Below are positions 1-64,000 of a stretch of DNA of 64,000 nucleotides, in pieces. Source of the DNA: a virus; the IMG/VR virus record IMGVR_UViG_3300031787_008607, positions 1 through 64,000 of that record. One strand, given 5' to 3'. The translations under genes and the position numbers were made by a program. The first letter of the stretch is position 1. Every line of letters begins with the position of its first letter. The notes beneath the pieces are model-generated. The model was given only the letters and a program-made list of their open reading frames with translations. It did no database searches and was not told the DNA's origin.

Positions 1-16
1 GTGGGGTTTTTTATTA
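1..16 (+). terminator. 3' half of a terminator cut by the window edge
   Basis: The window opens with GTGGGGTTTTTT, which matches the downstream arm and T-run of the other intrinsic terminators here (for example 121-149). The upstream arm lies outside the window. Confidence 0.4.
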
Positions 17-34
17 ATATAATATTTATAAAGT

Positions 35-109
35 ATGAAAAAATATATTTGTAAATTAGTTCAAAAGATTACCTTTGGTAAGGTATGTCTTGGTTGGTGT
101 GAATTATAA
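35..109 (+). CDS. possible 24-residue peptide
   Basis: A short frame starts with ATG and reads MKKYICKLVQ... to TAA, between two terminators. It has three Cys and is followed directly by a terminator, so it may be a real mini-gene. No family is recognised, and length alone gives little support. Confidence 0.3.
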   Translation: MKKYICKLVQKITFGKVCLGWCEL

Positions 110-120
110 CCGACAATCTT

Positions 121-149
121 AAACCTCACTCACAAGGTGGGGTTTTTTA
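121..149 (+). terminator. intrinsic terminator
   Basis: AAACCTCAC and GTGGGGTTT pair (one G-U) around a short loop and run into T6. Confidence 0.75.
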
Positions 150-171
150 TTATCTTTATATTTATTGTTAT

Positions 172-879
172 ATGAAAAAGATTATAAGATTAACTGAATC
201 TGATTTGACAAGAATTGTTAAACGTATTATTCGTGAAAACGAGGAACAACAAATAACTGACGAGGTAACTAACATAATTCTTAATAACATATCAAAAGAA
301 GATTTGTTAACTCTTGGTAAAATATACAACTCTATTGGGGAAGATGAATTTAGAGACGTTGCTGAAGATGTTGTTGATAGTGTTATTGAAGGTGATACGG
401 TTAGTGAATCAATAGGTTTTTCTAGAAGGGGTATCACTGTTGATACCGAAGCTGAAAAAGATAAACTTGAGCTTACAAAAATAATCACACGATTTGCAAC
501 TACAGTATTGTCGTTAATGACAGGAGCGGTTACTATTAATACTTTGAATCCACAACACCAAGATATTGATAGTGCAATGGTTGCTGGTATCATTACAGCG
601 GCATTAGTAGGGACAAATTTATTAACAAGAATTCCACATAAGATTGGTACTAAACCACTACCTAAAAAATTAAAAGATTCAAGAATGGCTAAATTGGTTG
701 ACTCTGAATTGAAAAATTTTGATGACCCAAGAAACACATTAATTCAAGACGCAATTAAACATTTAATGGATAAACGAATTCCTGAAACAGTTGCAAGACA
801 ATTTATTGAGAACTGGGAAGAAACAAATAATATTAAATTTAAACGACCTCCTGAAAAAAGGGTTGTAAGAGTCAAATAA
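172..879 (+). CDS. class A tagged protein with two hydrophobic segments
   Basis: Function unknown, 235 aa. The first ~23 residues (MKKIIRLTESDLTRIVKRII + RE) are the class A tag, with (I/L)-x-E sites at LTE and IRE. The body is polar, with two hydrophobic stretches around residues 105-120 and 135-150 that could form a membrane hairpin. An upstream TATATTTATTG lies just before ATG. It is followed 13 nt later by another class A gene, suggesting co-transcription. If the tag is a capsid-targeting propeptide (inference), this would be an internal virion protein. Confidence 0.75.
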   Translation: MKKIIRLTESDLTRIVKRIIRENEEQQITDEVTNIILNNISKEDLLTLGKIYNSIGEDEFRDVAEDVVDSVIEGDTVSESIGFSRRGITVDTEAEKDKLELTKIITRFATTVLSLMTGAVTINTLNPQHQDIDSAMVAGIITAALVGTNLLTRIPHKIGTKPLPKKLKDSRMAKLVDSELKNFDDPRNTLIQDAIKHLMDKRIPETVARQFIENWEETNNIKFKRPPEKRVVRVK

Positions 880-892
880 CATTAGGTAGATT

Positions 893-1276
893 ATGAAAAA
901 AGTTATTAAACTTACAGAATCAGATTTAGTTAGAATTGTTAAAAGAGTTATCTCCGAACAAACAAAAGATGGGCCGGTAATCCCTAAAAACGCCAAACTT
1001 GAAATTGATAGTAGTGTTATCAACGATTTTAAAAAAATGGGTATTGAATTCAAAAAGAGTGAGACACCTGATACTTTTTTAAAAAAATTAAATAACAGTA
1101 ACATTGGTATAAATGCTTTTCATATTGAGTCGGATGGATATAAGTTTCCAATCCAACCTGTTTTCATTAAATTTCCTGTTAAAGATTTTAATGTGAGATT
1201 AAGTTTTGAACCTTTCAATAAAGAAAGAGGGGTTTATATGGTTAGGTTGGTTAAACCAATTCCTTATAAAAAATAA
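893..1276 (+). CDS. class A tagged protein
   Basis: Unknown function, 127 aa. The tag covers residues 1-22 and ends in I-S-E before QTKDG. The rest is a small soluble-looking domain with no signal peptide or membrane segment. The tag is almost identical to that of the preceding gene while the bodies are unrelated, which points to a portable N-terminal module. Confidence 0.75.
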   Translation: MKKVIKLTESDLVRIVKRVISEQTKDGPVIPKNAKLEIDSSVINDFKKMGIEFKKSETPDTFLKKLNNSNIGINAFHIESDGYKFPIQPVFIKFPVKDFNVRLSFEPFNKERGVYMVRLVKPIPYKK

Positions 1277-1307
1277 TTGACAATACCAAGTTAATATTCT
1301 ATACTTG
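1277..1307 (+). promoter_or_regulatory. promoter for the DoxX-like gene
   Basis: TTGACA, 17 nt, then TATACTTG, ending 4 nt before the ATG at 1312. The second element matches the Bacteroidota TAnnTTTG consensus at 7 of 8 positions. Confidence 0.5.
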
Positions 1308-1311
1308 GAAT

Positions 1312-1665
1312 ATGAAAAAATATCTTACACTTAAAAATTTGGGATGGTTGTTAACTGCAATCGTTACCTTTATGCTTGGAATGGGTGGATTGTCAAAAAT
1401 CGCCGGCTCAGAAGCAATGACAACAAACTTCACCGCAATGAACATGTTACCGTATATGGCACTTGTTGGTGTGATGGAAGTAGCTGGTGTTATTGCACTT
1501 TGTATCCCAAGAACATCAATCTATGGAGCGTTGGCTTTATCTTCTGTTATGTCAGGAGCAGTTGCCGTTCACATCGCAATGTTCGGAGGAGCTGGAATAT
1601 TTGTACCAATCTTCTTGGGAGCGGCAGCTTGGACTGCACACTGTTTGAGAACTTATACCAAGTAA
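1312..1665 (+). CDS. DoxX-like small membrane protein
   Basis: 117 aa with four hydrophobic segments (about residues 10-28, 45-62, 68-85 and 90-108). The pattern LGMGGLSKIAGSE ... YMALVGVMEVAGVIAL resembles DoxX-like (DoxX_2) inner-membrane proteins, whose biochemical role is poorly defined. The gene stands alone between its own promoter and terminator. The family call rests on overall pattern, not on a catalytic motif. Confidence 0.65.
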   Translation: MKKYLTLKNLGWLLTAIVTFMLGMGGLSKIAGSEAMTTNFTAMNMLPYMALVGVMEVAGVIALCIPRTSIYGALALSSVMSGAVAVHIAMFGGAGIFVPIFLGAAAWTAHCLRTYTK

Positions 1666-1684
1666 TCTTAAAACAAAAATTATT

Positions 1685-1713
1685 AAACCCTGTCGTAAGT
1701 GATGGGGTTTTTT
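1685..1713 (+). terminator. intrinsic terminator
   Basis: AAACCC pairs with GGGTTT and is followed by a T-run, directly after the DoxX-like gene. Confidence 0.6.
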
Positions 1714-1738
1714 GTTTATATTTGTATTTATAAATTAT

Positions 1739-2293
1739 ATGACAAAGAAAGAACAAATATTGAGTAGTTTTTTAAGAACTAAAATGAACATCCCAAAGGA
1801 TGTCAAATATGAGTTTGTTGATTTTGATAATAGACGAGCATTGAAGGTTTATACTGATGTTGCCAAGACTGATAAAAACAGTGGACAATATGATGAAGAA
1901 TACACCAAGTTTTTTAGACCCTCAACAAAAAAAATAACTGGAATCCCAAGGTTTACATATGATTGGTCAAGAAAGTTTGAAGGTGTATTTAATGAGTTTT
2001 TTAATTCAACAGGATTACCAAAAGAATATTATAAAGTTTATGATGAGTTCATTAATTATGATTACTTATCAGATATTAATGATAAAATTGAAGACGCAAT
2101 TAAGAGAACTAACTACCCCAATACAGAATTTAGTTGGGATAGAGACAGCAATCCTGAATTAAAAATCTTATTTACTAATTTAACAAAGGAACAATTCGAC
2201 GATTGGGGGGATTTTAAAAATGAGTTACAAGATGAACTTAGAGGTTCCGTTGATTTAGATGAGTATAATCTTTCATTTAGACAACCAAGATAA
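1739..2293 (+). CDS. unknown protein, 184 aa
   Basis: No family recognised. The ATG at 1739 is preferred over an upstream start at 1712 because the extra residues (MFIFVFINY) are encoded by the promoter region. Both TATATTTG and GTATTTAT lie just upstream. The protein is acidic and aromatic-rich, with no signal peptide. Confidence 0.65.
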   Translation: MTKKEQILSSFLRTKMNIPKDVKYEFVDFDNRRALKVYTDVAKTDKNSGQYDEEYTKFFRPSTKKITGIPRFTYDWSRKFEGVFNEFFNSTGLPKEYYKVYDEFINYDYLSDINDKIEDAIKRTNYPNTEFSWDRDSNPELKILFTNLTKEQFDDWGDFKNELQDELRGSVDLDEYNLSFRQPR

Positions 2294-2317
2294 TTTGATT
2301 ATCTAAAAGTTTCACCT

Positions 2318-2325
2318 TATATTTG
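2318..2325 (+). promoter_or_regulatory. TATATTTG -7-type element
   Basis: Perfect TAnnTTTG, ending 3 nt before the ATG at 2329. A transcript from it would be leaderless or nearly so. Confidence 0.5.
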
Positions 2326-2328
2326 TTA

Positions 2329-2667
2329 ATGAAATTGATTTTAGGAATGTTAGTGGGGTTACTCGCTCAGGTACTAACCTTCTTACAACTACAAGGAAGA
2401 TGGAAGTATGATTGGATGAAAAACAACCAATGGTTGGTCGTACTAATGGGTATTCCGATATCAATTTTATTTATGACATCAGTTGGTTTGATGGTTGAAC
2501 ACTTCAACGGACAGTTGTGGCCATCAAGATTGATAGGATTTGTGTTGGGAACAATTATGTTTACAATCTTATCTATCACATTGTTTGGTGAACCTATAAC
2601 ACTTAAAACAGGAGTGTGTTTAGGTTTGAGTTTTTTGATACTGATGGTTCAGTTGTTTTGGAAGTGA
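2329..2667 (+). CDS. small integral membrane protein, 112 aa
   Basis: Four predicted membrane segments (about residues 2-20, 35-52, 65-82 and 92-110) make up almost the whole protein. No transporter motif is recognised. ATG 2329 is chosen over a TTG six bases upstream, which lies inside the promoter element. The stop codon abuts the following tRNA. Confidence 0.65.
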   Translation: MKLILGMLVGLLAQVLTFLQLQGRWKYDWMKNNQWLVVLMGIPISILFMTSVGLMVEHFNGQLWPSRLIGFVLGTIMFTILSITLFGEPITLKTGVCLGLSFLILMVQLFWK

Positions 2668-2741
2668 GCACCCTTATCTCAGTTGGTTAGAGAAGCTCGC
2701 TCATAACGAGAAGGTCGCAGGTTCGAGACCTGCAGGGTGCA
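2668..2741 (+). tRNA. tRNA with CAT anticodon (Met or Ile2)
   Basis: A cloverleaf can be drawn. The acceptor arms are GCACCCT/AGGGTGC, the D-arm TCTC...GAGA, the anticodon loop CTCATAA with CAT at 2702-2704, and the T-arm GCAGG-TTCGAGA-CCTGC. CCA is not encoded. Elongator Met versus lysidine-modified Ile cannot be decided by eye. It begins at the base after the preceding stop codon. Confidence 0.85.
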
Positions 2742-2797
2742 CAAAAACGTTCTTTATTTATTGGCTGAGTGATGAAACAGGTATACATGCGAGACTT

Positions 2798-3488
2798 GGA
2801 GATATATTCTAGTTTATTAGATATTTATAAGTATGAATATAAAATATACAAAAGAATTATTAGAAGAGGTAGTTAAAAAATGTGGCTCTTTTAGACAAGT
2901 ATTATTTCAATTAGGGTTGAAAGAAGCGGGTGGGAATTATAAAAATATCCAAACGAGAATAAAACAATTTGAAATTGATACATCACATTTTCACGGACAA
3001 ATATGGGGTAAAGGTAAAACTTGGAGTAAAGTAAAAGATTTATCTGAAATACTTGTTGAAAATTCAACTTATAGTAGTGGACTTCCAAGAAGTTCATATA
3101 AAATAAAAAATCAATTATTTAAATTGAACTATAAAGATAAAGTTTGTGAAATATGTGATAATACAGAATGGATGGGAAACCCAATTCCATTAGAATTACA
3201 CCACATCAATGGTAATAAGTTTGACAACAGGATAGAAAATCTACAAATTTTGTGTCCAAACTGTCACTCGTTTACTGATAACTACCGAGCTAAAAATATG
3301 AGTGCTAGAGGGGAAACTCTTTAAGTAGAACTCCGTAAATTCGGTGAACCCTGTAAAATGGGAATACCGAGCCAAGCCCGAAAGGGAAGGTGTAGAGACT
3401 AGACACGGAGAACCTAAATCAGAAATGATATGGTTAAGGTATAGTCCAGACTACAAACCGAGAGGGTAGTGAAAACTATAGTAGTAAG
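2798..3488 (+). mobile_element. group I intron in tRNA-Leu(UAA)
   Basis: The 691-nt intervening sequence follows a T at the 5' splice site and ends in G, as group I introns require. The 3' part holds core-like segments: a P4-P5-like GCCAAGCCCGAAAGGGAAGG, an R-like GTAGAGACTAGACACGG and an S-like AAGGTATAGTCC. An HNH gene fills the 5' part. The subgroup was not determined. Confidence 0.85.
2833..3324 (+). CDS. intron-encoded HNH homing endonuclease
   Basis: 163 aa. The C-terminal ~65 residues form an HNH zinc-finger nuclease: CEIC at about residue 113, then LELHHINGNKFDNRIENLQI and LCPNCHSFTDNYR, with two CxxC pairs and the catalytic His-His/Asn. The N-terminal half is probably DNA-binding. 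It lies wholly inside the tRNA-Leu intron and ends before the conserved core, so it is expected to cut intron-less tRNA-Leu alleles and spread the intron (family knowledge). Confidence 0.9.
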   Translation: MNIKYTKELLEEVVKKCGSFRQVLFQLGLKEAGGNYKNIQTRIKQFEIDTSHFHGQIWGKGKTWSKVKDLSEILVENSTYSSGLPRSSYKIKNQLFKLNYKDKVCEICDNTEWMGNPIPLELHHINGNKFDNRIENLQILCPNCHSFTDNYRAKNMSARGETL

Positions 3489-3545
3489 AAAATCTCGTGG
3501 ACATTGCGTCCGTGCGGGTTCGAGCCCCGCCTCAGCTACTAAAAA

Positions 3546-3574
3546 GACCCTCTAATTTATTTAGGGGGTTTTTT
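3546..3574 (+). terminator. intrinsic terminator after tRNA-Leu
   Basis: ACCCTC...GGGGGT hairpin followed by a T-run. Confidence 0.65.
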
Positions 3575-3607
3575 GGTTTTATTAATATTTATCATTATAT
3601 TCGTATT

Positions 3608-3754
3608 ATGAAAAATCCATTTGAAGGTTTTACAGAGGAACAGATTAAGAAACTGATGTTTTCTACTGACTTATCTTTATACGAAAGGAATAAAGAATTA
3701 TTTGAGAAAAATGTCCGTATCAAACAAACTGAAAATAAGAAACCTAATCCGTGA
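3608..3754 (+). CDS. small unknown protein, 48 aa
   Basis: Reads MKNPFEGFTEEQIKKLMFST..., with no recognised family. The first ATG after the terminator is used. The 3' end overlaps the next gene by 44 nt in another frame, suggesting translational coupling. Confidence 0.55.
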   Translation: MKNPFEGFTEEQIKKLMFSTDLSLYERNKELFEKNVRIKQTENKKPNP

Positions 3755-4805
3755 GGCGGTAGGTGTTCCATCTGATATTGAAATGATGACTTCGGTGTTC
3801 ACTGAGGTTGTTAAAAAATTGCTCTATTCTTTTAAGTCTGCCAACGAACCTTTAGACGAGGTTGAGATTGATGTTAAAAACATTGGTGAAAGTGTTATGC
3901 GTTCTGGTGTGATAACTATTGGTGGGGAGAAGTCTTGGAATATGGTTAAGCAATCACAAAGCTTTGATGAAAAGGAGTGGAAAAATTTTCCTATGTATAA
4001 AAATCCCATTGGTATTAGGTTTGAAATATTTGAAGAGGGTGTTTTACAGGCGGTTTATAAAAGTAATCTTAATATTGATGCGTCACATAGTTTTGAAGCT
4101 AAAGATTTCAAGAGTGGTGATGTCTTTGATGTTAGTTCGTTAGACTTCCATATTAGAATGGATGAAGAAACGTGGGATAATTTAGAATTATTATCACCCA
4201 AGTTGGATTCGGTAATATCACATGAGTTATTACATGCTTATCAGTTGTATAAGAGATTTATTAATAAAGGTCAGATAGGATTTGGTAAGGGACAAGCGAC
4301 TAATGTTTTGGTTAATGTTATCAACAATCAGTTTTTACCTGAGTGGAATAATTTTTTACATTTAATTTATGTAAGTTTAAAGTTTGAGCAAGATGCTCGT
4401 ATCCCACAGGTTTCACATATCTTAAGACGGACTAAGATAGATAGTTATGAAGATTTTATTGACGCTTTAAAGGATACACAGATTTTTGGTGAGATTGAGT
4501 CATTAAGAAATTTCTCAGCGGAAGAATTACTTAACTCGTTTGGTAAGATTAATAGTATACACGACATGATATTCAAAGTCCCTTCGCTTGAGAAGGCTTA
4601 TGAATGGATTTTTGAATGGAATGATATTTTACAAAAGATTGCAGACCATTTAATTACAACCGGTGTTAGTCCTTCAAAGATTGATGCCGTACCATTAGCC
4701 GTTAGAAAAGACCCAAAGAAGTTTTTTGAATACTTTGAAAGAAAGTTTAAATTCACTGCTAATAATATGTTAAAAAGGGTTTCAAAACTTTATTCTTTAA
4801 GATGA
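3711..4805 (+). CDS. tagged HELLH zinc-metallopeptidase-like protein
   Basis: 364 aa. A central motif ISHELLHAYQ (about residue 165) has the HExxH signature of zincins. A downstream third ligand could not be assigned. The N-terminus MSVSNKLKIRNLIREAVG looks like a minor tag variant ending in I-R-E. ATG 3711 is preferred over a TTG three codons upstream. The stop overlaps the next start (ATGA). Peptidase activity is inferred from one motif only; such a protein could act in the virion or in the infected cell. Confidence 0.65.
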   Translation: MSVSNKLKIRNLIREAVGVPSDIEMMTSVFTEVVKKLLYSFKSANEPLDEVEIDVKNIGESVMRSGVITIGGEKSWNMVKQSQSFDEKEWKNFPMYKNPIGIRFEIFEEGVLQAVYKSNLNIDASHSFEAKDFKSGDVFDVSSLDFHIRMDEETWDNLELLSPKLDSVISHELLHAYQLYKRFINKGQIGFGKGQATNVLVNVINNQFLPEWNNFLHLIYVSLKFEQDARIPQVSHILRRTKIDSYEDFIDALKDTQIFGEIESLRNFSAEELLNSFGKINSIHDMIFKVPSLEKAYEWIFEWNDILQKIADHLITTGVSPSKIDAVPLAVRKDPKKFFEYFERKFKFTANNMLKRVSKLYSLR

Positions 4806-5188
4806 AATACCAATTAAGTGCTCATCAATATCAGAAACTTCAGAACATGATTTATAATGTAATTGAGGATATTATGCCTGAGTATGTTAATGTTGGATTT
4901 ATTGATGGTTTTGATGACTATAACGATTTGGCGGATGTTCCTGATGTAAATCAAATTGATTCGGTATCGTTTTATGATGCGGAAAGTTACGAGATGCTTT
5001 TTAAGATACGTATAAGAAATCCTTATATGGGTGGAGATGTTCCTATAATAGTTGTTGAGTATTTTATTCAAGAAAAACTTGATGGTTTATTTGGTGAGGG
5101 TAGATGGCATGAACAGTTAATTAAATGGATTGAATATAATCATCCTGAAGTTACTACTTTATATGACAAAATTAAATCTGTAGTATAA
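4802..5188 (+). CDS. unknown acidic protein, 128 aa
   Basis: Starts MKYQLSAHQYQKLQNMI, reminiscent of class B tags but lacking ITES. It is acidic throughout, without membrane segments. It overlaps the upstream stop by 4 nt, so it is probably translated together with the metallopeptidase-like protein. Confidence 0.6.
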   Translation: MKYQLSAHQYQKLQNMIYNVIEDIMPEYVNVGFIDGFDDYNDLADVPDVNQIDSVSFYDAESYEMLFKIRIRNPYMGGDVPIIVVEYFIQEKLDGLFGEGRWHEQLIKWIEYNHPEVTTLYDKIKSVV

Positions 5189-5199
5189 TACTTATTAGT

Positions 5200-6384
5200 A
5201 TGGCAGAGATATACAACAGTATTAATCCAAACAAAATCAAAATAGATTATACCTCAAACGGTAATTCTAATAATCTTCATTATGATTCCAATTTTTTAAA
5301 TATTAATACTTGGTATTTTGGTATAGATGTTAATCGGAATTATGGAACATCATCAAAATCAGGGTGGTATCAAGGGATTGATAATCTTACAATAGATGAT
5401 GCTACCTATACAATATATTATACGGGTACAACAACAGGTAAAACTAATAATCTTAATGATTATTATAGATGTGTTCAATATACTGACACACAAGACGTTA
5501 TTAATTTTGTTAATTCACAGGCGGGTTTTAGTGTTGCAGATTTTGCAGAAGCTTTAAATTGGTTTAAACATGATGCTTCTGCTGGAAACGGAACATCAGG
5601 TAGAGGTGGAGGAGGTTCAAATGTTTGTGTTAATATGAATTATCCAAACATACCAACGAGTGGGTTAACATTTGCTTTGGATGCGGGGCATGCCGCCTCA
5701 TATCCATTTATGAATCCAACTTGGTATGATTTTACCCAATCAGCTATGAGTGGTTTTTCAGGAAGTTCAAGAATTATTAGTCATTTTGATGAGACTAGTT
5801 TCTTTTTTGATTTTATTGATAATGGGGCTATTGAACCTTTAGAGGTTTTTACTAATACGACTTATAATAGAAATCTTGGGAGTGGTTTTACTATAATATT
5901 TTGGGCGAAACCGACATACAATGCTGATGGAGCATCGCAGTATGTTTTTTCTTGTGCTCCAACTATAGGAACTCCTATAAATCAAAGTGTTGGTTTTTAC
6001 AATGAAAAGGGTAATATTAGATTTTATTACGCTATTACAGATTCTGCCGGAGTGTCTAAAACAAGAATTGGAACTGCAAATATTGATACTATAAGCTGGC
6101 ATCAATTTACATATGTTTTTGAACCTAATGGTGGAGGAACTACTACAACTAGTTTTTATCTTGATGGTACATTATCTGAAACTAATACAGAAACCTTTAC
6201 CGCAGCTTCTTGGTCGCCATCATCACCTAATTGGAAAATAGGTCAAAGTACCCCAGGAAATACTGCAGGTAAGACTTATTACGGTGGTCTACAAGTTTTA
6301 TTGGTGTATAACAGAGTATTAAGTGCCACTGAAATTGCTGACATATACCAAAACTATTTTGACACAAGGGCTTTATTTGCGTGA
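5200..6384 (+). CDS. LamG-domain structural or adhesin protein
   Basis: 394 aa. Residues 1-130 are an unassigned N-terminal domain, followed by a glycine-rich linker (GNGTSGRGGGG). From about residue 155 the protein has the concanavalin A/LamG-like pattern of phage tail or head decoration proteins (GLTFALDAGHAASYP ... WYDF ... GFTIIFWAKP ... WHQFTYVF ... FYLDG ... YNRVLSATEI). Such domains usually bind sugars or serve as receptor-binding or surface modules. It is the clearest virion-type protein in the window. Confidence 0.75.
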   Translation: MAEIYNSINPNKIKIDYTSNGNSNNLHYDSNFLNINTWYFGIDVNRNYGTSSKSGWYQGIDNLTIDDATYTIYYTGTTTGKTNNLNDYYRCVQYTDTQDVINFVNSQAGFSVADFAEALNWFKHDASAGNGTSGRGGGGSNVCVNMNYPNIPTSGLTFALDAGHAASYPFMNPTWYDFTQSAMSGFSGSSRIISHFDETSFFFDFIDNGAIEPLEVFTNTTYNRNLGSGFTIIFWAKPTYNADGASQYVFSCAPTIGTPINQSVGFYNEKGNIRFYYAITDSAGVSKTRIGTANIDTISWHQFTYVFEPNGGGTTTTSFYLDGTLSETNTETFTAASWSPSSPNWKIGQSTPGNTAGKTYYGGLQVLLVYNRVLSATEIADIYQNYFDTRALFA

Positions 6385-6394
6385 CAATTTGTCA
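6382..6394 (+). promoter_or_regulatory. inverted repeat upstream of dnaK
   Basis: TGACAA-T-TTGTCA, a perfect 13-nt dyad overlapping the preceding stop codon, lies ~90 nt before dnaK and is followed by TTGGCACATTGTTT. It may be an operator or part of a stress promoter; assignment uncertain. Confidence 0.4.
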
Positions 6395-6486
6395 TACTTT
6401 TTTCTTTGGCACATTGTTTAATAATGTGGGTCGGATTTGACTCCATAAAATAAAATTTATATTATTAAACAAAAATTAATTAAGCT

Positions 6487-8358
6487 ATGGGAAAAATAAT
6501 AGGTATTGACCTTGGAACAACTAACTCATGTGTTGCCGTAATGGAAGGTAACGAACCAGTTGTAATTACAAACAGTGAAGGAAAAAGAACCACCCCTTCA
6601 ATTGTGGGTTTCTTAAATGGTGGTGAAAGAAAGGTTGGTGACCCAGCTAAACGTCAGGCGGTTACTAATCCTGATAAGACAATCTCATCTATCAAACGTT
6701 TCATGGGAACAAGTTTTGATGAAAGTAAGGGTGAGGTTAAACGTGTTCCTTATAAAGTAGTTAAAGGTGATGGTGGAACTCCTCGTGTTGAGATTGAGGA
6801 TAGAAAGTATTCACCGCAAGAAATTTCAGCAATGGTTCTTCAAAAGATGAAACAAACTGCTGAGGATTATTTGGGAAGTGAAGTAACTGAAGCGGTTATC
6901 ACCGTACCAGCATACTTCAACGACGCTCAACGTCAAGCTACGAAAGAAGCTGGTGAGATTGCGGGATTAAAGGTAATGAGAATTGTTAACGAACCAACTG
7001 CTGCGGCACTTGCTTACGGATTGGATAAACAATCAAAAGATATGAAGATTGTTGTGTTTGACTGTGGTGGTGGAACACATGACGTATCGGTATTGGAACT
7101 TGGTGATGGTGTATTTGAAGTATTGTCTACTGATGGTGACACACACCTTGGTGGTGATGACTTTGACCAAGCAATCATTGACTGGTTGGTTACCGAGTTC
7201 AAAGATGAAAACGGAATTGACTTGACAAAAGATGCTATGGCTCTTCAACGTCTTCGTGAAGCGGCTGAAAAGGCGAAGATTGAATTATCTTCTTCACCAT
7301 CTACCGAGATTAACTTACCGTATATTATGCCTGTTGATGGTATACCAAAACACTTGGTAAGAAACTTATCTAAGGCAAAGTTTGAACAACTTGTTGATAG
7401 TTTGGTTGAAAGAACTATTGCTCCTTGTAAGTCGGCATTGAAGAACGCAGGTCTTAAAACATCTGATATTGATGAAATCATTTTGGTTGGAGGTACAACA
7501 CGTATTCCGGCAATTCAGGAAGCGGTTAAGAAGTTCTTCGGTAAGGAACCATCAAAGGGTGTTAACCCTGATGAGGTTGTTGCTCTTGGAGCGGCAATTC
7601 AGGCAGGTGTATTGGCGGGTGATGTGAAAGATGTATTGTTATTAGATGTAACACCACTATCACTTGGTATTGAAACTATGGGTGGGGTATTCACAAAGTT
7701 GATTGAAGCCAACACAACAATCCCGACTAAGAAGTCACAGGTATTCTCAACCGCAGTTGATAACCAACCTACCGTTGAAATCCATGTATTACAAGGTGAG
7801 AGAGCAATGGCGAAAGACAACCGAACCATTGGACGTTTCCACTTGGATGGTATCCCACCAGCAATGAGAGGTATTCCACAGGTTGAGGTAACATTTGATA
7901 TTGATGCTAACGGTATCATCAATGTATCGGCTCTTGATAAAGGAACTAACAAACAACAAAATATCCGTATTGAATCATCATCAGGACTTTCGAAAGAAGA
8001 GATTGAAAAGATGAGACAAGAGGCGGAGATGAACGCTGAATCAGATAAGAAAGTAAAAGAAGATGCTGAGGTTATCAACCAAGCTGACTCAACAATCTTC
8101 CAAGTGGAAAAGTCTTTAAAAGATATTGAAGACAAAATCACGGAAGAACAAAAGTCAGAGGTAACTACCGCTCTTGAAGAATTGAAATCCGCTCATTCAT
8201 CAAAGGACATTGAGAAAATTAAAGAAGGAATTGAGAACATTAATAATGTATTTCAAGGTATTACGGCAAATCTTTATAGTCAAGCGTCTGAAATGAATGA
8301 AACTATGACTGATGATTCTGAAGTATCTGATGTAGATTTTGAAGAAGTTGGTAAGTAG
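6487..8358 (+). CDS. dnaK: Hsp70 chaperone DnaK
   Basis: 623 aa, full length. ATP-driven folding chaperone, normally working with DnaJ and GrpE; neither is in the window. The ATPase domain has [13 protein letters not shown] at the N-terminus, [13 protein letters not shown], a phosphate-2 loop reading [10 protein letters not shown], and GGTTRIPA. The substrate-binding domain covers about residues 385-505, then a lid and a C-terminal VDFEEVGK. The GGG loop departs from the usual DLGGGTFD (Cys for Leu, His for Phe), which may tune ATP turnover. Its own promoter region and terminator make it a monocistron. The sequence is Bacteroidota-like, suggesting acquisition from a host. Confidence 0.97.
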
Positions 8359-8378
8359 TTCACAACCAACTAATGTTA

Positions 8379-8407
8379 AAACCCCTCAAATTTGAGGGGT
8401 TTTTTTA
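8379..8407 (+). terminator. intrinsic terminator after dnaK
   Basis: AACCCCTCAAATTTGAGGGG is a perfect stem followed by T7. Confidence 0.9.
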
Positions 8408-8430
8408 TTTAATAAAAGTATTTATGAAAT

Positions 8431-10017
8431 ATGACGAAAAATACAAAAATCTATTTACTTTTTGCAATAACCATTATGTCTTTATTCTTTTTTGTTAAAA
8501 CTTCAGTTTTACTTGAGATAACAGACTCGACAAGATTTACAAGAGGTTTGGAATATACTTGTTTCCTATTATTTATTCCTCTTTTTATTTTAATAGTTCG
8601 TGGTATTACTAGTGTTCAGGCTAAAAAACTTGATGAAATGAATAAGTTCATTGATAAGGCGGCTATTATATCGGTTACCGATAGAAAGGGTAGAATAACT
8701 TATGTGAATGAAAAGTTTGAAAAAGTTTCAGGATGGAAACTTAACGAGGTTATTGGTAAAGACCACTCAATAGTTAATTCGGGAACACAACCTGATGGAT
8801 ATTGGGGTAAGATGTATGAAACGGTATTAAAAGGTGAGATATGGAATGACATTGTTTGTAATAAAGCTAAAGATGGTAGTTTATATTATGTTGATACATA
8901 TATAAAGGCAAGATTTGGGACTGATGGTAGATTAGATGGTTTCACCTCTATCAGACAAGATATTACTGATTTAAAGACAAAAGAATTGGATATTAGAAAC
9001 AGAATGAATGCTATTAATCAATCTAATGCGGTGATTGAGTTTGATTTATCAGGGAATATAATTTACGCTAACCAAAACTTTTGTAATGTTATGGGTTATA
9101 CTCTAAAAGAATTAAAGGGAAATCACCACCGTATATTCTGTACGGAAGAATATTCAAAATCAGATGAGTATAAAGAATTTTGGTCTAAGTTAAAAAATGG
9201 AGACTTTGTATCTGCACAATTCAATAGAATTAAAAAAAATGGTGAAGAAATTTGGTTACAGGCAACATATAATCCAATTTTTGACAATAATGGCCAGTCA
9301 GTTAGAGTTATGAAAATTGCGGTAGATATTACCGACAAAGTTTTACAATCAAAAGAGATTGAAAGAAAAAACACTTACTTGGAACATGCTGCTAAGATAC
9401 TAAGACACGACATGCATTCAGGTATTAACACTTACATACCGAGAGGTATTAATTCATTAGAAAGAAGATTAACTCAAGAAGATATCACTAATCTTAAAAT
9501 TGAAGCTCCACTTAAAATGATTAAGGAAGGACTTAAACATTCACAGAAAGTTTACAAAGGTGTTTATGAGTTTACCAATCTTGTTAAGAAAGATGTGGTA
9601 TTAAATAAAGAAGAATGTAACATTAAGGTAATCCTTTCAGATTACTTATCATCAACAGCTTATGTTAGTCAGGTAGTATTAGAAGATAATCTACCTACAA
9701 TTGAAGTTAACGAACCGTTGTTCTGTACTGCGGTAGATAACCTGATTAGAAATGGTTTAAAGTATAACGATTCACCAACAAAGTTTGTTAAGGTATATTC
9801 CGAAGGGGACACCATTTATATTCAAGATAATGGTAGAGGTATTACTCAAGAAGATTTTAATTATTTATCAAAACCTTATACAAGAAAAGAGGGACAGAAA
9901 GAATCAGGAACTGGTTTGGGTCTTAATATCTGTGTTGCTATTTTAGAGGAACATGGGTTTGAGATTACTTGTGAGAAGAATGAAATAGGAACTAAAATGA
10001 AAATTAAATTTAAATGA
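8431..10017 (+). CDS. membrane sensor histidine kinase with two PAS domains
   Basis: 528 aa. Two N-terminal membrane segments (about 8-24 and 43-60), then PAS domains at about 70-190 and 195-310. A phosphoacceptor region reads ILRHDMHSGINTY with His326, and a HATPase domain has the N-box DNLIRNGLKYN, G1 DNGRG and G2 GTGLGLNIC. It should autophosphorylate on His326 and pass phosphate to a receiver, likely the one at 11982. GTATTTAT lies 5 nt before ATG. Its 3' end overlaps the next gene (ATGA). The kinase core is closely similar to that of the gene at 10643. Confidence 0.92.
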   Translation: MTKNTKIYLLFAITIMSLFFFVKTSVLLEITDSTRFTRGLEYTCFLLFIPLFILIVRGITSVQAKKLDEMNKFIDKAAIISVTDRKGRITYVNEKFEKVSGWKLNEVIGKDHSIVNSGTQPDGYWGKMYETVLKGEIWNDIVCNKAKDGSLYYVDTYIKARFGTDGRLDGFTSIRQDITDLKTKELDIRNRMNAINQSNAVIEFDLSGNIIYANQNFCNVMGYTLKELKGNHHRIFCTEEYSKSDEYKEFWSKLKNGDFVSAQFNRIKKNGEEIWLQATYNPIFDNNGQSVRVMKIAVDITDKVLQSKEIERKNTYLEHAAKILRHDMHSGINTYIPRGINSLERRLTQEDITNLKIEAPLKMIKEGLKHSQKVYKGVYEFTNLVKKDVVLNKEECNIKVILSDYLSSTAYVSQVVLEDNLPTIEVNEPLFCTAVDNLIRNGLKYNDSPTKFVKVYSEGDTIYIQDNGRGITQEDFNYLSKPYTRKEGQKESGTGLGLNICVAILEEHGFEITCEKNEIGTKMKIKFK

Positions 10018-10646
10018 AAACACTAATAACCTTAATCTTTTTAATGATTTCTTTTGTTGGTATGGGACAATTAAAATACCCAATTCAAACAATCTATAAG
10101 GGTGACTCTGTTGTTATTTTAACTATTAAACAATCTTTAGATATTAATAAGGCAATTGACACACAAAGAAAAATTATAAGAGAACAGAGTAAGAAAATAG
10201 TAAAACTGAATAAAACAATTGATAGTTTAAGTAGAATAAATGACCGAGTTAATATCGTTATTGATAGTATACAATATATCGCTGATACAACATATAAGTG
10301 GGCGGATGAATTTAATATGGTCATTAGAGAAAGAGCAATAGGGCCATGTTTACTTTATACTATACCTCCTTATAAGAGTGTATTCTTTTTAGACTTAAGT
10401 CGTTATAGAATGTATAGTACAGGATATGGTGAAAAAATTGAGTTAGAATTAATGTCGGATAAACAATATGCCGAGTTTAGAAGATTACAAGATTTATATT
10501 TTGACAGATACTATCCTACTTTAGATTATTATAAAGAGATTGGGTTTAAAGATTTTAACACTGAGATTGAATTATACGAGAAAGCGATTTGGAAGAATAA
10601 AAACATAATGAGGTTAATGATAAAACAAGAAGAAAAGAAAAAATGA
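10014..10646 (+). CDS. exported coiled-coil protein
   Basis: 210 aa. The signal peptide MKTLITLIFLMISFVGMGQ has a typical Bacteroidota ending. Residues 40-85 form a likely coiled coil. The C-terminal half is aromatic and charged with no known domain. It is wedged between two histidine kinases with 4-nt overlaps on both sides, so it may be a periplasmic sensor or partner (inference from context). Confidence 0.7.
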   Translation: MKTLITLIFLMISFVGMGQLKYPIQTIYKGDSVVILTIKQSLDINKAIDTQRKIIREQSKKIVKLNKTIDSLSRINDRVNIVIDSIQYIADTTYKWADEFNMVIRERAIGPCLLYTIPPYKSVFFLDLSRYRMYSTGYGEKIELELMSDKQYAEFRRLQDLYFDRYYPTLDYYKEIGFKDFNTEIELYEKAIWKNKNIMRLMIKQEEKKK

Positions 10647-11965
10647 AAAAGATAATATTATTACTTTCAGTTATCCTTGTAACATCAACTTCATATTCAC
10701 AAGAAGTTAATTATGAAGATACTATCGTTGATGGTATAAACACCACATGGACGGATAATGATTTGGATACTTTACAAGTTGCTGCTATGGGTATACAAGA
10801 AATTGTTACCACTTGGATTGCTCCTGAACCTGAACCAGAACCTGTTGATGTTACTAAACTTTCAGAGGGAGATTTGGCAAGTATTGCTGAGGACGTTAAG
10901 TTCTTGGACGACTTACCAAAGTCATATAATGATTTACCTAAGGAAGATTTAAAAAATGTATTGATTCAAATTGATAACAAGATTGCTAAACTTACTGCTG
11001 AACGAGATTCATTATTGGCTCAAGCGGTTAGAAATGAAGAACTTATTAAATCCAAAGAAAATACAATCGGTTCATTAGGTAAAGAAAAGAATATCATTGG
11101 TTTAACCTTGGAGACAGATAACTTAACAGATGAGAACGGAAACTTAATACATGAGAAAACTGATTTAGAAAAAGAAAGAGAAACCTTAAAGAAATATCTT
11201 TATAGTGCTTTAGTTGTGTTAGCGATAATCGGTTTAATATTGGCAATCGTCCTACAAAGAAAGAGAATACAAGTACAAGATGTTGAGATTGAACAACAAC
11301 TTACTGACATTGCTAAGAAAAATAGTTACTTGGAACATGCTGCAAGAATTATCCGTCACGATATGCACTCTGGTATTAACACATATATGCCGAGAGGTAT
11401 TACTTCATTAGAGAAGAGATTAACGACTGAAGACATCCAAAGATTAAAGATTGAAGGAGCATTGAAGATGGTTAAGGAAGGATTAAGTCATACACAAAGA
11501 GTTTATAAAAGTGTTTATGAGTTTACCAATCTTGTTAAACAAAATGTTGTATTAAATAAATCTGTGGTTAACGCTAAAGATTTGATTTGGAAATACATAT
11601 CACCAAATTCGTATAGTGTTCAAGTTGAAATTTCTGAGTTGGGTGATATGGAAGTTAACGAGACATTATTCTGTAATGCTATTGAAAACTTAATCAAGAA
11701 TGGTTTATCGTATAACGATAGTGAGGTTAAAAAGGTTAAAATATATAACGAAGAAGAATATTTAATTGTTGAGGACAACGGAAGAGGGTTCACACAAAAA
11801 CAATTTGAAAAACATTTAACAAAGTATTCAAAGAAAGCAGATGTTACTGGTGACGAGAAGGGTCTTGGATTGAATATCTGTGTTGCGATATTGGAAGAGC
11901 ATGGTTTTAAATTGAGTTGTGAAAAAATTGAAGGTGGAACCAAAATGAAAATAAAAATAAAATAA
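10643..11965 (+). CDS. sensor histidine kinase with periplasmic coiled coil
   Basis: 440 aa. Signal peptide (1-19), a periplasmic acidic region (APEPEPEPVDV), a long coiled coil (~100-180), one membrane helix (~183-203), then a kinase core: IIRHDMHSGINTY with His239, N-box ENLIKNGLSYN, G1 DNGRG, G2 EKGLGLNIC. The core is a paralogue of the one at 8431 but the input domain differs, so the two kinases probably sense different signals yet share a target. It is followed after 16 nt by a response regulator. Confidence 0.92.
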   Translation: MKKIILLLSVILVTSTSYSQEVNYEDTIVDGINTTWTDNDLDTLQVAAMGIQEIVTTWIAPEPEPEPVDVTKLSEGDLASIAEDVKFLDDLPKSYNDLPKEDLKNVLIQIDNKIAKLTAERDSLLAQAVRNEELIKSKENTIGSLGKEKNIIGLTLETDNLTDENGNLIHEKTDLEKERETLKKYLYSALVVLAIIGLILAIVLQRKRIQVQDVEIEQQLTDIAKKNSYLEHAARIIRHDMHSGINTYMPRGITSLEKRLTTEDIQRLKIEGALKMVKEGLSHTQRVYKSVYEFTNLVKQNVVLNKSVVNAKDLIWKYISPNSYSVQVEISELGDMEVNETLFCNAIENLIKNGLSYNDSEVKKVKIYNEEEYLIVEDNGRGFTQKQFEKHLTKYSKKADVTGDEKGLGLNICVAILEEHGFKLSCEKIEGGTKMKIKIK

Positions 11966-11981
11966 AGAAAAAGAAAAAAAC

Positions 11982-12413
11982 ATGATTGATTCAATTTTGT
12001 TAGTGGATGATGAGGATTTGTTCCACTTGGTATTTGAGGACAGTTGTTCCTTGTTAGACATCACATTGTCATTAAAGAGTTTGAATAGTTCTGATGAGGC
12101 GGCTAAATTATTTGCTGATTGGCAAAAAAATTCAGATGGACGACCTGAGTGTGTGTTCGTTGATTTGAACATTATCGGTTCATCCTTTGATGGTATTGAA
12201 CTTATCCGTAAGGTTAATTTTGAATATGGTAACCATGTGGTTATTGGTATTATATCTTCAAGTAACGAACCTGAAGAACAGGCTAAAGCAATTCAGGCTG
12301 GTGCTCAGTTTTGGATTATCAAGTCAGATGATATTGAACCAAGATTGGAAGATTTCAAAAAAGATTATGAGGGTTACAAAAACAGAACCGCGCCATTCAA
12401 AGTTTATAAATGA
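11982..12413 (+). CDS. stand-alone response regulator receiver
   Basis: 143 aa, CheY-like. Acidic pocket Asp9/Asp10, phosphoacceptor Asp61 (FVDLN), Ser cluster ISSS near 92 and Lys114 (IIKSDD). There is no output domain, so it would act by protein contact or phosphorelay. It is adjacent to two kinases and overlaps the next gene by 4 nt, suggesting the coiled-coil membrane protein at 12410 as a possible output partner. Confidence 0.92.
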   Translation: MIDSILLVDDEDLFHLVFEDSCSLLDITLSLKSLNSSDEAAKLFADWQKNSDGRPECVFVDLNIIGSSFDGIELIRKVNFEYGNHVVIGIISSSNEPEEQAKAIQAGAQFWIIKSDDIEPRLEDFKKDYEGYKNRTAPFKVYK

Positions 12414-13096
12414 TAGTATTAGATAAAAATACAAAGAAGTTATTAATAGAAACTTTTAAGACTAAGAACATTGGTCTTGAAGGTAATATTACTAAATTAA
12501 TAGATGCTCAAGACGACGAGGAGTTCAAGGAGTATCTTAAAACTTGTATTGAAAAAGATACTGCATTAAGAAGAAAACGTTTGGAGATGACTAAAAAAGT
12601 TCAGGTTCAAAATAATGATTTGACAACCTTGAATGAAGAAAATCAAAGAATACTTACTGAACTACAAGAAACATTAGATAGTGTTGAGGAACAGAAAAGT
12701 CAGATTGAATGTCAAAACGCCGAATTAATTACTTGGAAAATGGAGAATGAAAAGATTGGGGCAGAGCTTGTTGAGGCGATGAAACAATCTGAAATGGCAA
12801 GAGTCATCGCTGAGAATGCTAAGAACGAAGCGGAGAACAATTTAGATTTAATACAGAAGAAAACTCAATTTGAGTTGATTAATAATATTGTTAGGGTTGC
12901 TCTTTATGTAATCATAGGTGTTGGAGGAATCACGACTGGAATATATGTTTATTCTATGACAATAGGAATGGATACGGACATCATTGGCTCCACTTGGAGT
13001 AATATGTTTGGTATTCTGTTAACAAATAGTTTCAGTATCGTGGGAACAATACTTGGGGTGAAGTATGGTGCTAATCCTGGCAAGGAAGATAAATAA
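12410..13096 (+). CDS. coiled-coil membrane protein, possible signalling output
   Basis: 228 aa. Residues 60-150 are a continuous coiled coil, then two membrane helices (about 160-180 and 195-215) and a short tail LGVKYGANPGKEDK. There is no enzyme motif. The ATGA overlap with the response regulator implies coupled expression. Domain order suggests a cytoplasmic coil reading the receiver state and a membrane C-terminus; a holin-like role is an alternative. Unproven. Confidence 0.65.
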   Translation: MIVLDKNTKKLLIETFKTKNIGLEGNITKLIDAQDDEEFKEYLKTCIEKDTALRRKRLEMTKKVQVQNNDLTTLNEENQRILTELQETLDSVEEQKSQIECQNAELITWKMENEKIGAELVEAMKQSEMARVIAENAKNEAENNLDLIQKKTQFELINNIVRVALYVIIGVGGITTGIYVYSMTIGMDTDIIGSTWSNMFGILLTNSFSIVGTILGVKYGANPGKEDK

Positions 13097-13113
13097 ACAA
13101 AAAAAATAAAAAA

Positions 13114-13656
13114 ATGAGTAGATTAAAAAAGTTAATTTTCGGTGAAACTCCGTATGTAAAGGTTGAAGATAAAAATAGATTTTATTACATGCTTCAACAG
13201 ATGCAGGCAAACAGATGGAAGATAACAATGATTGTATTGTTCTTATTTTTTTTCATCATTGCTGGTATAAACTCCGCAGTATTTTTCGGTGTATCAATTG
13301 AAGAGAACTGGAAAGAAATGTTATTGATATTGTTCGGAGCATTCGTTGGTAATCTTAACAAGGTTGTTGATTACTGGTTTAACTCTGAGGATAGAGATAA
13401 GATGTTAATCCAAAAGGTTGATGAAGAGGACGGAACAGTATTATCTAATGTTTCAGAATACCCAACAACCCCAAGACCACCACAACCACCAGTTGTTGTA
13501 GTTACACAAGTTAAAGAAGAAACTCCTGTGGTTGTTGAAGAACCAGTTGTTTATGAAGAACCGACAACTTATACTGAACCTGAGGTGTATGAGGAACCAA
13601 TCGTTGAGGAATACCCAACAGAGGAACCTACACAAGAAGGTGAAGAAAACATATAA
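13114..13656 (+). CDS. two-helix membrane protein with Pro/Glu/Val-rich tail
   Basis: 180 aa. Two membrane helices (about 38-58 and 68-86), then FVGNLNKVVDYWFNSEDRDK. The last 70 residues are a low-complexity tail of VVEEP and YEEP repeats. The hydrophobic pair and following WFNS segment resemble small phage holin-like proteins, but no family is certain. It is the last gene of the signalling operon before a strong terminator. Confidence 0.6.
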   Translation: MSRLKKLIFGETPYVKVEDKNRFYYMLQQMQANRWKITMIVLFLFFFIIAGINSAVFFGVSIEENWKEMLLILFGAFVGNLNKVVDYWFNSEDRDKMLIQKVDEEDGTVLSNVSEYPTTPRPPQPPVVVVTQVKEETPVVVEEPVVYEEPTTYTEPEVYEEPIVEEYPTEEPTQEGEENI

Positions 13657-13674
13657 CAAGTTAGCGTATTGTTG

Positions 13675-13704
13675 AAAACCCCACTTGAAAAGGTGGGGTT
13701 TTTG
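13675..13704 (+). terminator. intrinsic terminator of the signalling operon
   Basis: AACCCCAC/GTGGGGTT stem with an 8-nt loop and T-run. Confidence 0.9.
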
Positions 13705-13720
13705 TTTTACATTTGTATCA

Positions 13721-14156
13721 GTTACAAGAGTTCTTTGAAATAAATAAAGAGATAATATTATGGAAACAACTTATTTTGTTTTAGGTGTGCTCACGGTAGT
13801 TGCGGTAATTGTTGCCGGTGTGATTACTTGGGGTTTGCTTATGATTAATAAACAACAAACAGAAATTGGAAATCTGAAAGAAGATATCCAAGGATTAGTG
13901 AGAACAATTTCACAAGAAATAGAAGATACGACTCGTCGTATTGATAGTGAAAGACAATACATTCAATCTGGGGTTAGAGAACATAACGACAGATTGGAAA
14001 GACAAATTACAGATATTTGGAGAGCTATGAAGGATTCTATTTCTGAATCCAACTCATATACTGACAAACGAATTGATAAATTAATTGATACCTATGATAT
14101 CAAGAAAGAAAAAGACCTGTTAAAAGGATAAAATAAACATAAAGAACTCTTGTAAC
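13721..14156. repeat. 16-bp perfect inverted repeat flanking one gene
   Basis: GTTACAAGAGTTCTTT at 13721-13736 and its exact complement AAAGAACTCTTGTAAC at 14141-14156 bracket the gene at 13760-14131. In RNA they could close a ~404-nt loop. They may instead be two copies of a protein-binding site in opposite orientation. Confidence 0.8.
13760..14131 (+). CDS. membrane-anchored coiled-coil protein, 123 aa
   Basis: An N-terminal membrane helix (about residues 5-28) is followed by a long charged helix/coiled coil to the end. The layout is like spanin-type or t-SNARE-like anchors but no family is recognised. The gene is enclosed by the 16-bp inverted repeat. Confidence 0.65.
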   Translation: METTYFVLGVLTVVAVIVAGVITWGLLMINKQQTEIGNLKEDIQGLVRTISQEIEDTTRRIDSERQYIQSGVREHNDRLERQITDIWRAMKDSISESNSYTDKRIDKLIDTYDIKKEKDLLKG

Positions 14157-14172
14157 TTTTAAAAAAAATATT

Positions 14173-14364
14173 ATGAAAACAATTAGAAAAATTCTTTTAG
14201 TATTACCAATCTTAGTAGCCTTATTACTTTTAGTGACTTTAACCATATCAGCATTTACTGGTAATGATATTGAAAACTACTTGGATGTTAAGTGGTGGGG
14301 TCTCTTCCTTTTGGTTGAGATTTGGGCTGAACAAAAATATCAAAAATTAAATGATGGTGAATAA
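14173..14364 (+). CDS. small membrane protein, 63 aa
   Basis: Two hydrophobic segments (8-28 and about 40-52) with a WW motif between them. Unknown function. The 3' end overlaps the methylglyoxal synthase start by 14 nt, suggesting coupling. Confidence 0.55.
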   Translation: MKTIRKILLVLPILVALLLLVTLTISAFTGNDIENYLDVKWWGLFLLVEIWAEQKYQKLNDGE

Positions 14365-14737
14365 GTTAAGGTTTGCGGTCATTGCTCACGACAATAAGAA
14401 GGCGGACATGGTTGCCTTCATCATGAAGAGGTTGGACTTCTTCAAAGATAACGTTGAAATATTTGCAACAGGAACAACTGGTAAACATATTGAGTTTGCA
14501 GGATTGGATGTTATAAGGTTGAAGTCAGGGCCAATGGGTGGTGATGCTCAGATTGCAGCCATGATTGTAGAAAATAAGATTGATTGTGTTATTTTCTTCA
14601 TTGACCCTTTATCGGCTCACCCACACGAAGTTGATGTTCAGATGTTGGTTCGTATCTGTAATGTAACTGACACACCAATTGCTTGTAATTACGCTACGGC
14701 AAGTATGTTGATTAATTATTTTGAAAATCAAAAATAA
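14351..14737 (+). CDS. mgsA: methylglyoxal synthase
   Basis: 128 aa, a near full-length match to the family. It converts dihydroxyacetone phosphate to methylglyoxal plus phosphate (EC 4.2.3.3). Visible family motifs are AVIAHDNKK, ATGTTGKHIE, RLKSGPMGGDAQI with the catalytic Asp, FFIDPLSAHPHEVDV with His, and ACNYATA. Two adjacent Met codons could serve as start. In cells it bypasses lower glycolysis when phosphate is limiting; in a phage it might free phosphate during infection (inference). Confidence 0.93.
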   Translation: MMVNKLRFAVIAHDNKKADMVAFIMKRLDFFKDNVEIFATGTTGKHIEFAGLDVIRLKSGPMGGDAQIAAMIVENKIDCVIFFIDPLSAHPHEVDVQMLVRICNVTDTPIACNYATASMLINYFENQK

Positions 14738-14742
14738 CTTAT

Positions 14743-14750
14743 TATCTTTG
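14743..14750 (+). promoter_or_regulatory. TATCTTTG -7-type element
   Basis: Matches TAnnTTTG and ends 4 nt before the ATG at 14755. Confidence 0.5.
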
Positions 14751-14754
14751 TAGT

Positions 14755-15453
14755 ATGATTTTAAGGATTGAACAAGACATAAAAGGAGTATTCCCAAACA
14801 TTTGGATATGTTCTGACCCGCATTACAACCACAAGAACATTTGTAGAGGAACGACTAATTGGAGAACAACGGATAATGAAATTCCTGTTGACCAAACTCG
14901 TGACTTTGATACGATTGAACGAATGAACCAATCAATCGTCGATGGTATCAATTGGAATGTGGGTCAGGATGACGTATTGATTTGTCTTGGTGACTGGTCT
15001 TTTGGTGGGTTTGAGTTCATCAAACAATTCAGAGATAGAATTGTATGTAAAAATGTTCACCTTGTATTGGGTAACCACGACCACCACATTGAGAGAAACA
15101 GGGAGAATGTTAAATCAATATTCAGTTCGGTTTCAGAATACCTACGAATTGTTGTGATGGAACCTGTGAAGAAAAACGAAGCAAAGCGTCATGAGTTCGT
15201 ATGTATGCACTACCCAATCCAAAGTTGGGACGGGATGAATAAAGGTATTATTCACCTTCACGGACACGTTCACCTACCAAACGGAAGAAAGTTCGGTAAT
15301 GGGAAGAAAATGGATGTTGGGTTTGATGGTCACCCTGAGTTCCGACCTTACAACTTGTTGAGGGAAGTATTACCTTTGATGAAAAACCGTGAGATGTTAT
15401 CGGATATGCCGAATGACCACCACCTTGAAAGATTATTAAACGCTGATAAATAA
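14755..15453 (+). CDS. calcineurin-like metallophosphoesterase
   Basis: 232 aa. Metal-binding motifs are in order: SDPHYNH (res. ~20), LGDWSFGG, GNHDHH and HLHGHVHL. This is the phage/bacterial single-domain phosphoesterase type; the substrate may be a nucleotide or a 2',3'-cyclic phosphate. Its neighbours are RNA-repair genes, which would fit a role in trimming RNA ends, but the substrate is not shown by sequence. Confidence 0.9.
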   Translation: MILRIEQDIKGVFPNIWICSDPHYNHKNICRGTTNWRTTDNEIPVDQTRDFDTIERMNQSIVDGINWNVGQDDVLICLGDWSFGGFEFIKQFRDRIVCKNVHLVLGNHDHHIERNRENVKSIFSSVSEYLRIVVMEPVKKNEAKRHEFVCMHYPIQSWDGMNKGIIHLHGHVHLPNGRKFGNGKKMDVGFDGHPEFRPYNLLREVLPLMKNREMLSDMPNDHHLERLLNADK

Positions 15454-15458
15454 AGATT

Positions 15459-15908
15459 ATGAAAATATATTTGGATGATGTAAGAACACCTGTTGAAAGA
15501 GACTGGCAGGTTGTTAGAACTTTTTATGAACTATCTGATTTAATCCAAAAGGTTGGATTGAATGCTGTTGATGTTATATCATTAGACCACGACTTGGGAG
15601 ATAGTGCTATGAATGAATACCACACAAACGTTTCACCTAATTATAAATTGAGTTATGAAAACATTACTGAAAAAACTGGCTACGATGCTGCGAAGTTCTT
15701 GGTTGACGAATTCTATAAACTAAACCCTGAAAGATTGGAGATGGGTTATTCCAACCGAAAGAGAGAACCAATTAAGTTCCCTGATGTTTATACTCACTCT
15801 GCTAATCCTATTGGTAGTGCTAACATTATGGGTTATATCAATAACTTCTTGATGAATGAGGGTAAACCACAAAATTGTATCAGAGTTCAAATACCACATA
15901 CCGTATGA
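15459..15908 (+). CDS. cyclic-phosphate processing receiver (cREC) protein
   Basis: 149 aa. It begins MKIYLDDVRTP, with VISLDHDLG and a C-terminal VYTHSANPIGSANIMGYI, the signature of cREC domains: receiver-like folds proposed from comparative genomics to process cyclic-phosphate RNA ends. It lacks a classical response-regulator context here and sits near a P-loop kinase and an RNA ligase, supporting the RNA-repair reading. It overlaps the next gene by 4 nt. Confidence 0.8.
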   Translation: MKIYLDDVRTPVERDWQVVRTFYELSDLIQKVGLNAVDVISLDHDLGDSAMNEYHTNVSPNYKLSYENITEKTGYDAAKFLVDEFYKLNPERLEMGYSNRKREPIKFPDVYTHSANPIGSANIMGYINNFLMNEGKPQNCIRVQIPHTV

Positions 15909-16123
15909 CACTAACAAGTAGAATTGAATTAACTATCAATCTTACGATTGACCAACGTCTTGATATCATTAAAAAGATTGACCAACACTTTGACATTTTG
16001 GATTTTGGAATTGGTCCAATACCTGATGATGTTGATGAACAGGACGAGAACATCCATCGTAGGATTGATAGTTTTTACCCAGGACTTCCAAGAACTACAA
16101 AAGTATATTACACAATTAATTAA
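15905..16123 (+). CDS. unknown protein, 72 aa
   Basis: Starts MTLTSRIELTINLTIDQRLD at the ATG overlapping the previous stop (ATGA), chosen over an in-frame start ten codons upstream inside that gene. Acidic, no known domain. Confidence 0.55.
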   Translation: MTLTSRIELTINLTIDQRLDIIKKIDQHFDILDFGIGPIPDDVDEQDENIHRRIDSFYPGLPRTTKVYYTIN

Positions 16124-16124
16124 T

Positions 16125-16295
16125 ATGGGTTATGCAATTTCTATGGTATTTTTTTGGGTATTCCTAATTAGTACTAGTTCACTTTTAGTTATTATTTTTG
16201 GAACTTATTTGTCCAGTAAGACAAAAGGTAGTAGATTTGACAAATGGTGGAGACGCCATATTATTGATGATATACCTGAAGAATTAGAAGATTAA
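16125..16295 (+). CDS. single-pass membrane protein, 56 aa
   Basis: Residues 3-27 form one hydrophobic helix, followed by a basic/aromatic tail (KWWRRH). ATG 16125 comes 2 nt after the previous stop; a longer in-frame extension upstream is only a shadow of the preceding gene. Confidence 0.5.
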   Translation: MGYAISMVFFWVFLISTSSLLVIIFGTYLSSKTKGSRFDKWWRRHIIDDIPEELED

Positions 16296-16298
16296 AAT

Positions 16299-16688
16299 AT
16301 GAAAACATTATATATCGTAAGAGGCATACCAGGAAGTGGTAAAAGCACATTTGCACAATCATTGGATTGTCCTGTATTTGAGGCTGACCAATATTTTATT
16401 GACTCTGAAACAGGTGAATACAAATTTGACGGGTCAAAAATAAAACTGGCTCATAACTGGTGTAAATTACGTGTTGAGCAAAGTATGGAAGATGATTTTC
16501 AAAAGATAGCCGTTTCAAACACATTTACTCAAGAATGGGAAATGGACGCTTACTATGAGTTAGCCAAACAATACGGATACAGAGTTTTTTCACTTATCGT
16601 GGAGAACCGACATGGTGGTGTAAATGAACATGGTGTACCTGAAGACAAGTTAGAATTAATGAAAAACCGTTTTGAAGTGAAACTTTAA
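16299..16688 (+). CDS. P-loop kinase, polynucleotide-kinase-like
   Basis: 129 aa. Walker A GIPGSGKST (res. 9-17), a DQYF acidic motif (~33) and an NTFTQEWE segment, as in the AAA_33/NEDD4BP2-like kinases related to T4 polynucleotide kinase. Likely phosphorylates a nucleic-acid 5' end or nucleoside. It lies between the cREC and RNA ligase genes, consistent with RNA end healing (inference). Confidence 0.8.
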   Translation: MKTLYIVRGIPGSGKSTFAQSLDCPVFEADQYFIDSETGEYKFDGSKIKLAHNWCKLRVEQSMEDDFQKIAVSNTFTQEWEMDAYYELAKQYGYRVFSLIVENRHGGVNEHGVPEDKLELMKNRFEVKL

Positions 16689-16694
16689 CAAACA

Positions 16695-17294
16695 ATGATT
16701 GATAATATTGAATTAATAAAACCATTATTGAACTTTGAAAACGAGGGTGACTTCTATATGCTCTACGTATTCAAACGAAAGAAAGACCAACCTGAAGGTG
16801 AAAGAGACAATCATCAGTCAGTTCGGACTATCAAAACTTATTGTGTTGAAAGTATTGAATACTTGGAGAAACGATACGATGAGATTAAACAACTCTGTGA
16901 GATGTTTAAGGCTCGGGCGTATATCCACGTTCAAAAACAAAACCATAAGGATGTGTCATTGGAAATGATGATTGGACTGGCTGAAAAGATTAAGAACGGA
17001 CAACATAACCAAAAACATTTGTTTGACTCAGTTGTCGGACAGATTAAAACCCATGAGAGTAGATGGATTGTAGATTTGGATACTCAAGATGAAGGTGAAG
17101 TGGTTAGAATAACTAAAGCCATTAATGTTATCAGACCTGAAGGAGATAAGATTAAATGTATCATTCCAACCAAAAATGGTTATCATTTCATTACCGATAG
17201 ATTTGATTCGGAGGTGTTTAAAAAAGTATTTCCTGAAATAGAAATACAAAAAAAGAATCCAACTTTATTATTTTTACCTAATTCATTATGTTAA
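16695..17294 (+). CDS. unknown protein with DLD and GYHF motifs
   Basis: 199 aa. WIVDLDTQDEGE and IPTKNGYHFITDRFD resemble the hDhD and s-x-H motifs of archaeo-eukaryotic primase-like folds, but the match is by eye only. It has no zinc site or membrane segment. It overlaps the next start by 7 nt. Confidence 0.5.
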   Translation: MIDNIELIKPLLNFENEGDFYMLYVFKRKKDQPEGERDNHQSVRTIKTYCVESIEYLEKRYDEIKQLCEMFKARAYIHVQKQNHKDVSLEMMIGLAEKIKNGQHNQKHLFDSVVGQIKTHESRWIVDLDTQDEGEVVRITKAINVIRPEGDKIKCIIPTKNGYHFITDRFDSEVFKKVFPEIEIQKKNPTLLFLPNSLC

Positions 17295-17674
17295 TTTCAT
17301 TTATTATTATCTTCATCCATTGGATTGCCGACTTTGTATTACAAACTGACTGGCAAGCCCAAAACAAAAGTAAGAACAACTTTGCGTTATTAAGTCATAC
17401 GTCAAACTATTCAATGGTGTGGTTGTTACCTATGTGTTTTGTCTTTGGTATGATGAAAGAAGGTGCGACAACTGAATGGATTGTTTGGTCTACATTATAC
17501 TTTTGTATGATTACTCTTATTACTCATACTATTACTGATTACTTTACTAGTCGTTTAAATAGTAAGTTGTGGGCGGGAGGTAAAGTTCATTACTTTTTTG
17601 TCAGTGTTGGTTTTGACCAAGTGTTACATTACGGTCAGTTATTTTTAACGTATCATTATTTGTTTAATCGTTAA
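17288..17674 (+). CDS. DUF3307 membrane protein
   Basis: 128 aa. Starts with HWIADFVLQTDWQAQNKSKN and ends HYFFVSVGFDQVLHYGQL, the two conserved blocks of DUF3307 proteins. About four membrane helices. The function of the family is unknown; members occur in Bacteroidota and their phages. Confidence 0.75.
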   Translation: MLISFIIIFIHWIADFVLQTDWQAQNKSKNNFALLSHTSNYSMVWLLPMCFVFGMMKEGATTEWIVWSTLYFCMITLITHTITDYFTSRLNSKLWAGGKVHYFFVSVGFDQVLHYGQLFLTYHYLFNR

Positions 17675-17682
17675 TTGTTTTG

Positions 17683-17690
17683 TATCTTTG
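17683..17690 (+). promoter_or_regulatory. TATCTTTG -7-type element
   Basis: TAnnTTTG element 4 nt before the RNA ligase ATG. Confidence 0.5.
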
Positions 17691-17694
17691 TTAA

Positions 17695-18756
17695 ATGAAC
17701 GAAGTGCTAAACAAATATTTTGAGGAAGGGTTGGTGTATAAACAAGTACATCCGACTCTTCCTTTGACTATATGGAACTACACTGAAAAGGTTCAGTACG
17801 AAGGTTTATGGGATGATGTTACTTTACAAACTCGTGGGTTAGTTACTGATGATAAAGGTAATGTTGTTGCCCGTCCATTTAAAAAGTTCTTCAACATAGA
17901 AGAAGAAAGACATACTCCGACTTCTGAGTTTGATGTCTACGAAAAGATGGATGGTTCACTTGGAATATTGTTCAACTATGAGGGACAATGGGTATTGGCC
18001 ACTCGTGGTTCCTTTGCTTCTGACCAATCATTAAAAGGTTTCTTCATGTTACAAAAATATGACTTCAAGAAACTTCACAAAGATTACACTTACCTGTTTG
18101 AAATAATATATGATGATAACCGTATAGTTGTTAAGTATGACTATGAGGACTTGGTATTACTTGGTATGATAAATACTGAAACTGGGTATGAGGTTGATTT
18201 GTATGGTGATGGAGTTGATGTTAGATTTAAGAACATGGTTAACAATCTTGGTTTCAAAGTTGTTAAAAAATACGATGGAATTCGGGATTATACCGAATTG
18301 AAGGATAAAGTTGAACAAAACGCTGAAGGATTTGTTGTTCGTTTTTCTAACGGAGATAGAATGAAAGTTAAGGGTGTGGAGTATCTTCGTCTTCATAAAC
18401 TCATGACTAATGTGTCTACCACTTCTGTTTGGGAAATGTTGAGTGAGGACAAAGATGTGTTGGAGATATTGAAGGATGTCCCTGACGAATTCTATAAGAA
18501 GATAAAGATGTATGTTCAGGAGTTAAGGTATAACCACTATCAGTTTGGAGAACGTGCTGGTAAGATATATCAGTATTTCAGATATGGTAAGTATGGGGAC
18601 AGAGACCCTGAACCATCAAAGAAAGAGTTTGCTTTACACTTACAAGAATGTGATACTCACCCAAAGATAAAGGCGTTATGTTTTATGATGTGGGATGGAA
18701 AGAGTACTGATAAAGTAATATGGAATTATTTAAAACCCGAATATAAAAAGTTATGA
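17695..18756 (+). CDS. T4 Rnl1-like RNA ligase
   Basis: 353 aa. Nucleotidyltransferase motif I is YEKMDGSLG with the AMP-accepting Lys84; TRGS follows, then LFEIIY (motif IIIa-like), EGFVVRF (motif IV) and MKVKG (motif V). ATP-dependent joining of RNA 5'-phosphate and 3'-OH ends. In T4, Rnl1 with polynucleotide kinase repairs tRNAs cut by host anticodon nucleases. It overlaps the next gene by 4 nt and has its own host-like promoter element. Confidence 0.9.
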   Translation: MNEVLNKYFEEGLVYKQVHPTLPLTIWNYTEKVQYEGLWDDVTLQTRGLVTDDKGNVVARPFKKFFNIEEERHTPTSEFDVYEKMDGSLGILFNYEGQWVLATRGSFASDQSLKGFFMLQKYDFKKLHKDYTYLFEIIYDDNRIVVKYDYEDLVLLGMINTETGYEVDLYGDGVDVRFKNMVNNLGFKVVKKYDGIRDYTELKDKVEQNAEGFVVRFSNGDRMKVKGVEYLRLHKLMTNVSTTSVWEMLSEDKDVLEILKDVPDEFYKKIKMYVQELRYNHYQFGERAGKIYQYFRYGKYGDRDPEPSKKEFALHLQECDTHPKIKALCFMMWDGKSTDKVIWNYLKPEYKKL

Positions 18757-18953
18757 AAAAAGAAACATTTGGACAAATAGACCAAACCAATCCTGTTACA
18801 AAAGGTAGTACCGCTTTGGTATATAAAGAAGAAACACTTGAAGATGCTGCACAATCTTACGCTGTAAATCAAAGAAATAGAACTTCTCATTATATGGGGT
18901 TTATTCAAGGTGCTAAATGGATGGAAAGACAAATGAAAAATAAAACTAAATAA
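18753..18953 (+). CDS. unknown protein, 66 aa
   Basis: Overlaps the ligase stop (ATGA). Polar, with a C-terminal YMGFIQGAKWMERQMK helix. No family recognised. Confidence 0.55.
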   Translation: MKKETFGQIDQTNPVTKGSTALVYKEETLEDAAQSYAVNQRNRTSHYMGFIQGAKWMERQMKNKTK

Positions 18954-18957
18954 AACT

Positions 18958-19236
18958 ATGAAAAACATCTTAACATCAGTTTGGACACTTGGAGCTGTGT
19001 TCATTGGAATTGTAATATCGTTAATTGTAATTGCGTCTTATGATAAACAAAATGGTTATCATTATACAGAGGCTCATTACGTTATAAAGGTTGAAAGACA
19101 CCGACCACAGAATGTTCATGAAGAGATGAACTTGTATTATAACATCACACTTGAAAATGGTGTGGAGATGAAGTCGTTGAGACAGGTATCTGTTGGTGAT
19201 ACTATCTATTTTGATATGTATAAAGTTGGAAAGTAA
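18958..19236 (+). CDS. single-pass membrane protein, 92 aa
   Basis: One N-terminal membrane helix (about 8-28), then a ~60-residue beta-rich domain probably on the periplasmic side. A similar layout is seen in the gene at 21808. Function unknown. Confidence 0.55.
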   Translation: MKNILTSVWTLGAVFIGIVISLIVIASYDKQNGYHYTEAHYVIKVERHRPQNVHEEMNLYYNITLENGVEMKSLRQVSVGDTIYFDMYKVGK

Positions 19237-19248
19237 GTAATTTATTCG

Positions 19249-19256
19249 TATATTTG
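19249..19256 (+). promoter_or_regulatory. TATATTTG -7-type element
   Basis: Perfect TAnnTTTG, 4 nt before the ATG at 19261. Confidence 0.5.
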
Positions 19257-19260
19257 TTAA

Positions 19261-19941
19261 ATGTTGAAAGTAACCTTAATATCTGACACGCACACTAAAG
19301 AACGAAATGTTCTTGTGAATGGTGGTGACTTGATTTTACATAGCGGTGACGTTATGAACTCAGGTTATAATTGGGAAGATTTGTATGACTTCTTAAATTG
19401 GTTCAGTGAACTACCATATAAGATGAAGGTATTCATTCCTGGTAATCACGACAGATACATTGAGGACAAACCATTTGACGCTTGGAAGATGATTCGTGAG
19501 TTTAACGACAAAGGTGTTGTTTGTTTGATTGATGACTTCGTTGAGTTTGAGGGATTGAAAATCTATGGTAGTCCTTGGCAACCTGAGTTCTACAATTGGG
19601 CATTCAACCTACCACGTAATGGTAAGGAGTTGGAAGAGAAGTGGGCAAACATTCCTGACGATACCGACATCTTGTTAACACACGGACCAGCTTGGGGTAT
19701 CTTGGATACCGTAGTCAATCGTCGTGACGTTAATCTTGGATGTGAGATGTTGGCAAAACGATTGGAGACATTACACCCACTAATCCATAGTTGCGGTCAC
19801 ATCCACACAGGTTATGGGTATGTTGAAAAGAACGGAACACACTTCTTCAACGCATCTATCTTGGATGAGCGTTACAGTCACAACCAAAAACCTTTTGATA
19901 TCACCATTGATGTTGAAAATAAAAAAATAGAAATACTATGA
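19261..19941 (+). CDS. metallophosphoesterase, MPPED-like
   Basis: 226 aa. Motifs are SDTHTKE, LHSGDVM, IPGNHDRY, LLTHGPAWG and SCGHIHTG. The HGP-AWG block is typical of the MPPED/239FB group of calcineurin-like phosphodiesterases, some of which act on cyclic nucleotides. It is the second phosphoesterase in this operon and is not a close copy of the one at 14755. Confidence 0.9.
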   Translation: MLKVTLISDTHTKERNVLVNGGDLILHSGDVMNSGYNWEDLYDFLNWFSELPYKMKVFIPGNHDRYIEDKPFDAWKMIREFNDKGVVCLIDDFVEFEGLKIYGSPWQPEFYNWAFNLPRNGKELEEKWANIPDDTDILLTHGPAWGILDTVVNRRDVNLGCEMLAKRLETLHPLIHSCGHIHTGYGYVEKNGTHFFNASILDERYSHNQKPFDITIDVENKKIEIL

Positions 19942-20669
19942 TTGAAAAATTAGTTAAAAACAGAACTCCATATCTCGGCAAGATGATATTGAAGTTTGAG
20001 AAACACCCACACTATTCAAGTAGTATGGACGGTAGATTAAATAAAGTTCACCTTAATTTAGGGTTCACCAAATTGGTAACTAGGTTAATACCAAACCAGG
20101 TTATGGAAGGTTACTCAAATATTGACCCCAAGAAGATTGAACTGATTAACAAATACACTGGTGGTGTTATTGGAACTCACAAGTGGGGTGATAATGATAA
20201 TGATGAATTTGTTTTGGAGGATTCCTTCTTAACCAAAGATGGTAAATATATTGGTAACATTGATACCGCTTGGTGGTATTTTCAAAACGCGATGACTGTT
20301 TGTGAAGAATACCCACAAGGAGTTGCTATTGTTTGGAATACTACAAAATGTAATACGTTGGCTAGTGCACAAACGATTAAAGGTTATCGTGGATACTCTC
20401 ATCGTGGAGGTGCAACTTTTAAGATTGGTGACCGATTGTTTGATGAAGAATATAATCCAGTTGTTGAAGATTATGATGAGAACGAATTTAAAAAGTGGTG
20501 GAAAGAATACACCAAGTCATATAAAAACGGTGACGACTTTGACAAAAAATGGATTTATGGTGATGGAATCAAATCGGTAATACCATTCAACAAGAGAGGT
20601 AAAAACATAATTGAAAATTTGGAAGACGCAAGAACTGCGGCAATTAACATGTCAAAATATCTATCATAA
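19938..20669 (+). CDS. unknown protein, 243 aa
   Basis: Overlaps the phosphoesterase by 4 nt. It has a conserved-looking core (YTGGVIGTHKWG, TAWWYFQNAMT) and many Trp/Tyr residues, with no signal peptide. No family recognised. Confidence 0.6.
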   Translation: MIEKLVKNRTPYLGKMILKFEKHPHYSSSMDGRLNKVHLNLGFTKLVTRLIPNQVMEGYSNIDPKKIELINKYTGGVIGTHKWGDNDNDEFVLEDSFLTKDGKYIGNIDTAWWYFQNAMTVCEEYPQGVAIVWNTTKCNTLASAQTIKGYRGYSHRGGATFKIGDRLFDEEYNPVVEDYDENEFKKWWKEYTKSYKNGDDFDKKWIYGDGIKSVIPFNKRGKNIIENLEDARTAAINMSKYLS

Positions 20670-20869
20670 TGACAGGTAAAGTATATAAAACAACAAAAGG
20701 TTGGTTCGTTGAAACTAAAAACAATGAAATCATACCAGTACATCCAAAGAGTGAATTGGATGAAATGAATAGTGGTAATAAAGTTAACTTTGATATTGTT
20801 GAAGAGGACAATGGAGGAATTGGTTATACCGAAACATATGAACTAATTAAATACGCAAAAATACTATGA
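20669..20869 (+). CDS. unknown protein, 66 aa
   Basis: Shares one base with the previous stop and overlaps the next start by 4 nt. MTGKVYKTTKGWFVETKN begins a small beta-rich protein. No function can be assigned. Confidence 0.55.
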   Translation: MTGKVYKTTKGWFVETKNNEIIPVHPKSELDEMNSGNKVNFDIVEEDNGGIGYTETYELIKYAKIL

Positions 20870-21027
20870 AGATAATACCATTTTTTGATATGACTTGGAG
20901 TGAAGACTTTAAACAGGTTGGATTAATCCCGACAATCTTCGTAACTAAAAGCTACGGAAATAGATATAACTTGTGTATAAACTTTTTATGTTTTGATTTT
21001 GGACTATGGGTGATAAAAAGAAAATGA
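20866..21027 (+). CDS. unknown protein, 53 aa
   Basis: A short frame starting MKIIPFFDMTWSEDF, linked by ATGA overlaps to both neighbours, which supports it as a real gene of the operon. Hydrophobic and aromatic, with a basic end (IKRK). Confidence 0.5.
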   Translation: MKIIPFFDMTWSEDFKQVGLIPTIFVTKSYGNRYNLCINFLCFDFGLWVIKRK

Positions 21028-21173
21028 CACAACAAGAAATCATTTCAAGGATTATTGTATTAGAATCAATTGTAACAGATGCGGTGTCCAAAGGACACAA
21101 AGCTCATACACACGATGAATTTCAACCATACAGGGAAGAACTTAAAGTATTAAGAAAAAAATTAATTTTATGA
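21024..21173 (+). CDS. unknown helical protein, 49 aa
   Basis: Reads MTQQEIISRIIVLESIVTDA..., an amphipathic coil. Overlapping starts and stops (ATGA) with both neighbours support translation. Confidence 0.5.
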   Translation: MTQQEIISRIIVLESIVTDAVSKGHKAHTHDEFQPYREELKVLRKKLIL

Positions 21174-21445
21174 GTAAAGTAAGAGTTATTGAAGATTTAA
21201 GTAAATATGAAGATTACCTTACCGTTGGTAAACTTAAAAAGTTTTTAGAGGAACACTCCGAACTACCTGATGATGCTTTGGTTCTAACACAACGAGTGGA
21301 AGACAAGTACTATGAGGAAAATGGTTGGGGTGTTGTATTAAAAGGAAGTGTTTGGTATGAGACGGAACAAGAACAATACCATCCGGCTTGGTGTTGTGTA
21401 AAATATAAGGATGACGATAATCTTTATTTGGATTTACATTATTGA
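21170..21445 (+). CDS. unknown protein, 91 aa
   Basis: Contains TVGKLKKFLEEHSELPDDAL, a motif common in small phage and bacterial proteins that begin with a helix-turn-helix-like pair; the C-terminus is aromatic and acidic. No named function. Confidence 0.55.
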   Translation: MSKVRVIEDLSKYEDYLTVGKLKKFLEEHSELPDDALVLTQRVEDKYYEENGWGVVLKGSVWYETEQEQYHPAWCCVKYKDDDNLYLDLHY

Positions 21446-21446
21446 T

Positions 21447-21788
21447 ATGAAAAAGATTAACGGAGAAGTATTATCAGAGCACCCATTTCCAGGTTCTGAG
21501 TTTGTTCAGGATATAATTTATTATGATGGGCCAATCCTATCATTGTATAAGTTTGAAGATAGATTGTTCTTGTGGTATTGGATGGACACCAATGAAATTA
21601 TGAACCGATGGGGTGTTATTGAAACCACAATGGATAGATTACAAACATGGAAAGAGAAAGATTATGTTTGGGAATTTGTTGAAGATTGTGTTTTGAATAA
21701 TGAAGTTTATTTCATAAATTTGGACACTAAAAAGAAGTTTGTTGTTGGGTGGAAGTGTGATGTTAAAGAGTTAGTTAACTACGATTAA
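21447..21788 (+). CDS. unknown protein, 113 aa
   Basis: The ATG at 21447 (MKKINGEV), just after the previous stop, is preferred over an in-frame start 36 nt upstream. Trp-rich acidic protein, no signal peptide, no known family. Confidence 0.55.
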   Translation: MKKINGEVLSEHPFPGSEFVQDIIYYDGPILSLYKFEDRLFLWYWMDTNEIMNRWGVIETTMDRLQTWKEKDYVWEFVEDCVLNNEVYFINLDTKKKFVVGWKCDVKELVNYD

Positions 21789-21807
21789 TAATTAAATAAA
21801 TAAATAT

Positions 21808-22206
21808 ATGTTAAAAAAATCAGTTATTTTACCAGTCCTTGCGTCTGTTGTTCTTGTGTTATTCTTAGCGTCATTTGGATTTATGATATCCAAGATGTTG
21901 TATCAAGAAACCCCTGTTAGTAAAGAAACACCTCAGTTTGAAGCACCATCTTGTGAAGATGAATGTGATGAAGATGAGGACAAAATTGAATTTCAAACAT
22001 TGGATACCTGTTTGAGTAGTGAAGAGATGTATCCAGCGGTAGTCGTTGATATTCAAATTGACGAGTATTATGGTAAAGGAAAATACTATGCGGTTACTAC
22101 ACAAAATGGTATTCTTTATTATACTAAAAAGAAACCAAAAATTGGTGATACTGCTATGTTCGTGGATGATAACCACAACATCATCAATTGTGATATGAAT
22201 AAATAA
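21808..22206 (+). CDS. single-pass membrane protein, 132 aa
   Basis: One N-terminal membrane helix (about 6-30), then an acidic Cys-containing linker (CEDECDEDEDK) and a small beta domain. Four Cys outside the membrane could form disulfides. Function unknown. Confidence 0.6.
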   Translation: MLKKSVILPVLASVVLVLFLASFGFMISKMLYQETPVSKETPQFEAPSCEDECDEDEDKIEFQTLDTCLSSEEMYPAVVVDIQIDEYYGKGKYYAVTTQNGILYYTKKKPKIGDTAMFVDDNHNIINCDMNK

Positions 22207-22214
22207 TAAGGATT

Positions 22215-22421
22215 ATGGATAATTGTTTTGAGGTTAAGAAAATTGCTTACGAAATTACAACGGCTCTAAAATATTTTGAAAAAGAAAGAACTGGATTTGA
22301 AAGTTGTAGTTTAACGGTTCTACCTGAGGTGGAACAATCAAATGATGAAATAATAATCCCTGTTATTACAAAAAATAATAAACAAATAAAAATATCTATA
22401 TCAGTAAATGAAACTGTTTGA
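22215..22421 (+). CDS. unknown protein, 68 aa
   Basis: Small soluble alpha/beta protein; its end overlaps the next start by 14 nt. No family recognised. Confidence 0.5.
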   Translation: MDNCFEVKKIAYEITTALKYFEKERTGFESCSLTVLPEVEQSNDEIIIPVITKNNKQIKISISVNETV

Positions 22422-22728
22422 TGTAAAATTAGGAAAATGTATTGTGGGGTTTTATTATAAAACTCTATGGACGGATAATACTTTGAAACAAAGTAATTAT
22501 CGTCATGTTGGTGTCTTTACCTCAAGACACTTGGCTTATGTGTGGTATAAAGATGAAAAGACTGGCGAGAAGAAACGAGAGTCAACCTATAACTTTGGTT
22601 TGGACTTGGTTGTGGCTCGTCTTTGGATTTCATTTAACTTCAACAAGAAGAAAGTCAGTAAACCAAAAGAAGACAAACGAAAATTCGTTGAACCACTTTC
22701 AACTGAAGAAGTTGTTTGGGAACAATGA
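22408..22728 (+). CDS. unknown protein, 106 aa
   Basis: Basic, with aromatic strands in the first half and a Lys-rich second half. It overlaps both neighbours, as usual in this operon. No assignment. Confidence 0.5.
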   Translation: MKLFDVKLGKCIVGFYYKTLWTDNTLKQSNYRHVGVFTSRHLAYVWYKDEKTGEKKRESTYNFGLDLVVARLWISFNFNKKKVSKPKEDKRKFVEPLSTEEVVWEQ

Positions 22729-22952
22729 AAAAGTATATCCATGTCAATCAACACAAGATAAGGTCCAACAAGAAGAATAACGAGTTAGAACCTGTTATAA
22801 CCATTAAAGAAGGTAGGAAGAATACCTACTGTTCTGAAGTGGAAATCTTGGGACCTAGTCGTGTTGTGTATGGTGGTAATGAAAAGACATTGTTGTCCTG
22901 TGGGGCACGTGTGATAATTGAAACTGAATCGGAGATTAAGATTATAAGATGA
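22725..22952 (+). CDS. unknown protein, 75 aa
   Basis: Starts MKKYIHVNQHKIRSNKKN at the ATGA overlap. Small beta-rich protein ending in an ATGA overlap with the HAD gene. Confidence 0.5.
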   Translation: MKKYIHVNQHKIRSNKKNNELEPVITIKEGRKNTYCSEVEILGPSRVVYGGNEKTLLSCGARVIIETESEIKIIR

Positions 22953-23311
22953 ATAGAGTTTTTTTAATTGATATTGACGGGACAATATGTGATGATATAA
23001 AAAATGAGGAGTCACATTTATATCCTACGGCAAAGTGTTATCCTGATGCATTAAGGATAATCAATAAGTGGTATGATGAAGGAAACGTCATAACATTTTT
23101 CACCGCACGTGAGAGTAAAGATAGACATGTTACTGAAACTTGGTTGGGTGATAATGGATTTAAATATCACGGATTGGTTATGGATAAACCAAGAATCAAA
23201 GATGGACAGGAATATATTTGGATTGACAATCGTAAGGTAAGAGCGGTTACTTATTTGGGTAACTGGACGGAACTAAAAGAAATTGAAACTAAAATACAAG
23301 TTTTTGAATAA
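22949..23311 (+). CDS. small HAD-fold phosphatase
   Basis: 120 aa. Motif I DIDGTICDD, motif II FFTARES and a late Asp in IDNRKV give the HAD signature in a minimal, cap-less form. Similar short proteins are often labelled phosphoheptose isomerase or LNS2-like. The substrate is probably a small phosphate ester; unproven. Confidence 0.75.
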   Translation: MNRVFLIDIDGTICDDIKNEESHLYPTAKCYPDALRIINKWYDEGNVITFFTARESKDRHVTETWLGDNGFKYHGLVMDKPRIKDGQEYIWIDNRKVRAVTYLGNWTELKEIETKIQVFE

Positions 23312-23312
23312 T

Positions 23313-23666
23313 ATGGCAACACTTGAATCACAGTATTGGAAGTTTTTGGAGGACAACCCTGGCTCAACTCTTACCTTTGAAGAGTGGAATGTTGAATTGG
23401 TTAAACGAATTAAAATGGGTTTTGAAAACAGGAAAAATAATTTAGATGAACAACTTGAAGAGTTTGAAATGGTTCGTTATAGAATGGAAGCTGAAGGTTT
23501 CCATTATTGTTTCAAACATTATTCATCATTCAAAGAAGTTCAGGATGAAAAGTTCCACGAATTGAGAAGAAAGTATTTGGAGATATCTCACGAGCTTGAG
23601 GAGTATATCCATTCAAAGATTAACGAATTAAGAAATGAAATTGATGGATTGGAAGACATCATTTAA
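23313..23666 (+). CDS. coiled-coil protein, 117 aa
   Basis: ATG 23313 (MATLESQYWKF) follows the HAD stop by one base. Long charged helices through the whole protein; no catalytic motif. Unknown. Confidence 0.55.
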   Translation: MATLESQYWKFLEDNPGSTLTFEEWNVELVKRIKMGFENRKNNLDEQLEEFEMVRYRMEAEGFHYCFKHYSSFKEVQDEKFHELRRKYLEISHELEEYIHSKINELRNEIDGLEDII

Positions 23667-23681
23667 ATAAGGAAAAATAAT

Positions 23682-23999
23682 ATGAAATTAGGAGAATTTA
23701 TTAAGAACTTTAGTCATAACAACATCATTAGGTTACATTACAAGGAACCTGGTGGTCGTGGACTTGTATTGAGAGATTGGAACGATGTTTCAATGGACCA
23801 CGAAATACTAAAAGGTAAAGGTAAGAATAGGCATTACATCAATAATGAAGTGGTAGGTCTTGCATCAATAAACCTTAAATCTGAGTTAGGACATCATTAT
23901 CCTGAGGCAATCAATATTGTAATTGAACCATTGGAAAATCAACCTTATATTGAGGAAACTCCTGACGATACTGAATTTAATACTGAAAGTTATGAATAA
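23682..23999 (+). CDS. unknown protein, 105 aa
   Basis: Begins MKLGEFIKNFSHNNIIRLHY, a pattern common to small phage proteins of unknown role; acidic C-terminus. The stop overlaps the next gene. Confidence 0.55.
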   Translation: MKLGEFIKNFSHNNIIRLHYKEPGGRGLVLRDWNDVSMDHEILKGKGKNRHYINNEVVGLASINLKSELGHHYPEAINIVIEPLENQPYIEETPDDTEFNTESYE

Positions 24000-24282
24000 C
24001 GAAATTGAAATAAACCCAGTACCCGAAGTGGTTGCTGACACAAGACGACTTTGTGAAATACGATTTGATTGTATGGTAACAATGCATGATGCTGCGTTTA
24101 GAAAGTATAAGGGAGTATTAGGACATGAACAACAATCCAAAACACCCCAATGGTTTAAGTCCAACACTACACTCACATTAGAGTTTATTAAAGACGCTGA
24201 ACCTCAACTTATAGGTGAACACATCAAACAAATGTTTCATCAATTAGAACAAACAATAGAACAATATGAACAACCTAGATAA
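23992..24282 (+). CDS. unknown protein, 96 aa
   Basis: The ATG at 23992 lies inside the end of the upstream gene and is preferred to a longer in-frame start. It overlaps thyA by 17 nt. Mostly helical; no family. Confidence 0.5.
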   Translation: MNNEIEINPVPEVVADTRRLCEIRFDCMVTMHDAAFRKYKGVLGHEQQSKTPQWFKSNTTLTLEFIKDAEPQLIGEHIKQMFHQLEQTIEQYEQPR

Positions 24283-25381
24283 ACAATACCAAACATTACT
24301 CCAAACCATTTTAGATTTTGGGGTGGAGAAGAAAGACCGAACTGGTACAGGAACCAAATCAATTTTTGGTTATACCATTCGTCATAATATGAAAGATGGT
24401 TTTCCACTTCTTACAACCAAGAAGATGGCTTGGAAAACTATGGTAACTGAATTACTGTGGTTTTTAACAGGTGATACCAACATCAAGTACCTTGTTGATA
24501 ACAATTGTCATATTTGGGATGGTGATGCGTATAAGAACTATCTTAAACATACAATAACTGGTGTAGAAAATGGTTTAGATAGAATTAAAGGACATTTAGA
24601 TAATTGTTTGGTTGAATTTGAAGGTTCCTACGAACACTTTACAAATCCATCATTTGCATATGGTTTTAGACCACACACACAAGAAGAATTCATCAACAAA
24701 ATCAAAACAGATGATGCGTTTGCTAAACAATGGGGTGAATTAGGTCCTGTGTATGGTAAGCAATGGAGAAGTTGGAAACAATGGCACGTTAAAGATTACG
24801 TAGGTGGAAATATTCAAATTGACCAAATCTCAATTCTAATCAACGACCTTAAAACAAACCCAGACTCAAGACGATTGATGGTCAATGCTTGGAATGTAGG
24901 TGAAATAGACCAAATGGTTCTTCCACCTTGTCATTATGGATTTCAAGTTTATACGAGAGAGTTGAGTTGGGGTGAAAGAAGTGATATTTATTATAAAAAA
25001 TATCCAGTGGGTACTGATGATATTAAGTCTGATGAATATTATGATGAATTACACATCCCTAGTAGAGCAATCTCTTTAATGTGGAATCAACGTTCAGTAG
25101 ACACATTCTTGGGATTACCATTCAATATTGCAAGTTATGGATTGTTATTGACTATGATTGCTGATGAAGTGAATATGGTTCCTGATGAATTGATTGGTAA
25201 CTTGGGTGATACTCACATTTACCTAAATCATATTGAACAAGCAAAAGAACAGATTGGTAGAGAACCATACGACTTACCAAAGGTTAGTGTTAGAGATGGG
25301 ATATTCTGTAGTTCAATCAATGATGTTATTTTGGAGAACTACCAATCACACCCATCAATTAAAGCACCATTAAGTAATTAA
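24266..25381 (+). CDS. thyA: thymidylate synthase
   Basis: 371 aa, dUMP to dTMP with methylenetetrahydrofolate (EC 2.1.1.45). Motifs are KDRTGTGTKSIFG, LLTTKKMAWK, the catalytic Cys in LPPCHYGFQ, and NIASYGLLLTM. It is about 100 residues longer than the ~264-aa bacterial enzyme through insertions near residues 85-160 and 240-265, a feature of many phage and some Bacteroidota forms. Supplies thymidine nucleotides for replication. Confidence 0.96.
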   Translation: MNNLDKQYQTLLQTILDFGVEKKDRTGTGTKSIFGYTIRHNMKDGFPLLTTKKMAWKTMVTELLWFLTGDTNIKYLVDNNCHIWDGDAYKNYLKHTITGVENGLDRIKGHLDNCLVEFEGSYEHFTNPSFAYGFRPHTQEEFINKIKTDDAFAKQWGELGPVYGKQWRSWKQWHVKDYVGGNIQIDQISILINDLKTNPDSRRLMVNAWNVGEIDQMVLPPCHYGFQVYTRELSWGERSDIYYKKYPVGTDDIKSDEYYDELHIPSRAISLMWNQRSVDTFLGLPFNIASYGLLLTMIADEVNMVPDELIGNLGDTHIYLNHIEQAKEQIGREPYDLPKVSVRDGIFCSSINDVILENYQSHPSIKAPLSN

Positions 25382-25384
25382 CCT

Positions 25385-25540
25385 ATGACCGCAACATTAG
25401 AACCTGTAACTCATATTGACACATCAGATGTGTTATATGATACAAAAATGAAACATCTATGTGTTTATCCACAAGGTGTAGAGACCTTTGACGAGGAGTA
25501 TATTAAGAAGAATTGTTTAAAAATAGTAATTACTGAATAA
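25385..25540 (+). CDS. unknown protein, 51 aa
   Basis: Reads MTATLEPVTHIDTSDVLYDT..., between thyA and the 2H gene with 1-3 nt spacing on both sides. Acidic; no family. Confidence 0.5.
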   Translation: MTATLEPVTHIDTSDVLYDTKMKHLCVYPQGVETFDEEYIKKNCLKIVITE

Positions 25541-25541
25541 T

Positions 25542-26084
25542 ATGAAAGAACTAATTAAAAAGATTTTAAAAGAAGAAACAAAGGAAAAGTTTGATTACGG
25601 ATGTGTGATGTTGTATTACGATTTCCCTGAAATGGAAAACATTCATAACATCATTGAACCCAATGACATTTACCACCAAGAAGGTGATAGAAGTTTTGGA
25701 TTGGAAGATGAACCACATACAACATTATTGTTTGGATTACACGATGATGTGACAGATGAAGATGTGTCAAAAGTGTTGAATAAATACAAGTACTCAACTT
25801 GTAAACTATACAATCCGTCTTTATTTGAAAACCCTGATTATGATGTGTTAAAGTTTGATGTTAAGGGTGATAATCTTCATAAGACAAATGCTGATTTAAG
25901 AAGATACCCTCACACCAATTCATTCCCTGATTATCATCCACATACCACAATAGGTTATTTGAAACCTGGTATGGGTAGAAAGTATGTGAATAAACTCAAA
26001 GGTATGAACTATTCATTGTCGCCACAATATGCGGTTTATTCAAAACCAAATGGGGATAAAGTTAGAATGGATATTAATCTTTAA
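25542..26084 (+). CDS. tagged 2H phosphoesterase
   Basis: 180 aa. Two H-x-T motifs (PHTTLLFGL near 64, PHTTIGYLK near 129) define the 2H family (2'-5' RNA ligase/cyclic phosphodiesterase). The first 13 residues MKELIKKILKEET match the class C tag with an L-K-E site. An RNA-end processing enzyme carrying a virion-type tag hints that it could be injected with the DNA (inference). Confidence 0.85.
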   Translation: MKELIKKILKEETKEKFDYGCVMLYYDFPEMENIHNIIEPNDIYHQEGDRSFGLEDEPHTTLLFGLHDDVTDEDVSKVLNKYKYSTCKLYNPSLFENPDYDVLKFDVKGDNLHKTNADLRRYPHTNSFPDYHPHTTIGYLKPGMGRKYVNKLKGMNYSLSPQYAVYSKPNGDKVRMDINL

Positions 26085-26086
26085 TT

Positions 26087-26281
26087 ATGGACAATTTTAC
26101 ACACATATTAAATCGTATTAAAACTCAATTGGATAATGTTAATTACGACAACGGAGATGTCTCGGATGTTGGAAATGAAATTGGTATTGTGTTGGGTGAG
26201 TTTATAACAACTGAAAGTGAATTACAAGATTTTATTACAGGAATAAGACACGGAATGTCATTAACAAATGGAACACACTAA
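26087..26281 (+). CDS. unknown protein, 64 aa
   Basis: Small acidic helical protein, overlapping the next start by 14 nt. No family. Confidence 0.5.
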   Translation: MDNFTHILNRIKTQLDNVNYDNGDVSDVGNEIGIVLGEFITTESELQDFITGIRHGMSLTNGTH

Positions 26282-26672
26282 AAGGTATCCCGATAATGTT
26301 GTATGGAGTGAAGAACGTGGATACTACGCTCACCTGTTACCATACGCAACAAATGTCGGAGCACCTGTCATCATACCTGATAATATATCGACATGGAAGA
26401 ACGAAAAAATATTAAAGACAAACCATTACTTCCAAAAGAAATATCAAGAAATCAAAGAACAATACGACGACTTACTCAAAGAGTTTGAATGGAATAGTGT
26501 TGTCTATGGTTCACATTATAACTTTCAACCAATAATTGGTGAAACATATTACTTATATCGTAGACAAGATGGGGAATTATTCTTATCAATTATTAAACCA
26601 ACAGAATGGAAACAAGAATATGTTGGTGAGTTTGAGTTGGACTCAGAAAATAAATGGATTAAAAAAGATTAA
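26268..26672 (+). CDS. DUF2452 protein
   Basis: 134 aa. YPDNVVWSEERGYYAHLLPY at the start and GETYYLYRRQDGELFLSIIK with PTEW near the end match DUF2452 (C1orf50-like) proteins found in Bacteroidota and eukaryotes. Biochemical role unknown. Ends directly at the rfbA start. Confidence 0.7.
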   Translation: MEHTKRYPDNVVWSEERGYYAHLLPYATNVGAPVIIPDNISTWKNEKILKTNHYFQKKYQEIKEQYDDLLKEFEWNSVVYGSHYNFQPIIGETYYLYRRQDGELFLSIIKPTEWKQEYVGEFELDSENKWIKKD

Positions 26673-27539
26673 ATGAAAGGAATTATTTTAGCAGCTGGTT
26701 CAGGTACCAGATTACACCCACTAACAATATCGGTGACTAAACAATTAATGCCTGTATACGATAAACCGATGATATATTATCCACTATCAACATTGATGTC
26801 TTTGGGTATCAAAGATATTTTAATTATTGTTCGGTCTGTTGATAAACACTTGTTTGAGGAATTACTTGGAGATGGAAAACAATTTGGTATTAACTTAAGT
26901 TATAGAATACAACCATCACCTGATGGATTAGCACAAGCATTCATTATTGGTGAGGACTTCATTGGTGATGATAGTGTTGCGTTGGTTCTTGGAGATAATA
27001 TATTTTCAGGATTGGATATCAAAAAAATAAAGAAATCGATTAAGAACATATATGGTTCAATGATATTTGCATACCATGTTCACGACCCTGAAAGATACGG
27101 TGTGGTTGAGTTTGATGAGGAATGTAATGTGGTAAGTTTGGATGAGAAACCAACACTTCCAAAATCAAATTATGCTGTTCCAGGTTTATACTTCTACGAT
27201 AATAATGTGATACAGATTGCCAAGAAGATTAAACCATCTTGGAGAGGTGAACTTGAGATTACTGATGTAAATAGAGATTATCTTAATAGAAATATGTTAA
27301 AGGTTCAAGTGTTAGAACGAGGAACTGCGTGGTTAGATACTGGTACGTTTGAATCACTCATTCAAGCGTCTCAATATGTCCAAAGTATTGAAGATAGACA
27401 AGGACTAAAGATTGGATGTATTGAAGAAATCGCGTATCAAAATAAATGGATTAATAAAGGTGAACTTATTTATTTTGCTGAAAAATACCACAAGAATACT
27501 TACGGAAAATATCTTAAAGGATTGATTGATAGATTGTAG
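26673..27539 (+). CDS. rfbA: glucose-1-phosphate thymidylyltransferase
   Basis: 288 aa, the usual length. Makes dTDP-glucose from dTTP and glucose-1-phosphate (EC 2.7.7.24). Motifs are [16 protein letters not shown]-like [26 protein letters not shown] and [14 protein letters not shown]. It is the first step of the rhamnose branch; rfbB-D are not here, so it may feed glycan or DNA modification by genes elsewhere. Confidence 0.95.
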
Positions 27540-27550
27540 TATTTATCAAT

Positions 27551-28177
27551 ATGAAAAAAATATTATTAATCTTTTTGACCTTAGTGTCATTTGCTGGGTT
27601 TAGTCAAACCTACGATGTTGTAATCAAAAAACCTAACTACACTTCTTATTTTGAAAATGATTTTAGAAATCCTACTGTGGTTGTCTATAATCTATATCAT
27701 GGTGGTGGTGATTGTAAAAGGGATAAATTTTACTTTAAGAATGACGAACCAAAGGTTGTTACAGCAACTGACGCTGAGTATCTTAAATCAGGATTTGATA
27801 AGGGTCACATGGCAAATGCTGAGGACTTTGCTTATGATTGTACTTTAGATGAACTTACATTTAGATATTACAATTGTGTTCCACAATACCCAAGAATGAA
27901 TAGAGGCCCGTGGAAAAAAATTGAAACATCTGTTAGAGAAATGAGTCAGAAACAATCTTTAAAAATTGTTTGTGTTAATATCTATTCAGATAAGTTTATA
28001 CCGAACACAAAAATAGGTGTCCCAACAGTGTGTTTAAAGTTTGTGTATGATAGTAAAACAAACAAACCAATTATTGCTTATTGGGTTACGAATGAAAACA
28101 ACCATACTTCAGGTTCAGGAACTGTACAAGAAATTGAGAAAAAATACAAACTTAAATTAAATCAATTTTTGAATTAA
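27551..28177 (+). CDS. secreted DNA/RNA non-specific endonuclease
   Basis: 208 aa. Signal peptide MKKILLIFLTLVSFAGFSQ. Core motif DKGHMANAEDF corresponds to DRGHM of the NUC1 His-Me finger family, with a later NCVPQYPRMNRGPWKKIE supplying the metal-binding Asn. It should cleave nucleic acid in the periplasm or medium. GTATTTAT is 4 nt before ATG. Could degrade host or competitor DNA outside the cytoplasm (inference). Confidence 0.88.
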   Translation: MKKILLIFLTLVSFAGFSQTYDVVIKKPNYTSYFENDFRNPTVVVYNLYHGGGDCKRDKFYFKNDEPKVVTATDAEYLKSGFDKGHMANAEDFAYDCTLDELTFRYYNCVPQYPRMNRGPWKKIETSVREMSQKQSLKIVCVNIYSDKFIPNTKIGVPTVCLKFVYDSKTNKPIIAYWVTNENNHTSGSGTVQEIEKKYKLKLNQFLN

Positions 28178-28179
28178 GG

Positions 28180-28211
28180 TTTGACAAAAATAGTAGTTTA
28201 TTTTATATTTT
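28180..28211 (+). promoter_or_regulatory. promoter with -33 and -7 elements
   Basis: TTTG (within TTTGACA) at 28180-28183, 20 nt, then TATATTTT at 28204-28211. The spacing fits the Bacteroidota -33/-7 layout. The ATG follows at 28216. Confidence 0.55.
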
Positions 28212-28215
28212 ATCT

Positions 28216-28389
28216 ATGAGTGTTAATAGTTCGGATTTAATAGAAGAAATGATTCATGAGGCATATTCTAAAGATATGTATAATGAATTATTTGATTTAT
28301 CTAAAAAATATAGAGAAGTGGATGGGATGTCATTTCACGAGTCTTTTGAGAAGGCGTATTACGAACTTGGAATTAACGAAATTGATTAA
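28216..28389 (+). CDS. unknown protein, 57 aa
   Basis: Short acidic helical protein (MSVNSSDLIEEMIHEAYSKD...) with its own promoter, directly before the glutamine synthetase gene. A regulatory role is possible from position only. Confidence 0.55.
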   Translation: MSVNSSDLIEEMIHEAYSKDMYNELFDLSKKYREVDGMSFHESFEKAYYELGINEID

Positions 28390-28391
28390 AT

Positions 28392-29411
28392 ATGATATAT
28401 AAATTAGAATACATTTGGTTAGATGGATATACTCCTGAACCAAACTTAAGAAGTAAAACAAAAGTTTTAACACTGGAAAATGAACCTGTTTTAGAATCAC
28501 TTCCGATTTGGAATTTCGATGGTTCATCAACACAACAAGCTGAAGGTAATTTTTCAGACTGTCTCTTAAAACCAGTTAAGATGGTTCGAGACCCACAAAG
28601 AAAGAACGGTTATTTAGTTCTTTGTGAAGTTCTTAATCCTGATATGACTCCACACGTGTCAAATACTCGTTCACACATTAAAGATAATATGAATATGTGG
28701 GTTGGATTTGAACAAGAATATTTCATTTACGAAGGTGAGTTACCATTGGGACATACCAAAGGTAAAATGAAACCACAAGGTGAGTATTACTGTGGTATTG
28801 GAACTGATAATGTATCAGGACGTAATATAGTTGAACATCATTTGGATATTTGTTTATCTGCTGGACTTAATGTTACAGGTATTAACGCTGAAGTTGCTCT
28901 TGGACAATGGGAATTTCAAGTAATGGGTAAAGGAACTTTGGAATCTTGTGACCAACTTATCCTTTGTCGTTATTTACTACAAAGAGTTGCTGAAACTTAT
29001 AATGTTAAAATTGAATATCACCCAAAACCTTTACATGGTGATTGGAACGGTTCAGGATTACATACAAACTTCTCAAATAAAAAGATGAGAGAAGTTGGTG
29101 GAAAAGAATACTTCGACGCTATCTTCAATGTATTTGAATTAAATCATATGAAACATATTGAAAATTATGGAGCATATAATGAAATGAGATTAACTGGTAA
29201 ACATGAAACGCAATCTATTGATAAATTTAGTTATGGTATATCAGATAGAGGTTCATCAATAAGAATACCACAAGCAACGGTTAATAACGGATGGAAAGGT
29301 TATGTTGAAGACAGACGACCAGCATCCAATGGTGACCCATATAAAATTATGAAAGTAATTTCTGAATCGGTAAATCAAGCCGAAGTTAACTTTTCTTTCC
29401 AAACAATTTAA
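28392..29411 (+). CDS. glutamine synthetase, type II (GlnII)
   Basis: 339 aa, the normal GSII length. Joins glutamate and ammonia using ATP (EC 6.3.1.2). Motifs are YIWLDGYTPEPNLRSKT, WNFDGSSTQQAEG, GFEQEYF, NAEVALGQWEFQ and DRGSSIRIP. GSII is the eukaryote-like form also found in Bacteroidota. Its presence in a phage-like operon suggests steering of nitrogen during infection. Its stop shares one base with the next start. Confidence 0.95.
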   Translation: MIYKLEYIWLDGYTPEPNLRSKTKVLTLENEPVLESLPIWNFDGSSTQQAEGNFSDCLLKPVKMVRDPQRKNGYLVLCEVLNPDMTPHVSNTRSHIKDNMNMWVGFEQEYFIYEGELPLGHTKGKMKPQGEYYCGIGTDNVSGRNIVEHHLDICLSAGLNVTGINAEVALGQWEFQVMGKGTLESCDQLILCRYLLQRVAETYNVKIEYHPKPLHGDWNGSGLHTNFSNKKMREVGGKEYFDAIFNVFELNHMKHIENYGAYNEMRLTGKHETQSIDKFSYGISDRGSSIRIPQATVNNGWKGYVEDRRPASNGDPYKIMKVISESVNQAEVNFSFQTI

Positions 29412-29854
29412 TGGAGTTAATTACAACTTATATATGTAAAAAAAGTGATATTGGAGTCCACGACAACATGTTTGGAGGGACAATAATGTCATTAATTGAT
29501 GACTCGGCGGCTTCATACGCAGCACAGATATGTGACACATCAAGAATGGTAACGATTAAGATTGATGAGTTATTATTTAAGAGTCCTGTTAAAGTTGGGA
29601 GTTTATTAAAGATTTATGGTAGGGTTGATAAGTTCGGGACAACATCAATTAAATTATATATTGAAGTTAGAAAACATAATGTCCATACTGGTAAACAAGA
29701 GGCAGTTACTCAAACATATATAACATTTGTAAGAATAGATGGTGATGGTAAAGCAATCCCTATTCACCAATATGTTAAGGATAGATACTACGAAAGATAC
29801 GAAAAATTTGGTAAAGGATTACTTTCTTTAGACGAAAAACAAAGTAATGATTGA
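29411..29854 (+). CDS. hotdog-fold acyl-CoA thioesterase
   Basis: 147 aa. GGTIMSLIDDSAASYAAQIC is the catalytic hotdog helix with Asp; KIDELLFKSPVKVGSLLKIY follows. YciA/BACH-like. It would hydrolyse acyl-CoA; why a phage would carry it is unclear. Overlaps the next gene by 8 nt. Confidence 0.82.
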   Translation: MELITTYICKKSDIGVHDNMFGGTIMSLIDDSAASYAAQICDTSRMVTIKIDELLFKSPVKVGSLLKIYGRVDKFGTTSIKLYIEVRKHNVHTGKQEAVTQTYITFVRIDGDGKAIPIHQYVKDRYYERYEKFGKGLLSLDEKQSND

Positions 29855-30155
29855 TTTGTTAAAGAAGAATGATTTGTTCTTTCTTAAACAAGTTAAAGAA
29901 CAAATTCTGACTAGATACAATCTTCCTTTTGACTGTCTATCTATTGAATACATGGATGAGGTTTACTTCAAGATTCACTTCATAATGAAAAAGATTCCGT
30001 TTGAAGTTTATTTTCATAGATATGAAATTTTAGAAGAGGTTGAAAATGATTTGAAAACTTTTTTAAAGATAATTAATCCTGAAAGACAGATTCATCATTT
30101 AAGGGTTTATGTTGACTATAGACCACAAAATAAAAACTTATTAAATTTTGTTTGA
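29847..30155 (+). CDS. unknown protein, 102 aa
   Basis: Helical and aromatic, no signal peptide, no family. Placed by overlap with the thioesterase. Confidence 0.5.
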   Translation: MIDLLKKNDLFFLKQVKEQILTRYNLPFDCLSIEYMDEVYFKIHFIMKKIPFEVYFHRYEILEEVENDLKTFLKIINPERQIHHLRVYVDYRPQNKNLLNFV

Positions 30156-30156
30156 C

Positions 30157-30483
30157 ATGAAGTATGATTACTATGGTTTGAAGTCTAAGTTGGATGATTT
30201 TTTAAATTTATACGATGAGGATATTGTTAAACAAGGTTGGACTATAATATCTAAACCGTGTGACGACTGTAAGGATTACGATATTAATTTAAGATACTCT
30301 GACCCTAAATATTGTTATGAGACAACAACGGGGAGTAAGAAATATAATTTGGATTATCTATTTGTTGAAAAAATAGATAAGAACAAACAAAATAAGACAA
30401 TATTTGCTTCAGCTAAAAAGATGGGTTTAGAGATAAATGATAAAGGTTTAATCTCTAATTTAGGCAATATCAAACTTTCTTGA
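30157..30483 (+). CDS. unknown protein, 108 aa
   Basis: ATG 30157 is preferred to a TTG three codons upstream. Contains PCDDCKDYD, a possible metal or disulfide site. Its last 24 nt overlap the 3' end of the minus-strand lysin gene, so the two are convergent with no terminator between them. Confidence 0.5.
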   Translation: MKYDYYGLKSKLDDFLNLYDEDIVKQGWTIISKPCDDCKDYDINLRYSDPKYCYETTTGSKKYNLDYLFVEKIDKNKQNKTIFASAKKMGLEINDKGLISNLGNIKLS

Positions 30484-31371
30484 ATATTTTACAGCATTAT
30501 CTCTGTGACTTGATACTCCACCACCGGCGTTGATATCTGCAAAATATTCTGCGGCTTGTTTCTTTGTTTCAAATTTCGGAAATCCTGACTTTTTTCCTTT
30601 TGTGAAGAACATGATTGCTACTTGAGCGGCGGTTAATGGGTTATTGACTTCATCAGGGTTCCCAACTAAATCTTTACCAATTAGACCACCATATTTTCGA
30701 TAGTTTCCTATACCTGTTAACTGATTAAATCCTCTACCTCTATATTTGTAGCCATCATTGTCATCAGTTCCATTTTTACCATTACCAACAGTATTGGCAT
30801 ATATTAAATTGTAAAACTTTTTATCATCTTGTTTAAGTTGATTGATTTCAGAATCTGAAAGATGAGAAACTCTTTTTCCAAAAAGATGTCTTATTCTACC
30901 AACACCTGTATTAGAATAAGATGTTTCTGATTTTGGTATGTAGTTACTTTCTTTACCAATTACGGATAGTATACCAATTTGAGCCATTGGGTCTGTAATA
31001 CCAAAATCATTCATTGCATCAACCAATAAATCAATGTTTCTCGCTCTTTTTCCTGAAAATTTGTGAATTAATTTACCTGAAAAATTATCCTCATTTCCAT
31101 ATGTTAAATCATTAAGTTTTGCGTCTGTAAATTTATCCTTAAGATATTTTTCTTCCTCACCTGTTAAATCTTCTTTATTATTTGTGATGTTGTTAATAAT
31201 TTTACTTACATCTGTTGTACCAAAAGTTTCTTCCGCAAACTTTTTAACCGCTTGACCTACCTCTGTTTGTTTTAAATAATCAATCGCATCATCTAAAAAA
31301 CCTTCATTTAGATTATATAATTTTTTAATATCTTTTTTTTCGTTTTCAGAAATAATAAGTTTTTTACTCAT
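30460..31371 (-). CDS. tagged GH19-type endolysin-like protein
   Basis: 303 aa. The C-terminal ~200 residues match the chitinase-19/lysozyme-like fold: GKESNYIPKSE with a candidate catalytic Glu, FGKRVSHL, YKYRGRGFNQLTGIGNYRKY and NPLTAAQVAIMFF. It probably cuts peptidoglycan. The N-terminus MSKKLIISENEKKDIKKLYN is a minor tag variant with an I-S-E site. A tagged lysin would suit a virion-associated, entry-phase enzyme rather than a free endolysin (inference). Confidence 0.8.
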   Translation of the reverse strand: MSKKLIISENEKKDIKKLYNLNEGFLDDAIDYLKQTEVGQAVKKFAEETFGTTDVSKIINNITNNKEDLTGEEEKYLKDKFTDAKLNDLTYGNEDNFSGKLIHKFSGKRARNIDLLVDAMNDFGITDPMAQIGILSVIGKESNYIPKSETSYSNTGVGRIRHLFGKRVSHLSDSEINQLKQDDKKFYNLIYANTVGNGKNGTDDNDGYKYRGRGFNQLTGIGNYRKYGGLIGKDLVGNPDEVNNPLTAAQVAIMFFTKGKKSGFPKFETKKQAAEYFADINAGGGVSSHRDNAVKYSRKFDIA

Positions 31372-31399
31372 AACATTGTTTTTATAATAAATATTATCT

Positions 31400-31407
31400 T
31401 ATATTTG
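31400..31407 (+). promoter_or_regulatory. TATATTTG -7-type element
   Basis: Perfect TAnnTTTG, 16 nt before the ATG at 31424. Confidence 0.45.
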
Positions 31408-31423
31408 TTTGTAAACAAAACAC

Positions 31424-31576
31424 ATGATTTTAGTATTATTTTGGGTAGTTATTGCAAGGTTTGTTAGATTACTAATAACTAAAGAAAAACCAACATTCAA
31501 GGAAGAGTTGGGTGAGTTTGTTTTCCATTACCTTTTCGCTTTGGTAATCTACTTTATTCTTATCTCAATTTTCTGA
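31424..31576 (+). CDS. small membrane protein, 50 aa
   Basis: MILVLFWVVIARFVRLLIT, a charged loop, then a second hydrophobic helix. It sits between two lysis-type regions with its own promoter, so it could be a holin, but nothing beyond topology supports that. It overlaps the convergent gene at 31560 by 17 nt. Confidence 0.5.
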   Translation: MILVLFWVVIARFVRLLITKEKPTFKEELGEFVFHYLFALVIYFILISIF

Positions 31577-31916
31577 GTTCATTTTTAATTGACTCTTCTA
31601 TCAAATCATCTGATTGTTCTATATCAAGATATATATTGTCGTATTTGTAATTAAGTGAATCCATCGCGTTGGAAATAAGATTGGTCAAGAAAGATTTAAG
31701 TTTACCCATTCTACCATCTTTAATATCAACATTTACATCGACAAAGACACTTCCGAAAACAATATTACCTCTCATCCATTCTTGTTTAGACGGATAAGCA
31801 TCAATACGATTAATCCTAATATTAGGAAGATTAAAACCTTTATCCTGTTCAAACTTTGACAAGGCTTTAGGTAATATCCTTTCAATATGATTTTTTAAGT
31901 GTTCTCCGTATGTCAT
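31560..31916 (-). CDS. unknown protein, 118 aa
   Basis: Starts MTYGEHLKNHIERILPKALS, chosen over an upstream in-frame start because a GTATTTAT element lies in between. The helical N-terminus recalls class C tags but lacks a clear I/L-x-E. Unknown. Confidence 0.5.
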   Translation of the reverse strand: MTYGEHLKNHIERILPKALSKFEQDKGFNLPNIRINRIDAYPSKQEWMRGNIVFGSVFVDVNVDIKDGRMGKLKSFLTNLISNAMDSLNYKYDNIYLDIEQSDDLIEESIKNELRKLR

Positions 31917-31956
31917 TTTCTTATTATATAAATACTTATAGTAAAACAAATATACT

Positions 31957-32553
31957 ATGAGTTACACAAAAGAACAAATTGAAACTGCGGTAAAATCAAA
32001 AGGTTATGTATGGTTTGAAGATACTGCTAATAAAGGTTACGATGTTAACATCGTTGGAATCAGAAACACTTCAACTGGACAAAAGGTTACAAATGCTTTT
32101 GATGATTATTTAACTATTTCTTACAAAGAGAATGGACAATGGAAATGTCACGTTTGGCCAGCAACAACTGACCCAGGTAAGAAAGGTGTAATGGAATACC
32201 ACAACAAAGATGGTGTTGCTCGTTTGGTTGAGGGACAATATCGTGGTTCACACATTATCAGATTACACCAAGGTAAGTACGAAGCTTTGGGACAGGACAG
32301 ACCTGTTAAAGTTTATCGTGACTCTAACCGTGATATGACTTATGATGAGAATAAAATCACTGAAGGTGTTTATGGTATTAACATTCACAAGGCAGGTGCT
32401 GATTCAACATATGTTGAGAATTGGTCTGAAGGATGTCAAGTGTTTAAAAAAGCGGCTGACTTTGAAGAGTTCATGAAGATTTGTCGTAAGTCAAAAGACA
32501 TTCACGGAAATCGTTTTACATATACATTAATTGAAACAAAAGACATAGTATAA
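31957..32553 (+). CDS. YkuD-like L,D-transpeptidase-type domain protein
   Basis: 198 aa. The C-terminal part reads GINIHKAGADSTYVENWSEG followed by CQVF, the His...Ser-x-Gly-Cys arrangement of the L,D-transpeptidase fold, with Cys as nucleophile. No signal peptide. Next to an NlpC/P60-type gene (one-base overlap) and a GH19 lysin, so probably a cell-wall enzyme. Cleavage rather than cross-linking is equally possible. Confidence 0.6.
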   Translation: MSYTKEQIETAVKSKGYVWFEDTANKGYDVNIVGIRNTSTGQKVTNAFDDYLTISYKENGQWKCHVWPATTDPGKKGVMEYHNKDGVARLVEGQYRGSHIIRLHQGKYEALGQDRPVKVYRDSNRDMTYDENKITEGVYGINIHKAGADSTYVENWSEGCQVFKKAADFEEFMKICRKSKDIHGNRFTYTLIETKDIV

Positions 32554-33065
32554 TGGATATTAATCAAATTAAAACAGGTGACGTTCTACATTGTCGTGGA
32601 CGTAAGTTAATTAGTAAATTAATTCGTTGGGCAACCAAATCACAAATTAATCACACTGCATTATTCATATGGTTATGGGATGAACTTTATGTTATTGACG
32701 CTCAGGATAACGGAGTTAACGTAAAACCATACCAAGCTTGGGTAGATGAATACAAGTATGACTATGTTGTTATGAGAACACCAAAGAGAATTGCTGAGAA
32801 GACATTAGCAACTAAAGCAATGAGTAAGGTTGGGTTAACTGCTTATGACTTCGAGGGATTGTTATTTAAACAACCTGTTGAATTATTAACTGGTAAGTGG
32901 AACAAGAAAAAAGAGAAACGAGAAGAAGACAAGATGTATTGTTCGGAGTTTGTTGCTTGGGTTTACGGGTTAGACGATTCATATAGAACATCCCCAAAGG
33001 ATTTTTTAGACTATTGTTTAAAGAACAATTGGGAAGAAATTTACAACACAGGTATTAAATACTGA
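32553..33065 (+). CDS. YiiX-like NlpC/P60 superfamily hydrolase
   Basis: 170 aa. GDVLHCRGRKLISKLIRWAT, then NHTALFIW (His) and MYCSEFVAWVYG (Cys): the permuted papain-like order of YiiX/YebB proteins, where His precedes Cys. The substrate may be a peptide, or an acyl bond in peptidoglycan. Followed by a long hairpin. Confidence 0.8.
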   Translation: MDINQIKTGDVLHCRGRKLISKLIRWATKSQINHTALFIWLWDELYVIDAQDNGVNVKPYQAWVDEYKYDYVVMRTPKRIAEKTLATKAMSKVGLTAYDFEGLLFKQPVELLTGKWNKKKEKREEDKMYCSEFVAWVYGLDDSYRTSPKDFLDYCLKNNWEEIYNTGIKY

Positions 33066-33113
33066 TTATATAACCAATAATTAAGTTTACAATCTAATTT
33101 ATTGGTTATATAA
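33066..33113. promoter_or_regulatory. 15-bp perfect stem-loop before purA-like gene
   Basis: TTATATAACCAATAA and TTATTGGTTATATAA pair completely around an 18-nt loop. The right arm is not followed by a T-run, so it is not a standard terminator. It lies ~10 nt before the next ATG and may control its translation or be an operator. Confidence 0.7.
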
Positions 33114-34130
<1,017 letters not shown>

Positions 34131-34157
34131 TTTATAGTCATACTGATATTTATTGGT

Positions 34158-34457
34158 ATGACAAAACTAAACGAACAACTTGGAAAAATTAGACTTATGA
34201 TGGGAGTTATCAGAGAGTCTAAAGATGTGTCAGAACCTTACGATGAGAAGCCTGATACTGATTACAATGACGATGTTCATGGTGACGATATGAAAGACCA
34301 TCCATCTTTCAAACAGAAATTTGATTACATCGATGAGTTGGAACAGATAATGGAGAAATGGACTGATGAATACAAAAGAAGTATTAACTGTAATGCTCCA
34401 AGAGGTTTCAGTCAAAGAGCTCATTGTGATGGAAGAGCTAAGAAGAAAAGAAAATAA
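34158..34457 (+). CDS. tagged basic protein with GFSQRAHC tail
   Basis: 99 aa. N-terminal LNEQLGKIRLMMGVIRES is a minor tag variant with an I-R-E site. The C-terminus CNAPRGFSQRAHCDGRAKKK is a motif that recurs at the end of many phage proteins of unknown function. Acidic middle. TATATT-TATT lies just upstream. Confidence 0.65.
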   Translation: MTKLNEQLGKIRLMMGVIRESKDVSEPYDEKPDTDYNDDVHGDDMKDHPSFKQKFDYIDELEQIMEKWTDEYKRSINCNAPRGFSQRAHCDGRAKKKRK

Positions 34458-34462
34458 ACATT

Positions 34463-34490
34463 AAAAAACCCCTCATTTGAGGGGTTCTTT
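34463..34490. terminator. bidirectional terminator
   Basis: AACCCCTCATTTGAGGGGTT is a perfect stem with A-rich and T-rich flanks; it serves the convergent genes on both sides. Confidence 0.9.
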
Positions 34491-34897
34491 TATTTATTCA
34501 TTATTGTCGTTTCAGGACGGACACTACCTTTTATTCTTACAACTTTGACAGGTTCGTTTACTGCGTTAGACCAAATAGTTACTGATTTGTTAATTGGGCC
34601 TTCTCTTTTAGTATCGTATTTCACTGTCATGGTATAAGTTCCATTTGGTAATATTGGTATTTGAGAACATACAGGTACTGTACAACCACAAGAACCTTTA
34701 CAAGTTGTTATGTTCAGTGGTTTGGTACCAGTGTTTGTTAATATAAACTCACAAATTGCTGGTGAACCAAACTCAACACTACCGAAGTCATGTACTTCTT
34801 TATCCACCACGATGAATGCTCCGTCTCTCTCAGTTTGTTGAGATAAACCAATAACTGAAACGAGGAATAATGAAAGGGTAATTAAAATGGTTTTCAT
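34490..34897 (-). CDS. secreted DUF1573 protein
   Basis: 135 aa. Signal peptide ending GLSQ; then HDFGSVEFGSPAICEFILTN, SCGCTVP and a beta-rich Ig-like domain: the DUF1573 pattern common in Bacteroidota exported proteins. Role unknown. Overlaps its upstream neighbour by 4 nt. Confidence 0.85.
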   Translation of the reverse strand: MKTILITLSLFLVSVIGLSQQTERDGAFIVVDKEVHDFGSVEFGSPAICEFILTNTGTKPLNITTCKGSCGCTVPVCSQIPILPNGTYTMTVKYDTKREGPINKSVTIWSNAVNEPVKVVRIKGSVRPETTIMNK

Positions 34898-35106
34898 AAA
34901 CCGTATACTGCTCTGTATTTTGTTCCGAGCAATTCTTTTGCTTTGTTTATTGCTTCGTCTTTGGTTTTAATTCCCTTCTGAATTGTTTTCTTTGAGTGGT
35001 AGATAATGAAATCTATTGAACCACCTTTTGGACTTGGTGGAGTTGAATAGATGTCGTAAAAACCTACTTTACATTGGTAAGAACCTTTTGCTGAACCTTT
35101 TGCCAT
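34894..35106 (-). CDS. unknown basic protein, 70 aa
   Basis: MAKGSAKGSYQCKVGFYDIY..., basic, beta-rich N-terminus and one helix. Coupled to the DUF1573 gene. No family. Confidence 0.55.
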   Translation of the reverse strand: MAKGSAKGSYQCKVGFYDIYSTPPSPKGGSIDFIIYHSKKTIQKGIKTKDEAINKAKELLGTKYRAVYGL

Positions 35107-35159
35107 TTTGTTTTATTTTTTATTTGTTTGTATAAGTTTAATAGTAAAAATTGATATAA

Positions 35160-35477
35160 TCAATTGGGAAATGGTATTTCTAAATTAGCGATGAACTTAT
35201 AAATTGGTGAACCTAAAAATATAACACTCTTCAATTCGTTATTAAATTGTGATTGTACCCATTCATTAAACACTTCAATTACCAATGCTTTTGGGACAGA
35301 GTGTAAGGTTGAAATTGTTTTAATGAATTCTTTATTACCGTAAGCGTATTTAGTTGAGTTTATCACACAAATAGGTAATTCCAAAGATGAAACTTTTAAA
35401 AAATAGTAACTACCATCATTTAATTTTTCAATATTTTGGGATTCAATAAATTTCTTTATCTGTTCTTTTATTAACAT
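35160..35477 (-). CDS. array-less relative of the WVEEVLN protein family
   Basis: 105 aa. The fold pattern (short helix, a YFLKV strand, then EVFNEWVQSQFNN near the end) follows the same plan as the ~80-residue domain of the four array genes and of the class B proteins at 41770-46270. It has no tag and no repeat array. Function unknown. Confidence 0.5.
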   Translation of the reverse strand: MLIKEQIKKFIESQNIEKLNDGSYYFLKVSSLELPICVINSTKYAYGNKEFIKTISTLHSVPKALVIEVFNEWVQSQFNNELKSVIFLGSPIYKFIANLEIPFPN

Positions 35478-35557
35478 CCTATAAAAATCATTGATACAAC
35501 TGCAACCAAGGCAACAAGTGTAAAGATTACGGATTCTATTTTGTCGCTCTTTTTCAT
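35471..35557 (-). CDS. 28-residue membrane peptide
   Basis: MKKSDKIESVIFTLVALVAV..., one membrane helix ending IGC. The stop overlaps the start of the downstream gene. Weak but plausible small gene. Confidence 0.4.
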   Translation of the reverse strand: MKKSDKIESVIFTLVALVAVVSMIFIGC

Positions 35558-35594
35558 TACTACAAATGTAATGATAAAAACTTATACTGACAAA

Positions 35595-36113
35595 TTATTT
35601 TCTCTTATTTGGTGAAAATTCTTTTATAGTTCCCCAAAGTACATTAACTTCTTGAATTTCAGAATCGGTAATAATATCACTAACTTCTTTTCCATAGTAA
35701 TAATCAAAATTACCATCATTTTGTGAAAGTTCTATAATTGGTGTCACAGAATGTTTTGAATAACTGGTTATCGTATTTCTATATACCGTTTCAACATATT
35801 GAACACGATTTTCAGAAACATCATAAGTATATTCTTTAGGTTCAGGTATCGTTAAATCGGCAAATGCTTTATTTGTGGTAATTTTATCAACATTTAATAC
35901 ATAAAGATTAAAAATGAAATCTATATCAATATAATCTAAATTTTTTCTTCCTGTTCCAATAGCAGAATTAATTGCCGACTCAAAAGTTTCTACAATATAT
36001 GAATGCTCTATATCGTTTAATACAATTTTTTCACCATCAAACGATGTTTTAGCAACATATAGGATTGTGTATAATAACTTTTGACTTAATGATTCTAAAT
36101 ATGATTTCTCCAT
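35595..36113 (-). CDS. unknown protein, 172 aa
   Basis: Helical first half, Tyr-rich second half (NDGNFDYYYGKE). No signal peptide and no family. The 5' flank contains AAGTATTTAT-like and TATATTT sequences in both directions, shared with the divergent gene. Confidence 0.55.
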   Translation of the reverse strand: MEKSYLESLSQKLLYTILYVAKTSFDGEKIVLNDIEHSYIVETFESAINSAIGTGRKNLDYIDIDFIFNLYVLNVDKITTNKAFADLTIPEPKEYTYDVSENRVQYVETVYRNTITSYSKHSVTPIIELSQNDGNFDYYYGKEVSDIITDSEIQEVNVLWGTIKEFSPNKRK

Positions 36114-36163
36114 GTGATTAAATATATAACATAAATATATAAAATAAAAGTATTTATATTATA

Positions 36164-36211
36164 ATGAATTTGAAGGACAAATTCTATAAATTTGAATATG
36201 ATTTTAACTGA
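36164..36211 (+). CDS. 15-residue leader-like frame
   Basis: MNLKDKFYKFEYDFN then stop, starting 10 nt after a GTATTTAT element and overlapping the next start by 14 nt. It begins like a class C tag (MNL) but is out of frame with the following gene. It may be a coupling leader or a tag separated from its body by a frameshift. Confidence 0.3.
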   Translation: MNLKDKFYKFEYDFN

Positions 36212-36527
36212 TAAAGTATTAAATAAACTTTTCAATTCGGAATATATTAAAAATATATATCCGATGATTGATAATATTGATGTTAATGTTGATTGGGATG
36301 GTGACGACGCTTTTCCTTTTTATAGACTTCATGTTACTGTTAAGTTAAATGACCCAACGATTAATGAATATAACATTTATGAAAAAGGATTTGACCCACA
36401 TTATCTTTATAAATATCATTTGAAATACCTTCTTAACTTTTTAAATGTTAATTTAAACACGGCACTTATTGAACAAGTTTTTATTAAAGTCTTAAATCCT
36501 GATGGGGAAGAGATAGTCAAATATTAA
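36198..36527 (+). CDS. unknown protein, 109 aa
   Basis: Starts MILTDKVLNKLFNSEYIKNI. Small alpha/beta protein whose layout is like the bodies of nearby tagged proteins, but the tag is absent. First gene of a plus-strand run of tagged genes. Confidence 0.5.
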   Translation: MILTDKVLNKLFNSEYIKNIYPMIDNIDVNVDWDGDDAFPFYRLHVTVKLNDPTINEYNIYEKGFDPHYLYKYHLKYLLNFLNVNLNTALIEQVFIKVLNPDGEEIVKY

Positions 36528-36531
36528 TTAT

Positions 36532-37338
36532 ATGAACCTACAAGAACAAATATCGGGTAATAGAATAATGAACAATACAGGACAATTAAATGAGATACAA
36601 TTAAAAGTATTCAATAAAGTTTTAAATAAACTGTTATCCCAAAATTTCCCTTGGTGGTTTGAAGGTATTGAAATATTTCGTGCTGGATTTAATCATGGTC
36701 AGAAAAACTTGTATATGGATGGAAATATTTATGTTGATGCTGATTGGATAGGTGAGCAGTGGATAAAATATAATGATTATAAACCAGTACCTGAATTTGG
36801 GAATTATTACGATGACTATTCTTTTGGTGATTTGATTGGAATAAATGACGGATGGATTGATATTCTCAAAGAAATATTTCTATCAGTATTTAATTCAATA
36901 CACGGAGGGGATTACCCTAAATACCTATCATTTAGTTGGCTTAATGTTAAACCTGTTGAAACAAAAAAAGAAGAAGATATGAGTGAGAATAATTTCTTAA
37001 AAGAACATATAAAAAAAGTATTAAGGGAGGAGACGGGTGAAAGAACCAAACTTGAAAAGGTTATCACTAATGTTATCAACAGGACATTAGCTGAAAAAGA
37101 ATTACCTGAAAACTTCCATAGTGTTGTTGTTGATGTCTACGGAACAAATTACGGAGATGGTTGTATGATAACTTTATTGATGAAAAGGCCTTATAGTGAA
37201 GAAGAATCTGAAATGTTGTTTGATGTTACTAGAGAAGCTAAAAATTTAATTAAATCGTTCTTCAAAGAACATTTCCTTTATGGTATTAGTATTTCAACAT
37301 CAACTATTGAAAATTACATGAAGATGACAAGTGATTGA
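36532..37338 (+). CDS. fused protein with an internal class C tag
   Basis: 268 aa. It starts MNLQEQISGNRIMNNTGQLN (tag-like). Around residue 150 it contains MSENNFLKEHIKKVLREET, a second, complete class C tag including Met and L-R-E, followed by another small domain. This looks like two tagged genes joined in frame, or one gene with an internal start at about 36979. Both halves have unknown function. Confidence 0.6.
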   Translation: MNLQEQISGNRIMNNTGQLNEIQLKVFNKVLNKLLSQNFPWWFEGIEIFRAGFNHGQKNLYMDGNIYVDADWIGEQWIKYNDYKPVPEFGNYYDDYSFGDLIGINDGWIDILKEIFLSVFNSIHGGDYPKYLSFSWLNVKPVETKKEEDMSENNFLKEHIKKVLREETGERTKLEKVITNVINRTLAEKELPENFHSVVVDVYGTNYGDGCMITLLMKRPYSEEESEMLFDVTREAKNLIKSFFKEHFLYGISISTSTIENYMKMTSD

Positions 37339-37349
37339 ATATTAATTAT

Positions 37350-37658
37350 ATGAACCTACAAGAACACATAAGAAGAGTATTAAAAGAGGAAACTGAAAAG
37401 TTTGATAAGGTGGAGCATTTTATGAAAACTGCTAATACATTATTCAGCAAACTAAAATTTAAGGCAGTTAAACGTGTTGAGTTTGATTATGACGAAAGGA
37501 TTGAAGGGTTTATTGTTAATGTATTTTATGATAGACAATATGCGATAGATAATCCCAAAGGTTTCAATAAAGTAAAACAAGGATTTATTAAAGAAATTGG
37601 TTCAATCATTACAAAGTTTTTCCCATTCAAATTTTATATTTATTTACATGACGACTAA
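37350..37658 (+). CDS. class C tagged protein, 102 aa
   Basis: MNLQEHIRRVLKEETEKFDK carries the tag with an L-K-E site; the body is a small alpha/beta domain. An upstream in-frame TTG is not preferred. Unknown function. Confidence 0.65.
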   Translation: MNLQEHIRRVLKEETEKFDKVEHFMKTANTLFSKLKFKAVKRVEFDYDERIEGFIVNVFYDRQYAIDNPKGFNKVKQGFIKEIGSIITKFFPFKFYIYLHDD

Positions 37659-37667
37659 TTATATAAT

Positions 37668-38429
37668 ATGAACTTACACGAACACATAAAAAAAGTATTA
37701 AGAGAAGAGGTTAACAAAAAGTATTTGAAACCGAGTGAAAAATCCGAGAAATTTATTTTGGATAGATTGAATAGTATGGCTTCAGGTGCTGAAATATACC
37801 ACGTTGAAAGTTATAAAACAAGACATGATTTTGAGTTTTGTAAAAATGGGAAACAAATAATGAATCTCGCATTGTTCTTTGAAGAAACTGACGATAATAC
37901 CCCAACGTCTGAAAGACAATTTGAATCTTCAACATTATCAGTACAAGAAGATTTTGTTGGTGGACTATTAGGGGCGTTTCCTGTTAGAAGAAATTATCTT
38001 TATTATATAATTGAAGAATGGTTTGAAGATACTTTTTTAAGTAAAATCTCAGATATGATAGGTAGAAATGATATATCTGTTGAAGAATTATCATTTAATG
38101 ATAGGTCATATACGTGTGTCCCACCAATTAAAGAAGTACCTGAAGGAGTTTCTCAAGACGAGATGATTAAGGTTATTATGAACAATACACTATGGCGTAA
38201 AAAAGATTTATTGGCGTTAGAAGAAAGAGAACCTGGGTCTATAGAATTTATGTATTTACAAAAACTTCGTAATAATGAGGTTAATAGATTAGATGGTGGT
38301 AATCCAATGGGGGAAAGCGAAATAAAAGAAGGTGAATTAACTGAGAAATGTTGGAAAGGATATACTCAAAAAGGAATGAAAACTATGTTTGGTAAGAGAT
38401 ACCCCAACTGTGTTAAAAAGACAAAGTAA
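37668..38429 (+). CDS. class C tagged protein with CWKGY...GMK tail
   Basis: 253 aa. Tag MNLHEHIKKVLREEV. The C-terminus CWKGYTQKGMKTMFGKRYPN followed by CVKK is a motif that recurs at the C-termini of marine phage proteins. The middle is unassigned. The next gene overlaps the stop by one base. Confidence 0.7.
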   Translation: MNLHEHIKKVLREEVNKKYLKPSEKSEKFILDRLNSMASGAEIYHVESYKTRHDFEFCKNGKQIMNLALFFEETDDNTPTSERQFESSTLSVQEDFVGGLLGAFPVRRNYLYYIIEEWFEDTFLSKISDMIGRNDISVEELSFNDRSYTCVPPIKEVPEGVSQDEMIKVIMNNTLWRKKDLLALEEREPGSIEFMYLQKLRNNEVNRLDGGNPMGESEIKEGELTEKCWKGYTQKGMKTMFGKRYPNCVKKTK

Positions 38430-38842
38430 TGAACCTACAAGAACACATAAGAAGAGTATTAAGGGAAGAACTATATTCTCCATCAGGAGATGAATATACA
38501 CCTGGTAAATTTGTTGTTCATAAATCAAATCCTATATGGAGAGAGAACATAGAACTTAAAGGTTTACAAACGTATGTGGGTGATTGTTACCAACAACATG
38601 TTGGAGGTGATGTGGAATGTAAGCCATCAATATTTGCAACAGATTCATTAGATAAGAAACAAATATTTGATTCAACCTATGATGATGACATATGGATTAT
38701 TGATACAGAATGTGCGGGTGTTACTTGGTATAAAGATAGACATTTTGAGGGTGGTGACTACAAACACCATATAGTTACATTTGATAACATATCACCTGAT
38801 TGTTTAAGATTAATACATAAAGGAACAGGGAAAAGTAATTAA
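38429..38842 (+). CDS. class C tagged protein, possible ADP-ribosyltransferase-like fold
   Basis: 137 aa. Tag MNLQEHIRRVLREEL. The body reads VVHKSNPIWRENIELKGLQT, PSIFATDS, IIDTECAGVTWYKD and ISPDCLRLIH, an order that resembles small ART/KptA-like or DarT-like folds. No catalytic residues could be confirmed. T4 packages an ADP-ribosyltransferase in its head, which makes a tagged ART plausible but unproven. Confidence 0.55.
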   Translation: MNLQEHIRRVLREELYSPSGDEYTPGKFVVHKSNPIWRENIELKGLQTYVGDCYQQHVGGDVECKPSIFATDSLDKKQIFDSTYDDDIWIIDTECAGVTWYKDRHFEGGDYKHHIVTFDNISPDCLRLIHKGTGKSN

Positions 38843-38843
38843 C

Positions 38844-39464
38844 ATGAACCTACAAGAACACATAAGAAGAGTATTAAGGGAAGATAAAAAGAGTAAATTC
38901 ATTATGGATATTGTTGATAAACATGGTGTTTATAAGACGGCAGAAATGATGGGTGTGAGTCTGACCTATTTATACAAAATGTCTGATTTAAAAATTGATG
39001 AATTTGTTGCTAAAGAACTATTAGCTGAAAATATTGTAAATGGTAATTTACCTGCAAAATATAAAGGATTTGAAATTGAAATAAGTAGTGATGATGTGTT
39101 TTATTGGACAAGACAGTTTAAATCGGGACACTATCCACCTAATGTATTAGAAAAAATATGGGTAATGGCAACACCTTTTTTCGCAACTGCTGATTATACA
39201 CCCGTTGAACTTGATTGGTATGGATTAGAAGATGACTCAAATAAACCTAATGTAGGAATATACGATACAAGTGGTGATGGTGATTATTTTGTGGAACTTA
39301 CACATAATACACATAATGGTAACTATTTTTTTAATAGTGTTGATAATTTATTTGATTGGTATAATACGTTTTATTTACCAGGAGTGTATGAAATAATCTT
39401 GGATAGATTCATACCTCAAGTCCAAGAAGACACAGACGAGAGACTTAGAGATAAAAATACTTAA
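38844..39464 (+). CDS. class C tagged protein with possible helix-turn-helix
   Basis: 206 aa. Tag MNLQEHIRRVLREDK, then IVDKHGVYKTAEMMGVSLTY, which could be a helix-turn-helix, then an acidic aromatic domain. Unknown. The tag DNA is nearly identical to that of the preceding two genes. Confidence 0.65.
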   Translation: MNLQEHIRRVLREDKKSKFIMDIVDKHGVYKTAEMMGVSLTYLYKMSDLKIDEFVAKELLAENIVNGNLPAKYKGFEIEISSDDVFYWTRQFKSGHYPPNVLEKIWVMATPFFATADYTPVELDWYGLEDDSNKPNVGIYDTSGDGDYFVELTHNTHNGNYFFNSVDNLFDWYNTFYLPGVYEIILDRFIPQVQEDTDERLRDKNT

Positions 39465-39501
39465 GATACGGACTTAGGACCGTTGTAGTTTAGGCTACAT
39501 T

Positions 39502-39532
39502 AACCCCATTGAATTCGCTACTCAGTGGGGTT
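39502..39532. terminator. bidirectional terminator
   Basis: AACCCCATTG and CAGTGGGGTT pair, with T-rich flanks, between the plus-strand tagged operon and the minus-strand array operon. The right arm overlaps the end of the array gene at 39518. Confidence 0.75.
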
Positions 39533-40252
39533 TTCATTTAATATCTCTTCCACCCCTTCAAACACGGGTAGTTCGGTTCCACCAGTTCTGAGTACCTTAT
39601 GATTTAAGACCTCTTCCACCATGCGGAGTGGTTGGGCGATGCAAGAAGATGTTGTGGATACCTTATGATTTAAGACCTCTTCCACCTTGGAATATTGAGT
39701 GTTACATACTCTCAGAGTTGTGGATACCTTACTATTTAATACCTCACCCAACTTAGAGCTTGTCGTGTGGCGAAACGCACAGGTTGTGGATACCTTACTA
39801 TTTAAGACCTCTTCCACCCTTGAAAGAGGATGTAAGAACGTATGCCGCGTTGTGGATATCCTATGATTCAAGACCTCTTCCACCAACAAAATGGAATACC
39901 AACCGTATTCCTTTGTTGTGGATACCCTATGATTTAAGACCTCTTCCACCCTTGAAGTTCTTTTGTTACCTGGGTTCACTGTTGTGGATACCCTATGATT
40001 TAAGACCTCTTCCACCCAAGAAGCGAGTATTGGTTCAAAATCTTCACGTTCCAAAGAAAAAATGGTGAAGAAACTTGGAAAAAAACTATACCTCCAATAC
40101 AATGTACCAGTGTTTTCAAATTCAAAATACCAATACTTTTCTTCTCTATTAATTAACCATATTGAATCTTTATATGGGATTATCTCCGCATTACCTAATT
40201 CTTTGTATAGTTGTTTGAATACAACCTGTTTTAATCTATCAGTTACTTTCAT
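39518..40252 (-). CDS. array gene A1: conserved domain plus 36/30 repeat array
   Basis: 244 aa, unknown function. Residues ~1-78 (MKVTDRLKQVVFKQLYKELG ... FEPILASW) are shared with three paralogues. The rest is seven VEEVLNHKVSTT-type 12-mers separated by unrelated 10-residue linkers, ending in a decayed copy VEEILNENPTE. Linkers have no common pattern and include Cys, Trp, His and Pro, which are rare elsewhere here. It is third in the minus-strand operon A3-A2-A1 and starts 2 nt after A2 ends. Confidence 0.85.
   Translation of the reverse strand: MKVTDRLKQVVFKQLYKELGNAEIIPYKDSIWLINREEKYWYFEFENTGTLYWRYSFFPSFFTIFSLEREDFEPILASWVEEVLNHRVSTTVNPGNKRTSRVEEVLNHRVSTTKEYGWYSILLVEEVLNHRISTTRHTFLHPLSRVEEVLNSKVSTTCAFRHTTSSKLGEVLNSKVSTTLRVCNTQYSKVEEVLNHKVSTTSSCIAQPLRMVEEVLNHKVLRTGGTELPVFEGVEEILNENPTE
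39537..40016 (-). repeat. CRISPR-like array A1 (7 full repeats plus 1 partial)
   Basis: On the plus strand the repeat runs GTTGTGGATACC...CCTCTTCCACC, 36 nt. Copies start at 39981, 39915, 39849, 39783, 39717, 39651 and 39585; the remnant ends at 39554. All seven spacers are 30 nt and mutually unrelated. Copies near the conserved domain are almost identical; the last ones have changes (GTTCTGAG...). Counted GC: 39753-39782 is 16/30, 39621-39650 is 16/30, 39819-39848 is 14/30. Confidence 0.92.
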
Positions 40253-40253
40253 A

Positions 40254-40979
40254 TTATTTTTGATTTAATACCTCATCTACCGATTCCGCTCTTCTTGAGA
40301 TGTATTCTTCCGTTTTGGATACCTTACGATTCAATATATCTTCCACCAAAAAGTTTCCTTCACCTACGTCACGGACTGTTTTGGATACCTTAATATCCAA
40401 TACCTCTTCCATCTCAAGATTACCTCTTGGGTGGAGATACTCCGTTGTAGATACCTTACGATTCAATACCTGTTCCACCAAATAGTTGTTAGATAAGGTC
40501 ATGTTTTTTGTTGTGGATACCTTACTATTCAATACCTCTTCCATCATATCATTCGAAGTGAAACTGAATTGCTGAGTTGTAGATACCTTACTATTCAATA
40601 CCTCTTCCACCCCTCGCTTAAAATTTCTGAAACGGCTTGCAGTTGTGGATACCTTACTATTCAATACCTCTTCCACCCCGCCATCCATGACATATTGCGT
40701 GCTGTCAGTTGTGGATACCTTACTATTCAATACCTCTTCCACCCAAGATGAAATAATTGGTTCAAAATCTTTGGACTCCAAAGAGAAAAAAGAAAAGAAA
40801 GATTTGAAATAATCATATCTCCAATATAAACATCCACTTTCAGTTAGTTGGAAATACCAGTATTTTTCTTCTCTATCAATAAACCAATAACTGTATTGGG
40901 TAGGGATAATTTCCACATTACCTAATTCTTTATATAGTTGTTTGAATATGAGTTGTTTTAATCTATCCGTTACTTTCAT
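40254..40979 (-). CDS. array gene A2: conserved domain plus 36/30 repeat array
   Basis: 241 aa. Same N-terminal domain as A1 (MKVTDRLKQLIFKQLYKELG). Seven repeats of VEEVLNSKVSTT type; this array uses the NS variant almost throughout, so it has been homogenised separately from A1. Ends VDEVLNQK. Starts inside the last 17 nt of A3, so translation is probably coupled. Confidence 0.85.
   Translation of the reverse strand: MKVTDRLKQLIFKQLYKELGNVEIIPTQYSYWFIDREEKYWYFQLTESGCLYWRYDYFKSFFSFFSLESKDFEPIISSWVEEVLNSKVSTTDSTQYVMDGGVEEVLNSKVSTTASRFRNFKRGVEEVLNSKVSTTQQFSFTSNDMMEEVLNSKVSTTKNMTLSNNYLVEQVLNRKVSTTEYLHPRGNLEMEEVLDIKVSKTVRDVGEGNFLVEDILNRKVSKTEEYISRRAESVDEVLNQK
40258..40743 (-). repeat. CRISPR-like array A2 (7 full repeats plus 1 partial)
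   Basis: 36-nt copies start at 40708, 40642, 40576, 40510, 40444, 40378 and 40312 (exact 66-nt steps), with a remnant ending at 40281. The array-specific core is CTTACTATTCAATACC. The three copies farthest from the conserved domain carry most substitutions. Spacers share no similarity with each other or with A1 by eye. Confidence 0.92.
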
Positions 40980-41733
40980 TTTCTTTTTTGTTGTTTAATG
41001 CCTTTTTCACCCAAACACTATTTAATACTTCTTCCACTGACCTTTCGGAAAATAAGGAATTATTTTTAGTTGTAGATACCCTACTATCTAATACTTTTTT
41101 TACCTTTCTTTTTTGGGTGGCGTCTACTTCAAAAGTTTCGGATACCTTATGATTTAATATTTCTTCCACCCCGCAGCGTTGAAGACCTTCAAAACCGACT
41201 GTTGTGGACACCTTACTATCTAATACCTCTTCCACCTGCTGGTAGTATGCTCCACTCCATGATTCAGTTGTGGACACCTTACTATCTAATACCTCTTCCA
41301 CCGAAGTTTGTTGTCTTCTAGCGGAAAGAGGGGTTGTGGATACCTTATGATTTAATACCTCTTCCACCTCGTGATGTGCTCGGCCAATGGGAAATTCGGT
41401 TGTGGATACCTTATGATTTAAGACCTCTTCCACCTGAAGTAAGCGGTGGGCCAATGTATTACCTGTTGTGGATACCTTATGATTTAATACCTCTTCCACC
41501 CAAGAAGATATTATTGGTTCAAACTCACTCTGTTCCAAAGAGAAAATACTGAAAAACGATGGGAAGAATGAGTATCTCCAAAATAAACATCCCTCTTTAG
41601 ACAACTGAAAATACCAATAACAATTTTCCCTATCAATGAACCATACAGAGTCTTTATATGGGATTATCTCCACATTACCTAACTCTTTGTATAGGTGTTT
41701 GAATATGAGTTGTTTTAGCTTATCTGTAACCAT
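40963..41733 (-). CDS. array gene A3: conserved domain plus 36/30 repeat array
   Basis: 256 aa from the ATG at 41733 (a GTG two codons upstream is possible). First gene of the minus-strand operon, with TATCTTTG 5 nt before ATG. Seven repeats, then a decayed eighth and a degenerate WVKKALNN. The N-terminal domain MVTDKLKQLIFKHLYKELGN matches A1, A2 and A4. No tag. Confidence 0.85.
   Translation of the reverse strand: MVTDKLKQLIFKHLYKELGNVEIIPYKDSVWFIDRENCYWYFQLSKEGCLFWRYSFFPSFFSIFSLEQSEFEPIISSWVEEVLNHKVSTTGNTLAHRLLQVEEVLNHKVSTTEFPIGRAHHEVEEVLNHKVSTTPLSARRQQTSVEEVLDSKVSTTESWSGAYYQQVEEVLDSKVSTTVGFEGLQRCGVEEILNHKVSETFEVDATQKRKVKKVLDSRVSTTKNNSLFSERSVEEVLNSVWVKKALNNKKENESNG
41016..41500 (-). repeat. 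CRISPR-like array A3 (7 full repeats plus 1 partial)
   Basis: Copies start at 41465, 41399, 41333, 41267, 41201, 41135 and 41069; the remnant ends at 41038. The first three are of the NHK type, the next two of the DSK type, and the distal ones are decayed (CTTTTTTTACC). All spacers are 30 nt. A further degenerate unit is visible near 40990-41012. Confidence 0.92.
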
Positions 41734-41738
41734 AAGCA

Positions 41739-41746
41739 CAAAGATA
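41739..41746 (-). promoter_or_regulatory. TATCTTTG -7-type element for the array operon
   Basis: Host-like TAnnTTTG on the minus strand, 5 nt before the A3 start. The tagged neighbours use TATTTAT-type elements instead. Confidence 0.55.
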
Positions 41747-41769
41747 CTAAAAAACTTTGAAAATACAAA

Positions 41770-42108
41770 TTAATAATCAGTTGGTATTTTTAACGACCAT
41801 TGACTGTATAATTTATGATTGGTCATATTACCCCCCAAGTTCAGTTTTTTCTTGACCCATTGTCCGATAACTGATTCAGCTTTATACGACTCTATAGAAA
41901 AGAATGAAGATACTTTTTGAATTAATTCAAAATAGATAAAACACAACTCATCATTACGATGTCTACCACCATATTTAATCTGAGCAAACCAATCGTCTGA
42001 ATTTACAAAGTATGTACTGGCACCTTTTTTAAGGATATCAAAATTCTGGCTATCAAGAAACTTGAGTATTGCTTTATCTAATTGTGATTCTGTGATTAAA
42101 TATTTCAT
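41770..42108 (-). CDS. class B tagged relative of the array domain
   Basis: 112 aa. MKYLITESQLDKAILKFLDS, then a domain ending FSIESYKAESVIGQWVKKKL. The closing W-V-x-x-x-L block aligns with the first repeat of the array genes, so this is a tagged, array-less member of the same family. Overlaps the next gene by 4 nt. Confidence 0.7.
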   Translation of the reverse strand: MKYLITESQLDKAILKFLDSQNFDILKKGASTYFVNSDDWFAQIKYGGRHRNDELCFIYFELIQKVSSFFSIESYKAESVIGQWVKKKLNLGGNMTNHKLYSQWSLKIPTDY

Positions 42109-42476
42109 GATAATGTTATACTTCTAACTGATTTAACTTCGTAGTCAGGAAAGAACTCATTAAATACATCTGACATAATGAATTTGCCGTGAACTAACCA
42201 AATAGGATGAGGAAAGGCTGTACCATATACATCGTCAAAGTTCCTATTATAGTATAAATCACCACTTGGTTTATTATAAACCATTACGGCGTTTTGGTCA
42301 CTATCAAATAGGTTAAGTCTTATATCATTTTCAGAATACGAGTCAACCAAATTTTCAAAATAACGAATCATTTTAGGTTTTAGTCTTTCGTATTGTTCCG
42401 TATATTCAAAATCTCTCCAAGTTCTTTCAAGTTCGGATATTAATTTATGTTGTGACTCGGTAATAATATACTTCAT
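42105..42476 (-). CDS. class B tagged protein, 123 aa
   Basis: MKYIITESQHKLISELERTW; the body has a FPHPIWLVHGKF block. No relation to the array domain is seen. Reads from a palindromic divergent promoter region. Confidence 0.65.
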   Translation of the reverse strand: MKYIITESQHKLISELERTWRDFEYTEQYERLKPKMIRYFENLVDSYSENDIRLNLFDSDQNAVMVYNKPSGDLYYNRNFDDVYGTAFPHPIWLVHGKFIMSDVFNEFFPDYEVKSVRSITLS

Positions 42477-42482
42477 GTAATA

Positions 42483-42502
42483 ATAAATATAATTATATTT
42501 AT
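42483..42502. promoter_or_regulatory. 20-bp palindromic divergent promoter
   Basis: ATAAATATAATTATATTTAT is its own reverse complement and lies between two divergent tagged genes (42105 and 42509), giving each strand the same TATATTTAT element near its start codon. Confidence 0.65.
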
Positions 42503-42508
42503 AATATT

Positions 42509-42832
42509 ATGAACCTACAAGAGAATATAAAAAAAGTATTAAGGGAAGAAACAGATTTTTCACCAAAGTTCAAAAGAAGATTGAATAGATTTAAATCGTT
42601 TGTATGGGATAACAATGTAACTAATTATCCCTGTGATTTTGAAAACTTTGAAGCGTTCATGCGTGGTATACAACATGAAATTATGGACATGATTACAGAT
42701 GGTTCTGATACCGATGGCCCGTTGTCTGATTGGTTAAAATATAAAGATGCTGTTACGTATGTAGAAAACTACATGAGGGATGACTTAGAAAAGTTTTATA
42801 ATAAGCAATGTGTTGATGTCTTATACGTATAA
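42509..42832 (+). CDS. class C tagged protein, 107 aa
   Basis: MNLQENIKKVLREETDFSPK, then an acidic helical body. The end overlaps the convergent minus-strand gene by 12 nt. Unknown function. Confidence 0.65.
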   Translation: MNLQENIKKVLREETDFSPKFKRRLNRFKSFVWDNNVTNYPCDFENFEAFMRGIQHEIMDMITDGSDTDGPLSDWLKYKDAVTYVENYMRDDLEKFYNKQCVDVLYV

Positions 42833-43177
42833 ATTAAGAAATTGTTCCACTGATATTCCAAGACCTGAGATACCAAAAAGTTCCATAAATTCAGACTCAT
42901 CATATCTATCACATCCGTTATTGATAATCCAAGGAATATCTGTAACATAATTCATCTGATAAAGTATATTATAACTATTATCTAATTTTATAAGATACAA
43001 CGGACCATAGTAATCCATACTAAGTCTTCTTCGTAAACCATCATCGGTAATACAGTTATCAAAAGACATCATTACATCAATTAAATCTGGGTCAATCTCC
43101 ACACGACCCGTAAGGTCAATATTAAACTTGTTTTTAATGAATGTTTTTAATTTAGATTCAGTAATTAAGTATTTCAT
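42821..43177 (-). CDS. class B tagged protein, 118 aa
   Basis: ATG 43177 gives MKYLITESKLKTFIKNKFNI; the longer frame upstream is only the promoter region (TATATTTATATATA). Acidic body, no family. Confidence 0.65.
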   Translation of the reverse strand: MKYLITESKLKTFIKNKFNIDLTGRVEIDPDLIDVMMSFDNCITDDGLRRRLSMDYYGPLYLIKLDNSYNILYQMNYVTDIPWIINNGCDRYDESEFMELFGISGLGISVEQFLNLYV

Positions 43178-43193
43178 TATATATAAATATAAG

Positions 43194-43604
43194 TTAACAA
43201 TTTCCTGTATTATAAACCTCAATATTATGACCTCTAATTAGACCGCCACCCAACTGATATAAAGCCTTAGAAATAACATCTCTATACATACTTCTTGTAC
43301 CTTCCTCATAGATATACCTTCCCACATTTGCAGGGGCTGGCTTAGGTATGTAGACAACCAAATTCATAGAGTCACGAGTGGGGATGATATTATAACTACA
43401 ATACATCAAGACGGTTGAGATATCATTTTCAATTATAGTTTTTGTTAGAAAGATAATATCTTCTCTTGTTCCTTTAAGACCAATCTCATCAATAATATCT
43501 TCAGGTTCCTTATCAGTCATTTTACACAGAGTACGCATACCAAATTTCTCTAATAAGGGTTTAAGAGTTTTGTTATATTGATTCTCAGTGATTAAGTATT
43601 TCAT
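43194..43604 (-). CDS. class B tagged protein, 136 aa
   Basis: MKYLITENQYNKTLKPLLEK, with Asn in place of Ser after ITE. Body contains VYIPKPAPANVGRYIYEEG. Unknown. Confidence 0.65.
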   Translation of the reverse strand: MKYLITENQYNKTLKPLLEKFGMRTLCKMTDKEPEDIIDEIGLKGTREDIIFLTKTIIENDISTVLMYCSYNIIPTRDSMNLVVYIPKPAPANVGRYIYEEGTRSMYRDVISKALYQLGGGLIRGHNIEVYNTGNC

Positions 43605-43616
43605 TATATGTAAATA

Positions 43617-43949
43617 TTAGTTATAGTGAACCCTCAAAACTTCGGACTTGCTAAAGACAACCCATTGCGCGTAACTGACTTCCATTTGTAAGGTATCCGC
43701 AACCCAATTACCGATAATGTTTTTAGAGGTGACTTCATTTAAAGAAAATAATACAGAGATGTCCTCAATTAAATTCAACGTTATCTGACCAACACCATTT
43801 TTTTTATTATATCTAATTTGGGCATGTTCATCCTCTTCTGAATTAACAAAGAATATATTACTACTTGTTTCAATCTGAATAAAGTTCTGACTATCCAAAT
43901 ATCTAAAGATTACTCTGTCTAATTGTGATTCGGTGATAAGGTATTTCAT
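43617..43949 (-). CDS. class B tagged relative of the array domain
   Basis: 110 aa. MKYLITESQLDRVIFRYLDS, later VLFSLNEVTSKNIIGNWVADTLQ. The tail after W-V-x-x-x-L is unique and short, where the array genes continue into repeats. Confidence 0.7.
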   Translation of the reverse strand: MKYLITESQLDRVIFRYLDSQNFIQIETSSNIFFVNSEEDEHAQIRYNKKNGVGQITLNLIEDISVLFSLNEVTSKNIIGNWVADTLQMEVSYAQWVVFSKSEVLRVHYN

Positions 43950-43952
43950 ATA

Positions 43953-44273
43953 TTAATAATCAAAAAACATAACATCAACATCAAATGCTTTACTAAACCA
44001 ATCAGAAATGAATTTACCTGATTGCTCTTTATCAAGTGGATACATGGATGAAAACTTATCTAAAAAAGATTCATCAATAAATAATCTACCATCGCTGTGG
44101 TCAAACTCCATTAAAATAAAAAAATCAGGGCCTCTTTCAGGGCTATATATATTAATGAAATCACTATCAGATGTTCTATCATAATCTAATAATTTATTTA
44201 ACTCAGATATCATTAAATTATTTATTACCGATTTGACTTTATCTAATTGTGATTCGGTGATGAGGTATTTCAT
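43953..44273 (-). CDS. class B tagged protein, 106 aa
   Basis: MKYLITESQLDKVKSVINNL; ends FISDWFSKAFDVDVMF, a diverged form of the W-V-x-x-x-L closing block, so probably a distant member of the array-domain family. Confidence 0.65.
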   Translation of the reverse strand: MKYLITESQLDKVKSVINNLMISELNKLLDYDRTSDSDFINIYSPERGPDFFILMEFDHSDGRLFIDESFLDKFSSMYPLDKEQSGKFISDWFSKAFDVDVMFFDY

Positions 44274-44280
44274 ATAAAAT

Positions 44281-44300
44281 ATAAATATAATCATATTTAT
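44281..44300. promoter_or_regulatory. near-palindromic divergent promoter
   Basis: ATAAATATAATCATATTTAT differs from a perfect palindrome at one base pair and again separates divergent tagged genes (43953 and 44307). Same design as 42483-42502. Confidence 0.6.
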
Positions 44301-44306
44301 AATAAT

Positions 44307-44678
44307 ATGAACTTAGAAGGGACAATTAAAAGGATACTCAAAGAAGAATTCAAAAAGGATAAGATAATTGACGGATATATTACGTCATTAATTAAACCTG
44401 TTGGTCGATTTAAAGAGGGGTATAATCATGACGCTGGTAGATTTGACATCACTGACAATAATGATAATTTACGTGCTACCATATTCTATAACAAAAGAAG
44501 AGACGCAATGGAAGTTATGATTGATGAGGATATATGGAATCTTTTGTCTTCAGTGTTCTCAAGGGAAACTTGGGATGAGATAAATGATAGTTTGGTTAAA
44601 TGGTTCCAAGAAAATTACGATGAGTTAGAAGATATCTACGAAGTTAATACGTTTGATAATGCTGAATATGCTTACTAA
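44307..44678 (+). CDS. class C tagged protein, 123 aa
   Basis: MNLEGTIKRILKEEFKKDKI with an L-K-E site; acidic body (LEDIYEVNTFDNAEYAY at the end). Unknown. Confidence 0.65.
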   Translation: MNLEGTIKRILKEEFKKDKIIDGYITSLIKPVGRFKEGYNHDAGRFDITDNNDNLRATIFYNKRRDAMEVMIDEDIWNLLSSVFSRETWDEINDSLVKWFQENYDELEDIYEVNTFDNAEYAY

Positions 44679-44679
44679 T

Positions 44680-45009
44680 ATGAACTTAAAAGAATCTATA
44701 AAAAGAATACTGAGGGAAGAACTATCGGCGAGAATTAAAAGAAGACTTTCTAATGATGAAATGGAAAATGAGTTTCTTGAATCTTTTGAAGATGCTTATC
44801 GTATTACAAAGAACAGAAAGGTTTTAAGTTCACATTTTTTAGATGAGTTAGTCTACACAACAATAACCGTTATGATGGATGGGGTACATTGGAGATTTGT
44901 TAGTACATTACCTGAAGATGAATTTTGGTATGATGATATACACCAAGGGTTAGAAAATCATTATAGAAAAAGAATTACACGGATGTATAATGAAAGAAAA
45001 GGTTTCTAA
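44680..45009 (+). CDS. class C tagged protein, 109 aa
   Basis: ATG 44680 gives MNLKESIKRILREELSARIK; upstream in-frame Met codons lie inside the previous gene. Helical body ending in a basic tail. Unknown. Confidence 0.65.
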   Translation: MNLKESIKRILREELSARIKRRLSNDEMENEFLESFEDAYRITKNRKVLSSHFLDELVYTTITVMMDGVHWRFVSTLPEDEFWYDDIHQGLENHYRKRITRMYNERKGF

Positions 45010-45012
45010 AGA

Positions 45013-45291
45013 TTAATTAGAGTTTAAGAATTTAAGTAATGCTCTAATATATTCGGAACGTTTATCATAGAATTCAGTATCATTATCATATTGAAAAAAC
45101 TCTTCACCTCTATGTCTATCAATGAACTTTTCAATTAATTCATAAGCGTAGTCATCTCTGTCTGCAGAATCTTCAAAATCTTCTTCATCCATAATGTAGT
45201 TATAATCATCCCTAAGTGCTTCCAATTCATCCATTGTAAACCTCCTAAGTAAAAATGCTTCTAACTGTGATTCTGTAATTAAGTATTTCAT
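45013..45291 (-). CDS. class B tagged protein, 92 aa
   Basis: MKYLITESQLEAFLLRRFTM, then a very acidic helical body rich in Asp, Glu and Tyr. Unknown. Confidence 0.65.
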   Translation of the reverse strand: MKYLITESQLEAFLLRRFTMDELEALRDDYNYIMDEEDFEDSADRDDYAYELIEKFIDRHRGEEFFQYDNDTEFYDKRSEYIRALLKFLNSN

Positions 45292-45294
45292 ATA

Positions 45295-45591
45295 TTAAAA
45301 CATCCAGCCTGTACTTTTAACTTCCATATCTAAAGTGTTCTCAACCCATTTACCAATAAGTTCCTCTGAGTAGTTACTATCTAAACTAAATAGACTTGTA
45401 ATCTCACTTATTAAATCATAATAAATGATACACTTATGATTATATATATCATAAACAACATAGGCATAATCATCATGACCTTTTCTAACAAAATAAATGT
45501 GAGTAGTTTTATCAAGTATCTTTAGGTCCAAACCATTCAGATACTTCATAACAACTTTTTCTAATTTTGATTCTGTAATAATATATTTCAT
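45295..45591 (-). CDS. class B tagged relative of the array domain
   Basis: 98 aa. MKYIITESKLEKVVMKYLNG ... LFSLDSNYSEELIGKWVENTLDM. Closing block W-V-x-x-x-L-x-x-x-V as in the repeat unit, then a short unique tail. Overlaps its upstream neighbour by 4 nt. Confidence 0.7.
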   Translation of the reverse strand: MKYIITESKLEKVVMKYLNGLDLKILDKTTHIYFVRKGHDDYAYVVYDIYNHKCIIYYDLISEITSLFSLDSNYSEELIGKWVENTLDMEVKSTGWMF

Positions 45592-45905
45592 AATATTAAT
45601 CTTACATCTATTGTTATGCCGTGAACCTCATATGGTGCAAAACCTGTATATGGGTTAAGTCCGCTTGTTTTAATACTCAAAAAATCTTTTATCGACCTTC
45701 TAATCTCACGTTCTAAATTTAATTCCTTTAGTTTATTAAGATTATAATGGTAAGGGTTGGTTATATATGAATCATCAATATGAGAAACGTAAACATCAAT
45801 TAACATCTCATCATCAAACTCACTCTTTCTAACTTTAATCTCGTCAGGAGAGTATAATGTATTAATTAGTTTTACAATTGCTTTAACCTTATGCTCAATC
45901 TTCAT
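45588..45905 (-). CDS. unknown protein, 105 aa
   Basis: MKIEHKVKAIVKLINTLYSP; no recognisable tag although it sits among tagged genes and has TATTTAT upstream. Small alpha/beta protein. Confidence 0.55.
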   Translation of the reverse strand: MKIEHKVKAIVKLINTLYSPDEIKVRKSEFDDEMLIDVYVSHIDDSYITNPYHYNLNKLKELNLEREIRRSIKDFLSIKTSGLNPYTGFAPYEVHGITIDVRLIL

Positions 45906-45973
45906 ATTATAATAAATACAAAGATAAGTATAAACTCGTATAGGATTATAATGGGGAGTGGGGGAAATAATTA

Positions 45974-46270
45974 CTATTTAATTATAATTCCTTCAACTCT
46001 TCTATCCAAAGTATTCTCAACCCATCTAGCAATAACATATTTAGCATTATCAAATTCTATAGAGAAGAAATCTTTAATCTCATCAATTAACTCAAAACTT
46101 ATTCCACAGTCACCACTTCTAAAGTATTCGATTAATGTGTCGATATATTCATCATCTTCCGAATTAACAAAGTATATTGCGTTTCCTCTTTTAATCTGAA
46201 TAAAGTTCTTAATATCCAAATATCTAAAGATTACTTTATCTAATTGTGATTCTGTTATGAGGTATTTCAT
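45974..46270 (-). CDS. class B tagged relative of the array domain
   Basis: 98 aa. MKYLITESQLDKVIFRYLDI ... FSIEFDNAKYVIARWVENTL, then DRRVEGIIIK. Directly downstream (on the minus strand) of array gene A4, which is the untagged, repeat-bearing version of the same domain. Confidence 0.7.
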   Translation of the reverse strand: MKYLITESQLDKVIFRYLDIKNFIQIKRGNAIYFVNSEDDEYIDTLIEYFRSGDCGISFELIDEIKDFFSIEFDNAKYVIARWVENTLDRRVEGIIIK

Positions 46271-46300
46271 TGTATATAAATATCATAAAGATAATAACTA

Positions 46301-47095
46301 TTATTGATTTAATACCTGTTCCATCACATAATTCATAACAGACATTTCTACATCCGTTGTACATTCCTTATGATTTAATACTTCTTCCACCCCTCTTGTG
46401 AAGGGTCCAGAATATGCTTCCAATGTTGATACCTTATGATTTAATACTTCTTCCACCAATGAATGTTCGGGGTATTTGAGAATGGTGGTTGTAGACACTT
46501 TAACATTATGACTTAATACATCTTCCACCCGTGTTCGGATATGAGCATTGTGAGTATTAGTTGTGGATACCTTACTATTTAATACCTCTTCCACCTTCCA
46601 AGGAACACGAACTTTAACATCGCACGTTGTGGATACCTTATGATTTAATACATCTTCCACCATCATGCTTTCAACACCGCTACCTGTCACGGTTGTGGAT
46701 ACCTTATGATTTAAGACCTCTTCCACCTCTCTCCCATTATTATACCTGCTATCATCCGTTGTGGATACCTTATGATTTAAGACCTCTTCCACCTTGTCCG
46801 TTGTAATTGGAAGTGGAATGAAGGTTGTGGATACCTTATGATTTAAGACCTCTTCCACCCAAGAAGATAGAACAGGACAAAAATCATCCGAGCTCATTGA
46901 GAATATTTGAAAAAACGAATTGAAAAAATCGTATCTCCACCATAAAGTACCTGACTCATCAAGTTCAAAGTACCAATATTTATTATCCCTATTAATGAAC
47001 CATGTAGACCCATTATAAGGAATAATCTCACAATCACCCAACTCTTTATATAGGTGTTTAAAAATAAGTTGTTTTAATCTATCTGTAATAACCAT
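46301..47095 (-). CDS. array gene A4: conserved domain plus 36/30 repeat array
   Basis: 264 aa. Domain MVITDRLKQLIFKHLYKELG ... FCPVLSSW, then eight repeats (VEEVLNHKVSTT type) and a remnant MEQVLNQ. One repeat carries an in-frame 6-nt insertion (VEDVLSHNVKVSTT). Own TATATTTG promoter element 4 nt before ATG. It stands ~4.5 kb away from the A1-A3 operon and just upstream of a restriction-modification pair on the other strand. Confidence 0.85.
   Translation of the reverse strand: MVITDRLKQLIFKHLYKELGDCEIIPYNGSTWFINRDNKYWYFELDESGTLWWRYDFFNSFFQIFSMSSDDFCPVLSSWVEEVLNHKVSTTFIPLPITTDKVEEVLNHKVSTTDDSRYNNGREVEEVLNHKVSTTVTGSGVESMMVEDVLNHKVSTTCDVKVRVPWKVEEVLNSKVSTTNTHNAHIRTRVEDVLSHNVKVSTTTILKYPEHSLVEEVLNHKVSTLEAYSGPFTRGVEEVLNHKECTTDVEMSVMNYVMEQVLNQ
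46302..46859 (-). repeat. CRISPR-like array A4 (8 full repeats plus 1 partial)
   Basis: Copies start at 46824, 46758, 46692, 46626, 46560, 46488 (42 nt), 46422 and 46356; the remnant ends at 46325. The first three copies are identical (GTTGTGGATACCTTATGATT...); the distal ones are decayed (AATGTTGATACC, GTTGTACATTCC). Eight 30-nt spacers, none alike. Confidence 0.92.
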
Positions 47096-47099
47096 AGAG

Positions 47100-47107
47100 C
47101 AAATATA
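47100..47107 (-). promoter_or_regulatory. TATATTTG -7-type element for A4
   Basis: Perfect TAnnTTTG on the minus strand, 4 nt from the A4 ATG. Confidence 0.55.
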
Positions 47108-47275
47108 GTAAGAAATTATGAACTAAACAAACTCATTCCCCCATTCCACTATCGTGTCGTTCCATTCCCCTTCGGGTCATTACACTAATGGGTTCATTCA
47201 TTTGTTTACTTCTTAATTTTCAAAAAAAGTTTGGTTGTTAATGAAAAATTACTATATTAGTATAAAATATCGGTT

Positions 47276-47989
47276 ATGGAACAAAAAGTAATAAATGAGT
47301 TTGTGATGGATTCAATCGATGAATTAAAATCGGTTGACAGAAAGTACAAAAAATTTAGTGAACTTATGTCTAAACATAATCCGTATGAACTCTCGGTATT
47401 TTGTGATACCCCTAAAAAGATTGTTGATTTTGTAATGATTAGTCATAAACAAACATCAAGACAAACCATTATGGGTAATTTATTAGAATCAATTGCGATT
47501 AAAATTAGTTCAGTAATACTAGGAGGGTACAAATCTAAGGAAGAGTGTACCGATTTAGAGTGGGTTAATGATGATTTATTTCACTATAGAGGATGGAAGT
47601 CAAGTCCTAAATGGTGTAACGCTGACCAAAAAAAGAGAGTTAATATTAAGGTGGGGGAACTAAAAGAAAATAATGATTTCGGTAGTTTTAAAGTTCTGAC
47701 TTCTTACGGTAAGACCACCAAAAAAAATACGGAAAAAAACTTTACACAGTTATCGGGGCAAGACTCGTGGTATGAAATCAGTAACGACCCTGAGATGTAT
47801 AATAAAGTTATGATTGCCATTGTTAAACACTCCAAATATCTTAATCAGGTGATAGAGGATATTTACTCATCGAATGTTAAAGAATCGGTAGAATGGGTGG
47901 ATAGAAACTTTACAAATAAGGATAAAACAATTAATTTTATTAAAATAAATGAGTATGTCAGCGGAAGGAATAAAGTTACAGTCAGCTAA
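47276..47989 (+). CDS. PmeII-family type II restriction endonuclease
   Basis: 237 aa. KHNPYELSVFCDTPKKIVDF and SRQTIMGNLLESIAIKISSV resemble the NP-L...G-x-LE-IA block of PmeII-type enzymes; VNIKVGELKENNDFGSF may hold the nuclease core. Expected to cut unmodified DNA at a specific site. The 41-nt overlap with a methyltransferase gene strongly supports a restriction role. Recognition site unknown. Confidence 0.75.
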   Translation: MEQKVINEFVMDSIDELKSVDRKYKKFSELMSKHNPYELSVFCDTPKKIVDFVMISHKQTSRQTIMGNLLESIAIKISSVILGGYKSKEECTDLEWVNDDLFHYRGWKSSPKWCNADQKKRVNIKVGELKENNDFGSFKVLTSYGKTTKKNTEKNFTQLSGQDSWYEISNDPEMYNKVMIAIVKHSKYLNQVIEDIYSSNVKESVEWVDRNFTNKDKTINFIKINEYVSGRNKVTVS

Positions 47990-48818
47990 TGGTAATACTA
48001 TTGAGTTATTTCATGGGGATTCGTTAGATATATTAAAATTAATTGATGATAATTCAGTTGATTTAATTGTTACGTCTCCACCATATTCTGACCAAAGAAA
48101 ATCAACATACGGTGGAATACATCCTGACAAATATGTGGAATGGTTTTTACCAATAAGTAAAGAATTACTTAGGGTATTAAAACCAACAGGTTCCTTTGTT
48201 CTTAATATTAAGGAAAAGGTATATAACGGTGAGAGACACACATATGTTTTGGAACTTATTATTGCAATGAGGAACCAAGGTTGGTTGTGGACTGAAGAAT
48301 ATATGTGGCATAAGAAGAATTCATTTCCTGGCAAATGGCCAAACAGATTACGAGATGCGTGGGAGAGATTATTACATTTCAATAAGGAGAAAAAGTTTGA
48401 TATGTATCAAGATAATGTTAAAGTTCCCATAGGTGATTGGTCTACAAAAAGATTGGCCAACCTAAGTGATACAGATAAGAAAAGAGATGTCTCCAAAGTA
48501 GGAAGTGGTTTCGGTAAGAAAATAGAAAATTGGGTAGGTAAAGAAATGGTATTACCTGATAACGTATTATATATGGCAACAGAGTCGTCTAATAAAGGAC
48601 ACTCAGCGGCATACCCTGAATCATTACCTGAATGGTTTATTAAACTCTTTACTAAAGAAGGTGATGTTGTGTTAGACCCATTTTTAGGTAGTGGCACAAC
48701 ATGTAAAGTTGCAACTGACTTAAATAGAAATTCCATAGGTATCGAATTAAATGATGAGTATTTTAATTTAACATTAAATAAGTTAAATGAATATGTGAGT
48801 AATGAAACAATAAATTAA
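47949..48818 (+). CDS. beta-class DNA methyltransferase (N4-cytosine or N6-adenine)
   Basis: 289 aa. Catalytic motif TSPPYSDQR (res. 42-50) precedes the SAM-binding motif DPFLGSGTT (~238), the beta-class order. SPPY is typical of N4-cytosine enzymes. Partner of the upstream endonuclease; it would protect the element's own DNA. The AT-rich host-like base use matches its neighbours. Confidence 0.88.
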   Translation: MSMSAEGIKLQSANGNTIELFHGDSLDILKLIDDNSVDLIVTSPPYSDQRKSTYGGIHPDKYVEWFLPISKELLRVLKPTGSFVLNIKEKVYNGERHTYVLELIIAMRNQGWLWTEEYMWHKKNSFPGKWPNRLRDAWERLLHFNKEKKFDMYQDNVKVPIGDWSTKRLANLSDTDKKRDVSKVGSGFGKKIENWVGKEMVLPDNVLYMATESSNKGHSAAYPESLPEWFIKLFTKEGDVVLDPFLGSGTTCKVATDLNRNSIGIELNDEYFNLTLNKLNEYVSNETIN

Positions 48819-49536
48819 CTCACTCCGATTCTTCACTGTCGTGACCATTCCACTCCACTTCGTTTTGTTCCATTAGAATCTTCATTCCTTAATTCATTAT
48901 TTCATCCCCCCACAACATATGATTGTATGTGTGAATCCCCCTAATAAAAGACACACACTATGAAGGGACATTATAATTCCCATATGTGAATAATCATTCT
49001 ATATACTAAAAGGTATTATACCTACAGGTATAAATGAATGTGTATGTGATAGATGATGTTATTAATTCCCCACATATAAATGGTGGATTACTAAGGGGAC
49101 AATTATGGTAAACCTGTAGGTTTATATATTATGTCCCACAATTTACCACCACTATAATTGTCCATAACATGTGTCTATATGGTAAGGGGAAATCTTAAAA
49201 ACCCCGTTGAAGACACTATAAAATACACTTCCGTTGAAGGATTCTAAACAACTAAAGTCTGTCCACGCTCATTTATTCTTACATCCTATTTTTATCTGGA
49301 AAATGTATATAGTTAAAAAAACCCTTCTAACACTATCAGGAAGACCACTTTTTTCACTTTTCATATAACCAAAAACCCCTCTCACATATACGTCAGTGGT
49401 AAAAAGTGGGAACATTTACCTATGGACAATATACATAATATACACTATATTTATAGGTGTGAATATGTCTAAAAGTGGTCAAGGGGATTATCCCCCATCT
49501 GACGTTCCCCTGACATTTTGACAAAATCAAGAAAAA
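48819..49536. other. 718-nt non-coding region with many dyads
   Basis: No convincing gene. Perfect inverted pairs: GGACAATTAT (49097-49106) with ATAATTGTCC (49154-49163), enclosing the hairpin AAACCTGTAGGTTT (49110-49123); ATACCTACAGGTAT (49018-49031); and CCACTTTTT near 49345 with AAAAAGTGG near 49393. ATTCCCC and GGGGAAAT may close an outer stem around 49065-49192. It could be a replication origin, a structured RNA or a packaging/regulatory locus. Confidence 0.6.
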
Positions 49537-49833
49537 ATGAATAATAATTTATCAACAATTCCCCCTGACGATATGTCTAACCCCATTTCAATAACTGACA
49601 TACTGAAAAATTTAAGGGTTATAACTGACCCTTTACGGGATGTTGTTGCTGTGACCCTATATTATAATGGGGAAAAGGTGGGTAAGATGGAGTATAGGAA
49701 GAGTTCACTTCCATACCAAGGGGATTTAAAGATATTAACATTGTATTCACTTACCCCTGAGTTCATGGAGTTATTCAAGGGTCAGGAAAATCCTATACGT
49801 ATTTTGGACAACCATGTTAAGGGGTTTGTTTAA
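49537..49833 (+). CDS. unknown protein, 98 aa
   Basis: MNNNLSTIPPDDMSNPISIT; small alpha/beta protein. C-rich codon use (CCC) matches the adjoining non-coding block more than the rest of the window. Convergent overlap of 17 nt with the next gene. Confidence 0.55.
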   Translation: MNNNLSTIPPDDMSNPISITDILKNLRVITDPLRDVVAVTLYYNGEKVGKMEYRKSSLPYQGDLKILTLYSLTPEFMELFKGQENPIRILDNHVKGFV

Positions 49834-50203
49834 ATTGTTTCCATACAATACTTTTGTACTTTGTTTCATTCCCCCGAGCTTCCACTTCAAAGGGACATTC
49901 CCAATATCCGTTTTTCTTCATGGATGATGCGTAGTTACGTTTGATACCTCTTTGTATGTGGTGGGTGTATTCATGGATGATTGTTTTAACAAACATTTCC
50001 ATTGTCTCACATGCTGAGGGGTTAATCACCAATGCTTCAAAATCGTATTGACCATAGGAACCTGTTAACCCGTTTCTGATTTTCAGTTTGGGGAATGGTT
50101 TGTTTCCATGACCGAGTGTCTGACGTGTGATGGCTATAAGTTTCAACCCCATTCTTCTGAGCTGAGGGGTTGTGTATATATCTAATCTATCTTTGAGTTT
50201 CAT
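49817..50203 (-). CDS. SprT-like zinc metallopeptidase
   Basis: 128 aa. KTIIHEYTHHIQRG has the HExxH zinc site; PFEVEARGNE downstream gives the likely third ligand Glu. Compact zincin as in phage SprT/DUF45-type proteins. No signal peptide, so cytoplasmic. Substrate unknown. Confidence 0.78.
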   Translation of the reverse strand: MKLKDRLDIYTTPQLRRMGLKLIAITRQTLGHGNKPFPKLKIRNGLTGSYGQYDFEALVINPSACETMEMFVKTIIHEYTHHIQRGIKRNYASSMKKNGYWECPFEVEARGNETKYKSIVWKQFKQTP

Positions 50204-50204
50204 A

Positions 50205-50627
50205 TTAGTCGATGTATTTGAATGTTACGTTACCCATGTATTCGTTGTTGTTGCGTGTTGGTCCTGGGATACAAGCTGCTTTGAAGAACGTGGGGATGAT
50301 TGTGTTCTTAATCAACTTATTAAAACACCAATCAGCGTGTGACTTTCTTCTTTTGAAGAACGACATTCTTGTTTGTGACCAAGAGTACTCAGATGGTATT
50401 CTATCTTCACTGAATGAGAAACCCTTCTTCTTTGCCGTCACTTCAATGTTCAACACACGAGAGTACTTTTGGTCTACCCAATTCCATCTGTCTGACTCAC
50501 CAACTGATACAATACGAATGGTCACATCACCGAAGCCATTCCAATTATCTTGAAAGGTTAAAGAGTTGGTCTTTTGTAAGTACTTCTTAACTAACTTGGT
50601 TGATAATTTGTCTTGGGTGATTTTCAT
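50205..50627 (-). CDS. unknown protein, 140 aa
   Basis: MKITQDKLSTKLVKKYLQKT is chosen over an upstream in-frame Met. Trp/Arg-rich body with a late PGPTRNNNEYMGNVTFKY. Precedes the peptidase gene by 1 nt on the minus strand. Unknown. Confidence 0.55.
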   Translation of the reverse strand: MKITQDKLSTKLVKKYLQKTNSLTFQDNWNGFGDVTIRIVSVGESDRWNWVDQKYSRVLNIEVTAKKKGFSFSEDRIPSEYSWSQTRMSFFKRRKSHADWCFNKLIKNTIIPTFFKAACIPGPTRNNNEYMGNVTFKYID

Positions 50628-50663
50628 ATGGTGGTCGTTTATTGTTCTACAAATATACAACAA

Positions 50664-50953
50664 TTTTCTTCCCCCACAAAAAAATCTTCCTTTTTTTTAA
50701 AGGCAGGGTGGAGTACACACTCCAAGCATTAATCGTGCCAGCCCTTTATCCCCTTATCGTTATAAGGTACATTTACGGGGCTAAGTTACAACGAAAATAA
50801 TTAATAAAAAATTAGGATATTAACTTTCTTCGCCGTATCTTTGTGTTGACGCTCTTCTTATAAAAAAAATATATAAGGCACCAAGCTAAGTTACGGCGAA
50901 TTTTTTAAATAAACAAATATATTATCACATAATAAATTCCTACCTTTGTAGTA
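50664..50953. other. intergenic region with structured segments
   Basis: No gene in 50628-50953. TGGAGT-ACAC-ACTCCA (50709-50724) sits inside GGCA...TGCC, a small two-stem fold. TTCGCCGTA (50829) is complementary to TACGGCGAA (50893), which is followed by T6. GCTAAGTTAC occurs twice (~50780 and ~50886). Probably a short ncRNA or riboswitch-like leader; class not recognised. Confidence 0.45.
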
Positions 50954-51256
50954 ATGAGACAGAAGATATATACCATTAAAGATTTTGACTTCAAACCCCA
51001 TGCTGTCATAGAAGGTGCAGTACAAGGATTACTTACACTCCCCAACAATATCACAGTATCTATTGTGGGTGGTGGTCTTCAATCTATTGTCGGTGGGATG
51101 AATAGATTACGTGGTGATGGAGTGGATACCTTTGAAGTAGCAGCTTGGTGGGGTGACCAAGGTGATTGGATTAAACTATCTGACTACGATGATGTGTTAT
51201 CATATGTTGATAAAGATAGACTACCAATCATACTACTTGATTTATCTAAGAAATAA
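50954..51256 (+). CDS. unknown protein, 100 aa
   Basis: MRQKIYTIKDFDFKPHAVIE, with a glycine-rich SIVGGGLQSIVGGMNRLRGD segment. TACCTTTG lies 5 nt before ATG. No family; no signal peptide. Confidence 0.55.
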   Translation: MRQKIYTIKDFDFKPHAVIEGAVQGLLTLPNNITVSIVGGGLQSIVGGMNRLRGDGVDTFEVAAWWGDQGDWIKLSDYDDVLSYVDKDRLPIILLDLSKK

Positions 51257-51301
51257 TTTGTATATAAGAAACCTTTGAACTATATTTGTAGTCTATACAT
51301 T

Positions 51302-51490
51302 ATGAAGAAATACATACTACCCCTAATCATGTTAGTCGTTATACTAACATCTTGTTCTACCCCACAACATGGGTACAACTACAAGAAACATTCTAACACA
51401 CAACAGAAGATGTACAAACAAACTAAACGTGTGAACAAAGGGAAGAACCAACTACAACACCAATGTACTCCTAAGAAACACAGAAGATAA
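51302..51490 (+). CDS. small basic lipoprotein, 62 aa
   Basis: ATG 51302: MKKYILPLIMLVVILTSCST has a lipobox (LTSC), so a lipid-anchored protein is expected. The mature part is Lys/Gln/His-rich. An outer-membrane spanin subunit is possible but only topology supports it. Confidence 0.65.
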   Translation: MKKYILPLIMLVVILTSCSTPQHGYNYKKHSNTQQKMYKQTKRVNKGKNQLQHQCTPKKHRR

Positions 51491-51491
51491 T

Positions 51492-51590
51492 ATGAAACGA
51501 TTTACCATCACACCCAATCAAGCAATCATCCTATACTGCCTACTAATGGTTACCATAGTAGCAGTGGTAAAAGGATGTGACCTAATGTAA
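51492..51590 (+). CDS. single-pass membrane peptide, 32 aa
   Basis: MKRFTITPNQAIILYCLLMV..., one membrane helix, one base after the lipoprotein stop. The pairing of a lipoprotein and a small membrane peptide is spanin-like in layout only. Confidence 0.45.
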   Translation: MKRFTITPNQAIILYCLLMVTIVAVVKGCDLM

Positions 51591-51675
51591 AGGGGAGGGG
51601 ATACTTATTAAAAGTTATCAACACCCCCTACTACCCCCTCCTATACCCCTACCTATGGGGTACCCCCTCCCGTAT

Positions 51676-51699
51676 CCCCCCTTATATAGGGGGTTTTTT
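51676..51699 (+). terminator. strong intrinsic terminator
   Basis: CCCCC-loop-GGGGG followed by T6, within a C/G-run-rich block (51591-51740). Confidence 0.85.
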
Positions 51700-51847
51700 G
51701 GGTCAGAAGGGGGGATAATCCCCTCGAAAAAATCCTGGAAAAATTTTTTAGAAAAGCGACCCTTTGTTTTAAAATGTTCCCTATATGTAAAAAATAAATT
51801 TTGGGAAATTTTTTGGAAAATTGGTATTTATATATAAAATATATACT

Positions 51848-52090
51848 ATGAAAAAGATTAGATTAACAGAAAAAGAATTAACCAATATAATTAAAAGGGT
51901 TATTAATGAAGAAAGAGATGAAGATTCATTTCATGATGATACTGAGTCAGTACATGTCCAAATTATGGATATTTTACAACCTGTTTATAAAACATACGGA
52001 ACGGAAGGTGTCGTAAGAGTTTTAACTGATATTATTGATACTATAGGTGATATTGGGGACGAAGCATTTATGGGTACTGAAGATTATTAA
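51848..52090 (+). CDS. class A tagged protein, 80 aa
   Basis: MKKIRLTEKELTNIIKRVIN then EE: class A tag with L-T-E and I-N-E sites. Acidic helical body. GTATTTAT at 51824-51831, 16 nt before the chosen ATG; an upstream in-frame Met would lie within this element. Confidence 0.7.
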   Translation: MKKIRLTEKELTNIIKRVINEERDEDSFHDDTESVHVQIMDILQPVYKTYGTEGVVRVLTDIIDTIGDIGDEAFMGTEDY

Positions 52091-52118
52091 CCTCTCCAAT
52101 GATAGTATTGTTGGACTG

Positions 52119-52146
52119 ACCCTTCCTTTAACGGAGGGGTTTTTTA
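52119..52146 (+). terminator. intrinsic terminator
   Basis: ACCCTTCC/GGAGGGGT (one G-T) plus T-run. Confidence 0.7.
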
Positions 52147-52173
52147 TTTCATTTTTTTTCTTATTATTGATAT

Positions 52174-52422
52174 ATGGAAATGGAAGAAGAAAAATTATCA
52201 GTTACTGTGGATGTAACATTAAGGGACAATAAATTTTTTTATGACATAATGGCCAAGAAGGGTATGAATATTAATGATATTATATCTGTATTGTGTGGGG
52301 CTATTTCATTATCTATTCGTAGTAGGGAAACCCCTGAGTTACAGGGTCAGACTCTTAGGGATATCATTGGTCATTTGGAATCTGAGTTTATTAATGTGGA
52401 TTCATTTTCTGATGTTAAATAA
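52174..52422 (+). CDS. unknown protein, 82 aa
   Basis: MEMEEEKLSVTVDVTLRDNK; one strand-rich and one helical half. No tag. Unknown. Confidence 0.5.
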   Translation: MEMEEEKLSVTVDVTLRDNKFFYDIMAKKGMNINDIISVLCGAISLSIRSRETPELQGQTLRDIIGHLESEFINVDSFSDVK

Positions 52423-52471
52423 TTTTTTGGTAAATTAGTATTATTGTTTTATCTTTGTAAAAAAAATATAT

Positions 52472-52975
52472 ATGGAACCTGAAGAAGAAAATATTGGTAT
52501 GATGAATATTTTAGGAGATAATTTTTTGTTAACAAGAGATTACGGTGAATATCGTGTAACTAATGGAGGAATAACTGTTAACCCGTATGTTGATAATGAT
52601 TATGGTATCCCTTCAACGTGCAACAGAATGTATAATAAGGATGGTGAATTTGTTTTTCCTGAGATGTTATTCAAGGTTCTTAAGAAGAGTTTACCTGGTA
52701 TTCATTCAATTACTGTTAATAAGATTGAAACTAAATATTCATATGCTTTTGTTGATAGTTTAGAATCCACCCCAACGTATTTGGTATATGTTGATGTTAG
52801 ATACAATTGGGATACAAGTGATGTATTATCTCCTGAGAAGTTGGGTGATAAAATCAACATGTCATTTCCTATGATATATACTGACGTTAAGTTTGTTAAG
52901 TTTCATGTAAACACCGTTAAGGTTGAGAGACGTGATTACGAGAAAGAGTTTATGAATATCTTTGGGAAAAAATAA
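52472..52975 (+). CDS. unknown protein, 167 aa
   Basis: TATCTTTG lies upstream. The body has repeated beta-strands with an SFPMIYTDVKFVKFHVNTVK stretch similar in style to tagged-protein bodies, but no tag is present. No family. Confidence 0.55.
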   Translation: MEPEEENIGMMNILGDNFLLTRDYGEYRVTNGGITVNPYVDNDYGIPSTCNRMYNKDGEFVFPEMLFKVLKKSLPGIHSITVNKIETKYSYAFVDSLESTPTYLVYVDVRYNWDTSDVLSPEKLGDKINMSFPMIYTDVKFVKFHVNTVKVERRDYEKEFMNIFGKK

Positions 52976-52984
52976 TTTTTTTCT

Positions 52985-52992
52985 TATATTTG
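52985..52992 (+). promoter_or_regulatory. TATATTTG -7-type element
   Basis: Perfect TAnnTTTG, 4 nt before ATG 52997. Confidence 0.5.
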
Positions 52993-52996
52993 TATT

Positions 52997-53458
52997 ATGA
53001 AACTTACAAATAAACAATTGGTTAAGGTTGAGGAGACATTGAAGGATTTTCTTTGTCTTGTTCCGAGGTATTTGGAAGTTAAGGATAATGATGTATTATA
53101 TGATATGTTTTTATCTAGGAACCGCAACCCTTTGTTTGATTTAACTAACACTAAGTTTTGGCATACGGGTTTATCATCTAATGGAGTTAAGGGTGGTGGT
53201 AAGATTGTTCATGACCACTATGTTCCGAGAAAGATTGCCATGGGATATATCATGGATGAGTTAAGTAAGAATCCTACTATTGGTGTTGATGATTTTGTTT
53301 TATTATGTAAGAAATATGCGTCCACCATTTCTTTGACTGACAAGGAACATTCATTGGTTACTCTTAGAGCTAAGAACACGGGTAAGTGTAACTACGAGTT
53401 TTATTCTGAGTGTGGGATTATCATTGAGGGATTGGATGAACTTGTTGGTAAATTATAA
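52997..53458 (+). CDS. unknown protein, 153 aa
   Basis: Contains KFWHTGLSSNGVKGGGKIVH and DHYVPRKIA, a His/Lys-rich block that could be an active site. HNH-like spacing was considered but no second metal motif is visible. Host-like promoter element. Unknown. Confidence 0.55.
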   Translation: MKLTNKQLVKVEETLKDFLCLVPRYLEVKDNDVLYDMFLSRNRNPLFDLTNTKFWHTGLSSNGVKGGGKIVHDHYVPRKIAMGYIMDELSKNPTIGVDDFVLLCKKYASTISLTDKEHSLVTLRAKNTGKCNYEFYSECGIIIEGLDELVGKL

Positions 53459-53463
53459 AAATA

Positions 53464-53509
53464 TTTTTTTTCCGTTGTTCCAATCCCCCCTACCCCCCTT
53501 TTTTATTTT
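53464..53509. repeat. C-rich intergenic element, copy 1
   Basis: TTTTCCGTTGTTCCAATC then C6-TA-C6 and T6, right after a stop codon. The same element recurs at 54461 and 55301. Confidence 0.75.
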
Positions 53510-53545
53510 GTATCTTTAGTTTATATTTATTTAAAAATCAAGTAT

Positions 53546-54121
53546 ATGGATATTAGAAAATTTATTGATAAAGTTAAGAACTTTGATTCGTCAAAAAAGA
53601 CTTACGAGCAGATTGGTGCGAGTAGTTTAATGGAAGGATTAAAATTAAATGGGTTTTCTATTAATATAGACAACGACCCTGATGCTCAAACATTTTATAT
53701 ACAACCAAATGTTGAATCTGAACTTACTGAAGAAATTGATTTTGAGTTTGAAGATAAAGGTGGGGTAATTGTTTTTTCTGTTAATGTTAATGCTGTTGAA
53801 TTATCTAAAAACAAGTTGGTTCGTTTTATTAAAAACAAACTTGAAACCGCAACAAATATTTTGTTTAAATCAAGTAAAATAAATAAGGTGATTAAAAACA
53901 ACCCTGAAATATTTGGTGTGACCATTGGAAATTTTGTTAAGGGTCGATATAAAGCCAAAGATGGTTCGTTGTATGATGAGAGTTCATTATCTGTTGAAAT
54001 CGTTGGAATTACTTCTGACGTATTAAATAAGGTTGCTGAAGAACTTGCTCAAGAATTTAAACAAGAGACTGTCTTGGTTAAGAATTACGATGAAAATAAA
54101 ATCTATTTGGTTAAACCTTAA
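53546..54121 (+). CDS. unknown protein, 191 aa
   Basis: MDIRKFIDKVKNFDSSKKTY; acidic first half, then a basic helix (KNKLVRFIKNKLETATNILF). No class A-C tag. Both TATCTTT and TATATTTAT lie upstream. Unknown. Confidence 0.55.
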   Translation: MDIRKFIDKVKNFDSSKKTYEQIGASSLMEGLKLNGFSINIDNDPDAQTFYIQPNVESELTEEIDFEFEDKGGVIVFSVNVNAVELSKNKLVRFIKNKLETATNILFKSSKINKVIKNNPEIFGVTIGNFVKGRYKAKDGSLYDESSLSVEIVGITSDVLNKVAEELAQEFKQETVLVKNYDENKIYLVKP

Positions 54122-54156
54122 TTTCCCCTTTTTTATTTCTGTTATATTTATTACAT

Positions 54157-54459
54157 ATGAAAAAGATAATTAGACTTACAGAATCAGATTTGACTCGTAT
54201 AATTAAACGAGTTATTGCGGAGCAAACATATCCGAAACAGAAGATGGATGCTCTTAAAGAAAGAATAAAAAGATATTACAACTCTGAAGATGTTAGTCGA
54301 TTGTCAATACATGGTAACGAAATGTTAAATACATATAATTTAGAACCAAATATGTTCTGGACCGCCTTTGATGAATATTTTGAATCGACAAGAAATAATC
54401 CCCCGACAAAGGTTTTTATTAATAACGTTGAAGTTAAACGTACAGACAAGAAAAAATAA
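54157..54459 (+). CDS. class A tagged protein, 100 aa
   Basis: MKKIIRLTESDLTRIIKRVI then AEQ: tag with L-T-E and I-A-E sites. TATATTTATT lies 9 nt upstream. Helical body, basic end. Followed by a C-rich element. Confidence 0.7.
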   Translation: MKKIIRLTESDLTRIIKRVIAEQTYPKQKMDALKERIKRYYNSEDVSRLSIHGNEMLNTYNLEPNMFWTAFDEYFESTRNNPPTKVFINNVEVKRTDKKK

Positions 54460-54460
54460 T

Positions 54461-54505
54461 TTTTTTTCCGTTGTCCCAATTCCCCCCTACCCCCTTTTTT
54501 GTTTT
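54461..54505. repeat. C-rich intergenic element, copy 2
   Basis: TTTTTTTCCGTTGTCCCAAT then C-run-TA-C-run-T6, abutting the stop codon of the tagged gene. Confidence 0.75.
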
Positions 54506-54532
54506 GGGGTGTATTTATTATAAAATATTAAT

Positions 54533-54913
54533 ATGAAAAAAGTTATAACATTAACTGAATCAGATTTGGTTAAAATAGTTAAAAGAGTTGTTAAGGAAAA
54601 TAGACATGAAGAAAAGGATATTTTCATATCTGCTGGATTTAAGGGTGTTAGAAATAAAGTTGGTGAAACATCTTCACCACAGAGTATTATTGAGTTATAC
54701 AATGAGTATGTTGAAGGAGGTACCCCGTTGGTGAAATATCTTGGACGTGATATTTTTTTGAATGTTAATGATGAGGAGGTTGATAAGTATACAGTTCTTG
54801 ACGATTTGAATTATGTTCTTCTTGGTAAAGAAGATGAGGAAGATGATGATAATCGTCAAAGCTTTAAGGAAACCGGCAGACATCTTGGATGGTTTAATCC
54901 CAAACGTTGGTGA
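54533..54913 (+). CDS. class A tagged protein, 126 aa
   Basis: MKKVITLTESDLVKIVKRVV then KEN. GTATTTAT at 54511-54518, 14 nt before ATG. Acidic body ending HLGWFNPKRW. Unknown. Confidence 0.7.
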   Translation: MKKVITLTESDLVKIVKRVVKENRHEEKDIFISAGFKGVRNKVGETSSPQSIIELYNEYVEGGTPLVKYLGRDIFLNVNDEEVDKYTVLDDLNYVLLGKEDEEDDDNRQSFKETGRHLGWFNPKRW

Positions 54914-54936
54914 TGTAAAACAATATTAAATTATAC

Positions 54937-54962
54937 AACCCCTCCGATGTGAGGGGTTTTTT
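54937..54962 (+). terminator. intrinsic terminator
   Basis: AACCCCTC-CGATGT-GAGGGGTT plus T-run. Confidence 0.85.
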
Positions 54963-54985
54963 ATTTTTAAGGTATTTATTGTAAT

Positions 54986-55297
54986 ATGAAATATATTATC
55001 ACCGAGTCTCAGAATTTACAAATGAGGAAAGTTAATTTCTTAAAGGATTATGTTGAGAACTTATTATCTGAATACGAATGGTTTAATGGTGATGTTGAGA
55101 TAAAAACAAAAAATTGGAAATTTAGAAATGAGACATATCCTGTATATCAAATTATACTAAATACAGGTGGTCGTAGTTATCATGCTTATGACGAGGGTTC
55201 AGATATTGAAGAAAAGATTGGAACCATGTTTACATTATTATTTCCTAAAGACAAAAACGGAGATTCTACTGCGGTGTGGGATGTTATTTTTGTATAA
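54986..55297 (+). CDS. class B tagged protein, 103 aa
   Basis: MKYIITESQNLQMRKVNFLK; alpha/beta body. The 36 nt at 54971-55006 (promoter, ATG and seven codons) are identical to 57563-57598 before another class B gene with a different body. Confidence 0.68.
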   Translation: MKYIITESQNLQMRKVNFLKDYVENLLSEYEWFNGDVEIKTKNWKFRNETYPVYQIILNTGGRSYHAYDEGSDIEEKIGTMFTLLFPKDKNGDSTAVWDVIFV

Positions 55298-55300
55298 AAT

Positions 55301-55343
55301 TTTTTCCCGTTGTTCCAATCCCCCTACCCCCTTTTTAATTTTG
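55301..55343. repeat. C-rich intergenic element, copy 3
   Basis: TTTTTCCCGTTGTTCCAATC, C-run-TA-C-run, T5, just after a tagged gene's stop codon. Confidence 0.75.
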
Positions 55344-55367
55344 TGGTATTTATAATAAAATATTATT

Positions 55368-55739
55368 ATGAAAAAAGTTATAAGATTAACCGAGTCTGAT
55401 TTGGTTAAAATAGTTAAGAAAGTCATCAAAGAAAATGATAGTTGGGAAGATAAGATAAAAGACACATTTTATAGTGGATTTAATTCTAAACCATCAGATA
55501 AAGATATTGAAACACAACCGGTGTTTAACGCTATGGAACCGTATCTTAAAGCGGGTTGTATTACATATAAGTATTTAGCAGATTATTTGGTATTTGATGT
55601 TGGGGCTCCATTAGATTTTGAAGATTGTGGATTTTCAAGAAGTGAGGCAAACAAAGCTAAAGATAAATTAAGAAAACATGGTTTTAATAGTTGGGGTGTA
55701 GGTCAATATGCGAAAAAAGTTAGAACAAGCGAATTTTAA
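55368..55739 (+). CDS. class A tagged protein, VDVGAPLDF family
   Basis: 123 aa. Tag MKKVIRLTESDLVKIVKKVI then KEN. The C-terminal ~70 residues (FDVGAPLDFEDCGFSRSEAN ... GVGQ) are a close paralogue of the next gene's body. GTATTTAT lies 14 nt before ATG. Function unknown. Confidence 0.7.
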   Translation: MKKVIRLTESDLVKIVKKVIKENDSWEDKIKDTFYSGFNSKPSDKDIETQPVFNAMEPYLKAGCITYKYLADYLVFDVGAPLDFEDCGFSRSEANKAKDKLRKHGFNSWGVGQYAKKVRTSEF

Positions 55740-55744
55740 TTAAT

Positions 55745-56128
55745 ATGAAAAAAATTGTAAGATTAACTGAATCTGATTTAACAAGATTGATTAAAAGGGT
55801 TGTTAAATTATCAGAAGCTGAAAAAAAACGTCCAGCCAAACGTATTGTCCCCAAAAATAACCCAACACCTAATGATGACGTTGATTCTAATAATAAAACC
55901 ATATCTAATAATTTTTATGACGAAATCCGTAATTATTTAAGACAATATATTGATACTGATTGTGTTAAATTTGGTATTACTAGTAGATACGTTATAGTTG
56001 ATGTGGGGGCACCTTTAGATTTTGCCGATGCTGGTTTTGAAAGAGAAGATGCGGTTAGAGTTAAAAACAAATTAAGAAGTAAAGGTTTTCGTAGTGTAGG
56101 TGTTGGTCAATTTATAAAAGAAATATAA
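55745..56128 (+). CDS. class A tagged protein, VDVGAPLDF family
   Basis: 127 aa. Tag MKKIVRLTESDLTRLIKRVV, then a basic Pro-rich linker absent from its paralogue, then VDVGAPLDFADAGFEREDAV ... VGVGQ. Tandem duplication with divergence of the linker. Confidence 0.7.
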   Translation: MKKIVRLTESDLTRLIKRVVKLSEAEKKRPAKRIVPKNNPTPNDDVDSNNKTISNNFYDEIRNYLRQYIDTDCVKFGITSRYVIVDVGAPLDFADAGFEREDAVRVKNKLRSKGFRSVGVGQFIKEI

Positions 56129-56180
56129 TTTTTTTTATTTCTCACATTTCCAATACCCCATTTTTCGTTATATTTGGTTT

Positions 56181-57020
56181 ATGGGTCATAGATTGGATGA
56201 ATTAAAAGTTTGTTATGTATGTAAGGAAAGCAAACCTAGGTCAGAATATTATTTTGCTAAAAATAAAGTGTCTTCTAAATGTAAAGAATGTGCTAAAAAA
56301 TCTAGGGTTGAGATTAGAAAGAACCGAAAGTCACTTGAAATACATTATAAAATTTTATTGTCATTAAAATCTCGACTAAAAAATGAATTTAAAAGACGTG
56401 GTTATTCTAAACCTGAAGGAAAAACTTACGAAGATATTATTGGATGTGATGCCATTATGTTAAAAGAACATTTGGAGAAACAATTTGTTGATGGTATGTC
56501 GTGGGATAATTATGGTGATTGGGAAGTTGACCATATATTTCCTTTAAGTAAATCTGAAAATCAAGAGAGTTATGAAAAAAACTCTCATTATACTAATATC
56601 CGACCTCTTTTTACTATTGCTAACAGGTGTAAAAGTGATAAATTGGATTACGATAAAGCGCCACTGTTTAAATATAAACAAAGTATTGGTTCAATACTTT
56701 CATATTCTTTATCAGGATTCCCTGAATATAGAAGTAAATTTTCTCCTGAAGAAATTCTTGGAATTGATTATAGTAGCGGATTAAAGTATTTTGAAAGTTT
56801 ATTCAAGGAGGGTATGTCATGGGACAATCGTAGTGAATGGTGTTTTGACCATATTGTTCCCATTAGTTGTGGAAATACATTTGAAGAAAAAATATATTTA
56901 AATCATCACACTAATCTGCAACCTTTGTGGAAAGATGAAAATGCTAGTAAATCAAATAAAATTAACGAATCAAATATTGATAGATATAATAAATTTTTAA
57001 AAGAAATGAGAGGAGTATAA
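56181..57020 (+). CDS. HNH-type endonuclease with duplicated nuclease domain
   Basis: 279 aa. N-terminal zinc ribbon (CYVCKESK ... CKEC). Two similar units follow: GMSWDNYGDWEVDHIFPLS ... NIRPLF and GMSWDNRSEWCFDHIVPISC ... NLQPLW-KDEN-KSNK. Each DH-I-P-S/NL-PLW set matches the HNH-like fold of phage homing nucleases. Free-standing, between tagged genes. Confidence 0.82.
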   Translation: MGHRLDELKVCYVCKESKPRSEYYFAKNKVSSKCKECAKKSRVEIRKNRKSLEIHYKILLSLKSRLKNEFKRRGYSKPEGKTYEDIIGCDAIMLKEHLEKQFVDGMSWDNYGDWEVDHIFPLSKSENQESYEKNSHYTNIRPLFTIANRCKSDKLDYDKAPLFKYKQSIGSILSYSLSGFPEYRSKFSPEEILGIDYSSGLKYFESLFKEGMSWDNRSEWCFDHIVPISCGNTFEEKIYLNHHTNLQPLWKDENASKSNKINESNIDRYNKFLKEMRGV

Positions 57021-57025
57021 AAAAT

Positions 57026-57562
57026 ATGGAACGTATTTGTAATTGTTGTAATATTAGTAAGCCCGTTTCCGATTTTAGAGATAACCGAAAGAAGTGTAAA
57101 CTATGTGATAACAAACGTAGGTATATTCAAAAGATGGAACGTAGAAAGAATGACCCTGAATATCATAAGGAGTTGAATGCGTATGATGTTAAGAGAAAAC
57201 GTAGACGAGAAAAAGAAAATCCTATTCATGGTACAACTCAGAGTTTAAGGTCTTTAGTTAGAAGTATTAACAGTAAAAGAGGTTATAAAAAAAATAGTTT
57301 TTTGTCCGAATATCTTGGTATTTCCGTTGAATTGTTTATACCTTATATTGAATCAAGATTTTTAGAAGGTATGACTTGGGGTAATCGTGGTGAATGGGAA
57401 TATGACCATATTATTCCAGTATCTTTGTATAAATCTGAAGAATGGGTTAAAAAATCATGTTATTATAAAAACTTGAGACCTTTATGGAAAGATGATAATC
57501 GAACAAAGGGAAATAATATATTTCCTTTACGGGTATCCAACTTCCACCGTTTTTTACTTTGA
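57026..57562 (+). CDS. HNH-type endonuclease
   Basis: 178 aa. Zinc ribbon CNCCNISKPVSDF ... CKLC, a basic linker and one nuclease unit GMTWGNRGEWEYDHIIPVSL ... NLRPLWKDDN. Same family as the preceding gene, 5 nt apart, so probably a duplication. Likely mobile. Confidence 0.82.
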   Translation: MERICNCCNISKPVSDFRDNRKKCKLCDNKRRYIQKMERRKNDPEYHKELNAYDVKRKRRREKENPIHGTTQSLRSLVRSINSKRGYKKNSFLSEYLGISVELFIPYIESRFLEGMTWGNRGEWEYDHIIPVSLYKSEEWVKKSCYYKNLRPLWKDDNRTKGNNIFPLRVSNFHRFLL

Positions 57563-57577
57563 GGTATTTATTGTAAT

Positions 57578-57886
57578 ATGAAATATATTATCACCGAGAG
57601 TAAGTTAAATGAGGTTATTAAGAAGTACATGGACGCCACCTATGGTGATGTTGAAATGGCTGTTGATGAGGATGGGTATATTCATTTCTTTAGTAGGAAA
57701 GATATTGATAGTGATGGTCACCCTGTAAGAATTGCCCACAGAAATCTTAATGGAACATTATGGATTGATTATTCTTTTTTTGAAAAGATGCGTGTTTTAT
57801 TTGGAAATTCGGTAGGTGAAGGTATTGAGAAATATTATACGGATAAGTTTGGAATAGAGATTAAGAGAATTAACATGCAGTTTTAG
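57578..57886 (+). CDS. class B tagged protein, 102 aa
   Basis: MKYIITESKLNEVIKKYMDA; body ends VGEGIEKYYTDKFGIEIK, a possible distant form of the W-V-x-x-x-L block. Upstream 36 nt identical to those before 54986. Confidence 0.68.
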   Translation: MKYIITESKLNEVIKKYMDATYGDVEMAVDEDGYIHFFSRKDIDSDGHPVRIAHRNLNGTLWIDYSFFEKMRVLFGNSVGEGIEKYYTDKFGIEIKRINMQF

Positions 57887-57919
57887 TGTTTTATCAAAAA
57901 CTTTTTGTATATTTGTTCT

Positions 57920-58420
57920 ATGGATTTATCTAATTACACAATAGAACAACTTGTTGAATTAAAAGACAAGATTAATAGTCAAATTTATTCTTTTGAAGAT
58001 GGATATTTTTATATCTGTAAAATTAATTCCTATGGAAGAAGTTGGGAAGAAAAAGGTATAACAAACCCATATACTCTTCAAGAGTTATGTAATCAGTATG
58101 ATGGTGATGAGGGTATTCTTAATGTTTATACAAACAACCCTGATTTGAATATTTATAACTACGGTGACGTTAAATTCTTTCCTACACGTGAGGACTACGA
58201 GAAGTGGTACAAATATTCATATGTAAAACGACAAATCCCTAATATAGAAAAAGAATTGGAGGAATGGGAAAACCGAGATAACGTTCCATTTAGTCGTCGT
58301 CCATTATTTGCTCCCATCTATTCTGTTGAAACTATTGAGGAGTATAAGAAAGAAATGTCCGAACTTGAGGGGACATTTGTGGAACCTGTTAATCTTGGTA
58401 GATATCTTGACGAGGAATAG
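57920..58420 (+). CDS. unknown protein, 166 aa
   Basis: MDLSNYTIEQLVELKDKINS; TATATTTG 4 nt before ATG. Tyr/Glu-rich, with an IEKELEEWENRD coil. No tag, consistent with its host-like promoter. Unknown. Confidence 0.6.
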   Translation: MDLSNYTIEQLVELKDKINSQIYSFEDGYFYICKINSYGRSWEEKGITNPYTLQELCNQYDGDEGILNVYTNNPDLNIYNYGDVKFFPTREDYEKWYKYSYVKRQIPNIEKELEEWENRDNVPFSRRPLFAPIYSVETIEEYKKEMSELEGTFVEPVNLGRYLDEE

Positions 58421-58431
58421 GAGTAATTTTT

Positions 58432-58461
58432 AAACCCCCATTCATCTGAGTGGGGTTTTTT
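58432..58461 (+). terminator. intrinsic terminator
   Basis: CCCCATTC/GAGTGGGG stem (one G-T) and T6. Confidence 0.8.
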
Positions 58462-58484
58462 GTTTTATAATGTATTTATCTTAT

Positions 58485-58994
58485 ATGTCTGATAATTTTT
58501 CACAAAAAGTAATTGGTTTAATTGATAAAGGGGTTTCTGTTATGGAAATCTCCAAGTTTTTTGGTGGGTTAGAACAATTCATTCAAAAAGTTTCCCAATA
58601 TCCATATCTAAAAGCATTGGTTGATTCAAAGTTAGGGGGTAGTATTGAGTTCTATCTTGACGATTTGTCTAAAAGGTACCGACTTCCTGTTCAAATTACA
58701 GATGTTGAAGAGGCGGACGACTACTTTGGAGAAATGTATGACGTTTATGTTGATGTGATAATACCAGAAGTCACCGATGAAAATGATATATCAATATTGT
58801 ACAATTATTTAAAAATGTATGAAGATGATACTGCGGATGAATGGGCATTATTGAGTGATAAAAAACTTAATTCAGGTATGACGATGGTGCATATATTATC
58901 AATCAATGGTATTAATTGGAGAGATATGAACCAATTGATTAATACAACAGAAGAAGACGTTGATAGAATAATTCCTGACGAATACGAAATATAA
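58485..58994 (+). CDS. unknown protein, 169 aa
   Basis: MSDNFSQKVIGLIDKGVSVM, GTATTTAT 5 nt before ATG. Acidic; the region RLPVQITDVEEADDYFGEMY is beta-rich. No A-C tag. Unknown. Confidence 0.55.
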   Translation: MSDNFSQKVIGLIDKGVSVMEISKFFGGLEQFIQKVSQYPYLKALVDSKLGGSIEFYLDDLSKRYRLPVQITDVEEADDYFGEMYDVYVDVIIPEVTDENDISILYNYLKMYEDDTADEWALLSDKKLNSGMTMVHILSINGINWRDMNQLINTTEEDVDRIIPDEYEI

Positions 58995-58997
58995 TAC

Positions 58998-59702
58998 ATG
59001 AGTAATTTACGTCCCAAATACAAGGCGTTTTCTAAAGTAATGTCCGTTTATTTTAAATCGAAAGAGATTCACGGATTAATAATTTATCATGATGATGAAT
59101 ATACTGGAGTTTATTTGGATAATGAACTAGTTAAGGTTCCAATCTTAAAGATAAAAAATCCAAATAACATTCCGTTTTCATACAATGCACTCAGCTCTTT
59201 ACTTGATGATGAATTAGATACTGTTGGAAATTTTGCCAATGTATCAATTAAATCATATCAACGTCCATCACTTATAGTATTAAATGATTTCAATAAAGGA
59301 GAGTTTTATATTCCTAAAGAAAATGAAAAAAAATTAAGGAAATGTTTAAATACAGATACCGTTGAGATAAAATACAGAGATAATAACAGCATAATATATA
59401 CAATATATGGAAAATATATTATTGATGATAACTTTGAAATGTATTGGGAAAGTAGTGAATCTTTTAGAATAGACATCACTTTTAAAATTGAAAAAATATT
59501 TGTTGATGACCTTGTTAGAAAGGTTCATCATTTTATGGAAAATTATGATGATATGGTTCATTTGGTTTATGACATAAAGTATGATAATGATGAATTGTTT
59601 GAAAACCCTGTATGGGATTGTATTATAGAAAATTTGAGTCAATATAAAACAATGATAGACAGAAACTGGCAATATGTTGATGTGAATATTATTGTATCTT
59701 AA
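58998..59702 (+). CDS. unknown protein, 234 aa
   Basis: MSNLRPKYKAFSKVMSVYFK; two similar alpha/beta halves with acidic loops. Placed 3 nt after the previous gene, so co-expressed. Unknown. Confidence 0.55.
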   Translation: MSNLRPKYKAFSKVMSVYFKSKEIHGLIIYHDDEYTGVYLDNELVKVPILKIKNPNNIPFSYNALSSLLDDELDTVGNFANVSIKSYQRPSLIVLNDFNKGEFYIPKENEKKLRKCLNTDTVEIKYRDNNSIIYTIYGKYIIDDNFEMYWESSESFRIDITFKIEKIFVDDLVRKVHHFMENYDDMVHLVYDIKYDNDELFENPVWDCIIENLSQYKTMIDRNWQYVDVNIIVS

Positions 59703-59723
59703 TATATTTATAAATAAAAAACT

Positions 59724-60182
59724 ATGAAACATTTATTAAACGATTTATCGGAAGAAGTAAAAAACTCAATTCGTGAACAACACGAAGGTGGTAAAAAAAT
59801 TGTTATTGAAAATTTTAAAAAATTGATTGAAACAAAATCAGGTGATGTTAAACCATATATTACAGAATCAACTCTTGATAAAAAAAGTTTTGAAGCTAAG
59901 ATGGAAACCGCTCCTGAAGATAATATTGATAACGCAATTAATTCTTTAGTTGGTAAAGATAAAGATGAAGTTAAAGCTTACTTTTTGGAATTGAAACAAA
60001 CCAATCCTAAATGGTTAAAAAAATTACTTAAAAAAGTAAAAAGAAGTTTAAAACAACAAGCTAATGAATTTAAAAAAGACATACCAAAGTTTTTAACTGC
60101 TATTGGAGTTCAAACTTTGGCATATATGATTTTTAAAGATAAAGTGGATAATTTTGTCGAAGACAATACTAACTTGAAGTAA
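59724..60182 (+). CDS. tagged basic helical protein, 152 aa
   Basis: LLNDLSEEVKNSIREQHEGG is a minor tag variant with L-S-E and I-R-E sites. The body contains a second ITES, then a Lys-rich helical region (KKLLKKVKRSLKQQ) and one hydrophobic helix near the end. Basic character would suit DNA packing inside a head (inference). Confidence 0.65.
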   Translation: MKHLLNDLSEEVKNSIREQHEGGKKIVIENFKKLIETKSGDVKPYITESTLDKKSFEAKMETAPEDNIDNAINSLVGKDKDEVKAYFLELKQTNPKWLKKLLKKVKRSLKQQANEFKKDIPKFLTAIGVQTLAYMIFKDKVDNFVEDNTNLK

Positions 60183-60184
60183 TC

Positions 60185-60211
60185 AAAACCCCACCACAAG
60201 TGGGGTTTTTT
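60185..60211 (+). terminator. intrinsic terminator
   Basis: AACCCCAC-CACAA-GTGGGGTT plus T-run. Confidence 0.9.
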
Positions 60212-60234
60212 ATTTTCATTTGTATTTATAATAT

Positions 60235-60582
60235 ATGAAATATATCATAGACCAAAAACAATTAGAAAAAACAAAAAATTTAATTCAGGGATTGATAAAT
60301 TCTAAATTAGATAGTTTAAGGGAAGAATCTGAAGAATGGGGAATGGGTGAGATGGATGAATTACACGAAGTTCAATCTATTGATAAGATTAAAATTAATT
60401 ATATCACACTATCAGATAAAATAAAAGTTTACGTTGATATCTACAAGTCACAAAATAGAAGTGATTTTGATAATATCAGGGCGGAAATTCAATATAGGAT
60501 AGAAGATTTGTTACCCAATATTGAATTATATATAAACGATATTATTGATGAAAGGGAATTTGGGCCTGGAATTGATTGGTAA
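60235..60582 (+). CDS. degenerate class B tagged protein, 115 aa
   Basis: MKYIIDQKQLEKTKNLIQGL keeps the class B frame but has lost ITES. GTATTTAT 5 nt before ATG. Acidic body. Useful as a natural variant for testing what the tag needs. Confidence 0.6.
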   Translation: MKYIIDQKQLEKTKNLIQGLINSKLDSLREESEEWGMGEMDELHEVQSIDKIKINYITLSDKIKVYVDIYKSQNRSDFDNIRAEIQYRIEDLLPNIELYINDIIDEREFGPGIDW

Positions 60583-60620
60583 TCCATTTATTTTTTTAAA
60601 TTTATTTTTATTTTTATTTT

Positions 60621-60809
60621 ATGACACAAGAACAAAAATCACAATTGTATAGTAATTTATTATCACAACACACTCGTTTGGATAATAAAATTAATGAAAT
60701 TAAATCTGAGGATTTTGAATTAAATAATGAACAAATGGGTAGAATTAGAGTACTTCAGATGCAACAGGGACAATTGGTTGCTCAGATGCAACAATTGATG
60801 AATGGATAA
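60621..60809 (+). CDS. coiled-coil protein, 62 aa
   Basis: MTQEQKSQLYSNLLSQHTRL..., one long coil ending QQLMNG. Its last 65 nt overlap the convergent gene on the minus strand. Unknown. Confidence 0.55.
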   Translation: MTQEQKSQLYSNLLSQHTRLDNKINEIKSEDFELNNEQMGRIRVLQMQQGQLVAQMQQLMNG

Positions 60810-61281
60810 ACCATTCAGGTGTATTTCTATTTTTCCATTTAGCAAAATCTTTTTTAGCTCCATTATAGTAGTTTCTATATGATTCTATAACGTCTGTGAC
60901 TTTATATTCATCAGGCATTGCTTTTGGTGGTTCTGTAAAACCTTTGTCACAAATATTTAACTTATTTGTAACACACCATTCAATTACATCTTGAGATTTA
61001 TGACGTTTCCCATATCTATAAGTGTATTCTTTACACAACTCAAGTCCTAAGTCACAAAGATAAAGATAGTTGGAAAGTGATTCACGAGTCCAAATAGCAC
61101 AAGGATGATTTTTGTGTGATAACTTGTACGGTACTTGGTCGGTACTTGGTCGGTACTTGGTGGGTACTTGGTGGGCACCACACAAAAGTTGGGCAGTTTC
61201 CAATATCATCTTAACTACATGTTTATCACAATGATATTCTGCACATTTTTTAGTATCCCAATCCAAAAAGAAGATATTCAT
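60745..61281 (-). CDS. conserved phage protein of unknown function
   Basis: 178 aa from ATG 61281. NIFFLDWDTKKCAEYHCDKH, then VVKMILETAQLL, HKNHPCAIW, EPPKAMPDEYKV, SYRNYY and KW-NR-TPEW: this pattern is common in cyanophage and other myovirus proteins with no known role. His/Cys-rich N-terminus suggests metal binding. Coding DNA near residue 50 contains an 11-nt tandem repeat. Confidence 0.75.
   Translation of the reverse strand: MNIFFLDWDTKKCAEYHCDKHVVKMILETAQLLCGAHQVPTKYRPSTDQVPYKLSHKNHPCAIWTRESLSNYLYLCDLGLELCKEYTYRYGKRHKSQDVIEWCVTNKLNICDKGFTEPPKAMPDEYKVTDVIESYRNYYNGAKKDFAKWKNRNTPEWFIHSSIVASEQPIVPVASEVL
61130..61173. repeat. 11-bp tandem repeat, four copies
   Basis: GGTACTTGGTC twice, then GGTACTTGGTG twice, inside the minus-strand gene at 60745-61281. 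Because 11 is not a multiple of three, gain or loss of one unit would shift the frame. Confidence 0.85.
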
Positions 61282-61295
61282 AATGCTAATATAAA

Positions 61296-61320
61296 CAAAA
61301 AATCCCACAATGAGTGGGAT
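61296..61320 (-). terminator. intrinsic terminator for the FKBP gene
   Basis: ATCCCAC-AATGA-GTGGGAT; read on the minus strand it is followed by T6. Confidence 0.75.
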
Positions 61321-61345
61321 GTTTTGAAAAATAAATGAAATTGTA

Positions 61346-61771
61346 TTAATTTACTGACACAACTTCTAAATCAAAGATAAGTTTCTTACCCGCTAATGGA
61401 TGGTTCATATCCAAAACGACTGTTTCTTCTTTAATTTCTTTAACTACAACGTTAACAGGGCCAAATTGGTTTTGTCCTTGTAACATATCCCCAGCTTTAA
61501 CACCTTCAGGGACTTGGGTTAGTAACACTTCACTAACAAGTTGAGGATTAATATCTCCGTAAGCATTTTCTGGCTCAATTTCAATTGTTTTCATTTCGCC
61601 AATAGTCATATCAATTAATCCATTTTCAAAACCTGGAATTAACTGTCCTTGACCTAAAGTTACTGTCAGAGGTTCTCTACCCTCAGCTAAAGATGTGTCG
61701 AATACTGTACCATCTTCTAATTTACCTGTATAATGAACAGATACATTATCACCGTTTTTAATTTTACTCAT
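61346..61771 (-). CDS. FKBP-type (SlyD-like) peptidyl-prolyl isomerase
   Basis: 141 aa from MSKIKNGD. VHYTGKLEDGTVFDTSLAEG, VTLGQGQLIPGFENGLIDM, ENAYGD and DMNHPLAGKKLIFDLEVV are the FKBP core plus insert-in-flap region of SlyD-like proteins. Catalyses proline isomerisation and helps folding. No His-rich tail. With DnaK, it is the second folding helper in the window. Confidence 0.93.
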   Translation of the reverse strand: MSKIKNGDNVSVHYTGKLEDGTVFDTSLAEGREPLTVTLGQGQLIPGFENGLIDMTIGEMKTIEIEPENAYGDINPQLVSEVLLTQVPEGVKAGDMLQGQNQFGPVNVVVKEIKEETVVLDMNHPLAGKKLIFDLEVVSVN

Positions 61772-61855
61772 GTACAATTATATTATTTTTTTTTGATATA
61801 AAAAAGTGTAAAAGTTAATTTTCTTTGTATTTATATAGATAAAAAAGAATTTTTT

Positions 61856-62431
61856 ATGAAAAAAGAAAAAGTTATTAGATTAACAGAAAATGAACTTATT
61901 AATTTAATTAAAAAAGTTATAAAAGAAAACGATGATTTAACTGCAAAAACACCTGAACAATTTCGTAAGGAAGTATCAGGTCTTACAGGTTCTGAAGTTC
62001 TTATGTTTAATGCTTATGGTTTAAACAAATATACAGGTGAAAGTGGGATGTTTAAAGGTAAAAGAACTTCTGAAAACTATAAAATAAAACAAGTTGGAAT
62101 AACAACGATTAATAATTTACCAACAGTTGAATTTACAGTCCAAGATATTACAGGTTCGGACGTTGAGGGTTATACAGGTACTTTTTTAAATAGAGATAAA
62201 AAAAGATATAGTGAACCTATTAAATTCAGATGGAATTGTAACTCGGCATTTGAAAAAGGATTAGGTGCTATTGGTGAACCTTTCAAAAGAAAAGGTGGAA
62301 TTAAAGAAGATTATCTAAATAACGATTTAGCAAAAGTAATTACATCAAGACCGTTTTGTACTTATAAAGGAACCCCTGATTATGTAGTACCAATTAAACC
62401 AAATGCATCATATAGAGGTGCTCCAAGATAA
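61856..62431 (+). CDS. class A tagged protein, 191 aa
   Basis: MKKEKVIRLTENELINLIKK then VIKEN: class A tag with two extra residues. GTATTTAT 22 nt before ATG. Beta-rich body (VQDITGSDVEGYTGTFLNRD). Unknown. Confidence 0.7.
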   Translation: MKKEKVIRLTENELINLIKKVIKENDDLTAKTPEQFRKEVSGLTGSEVLMFNAYGLNKYTGESGMFKGKRTSENYKIKQVGITTINNLPTVEFTVQDITGSDVEGYTGTFLNRDKKRYSEPIKFRWNCNSAFEKGLGAIGEPFKRKGGIKEDYLNNDLAKVITSRPFCTYKGTPDYVVPIKPNASYRGAPR

Positions 62432-62449
62432 AATAAAAAAAACAAAAAA

Positions 62450-62866
62450 ATGAAAAAAGTAGTAAGATTGTCAGAATCAGAATTAACTAACTTAATTAAA
62501 ACAGTAGTTAAAGAAACAAAAAGAAATAAAAAAAATGGAGTTAATGAAGCGGTTGAAAACTTCTTTAATCCTGAGGCTATGAGTACAGGTGGGGCGATTG
62601 CTACAATGGTTGGTACAACTATTGCACTTTTAGGTATAGCAGGATGGGATTATCTTAAGGATTTTTATCGTCATTTAAGAAAAACTGAAGGAAAAGAACA
62701 AGAGGCGATGGAACTTAAGTCTATCATCCAAGATTATGAAAGTAATAAAATGAATTCAGGTGAAGAAATGGATTCTGAAGTTGAAGTTGATAATATGGAT
62801 ATTGAAGATGAAGAACCAATGAAGCCAATGGCTGAAAATATCAGAAGAAAAACAAGAAGATATTAA
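62450..62866 (+). CDS. class A tagged membrane protein, 138 aa
   Basis: MKKVVRLSESELTNLIKTVV then KET. One or two hydrophobic helices at about 48-66 (GGAIATMVGTTIALLGIAGW), then an acidic tail and a basic end (RRKTRRY). Unknown. Confidence 0.7.
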   Translation: MKKVVRLSESELTNLIKTVVKETKRNKKNGVNEAVENFFNPEAMSTGGAIATMVGTTIALLGIAGWDYLKDFYRHLRKTEGKEQEAMELKSIIQDYESNKMNSGEEMDSEVEVDNMDIEDEEPMKPMAENIRRKTRRY

Positions 62867-62884
62867 TTTAAAAAAAAAATAATG

Positions 62885-62908
62885 AAAAACTCCCGATTGG
62901 GAGTTTTT
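62885..62908 (+). terminator. intrinsic terminator
   Basis: AAACTCCC-GATT-GGGAGTTT plus T-run. Confidence 0.85.
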
Positions 62909-62913
62909 TTGTT

Positions 62914-62921
62914 TATATTTG
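62914..62921 (+). promoter_or_regulatory. TATATTTG -7-type element
   Basis: Perfect TAnnTTTG, 25 nt before the ATG at 62947; unlike other copies it leaves room for a normal leader. Confidence 0.5.
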
Positions 62922-62946
62922 TAGAACAATTAACACCGACACCACT

Positions 62947-63111
62947 ATGAAAAACTTAAAACTAAAATTGACTTCAGCAATGTTCGCTCTTGTATTATCA
63001 GTTGTATTAATGGTTAGCTCACCATCATTACCTGTATTTGTTTTAAGTGTTGGTCTTATCCTATTACAGACAGCTTTGTGGGGTAAGTTGATGAAAGAGA
63101 TTAAAGAATAA
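62947..63111 (+). CDS. small membrane protein, 54 aa
   Basis: MKNLKLKLTSAMFALVLSVV..., two membrane helices and a short basic tail. Own promoter and terminator. Unknown; holin-like size. Confidence 0.55.
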   Translation: MKNLKLKLTSAMFALVLSVVLMVSSPSLPVFVLSVGLILLQTALWGKLMKEIKE

Positions 63112-63113
63112 AA

Positions 63114-63137
63114 AAATCCCCTCTAATGAGGGGATTT
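63114..63137. terminator. bidirectional terminator
   Basis: AAATCCCCTC-TAAT-GAGGGGATTT between convergent genes. Confidence 0.85.
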
Positions 63138-63142
63138 ATGGT

Positions 63143-63967
63143 TTATACTGTTACTTCTTGTTGTAGTAGTTCGTAAGCTCTTGCTAAACGGGTCATCCCA
63201 ATCCCACCACCAAATCTTGGGAAGAAATCATGAGATAAGAATTCTTCTAATTCCTTCTCAACTCTTTCTTTTCCGAATAGTTCAAAAAGTTTTTCAGAAT
63301 ATTTTCCATTTTCTATTGTGTAGAAGTTATTTTTCATTTCTTCTACGTTAGAACTTCTTTCTGCGGAACCAATTGTTTCTTGTCCGTAAAGAATTACATC
63401 AACTTTGTTGAATATTTTGTTTTCACTTTCTCTCATGTTCCAAAATGGGTTTGTTCTGTATGGGAAATTTTGAAGTGAGACGACTGAACCTTTTTCTTCC
63501 CACATTCTTGTTTCGTGTTCGTTTTCTAAAATTGAAACTCCACCGTACTCTTCACATACATCATCGTAGTTAACTTCTACAGGTGAATCAAAACCTAAAT
63601 AATCTAAAAGTTCAGATTCAAGTTTTAACATTTCTTTCATTCCACCTTTTGATTCGAATTCAAACATTGGAAAAATCATTTCGTGACGACCTGGAATTGG
63701 GTCTTTTTCTTGTCTATAAGACGTTGAAATACAATAGACACCGTTCCATTCAGGATTCTTAAGAAGTTCGTATTCTAACCACATTTGACCCGTCTGTGGT
63801 AGTGGCCATACTTCTCCTTGATAATTGAATGTTGTTATTGAGTGTGGATTTTCACACGCCGCCAAGATTGATAATCTTGATTGAGTTGGAACTTCTTTAA
63901 AACCTTTGTTTTGGAAGAATGTTCTCATCTTTTGAACTAACTCGTTGTAAGTTTCTGTGTTTTTCAT
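63143..63967 (-). CDS. class II aaRS-like enzyme (AspRS/AsnRS-core, AsnA-type)
   Basis: 274 aa. Motif 2 YCISTSYRQEKDPIPGRHEM with FPMFEFE, and motif 3 FFPRFGGGIGMTRLARA, are those of the Asp/Asn-tRNA synthetase catalytic core, but the anticodon-binding domain is missing. Stand-alone cores of this type are known as archaeal asparagine synthetases (aspartate + ammonia + ATP). Another amidation or aminoacylation reaction is possible. Full length at both ends. Confidence 0.78.
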   Translation of the reverse strand: MKNTETYNELVQKMRTFFQNKGFKEVPTQSRLSILAACENPHSITTFNYQGEVWPLPQTGQMWLEYELLKNPEWNGVYCISTSYRQEKDPIPGRHEMIFPMFEFESKGGMKEMLKLESELLDYLGFDSPVEVNYDDVCEEYGGVSILENEHETRMWEEKGSVVSLQNFPYRTNPFWNMRESENKIFNKVDVILYGQETIGSAERSSNVEEMKNNFYTIENGKYSEKLFELFGKERVEKELEEFLSHDFFPRFGGGIGMTRLARAYELLQQEVTV

Positions 63968-64000
63968 TTTTTGTTTTTTTTTATTTTATTTATTAAAAGG

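Follow-up and report, generated by a model that had tools for sequence, protein, structure and literature searches.

Can a virus carry a complete two-component signalling circuit of its own and, if so, what would such a circuit control? The question is raised by six genes in a 64,000-nucleotide stretch (the window) of the viral record IMGVR_UViG_3300031787_008607, which a first-pass annotation had read as a complete phage-borne two-component operon joined by ATGA overlaps. Positions 8431–13656 constitute a single operon with a terminator on each side (Table 1), and terminators upstream of the first gene, HK1, are also present in the relatives L014, L036, L038, L040 and L100. The overlaps hold at three of the five junctions (HK1/S210, S210/HK2 and REC/M228); gaps of 16 and 17 nt separate HK2 from REC and M228 from M180, respectively. 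Within the promoter-like motif, TATTTAT starts 12 nt upstream of the HK1 start codon; 45 of 210 genes, the terminase gene among them, have this motif at most 60 nt before the start, and the distance is nearly always 10–29 nt. Across related cassettes, it precedes 24 of 70 first genes by 8–32 nt, as compared to 0 of 224 internal genes. Judged from the sequence, the genes from HK1 through M180 form a single transcription unit, headed by a phage-type promoter motif.

Table 1. Features of the operon and its boundaries, in window coordinates.
Feature	Positions	Strand	Size (aa)	Basis
Intrinsic terminator, end of dnaK unit: CCCCTCAAATTTGAGGGG + T run	8378..8406	+		read in sequence
Phage promoter-like motif GTATTTAT, 6 nt 5' of HK1 start codon	8418..8425	+		
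HK1: two membrane helices, two PAS domains, histidine kinase core (H326)	8431..10017	+	528	Pfam PAS, HATPase_c
S210: coiled-coil protein, predicted exported (signal peptide)	10014..10646	+	210	ORF
HK2: periplasmic N-terminal part, one membrane helix, kinase core	10643..11965	+	440	Pfam HATPase_c
REC: stand-alone receiver, phospho-acceptor D61 predicted	11982..12413	+	143	PF00072
M228: N-terminal domain (aa 1–75), long helix, two-helix membrane hairpin	12410..13096	+	228	AlphaFold2 model
M180: two-helix membrane protein, Pro/Glu-rich tail; last gene of operon	13114..13656	+	180	ORF
Intrinsic terminator 3' of operon: CCCCACTTGAAAAGGTGGGG + T run	13676..13703	+		read in sequence

The two kinases do possess nearly equal cores, as had been annotated, with 61% identity over 217 aa and PF02518 (HATPase_c) scores of 54.8 and 46.0 bits for HK1 and HK2. 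Among 145 kinase ORFs, the phospho-acceptor histidine box RHD(M/L)HSG and the DNG box are each present in 144, and the GLGL box in 139. The Pfam HisKA model matches neither HK1 nor HK2, which argues for a divergent dimerisation domain. Input domains vary among cassettes (2TM-PAS, GAF-PAS or soluble PAS), and the extra kinase is optional. As matches to PF08447 and PF13426 are by themselves uninformative, the flavin-pocket residues of the HK1 PAS domains were checked in addition. The first domain, PAS1, matches MmoS PAS-A (2e-29), Aer (4e-17) and NifL (8e-12), and its H112, N144 and R175 correspond to the H, N and R residues that contact the flavin in Aer and MmoS (PMC9668731); within the HK1 homologs, to which this count is confined, the triad is kept in 56/56 sequences. 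HK1 thus possesses the pocket residues of an Aer/MmoS-type flavin PAS sensor, although here PAS1 feeds a phage kinase and flavin binding is predicted from residues. The signal peptide of S210 was called by eye. Relatives of S210 lie immediately 5' of HK2 in 24 of the 40 distinct multi-kinase cassettes counted, and we propose that S210 is an optional HK2 partner; in L012, the endolysin cluster includes an exported protein to which the S210 N-terminus bears a weak resemblance (hhalign 77%).

The receiver-only regulator is likewise borne out, REC scoring 33.7 bits against PF00072 with a cut-off of 30.2. Residues D9, D10, D61, S92 and K114 are invariant in all 91 distinct sequences; by this alignment, REC retains every residue required for phosphorylation. 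Most loci keep 83–98% receiver identity, with silent sites approaching saturation in the distant loci, and for the majority of loci in which the two proteins were compared REC is more conserved than DnaK. These patterns indicate strong purifying selection on REC. With kinases, receiver and catalytic residues conserved, the sequence supports an apparently complete phage-borne two-component operon.

Is the operon truly viral? The 132,705-base contig encodes a T4-type terminase (PF03237, 43.3 bits), a portal (PF07230, 4.5e-75) and a major head protein (phrog_138, 3.6e-66); it is therefore phage and not host chromosome, the origin that the annotation had named as fatal to its reading, and by its gene content belongs with the T4-like tailed phages. 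The portal is also found on 16 of 23 contigs with REC. About a hundred distinct cassettes from uncultured viruses share the core order kinase-REC-M228, a recurrence that puts the gene set far above chance. The cassette is present in at least 396 viral stretches versus 1 of 395 Bacteroidota genomes; among the sampled Bacteroidota genomes, a close REC or M228 N-domain was found in the seed genomes alone. That horizontal transfer left these host genes in the phage with no function there, or that the contig is misassigned bacterial DNA, is extremely improbable: the kinases and receivers do belong to bacterial families and a related cassette is present in two Bacteroidetes MAGs, but the structural genes, the viral distribution, the purifying selection on REC and the phage-type promoter motif all speak against it.

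On this sequence evidence, the viruses that carry the cassette are a large, uncultured T4-like family with Bacteroidetes as hosts. The statement that phages rarely carry even one kinase fits the public phage records, but hundreds of uncultured viral contigs carry this one. Among 50,697 phage records, HK2, REC and M228 find no counterpart; a tblastn search of INPHARED with HK2, REC, M228 and M180 returned no match, and HK1 retrieved only PAS or weak kinase fragments there. A phrase search for histidine kinases or two-component systems encoded by phages or viruses yielded no paper in the collection searched, and a jumbo-phage survey names histidine-kinase systems solely as a contrast to cREC. 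An HK2-type kinase without REC or M228 is present on four contigs (385, 281, 176 and 42 kb), and contig G628 retains the neighbouring phosphoesterase while receiver, kinases and N-domain are absent. Contigs with near-identical terminases end before the expected cassette site, as placed by distances in the 132,705-base contig.

Given a receiver without an attached output domain, what does REC act upon? Of the two coiled-coil membrane proteins annotated, the description suits M228, a membrane hairpin on a long helix (AlphaFold2, mean pLDDT 83.6), and not M180, which has both membrane helices in its N-terminal half followed by the Pro/Glu-rich tail. M180 is also lineage-specific, being confined to a subset of relatives and lying outside the conserved core. 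The M228 hairpin is marked by invariant positions (W196, GILLTN, F208-S209 and K218-Y219). A BFVD search with the M228 model gave a single match, an uncharacterised 218-aa uncultured-phage protein of 53% identity that evidently belongs to the M228 family; a PDB fold search with the same model gave no match, and full-length M228 has no relative in 84,980 bacterial and archaeal species.

Two lines of evidence suggest that M228 is the likely output of REC: i) the M228 N-domain adjoins REC in 19/19 large contigs with REC and is absent in 5/5 without it, with a 4- or 1-nt overlap between the two genes in 80 of 85 cases, and ii) in L164, a Bacteroidetes MAG, a PAS kinase and a receiver 66% identical to REC are followed by a protein that begins with the M228 N-domain. 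In the latter, the N-domain is fused to a HisKA/HATPase_c kinase, where phage M228 has its membrane hairpin; folding this fusion without an alignment gave no usable model (pLDDT 49.9). The N-domain behind the same receiver makes M228 a likely receiver target. The L164 fusion could also be read as a sign that REC acts on another kinase or a host regulator, by phosphorelay or by DivK/Osp-like inhibition, with M228 a mere membrane anchor or sink that localises REC. Single-domain receivers often target kinases, as Osp does CckA (PMC9430884), and the extreme conservation of REC suggests several partners. A pure anchor, however, would not require an invariant hairpin, and phages with REC never lose M228; we regard this alternative as quite improbable.

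A role for M228 as output leaves the process that it would govern. The annotation had guessed at lysis timing from the holin-like size of the membrane proteins, an argument that falls, as neither matches a holin family: for M228, searches of PHROGs, Pfam, PDB sequences and PDB folds as well as hhalign comparison gave no holin family, and M180 matches no family, holins included, in Pfam or PHROGs. The six operon proteins have no lysis match among PHROG profiles. Comparison of M228 and M180 with holin-like neighbours by hhalign gave no match, and the idea of a holin-like fold shared by the two was rejected by the same method. The guess itself gains real though indirect support, from the gene neighbourhoods of relatives. 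Of the 49 distinct cassettes with both flanks, 34 have an endolysin gene no more than 2.5 kb away; it directly follows M228 in 17 distinct relatives, and Phage_holin_4_1 genes touch the cassette in L153, L266, L273 and L279. The endolysins are of PG_binding+GH19 (phrog_181, 5e-68), PG_binding+Amidase_2 and phrog_894 peptidase types, and are found directly downstream, upstream, divergent or convergent. For 13 of the 14 large contigs carrying GH19, this gene is within 1.5 kb of the cassette (0.3 expected), with a chance of about 1e-21 when shared descent is ignored. Some relatives (L053, L067) bear a separate 55-aa membrane ORF after the endolysin, so M228 need not be the holin. With the cassette next to a cell-wall-cutting gene in many relatives, these viruses may sense cell state to time lysis, and the adjacency supports such control.

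The system might instead act at the host membrane for ends other than lysis, redox and periplasmic signals switching an M228 that serves in host takeover, in superinfection exclusion or as an effector on the envelope; endolysin genes would then be close only as members of a common late gene block. M228 is without a holin match; no endolysin lies within 2.5 kb in 15/49 cassettes or beside the operon in this window, where the nearest GH19-like gene is about 17 kb off; and the neighbours in the window lineage are dnaK, methylglyoxal synthase and phosphoesterase. Late co-expression alone, on the other hand, does not predict the 13/14 adjacency, three unrelated endolysin types and several arrangements, and we consider a non-lytic role unlikely.

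Taken together, a model emerges in which the phage encodes a two-component system with an output reserved to it and most likely regulates lysis timing through them, an explanation that as a whole we find reasonably probable. With a membrane-proximal PAS domain of the flavin type, HK1 would read the redox or energy state; in cassettes that have HK2, this kinase would read the periplasm jointly with exported S210. Both kinases would phosphorylate one common receiver, REC, which would dock on the N-terminal domain of M228 and, via the long helix, alter the state of its membrane hairpin. M228 could be a regulated holin itself, or could promote or restrain the phage holin, such that endolysin release would follow host energy or envelope signals; the sign of this control, trigger or delay, is conjectural. 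We tentatively advance a more specific proposal, which we hold to be possible rather than probable: M228 would be a holin gated by signal, acting as the lysis pore or as its direct gate and carrying a receiver-docking domain in the cytoplasm, and REC phosphorylation by the redox and envelope kinases would directly set when lysis occurs. If the lysis model is true, widespread uncultured large phages run lysis through a full sensory two-component circuit reading redox and envelope, a new control layer in which timing is not left to an internal holin clock or antiholin. M228 would then represent a phage-specific effector family for receivers, and the operon a clear, reconstitutable system for studying how viruses time the killing of the host cell.

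The proposed circuit resembles lysis inhibition, in which T4 employs the T holin with the RI and RIII antiholins (PMC6832632) and which phage N4 also displays (PMC12642591), in that an outside or physiological signal would be coupled to lysis time, with sensing in the periplasm and a further component in the membrane. It differs in that PHROG profile comparison found no sequence relation to the operon proteins, and in that phosphotransfer would carry the signal, in place of antiholin-holin binding. The kinase core motifs and receiver active site are those of classical two-component systems, and like DivK and Osp, the latter a single-domain receiver acting on CckA by protein contact (PMC9430884), REC is without a DNA-binding domain. 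Unlike these systems, the set is encoded by T4-like phages and its receiver is unusually conserved; unlike DivK and Osp, its proposed partner is a phage coiled-coil membrane hairpin protein. A phage-borne histidine kinase has a precedent in AgrC, encoded among the agr genes of the C. difficile phage phiCDHM1 (PMC3901668). That system is of the quorum-sensing type without its own response regulator, whereas here kinase, receiver and putative output are all present.

All six open reading frames (ORFs) that the first-pass annotation had grouped into a two-component operon were recovered where it had placed them, with the two kinase cores sharing 61% identity. The ATGA overlaps said to join the genes are present at three of the five junctions and missing from the other two. 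Intrinsic terminators flank the operon at 8378-8406 and 13676-13703, and the motif TATTTAT lies 12 nt ahead of HK1. Across the contig (an IMG/VR record of 132,705 bases, of which the window covers bases 1-64000), TATTTAT occurs within 60 nt upstream of 45/210 genes, terminase and several head-region genes among them, nearly always 10-29 nt from the start codon. In related loci, the motif precedes 24/70 cassette first genes (the starts of many others are uncertain) and 0/224 internal genes; this restriction to first genes points to a single transcription unit under the control of a phage-type promoter, with expression probably late, a timing that we infer. The motif itself, found 10-29 nt before the starts of ~40 genes on both strands of the whole contig (for example at 8418-8425 and upstream of 94122), is a candidate promoter of the phage and would leave very short leaders.

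Features of the operon, its surroundings and related loci
Feature	Location	Strand	Description
HK1	8431-10017		two N-terminal membrane helices, two PAS domains, HATPase_c
S210	10014-10646		signal-peptide-like sequence at start
HK2	10643-11965		signal-peptide-like start, periplasmic stretch, one membrane helix, kinase core
REC	11982-12413		receiver without any other domain
M228	12410-13096		membrane protein without family match
M180	13114-13656		membrane protein without family match
DnaK	6487-8358		complete (NCBIfam PRK00290, 1009 bits)
Methylglyoxal synthase-like protein	14351-14737		NCBIfam PRK05234, 160 bits, above cut-off
cREC_REC domain	15459-15908		PF20274
GH19-like ORF	30460-31371	-	303 aa; 64 bits over the catalytic part against cassette-adjacent endolysins of relatives
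Polyphosphate kinase 2-lysozyme fusion	L003:165-1952 (contig 64165-65952)		595 aa; PF03976, 237.6 bits; PF00959 phage lysozyme, 39.8 bits; TATTTAT upstream
Rare bacterial cassette version	L164:5709-9090		M228 N-domain and a kinase joined in the third gene
Rare bacterial cassette version	L163:5032-8432		kinase-receiver pair without M228 N-domain
HK2-type kinases	L111:7602-9089, L112:7632-9095, L116:7524-9056		H-box intact
ORF in a phage without the cassette	L251:7268-9670	-	800 aa; by eye like phosphoenolpyruvate synthase or pyruvate phosphate dikinase

The suggestion that the genome is phage-like is borne out by the operon's contig, which encodes the large subunit of a T4-type terminase together with portal and major head proteins of the gp20 and gp23 types, respectively; the T4 portal family also occurs in 16/23 large contigs bearing the cassette or its kinase. 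The closest terminases in public phage records, from Flavobacterium phage immuto and uncultured huge phages, are ~28% identical, so that collection contains no known cultured relative. Other phages, L022 and L027, likewise have a dnaK gene directly 3' of the cassette. The cREC_REC domain, a phage receiver-like domain with a proposed role in processing cyclic nucleotides, is encoded just 3 kb past the true receiver.

HK2, REC, M228 and M180 had no match among 50,697 phage records, and relatives of REC and HK2 were found in at least 396 and at least 593 IMG/VR viral stretches, respectively. Surveying gene order in these contigs, as the first-pass annotation had proposed, revealed a conserved, invariant kinase-REC-M228 core; S210 and HK2 are optional in the mapped loci, and M180 is lineage-specific. 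The kinase input varies among cassettes (two membrane helices with PAS, GAF with PAS, or soluble PAS). In 80/85 cases the REC and M228 reading frames share 4 or 1 nt, and the M228 N-domain adjoins REC in 19/19 REC-bearing whole contigs and is absent from 5/5 whole contigs without REC. Neither REC nor M228 was seen in the large phage contigs that carry the L111, L112 and L116 kinases.

The constraint on REC is unusual. Its identity to the window copy is 83-98% in most loci, and four-fold degenerate sites in the distant loci are near saturation; over the same set of loci, identity is mostly 56-91% for HK1, 49-91% for M228 and 77-98% for DnaK. The active-site residues are invariant in 91/91 distinct sequences. 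The first-helix region of REC and the H-box region of the kinases are nearly frozen, as expected if one receiver is common to HK1 and HK2.

The first HK1 PAS domain has its closest PDB matches in three flavin redox sensors: MmoS (PAS-A), Aer and NifL. Aer contacts its flavin through H53, N85 and R115, with equivalents in MmoS (PMC9668731); these residues correspond to H112, N144 and R175 of HK1. The triad is entire in 56/56 HK1 homologs having those positions, and flavin binding by HK1 is therefore strongly predicted.

The AlphaFold2 model of M228 (mean pLDDT 83.6) places a small N-terminal part before a helix at 37-185 that would enter the membrane, followed by another membrane helix at 190-220; the pTM of 0.32 renders the domain arrangement uncertain. 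The N-domain and hairpin are conserved, and the intervening coiled coil varies in length. Close REC relatives are very rare in bacteria, and of the three receiver matches from bacterial bins, L162 seems to be phage DNA within a metagenome-assembled genome (MAG). Full-length M228 was not found across 84,980 bacterial and archaeal species. The sole clear non-phage clue to its role is L164, a Bacteroidetes MAG contig in which a PAS kinase and a 66% identical REC are followed by a 349-aa protein comprising the M228 N-domain, then HisKA and HATPase_c. This fusion suggests that the N-domain is an input module following this receiver and able to drive different outputs, predicted to be a kinase in the L164 bacterium and a membrane hairpin in phages.

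An endolysin with PG_binding_1 and GH19 domains (phrog_181, 5e-68) adjoins many window-type cassettes among all loci searched, and lies immediately 3' of M228 in 17 distinct ones. Other cassettes neighbor an unrelated peptidase-type endolysin (phrog_894, 4e-38), and in a more divergent set (L266-L281) Phage_holin_4_1 genes touch the cassette, with PG_binding+Amidase_2 endolysins close by. Among distinct cassettes with both flanks of at least 2.5 kb, 34/49 have an endolysin within 2.5 kb, a count that ignores shared descent. The GH19 endolysin lies within 1.5 kb of the cassette in 13/14 large contigs holding both, ~0.3 being expected with shared descent likewise ignored. Endolysins are placed downstream, upstream, divergently or convergently, and these several types and arrangements argue for repeated association with the cassette. 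In the window, the sole endolysin-related enzyme is the GH19-like ORF 17 kb away, the lysozyme fusion following at contig position 64165; the lysis link for this phage is thus by homology only. The fusion, though odd, may be the muralytic enzyme of this phage.

The proposal that the operon controls lysis timing thus gains from the endolysin and holin genes beside the cassette in relatives, and is weakened by the lack of an adjacent endolysin in the window and of any match between M228 and holin families. In the best-supported reading, redox or energy and envelope signals would determine the phosphorylation state of REC, which would act upon M228 within the membrane, and M228 would gate or modulate endolysin release; phosphorylation may either trigger or delay lysis. 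The topology of M228 would be compatible with a two-helix holin, having a cytoplasmic N-domain, a hairpin and a short C-tail. Some relatives carry a separate holin-like ORF, which together with the missing holin match makes a holin regulator and a regulated holin both possible roles for M228.

The kinase and receiver families of the operon are already known; no description of M228, of its pairing with a phage receiver or of a two-component circuit beside lysis genes was found in the literature searched. The closest known cases are agrC, carried alone by phiCDHM1 (PMC3901668), and the lysis inhibition of T4 and N4 (PMC6832632, PMC12642591): the former is a single phage-borne kinase gene that works differently from the window circuit, and the latter differ from it in their mode of action.
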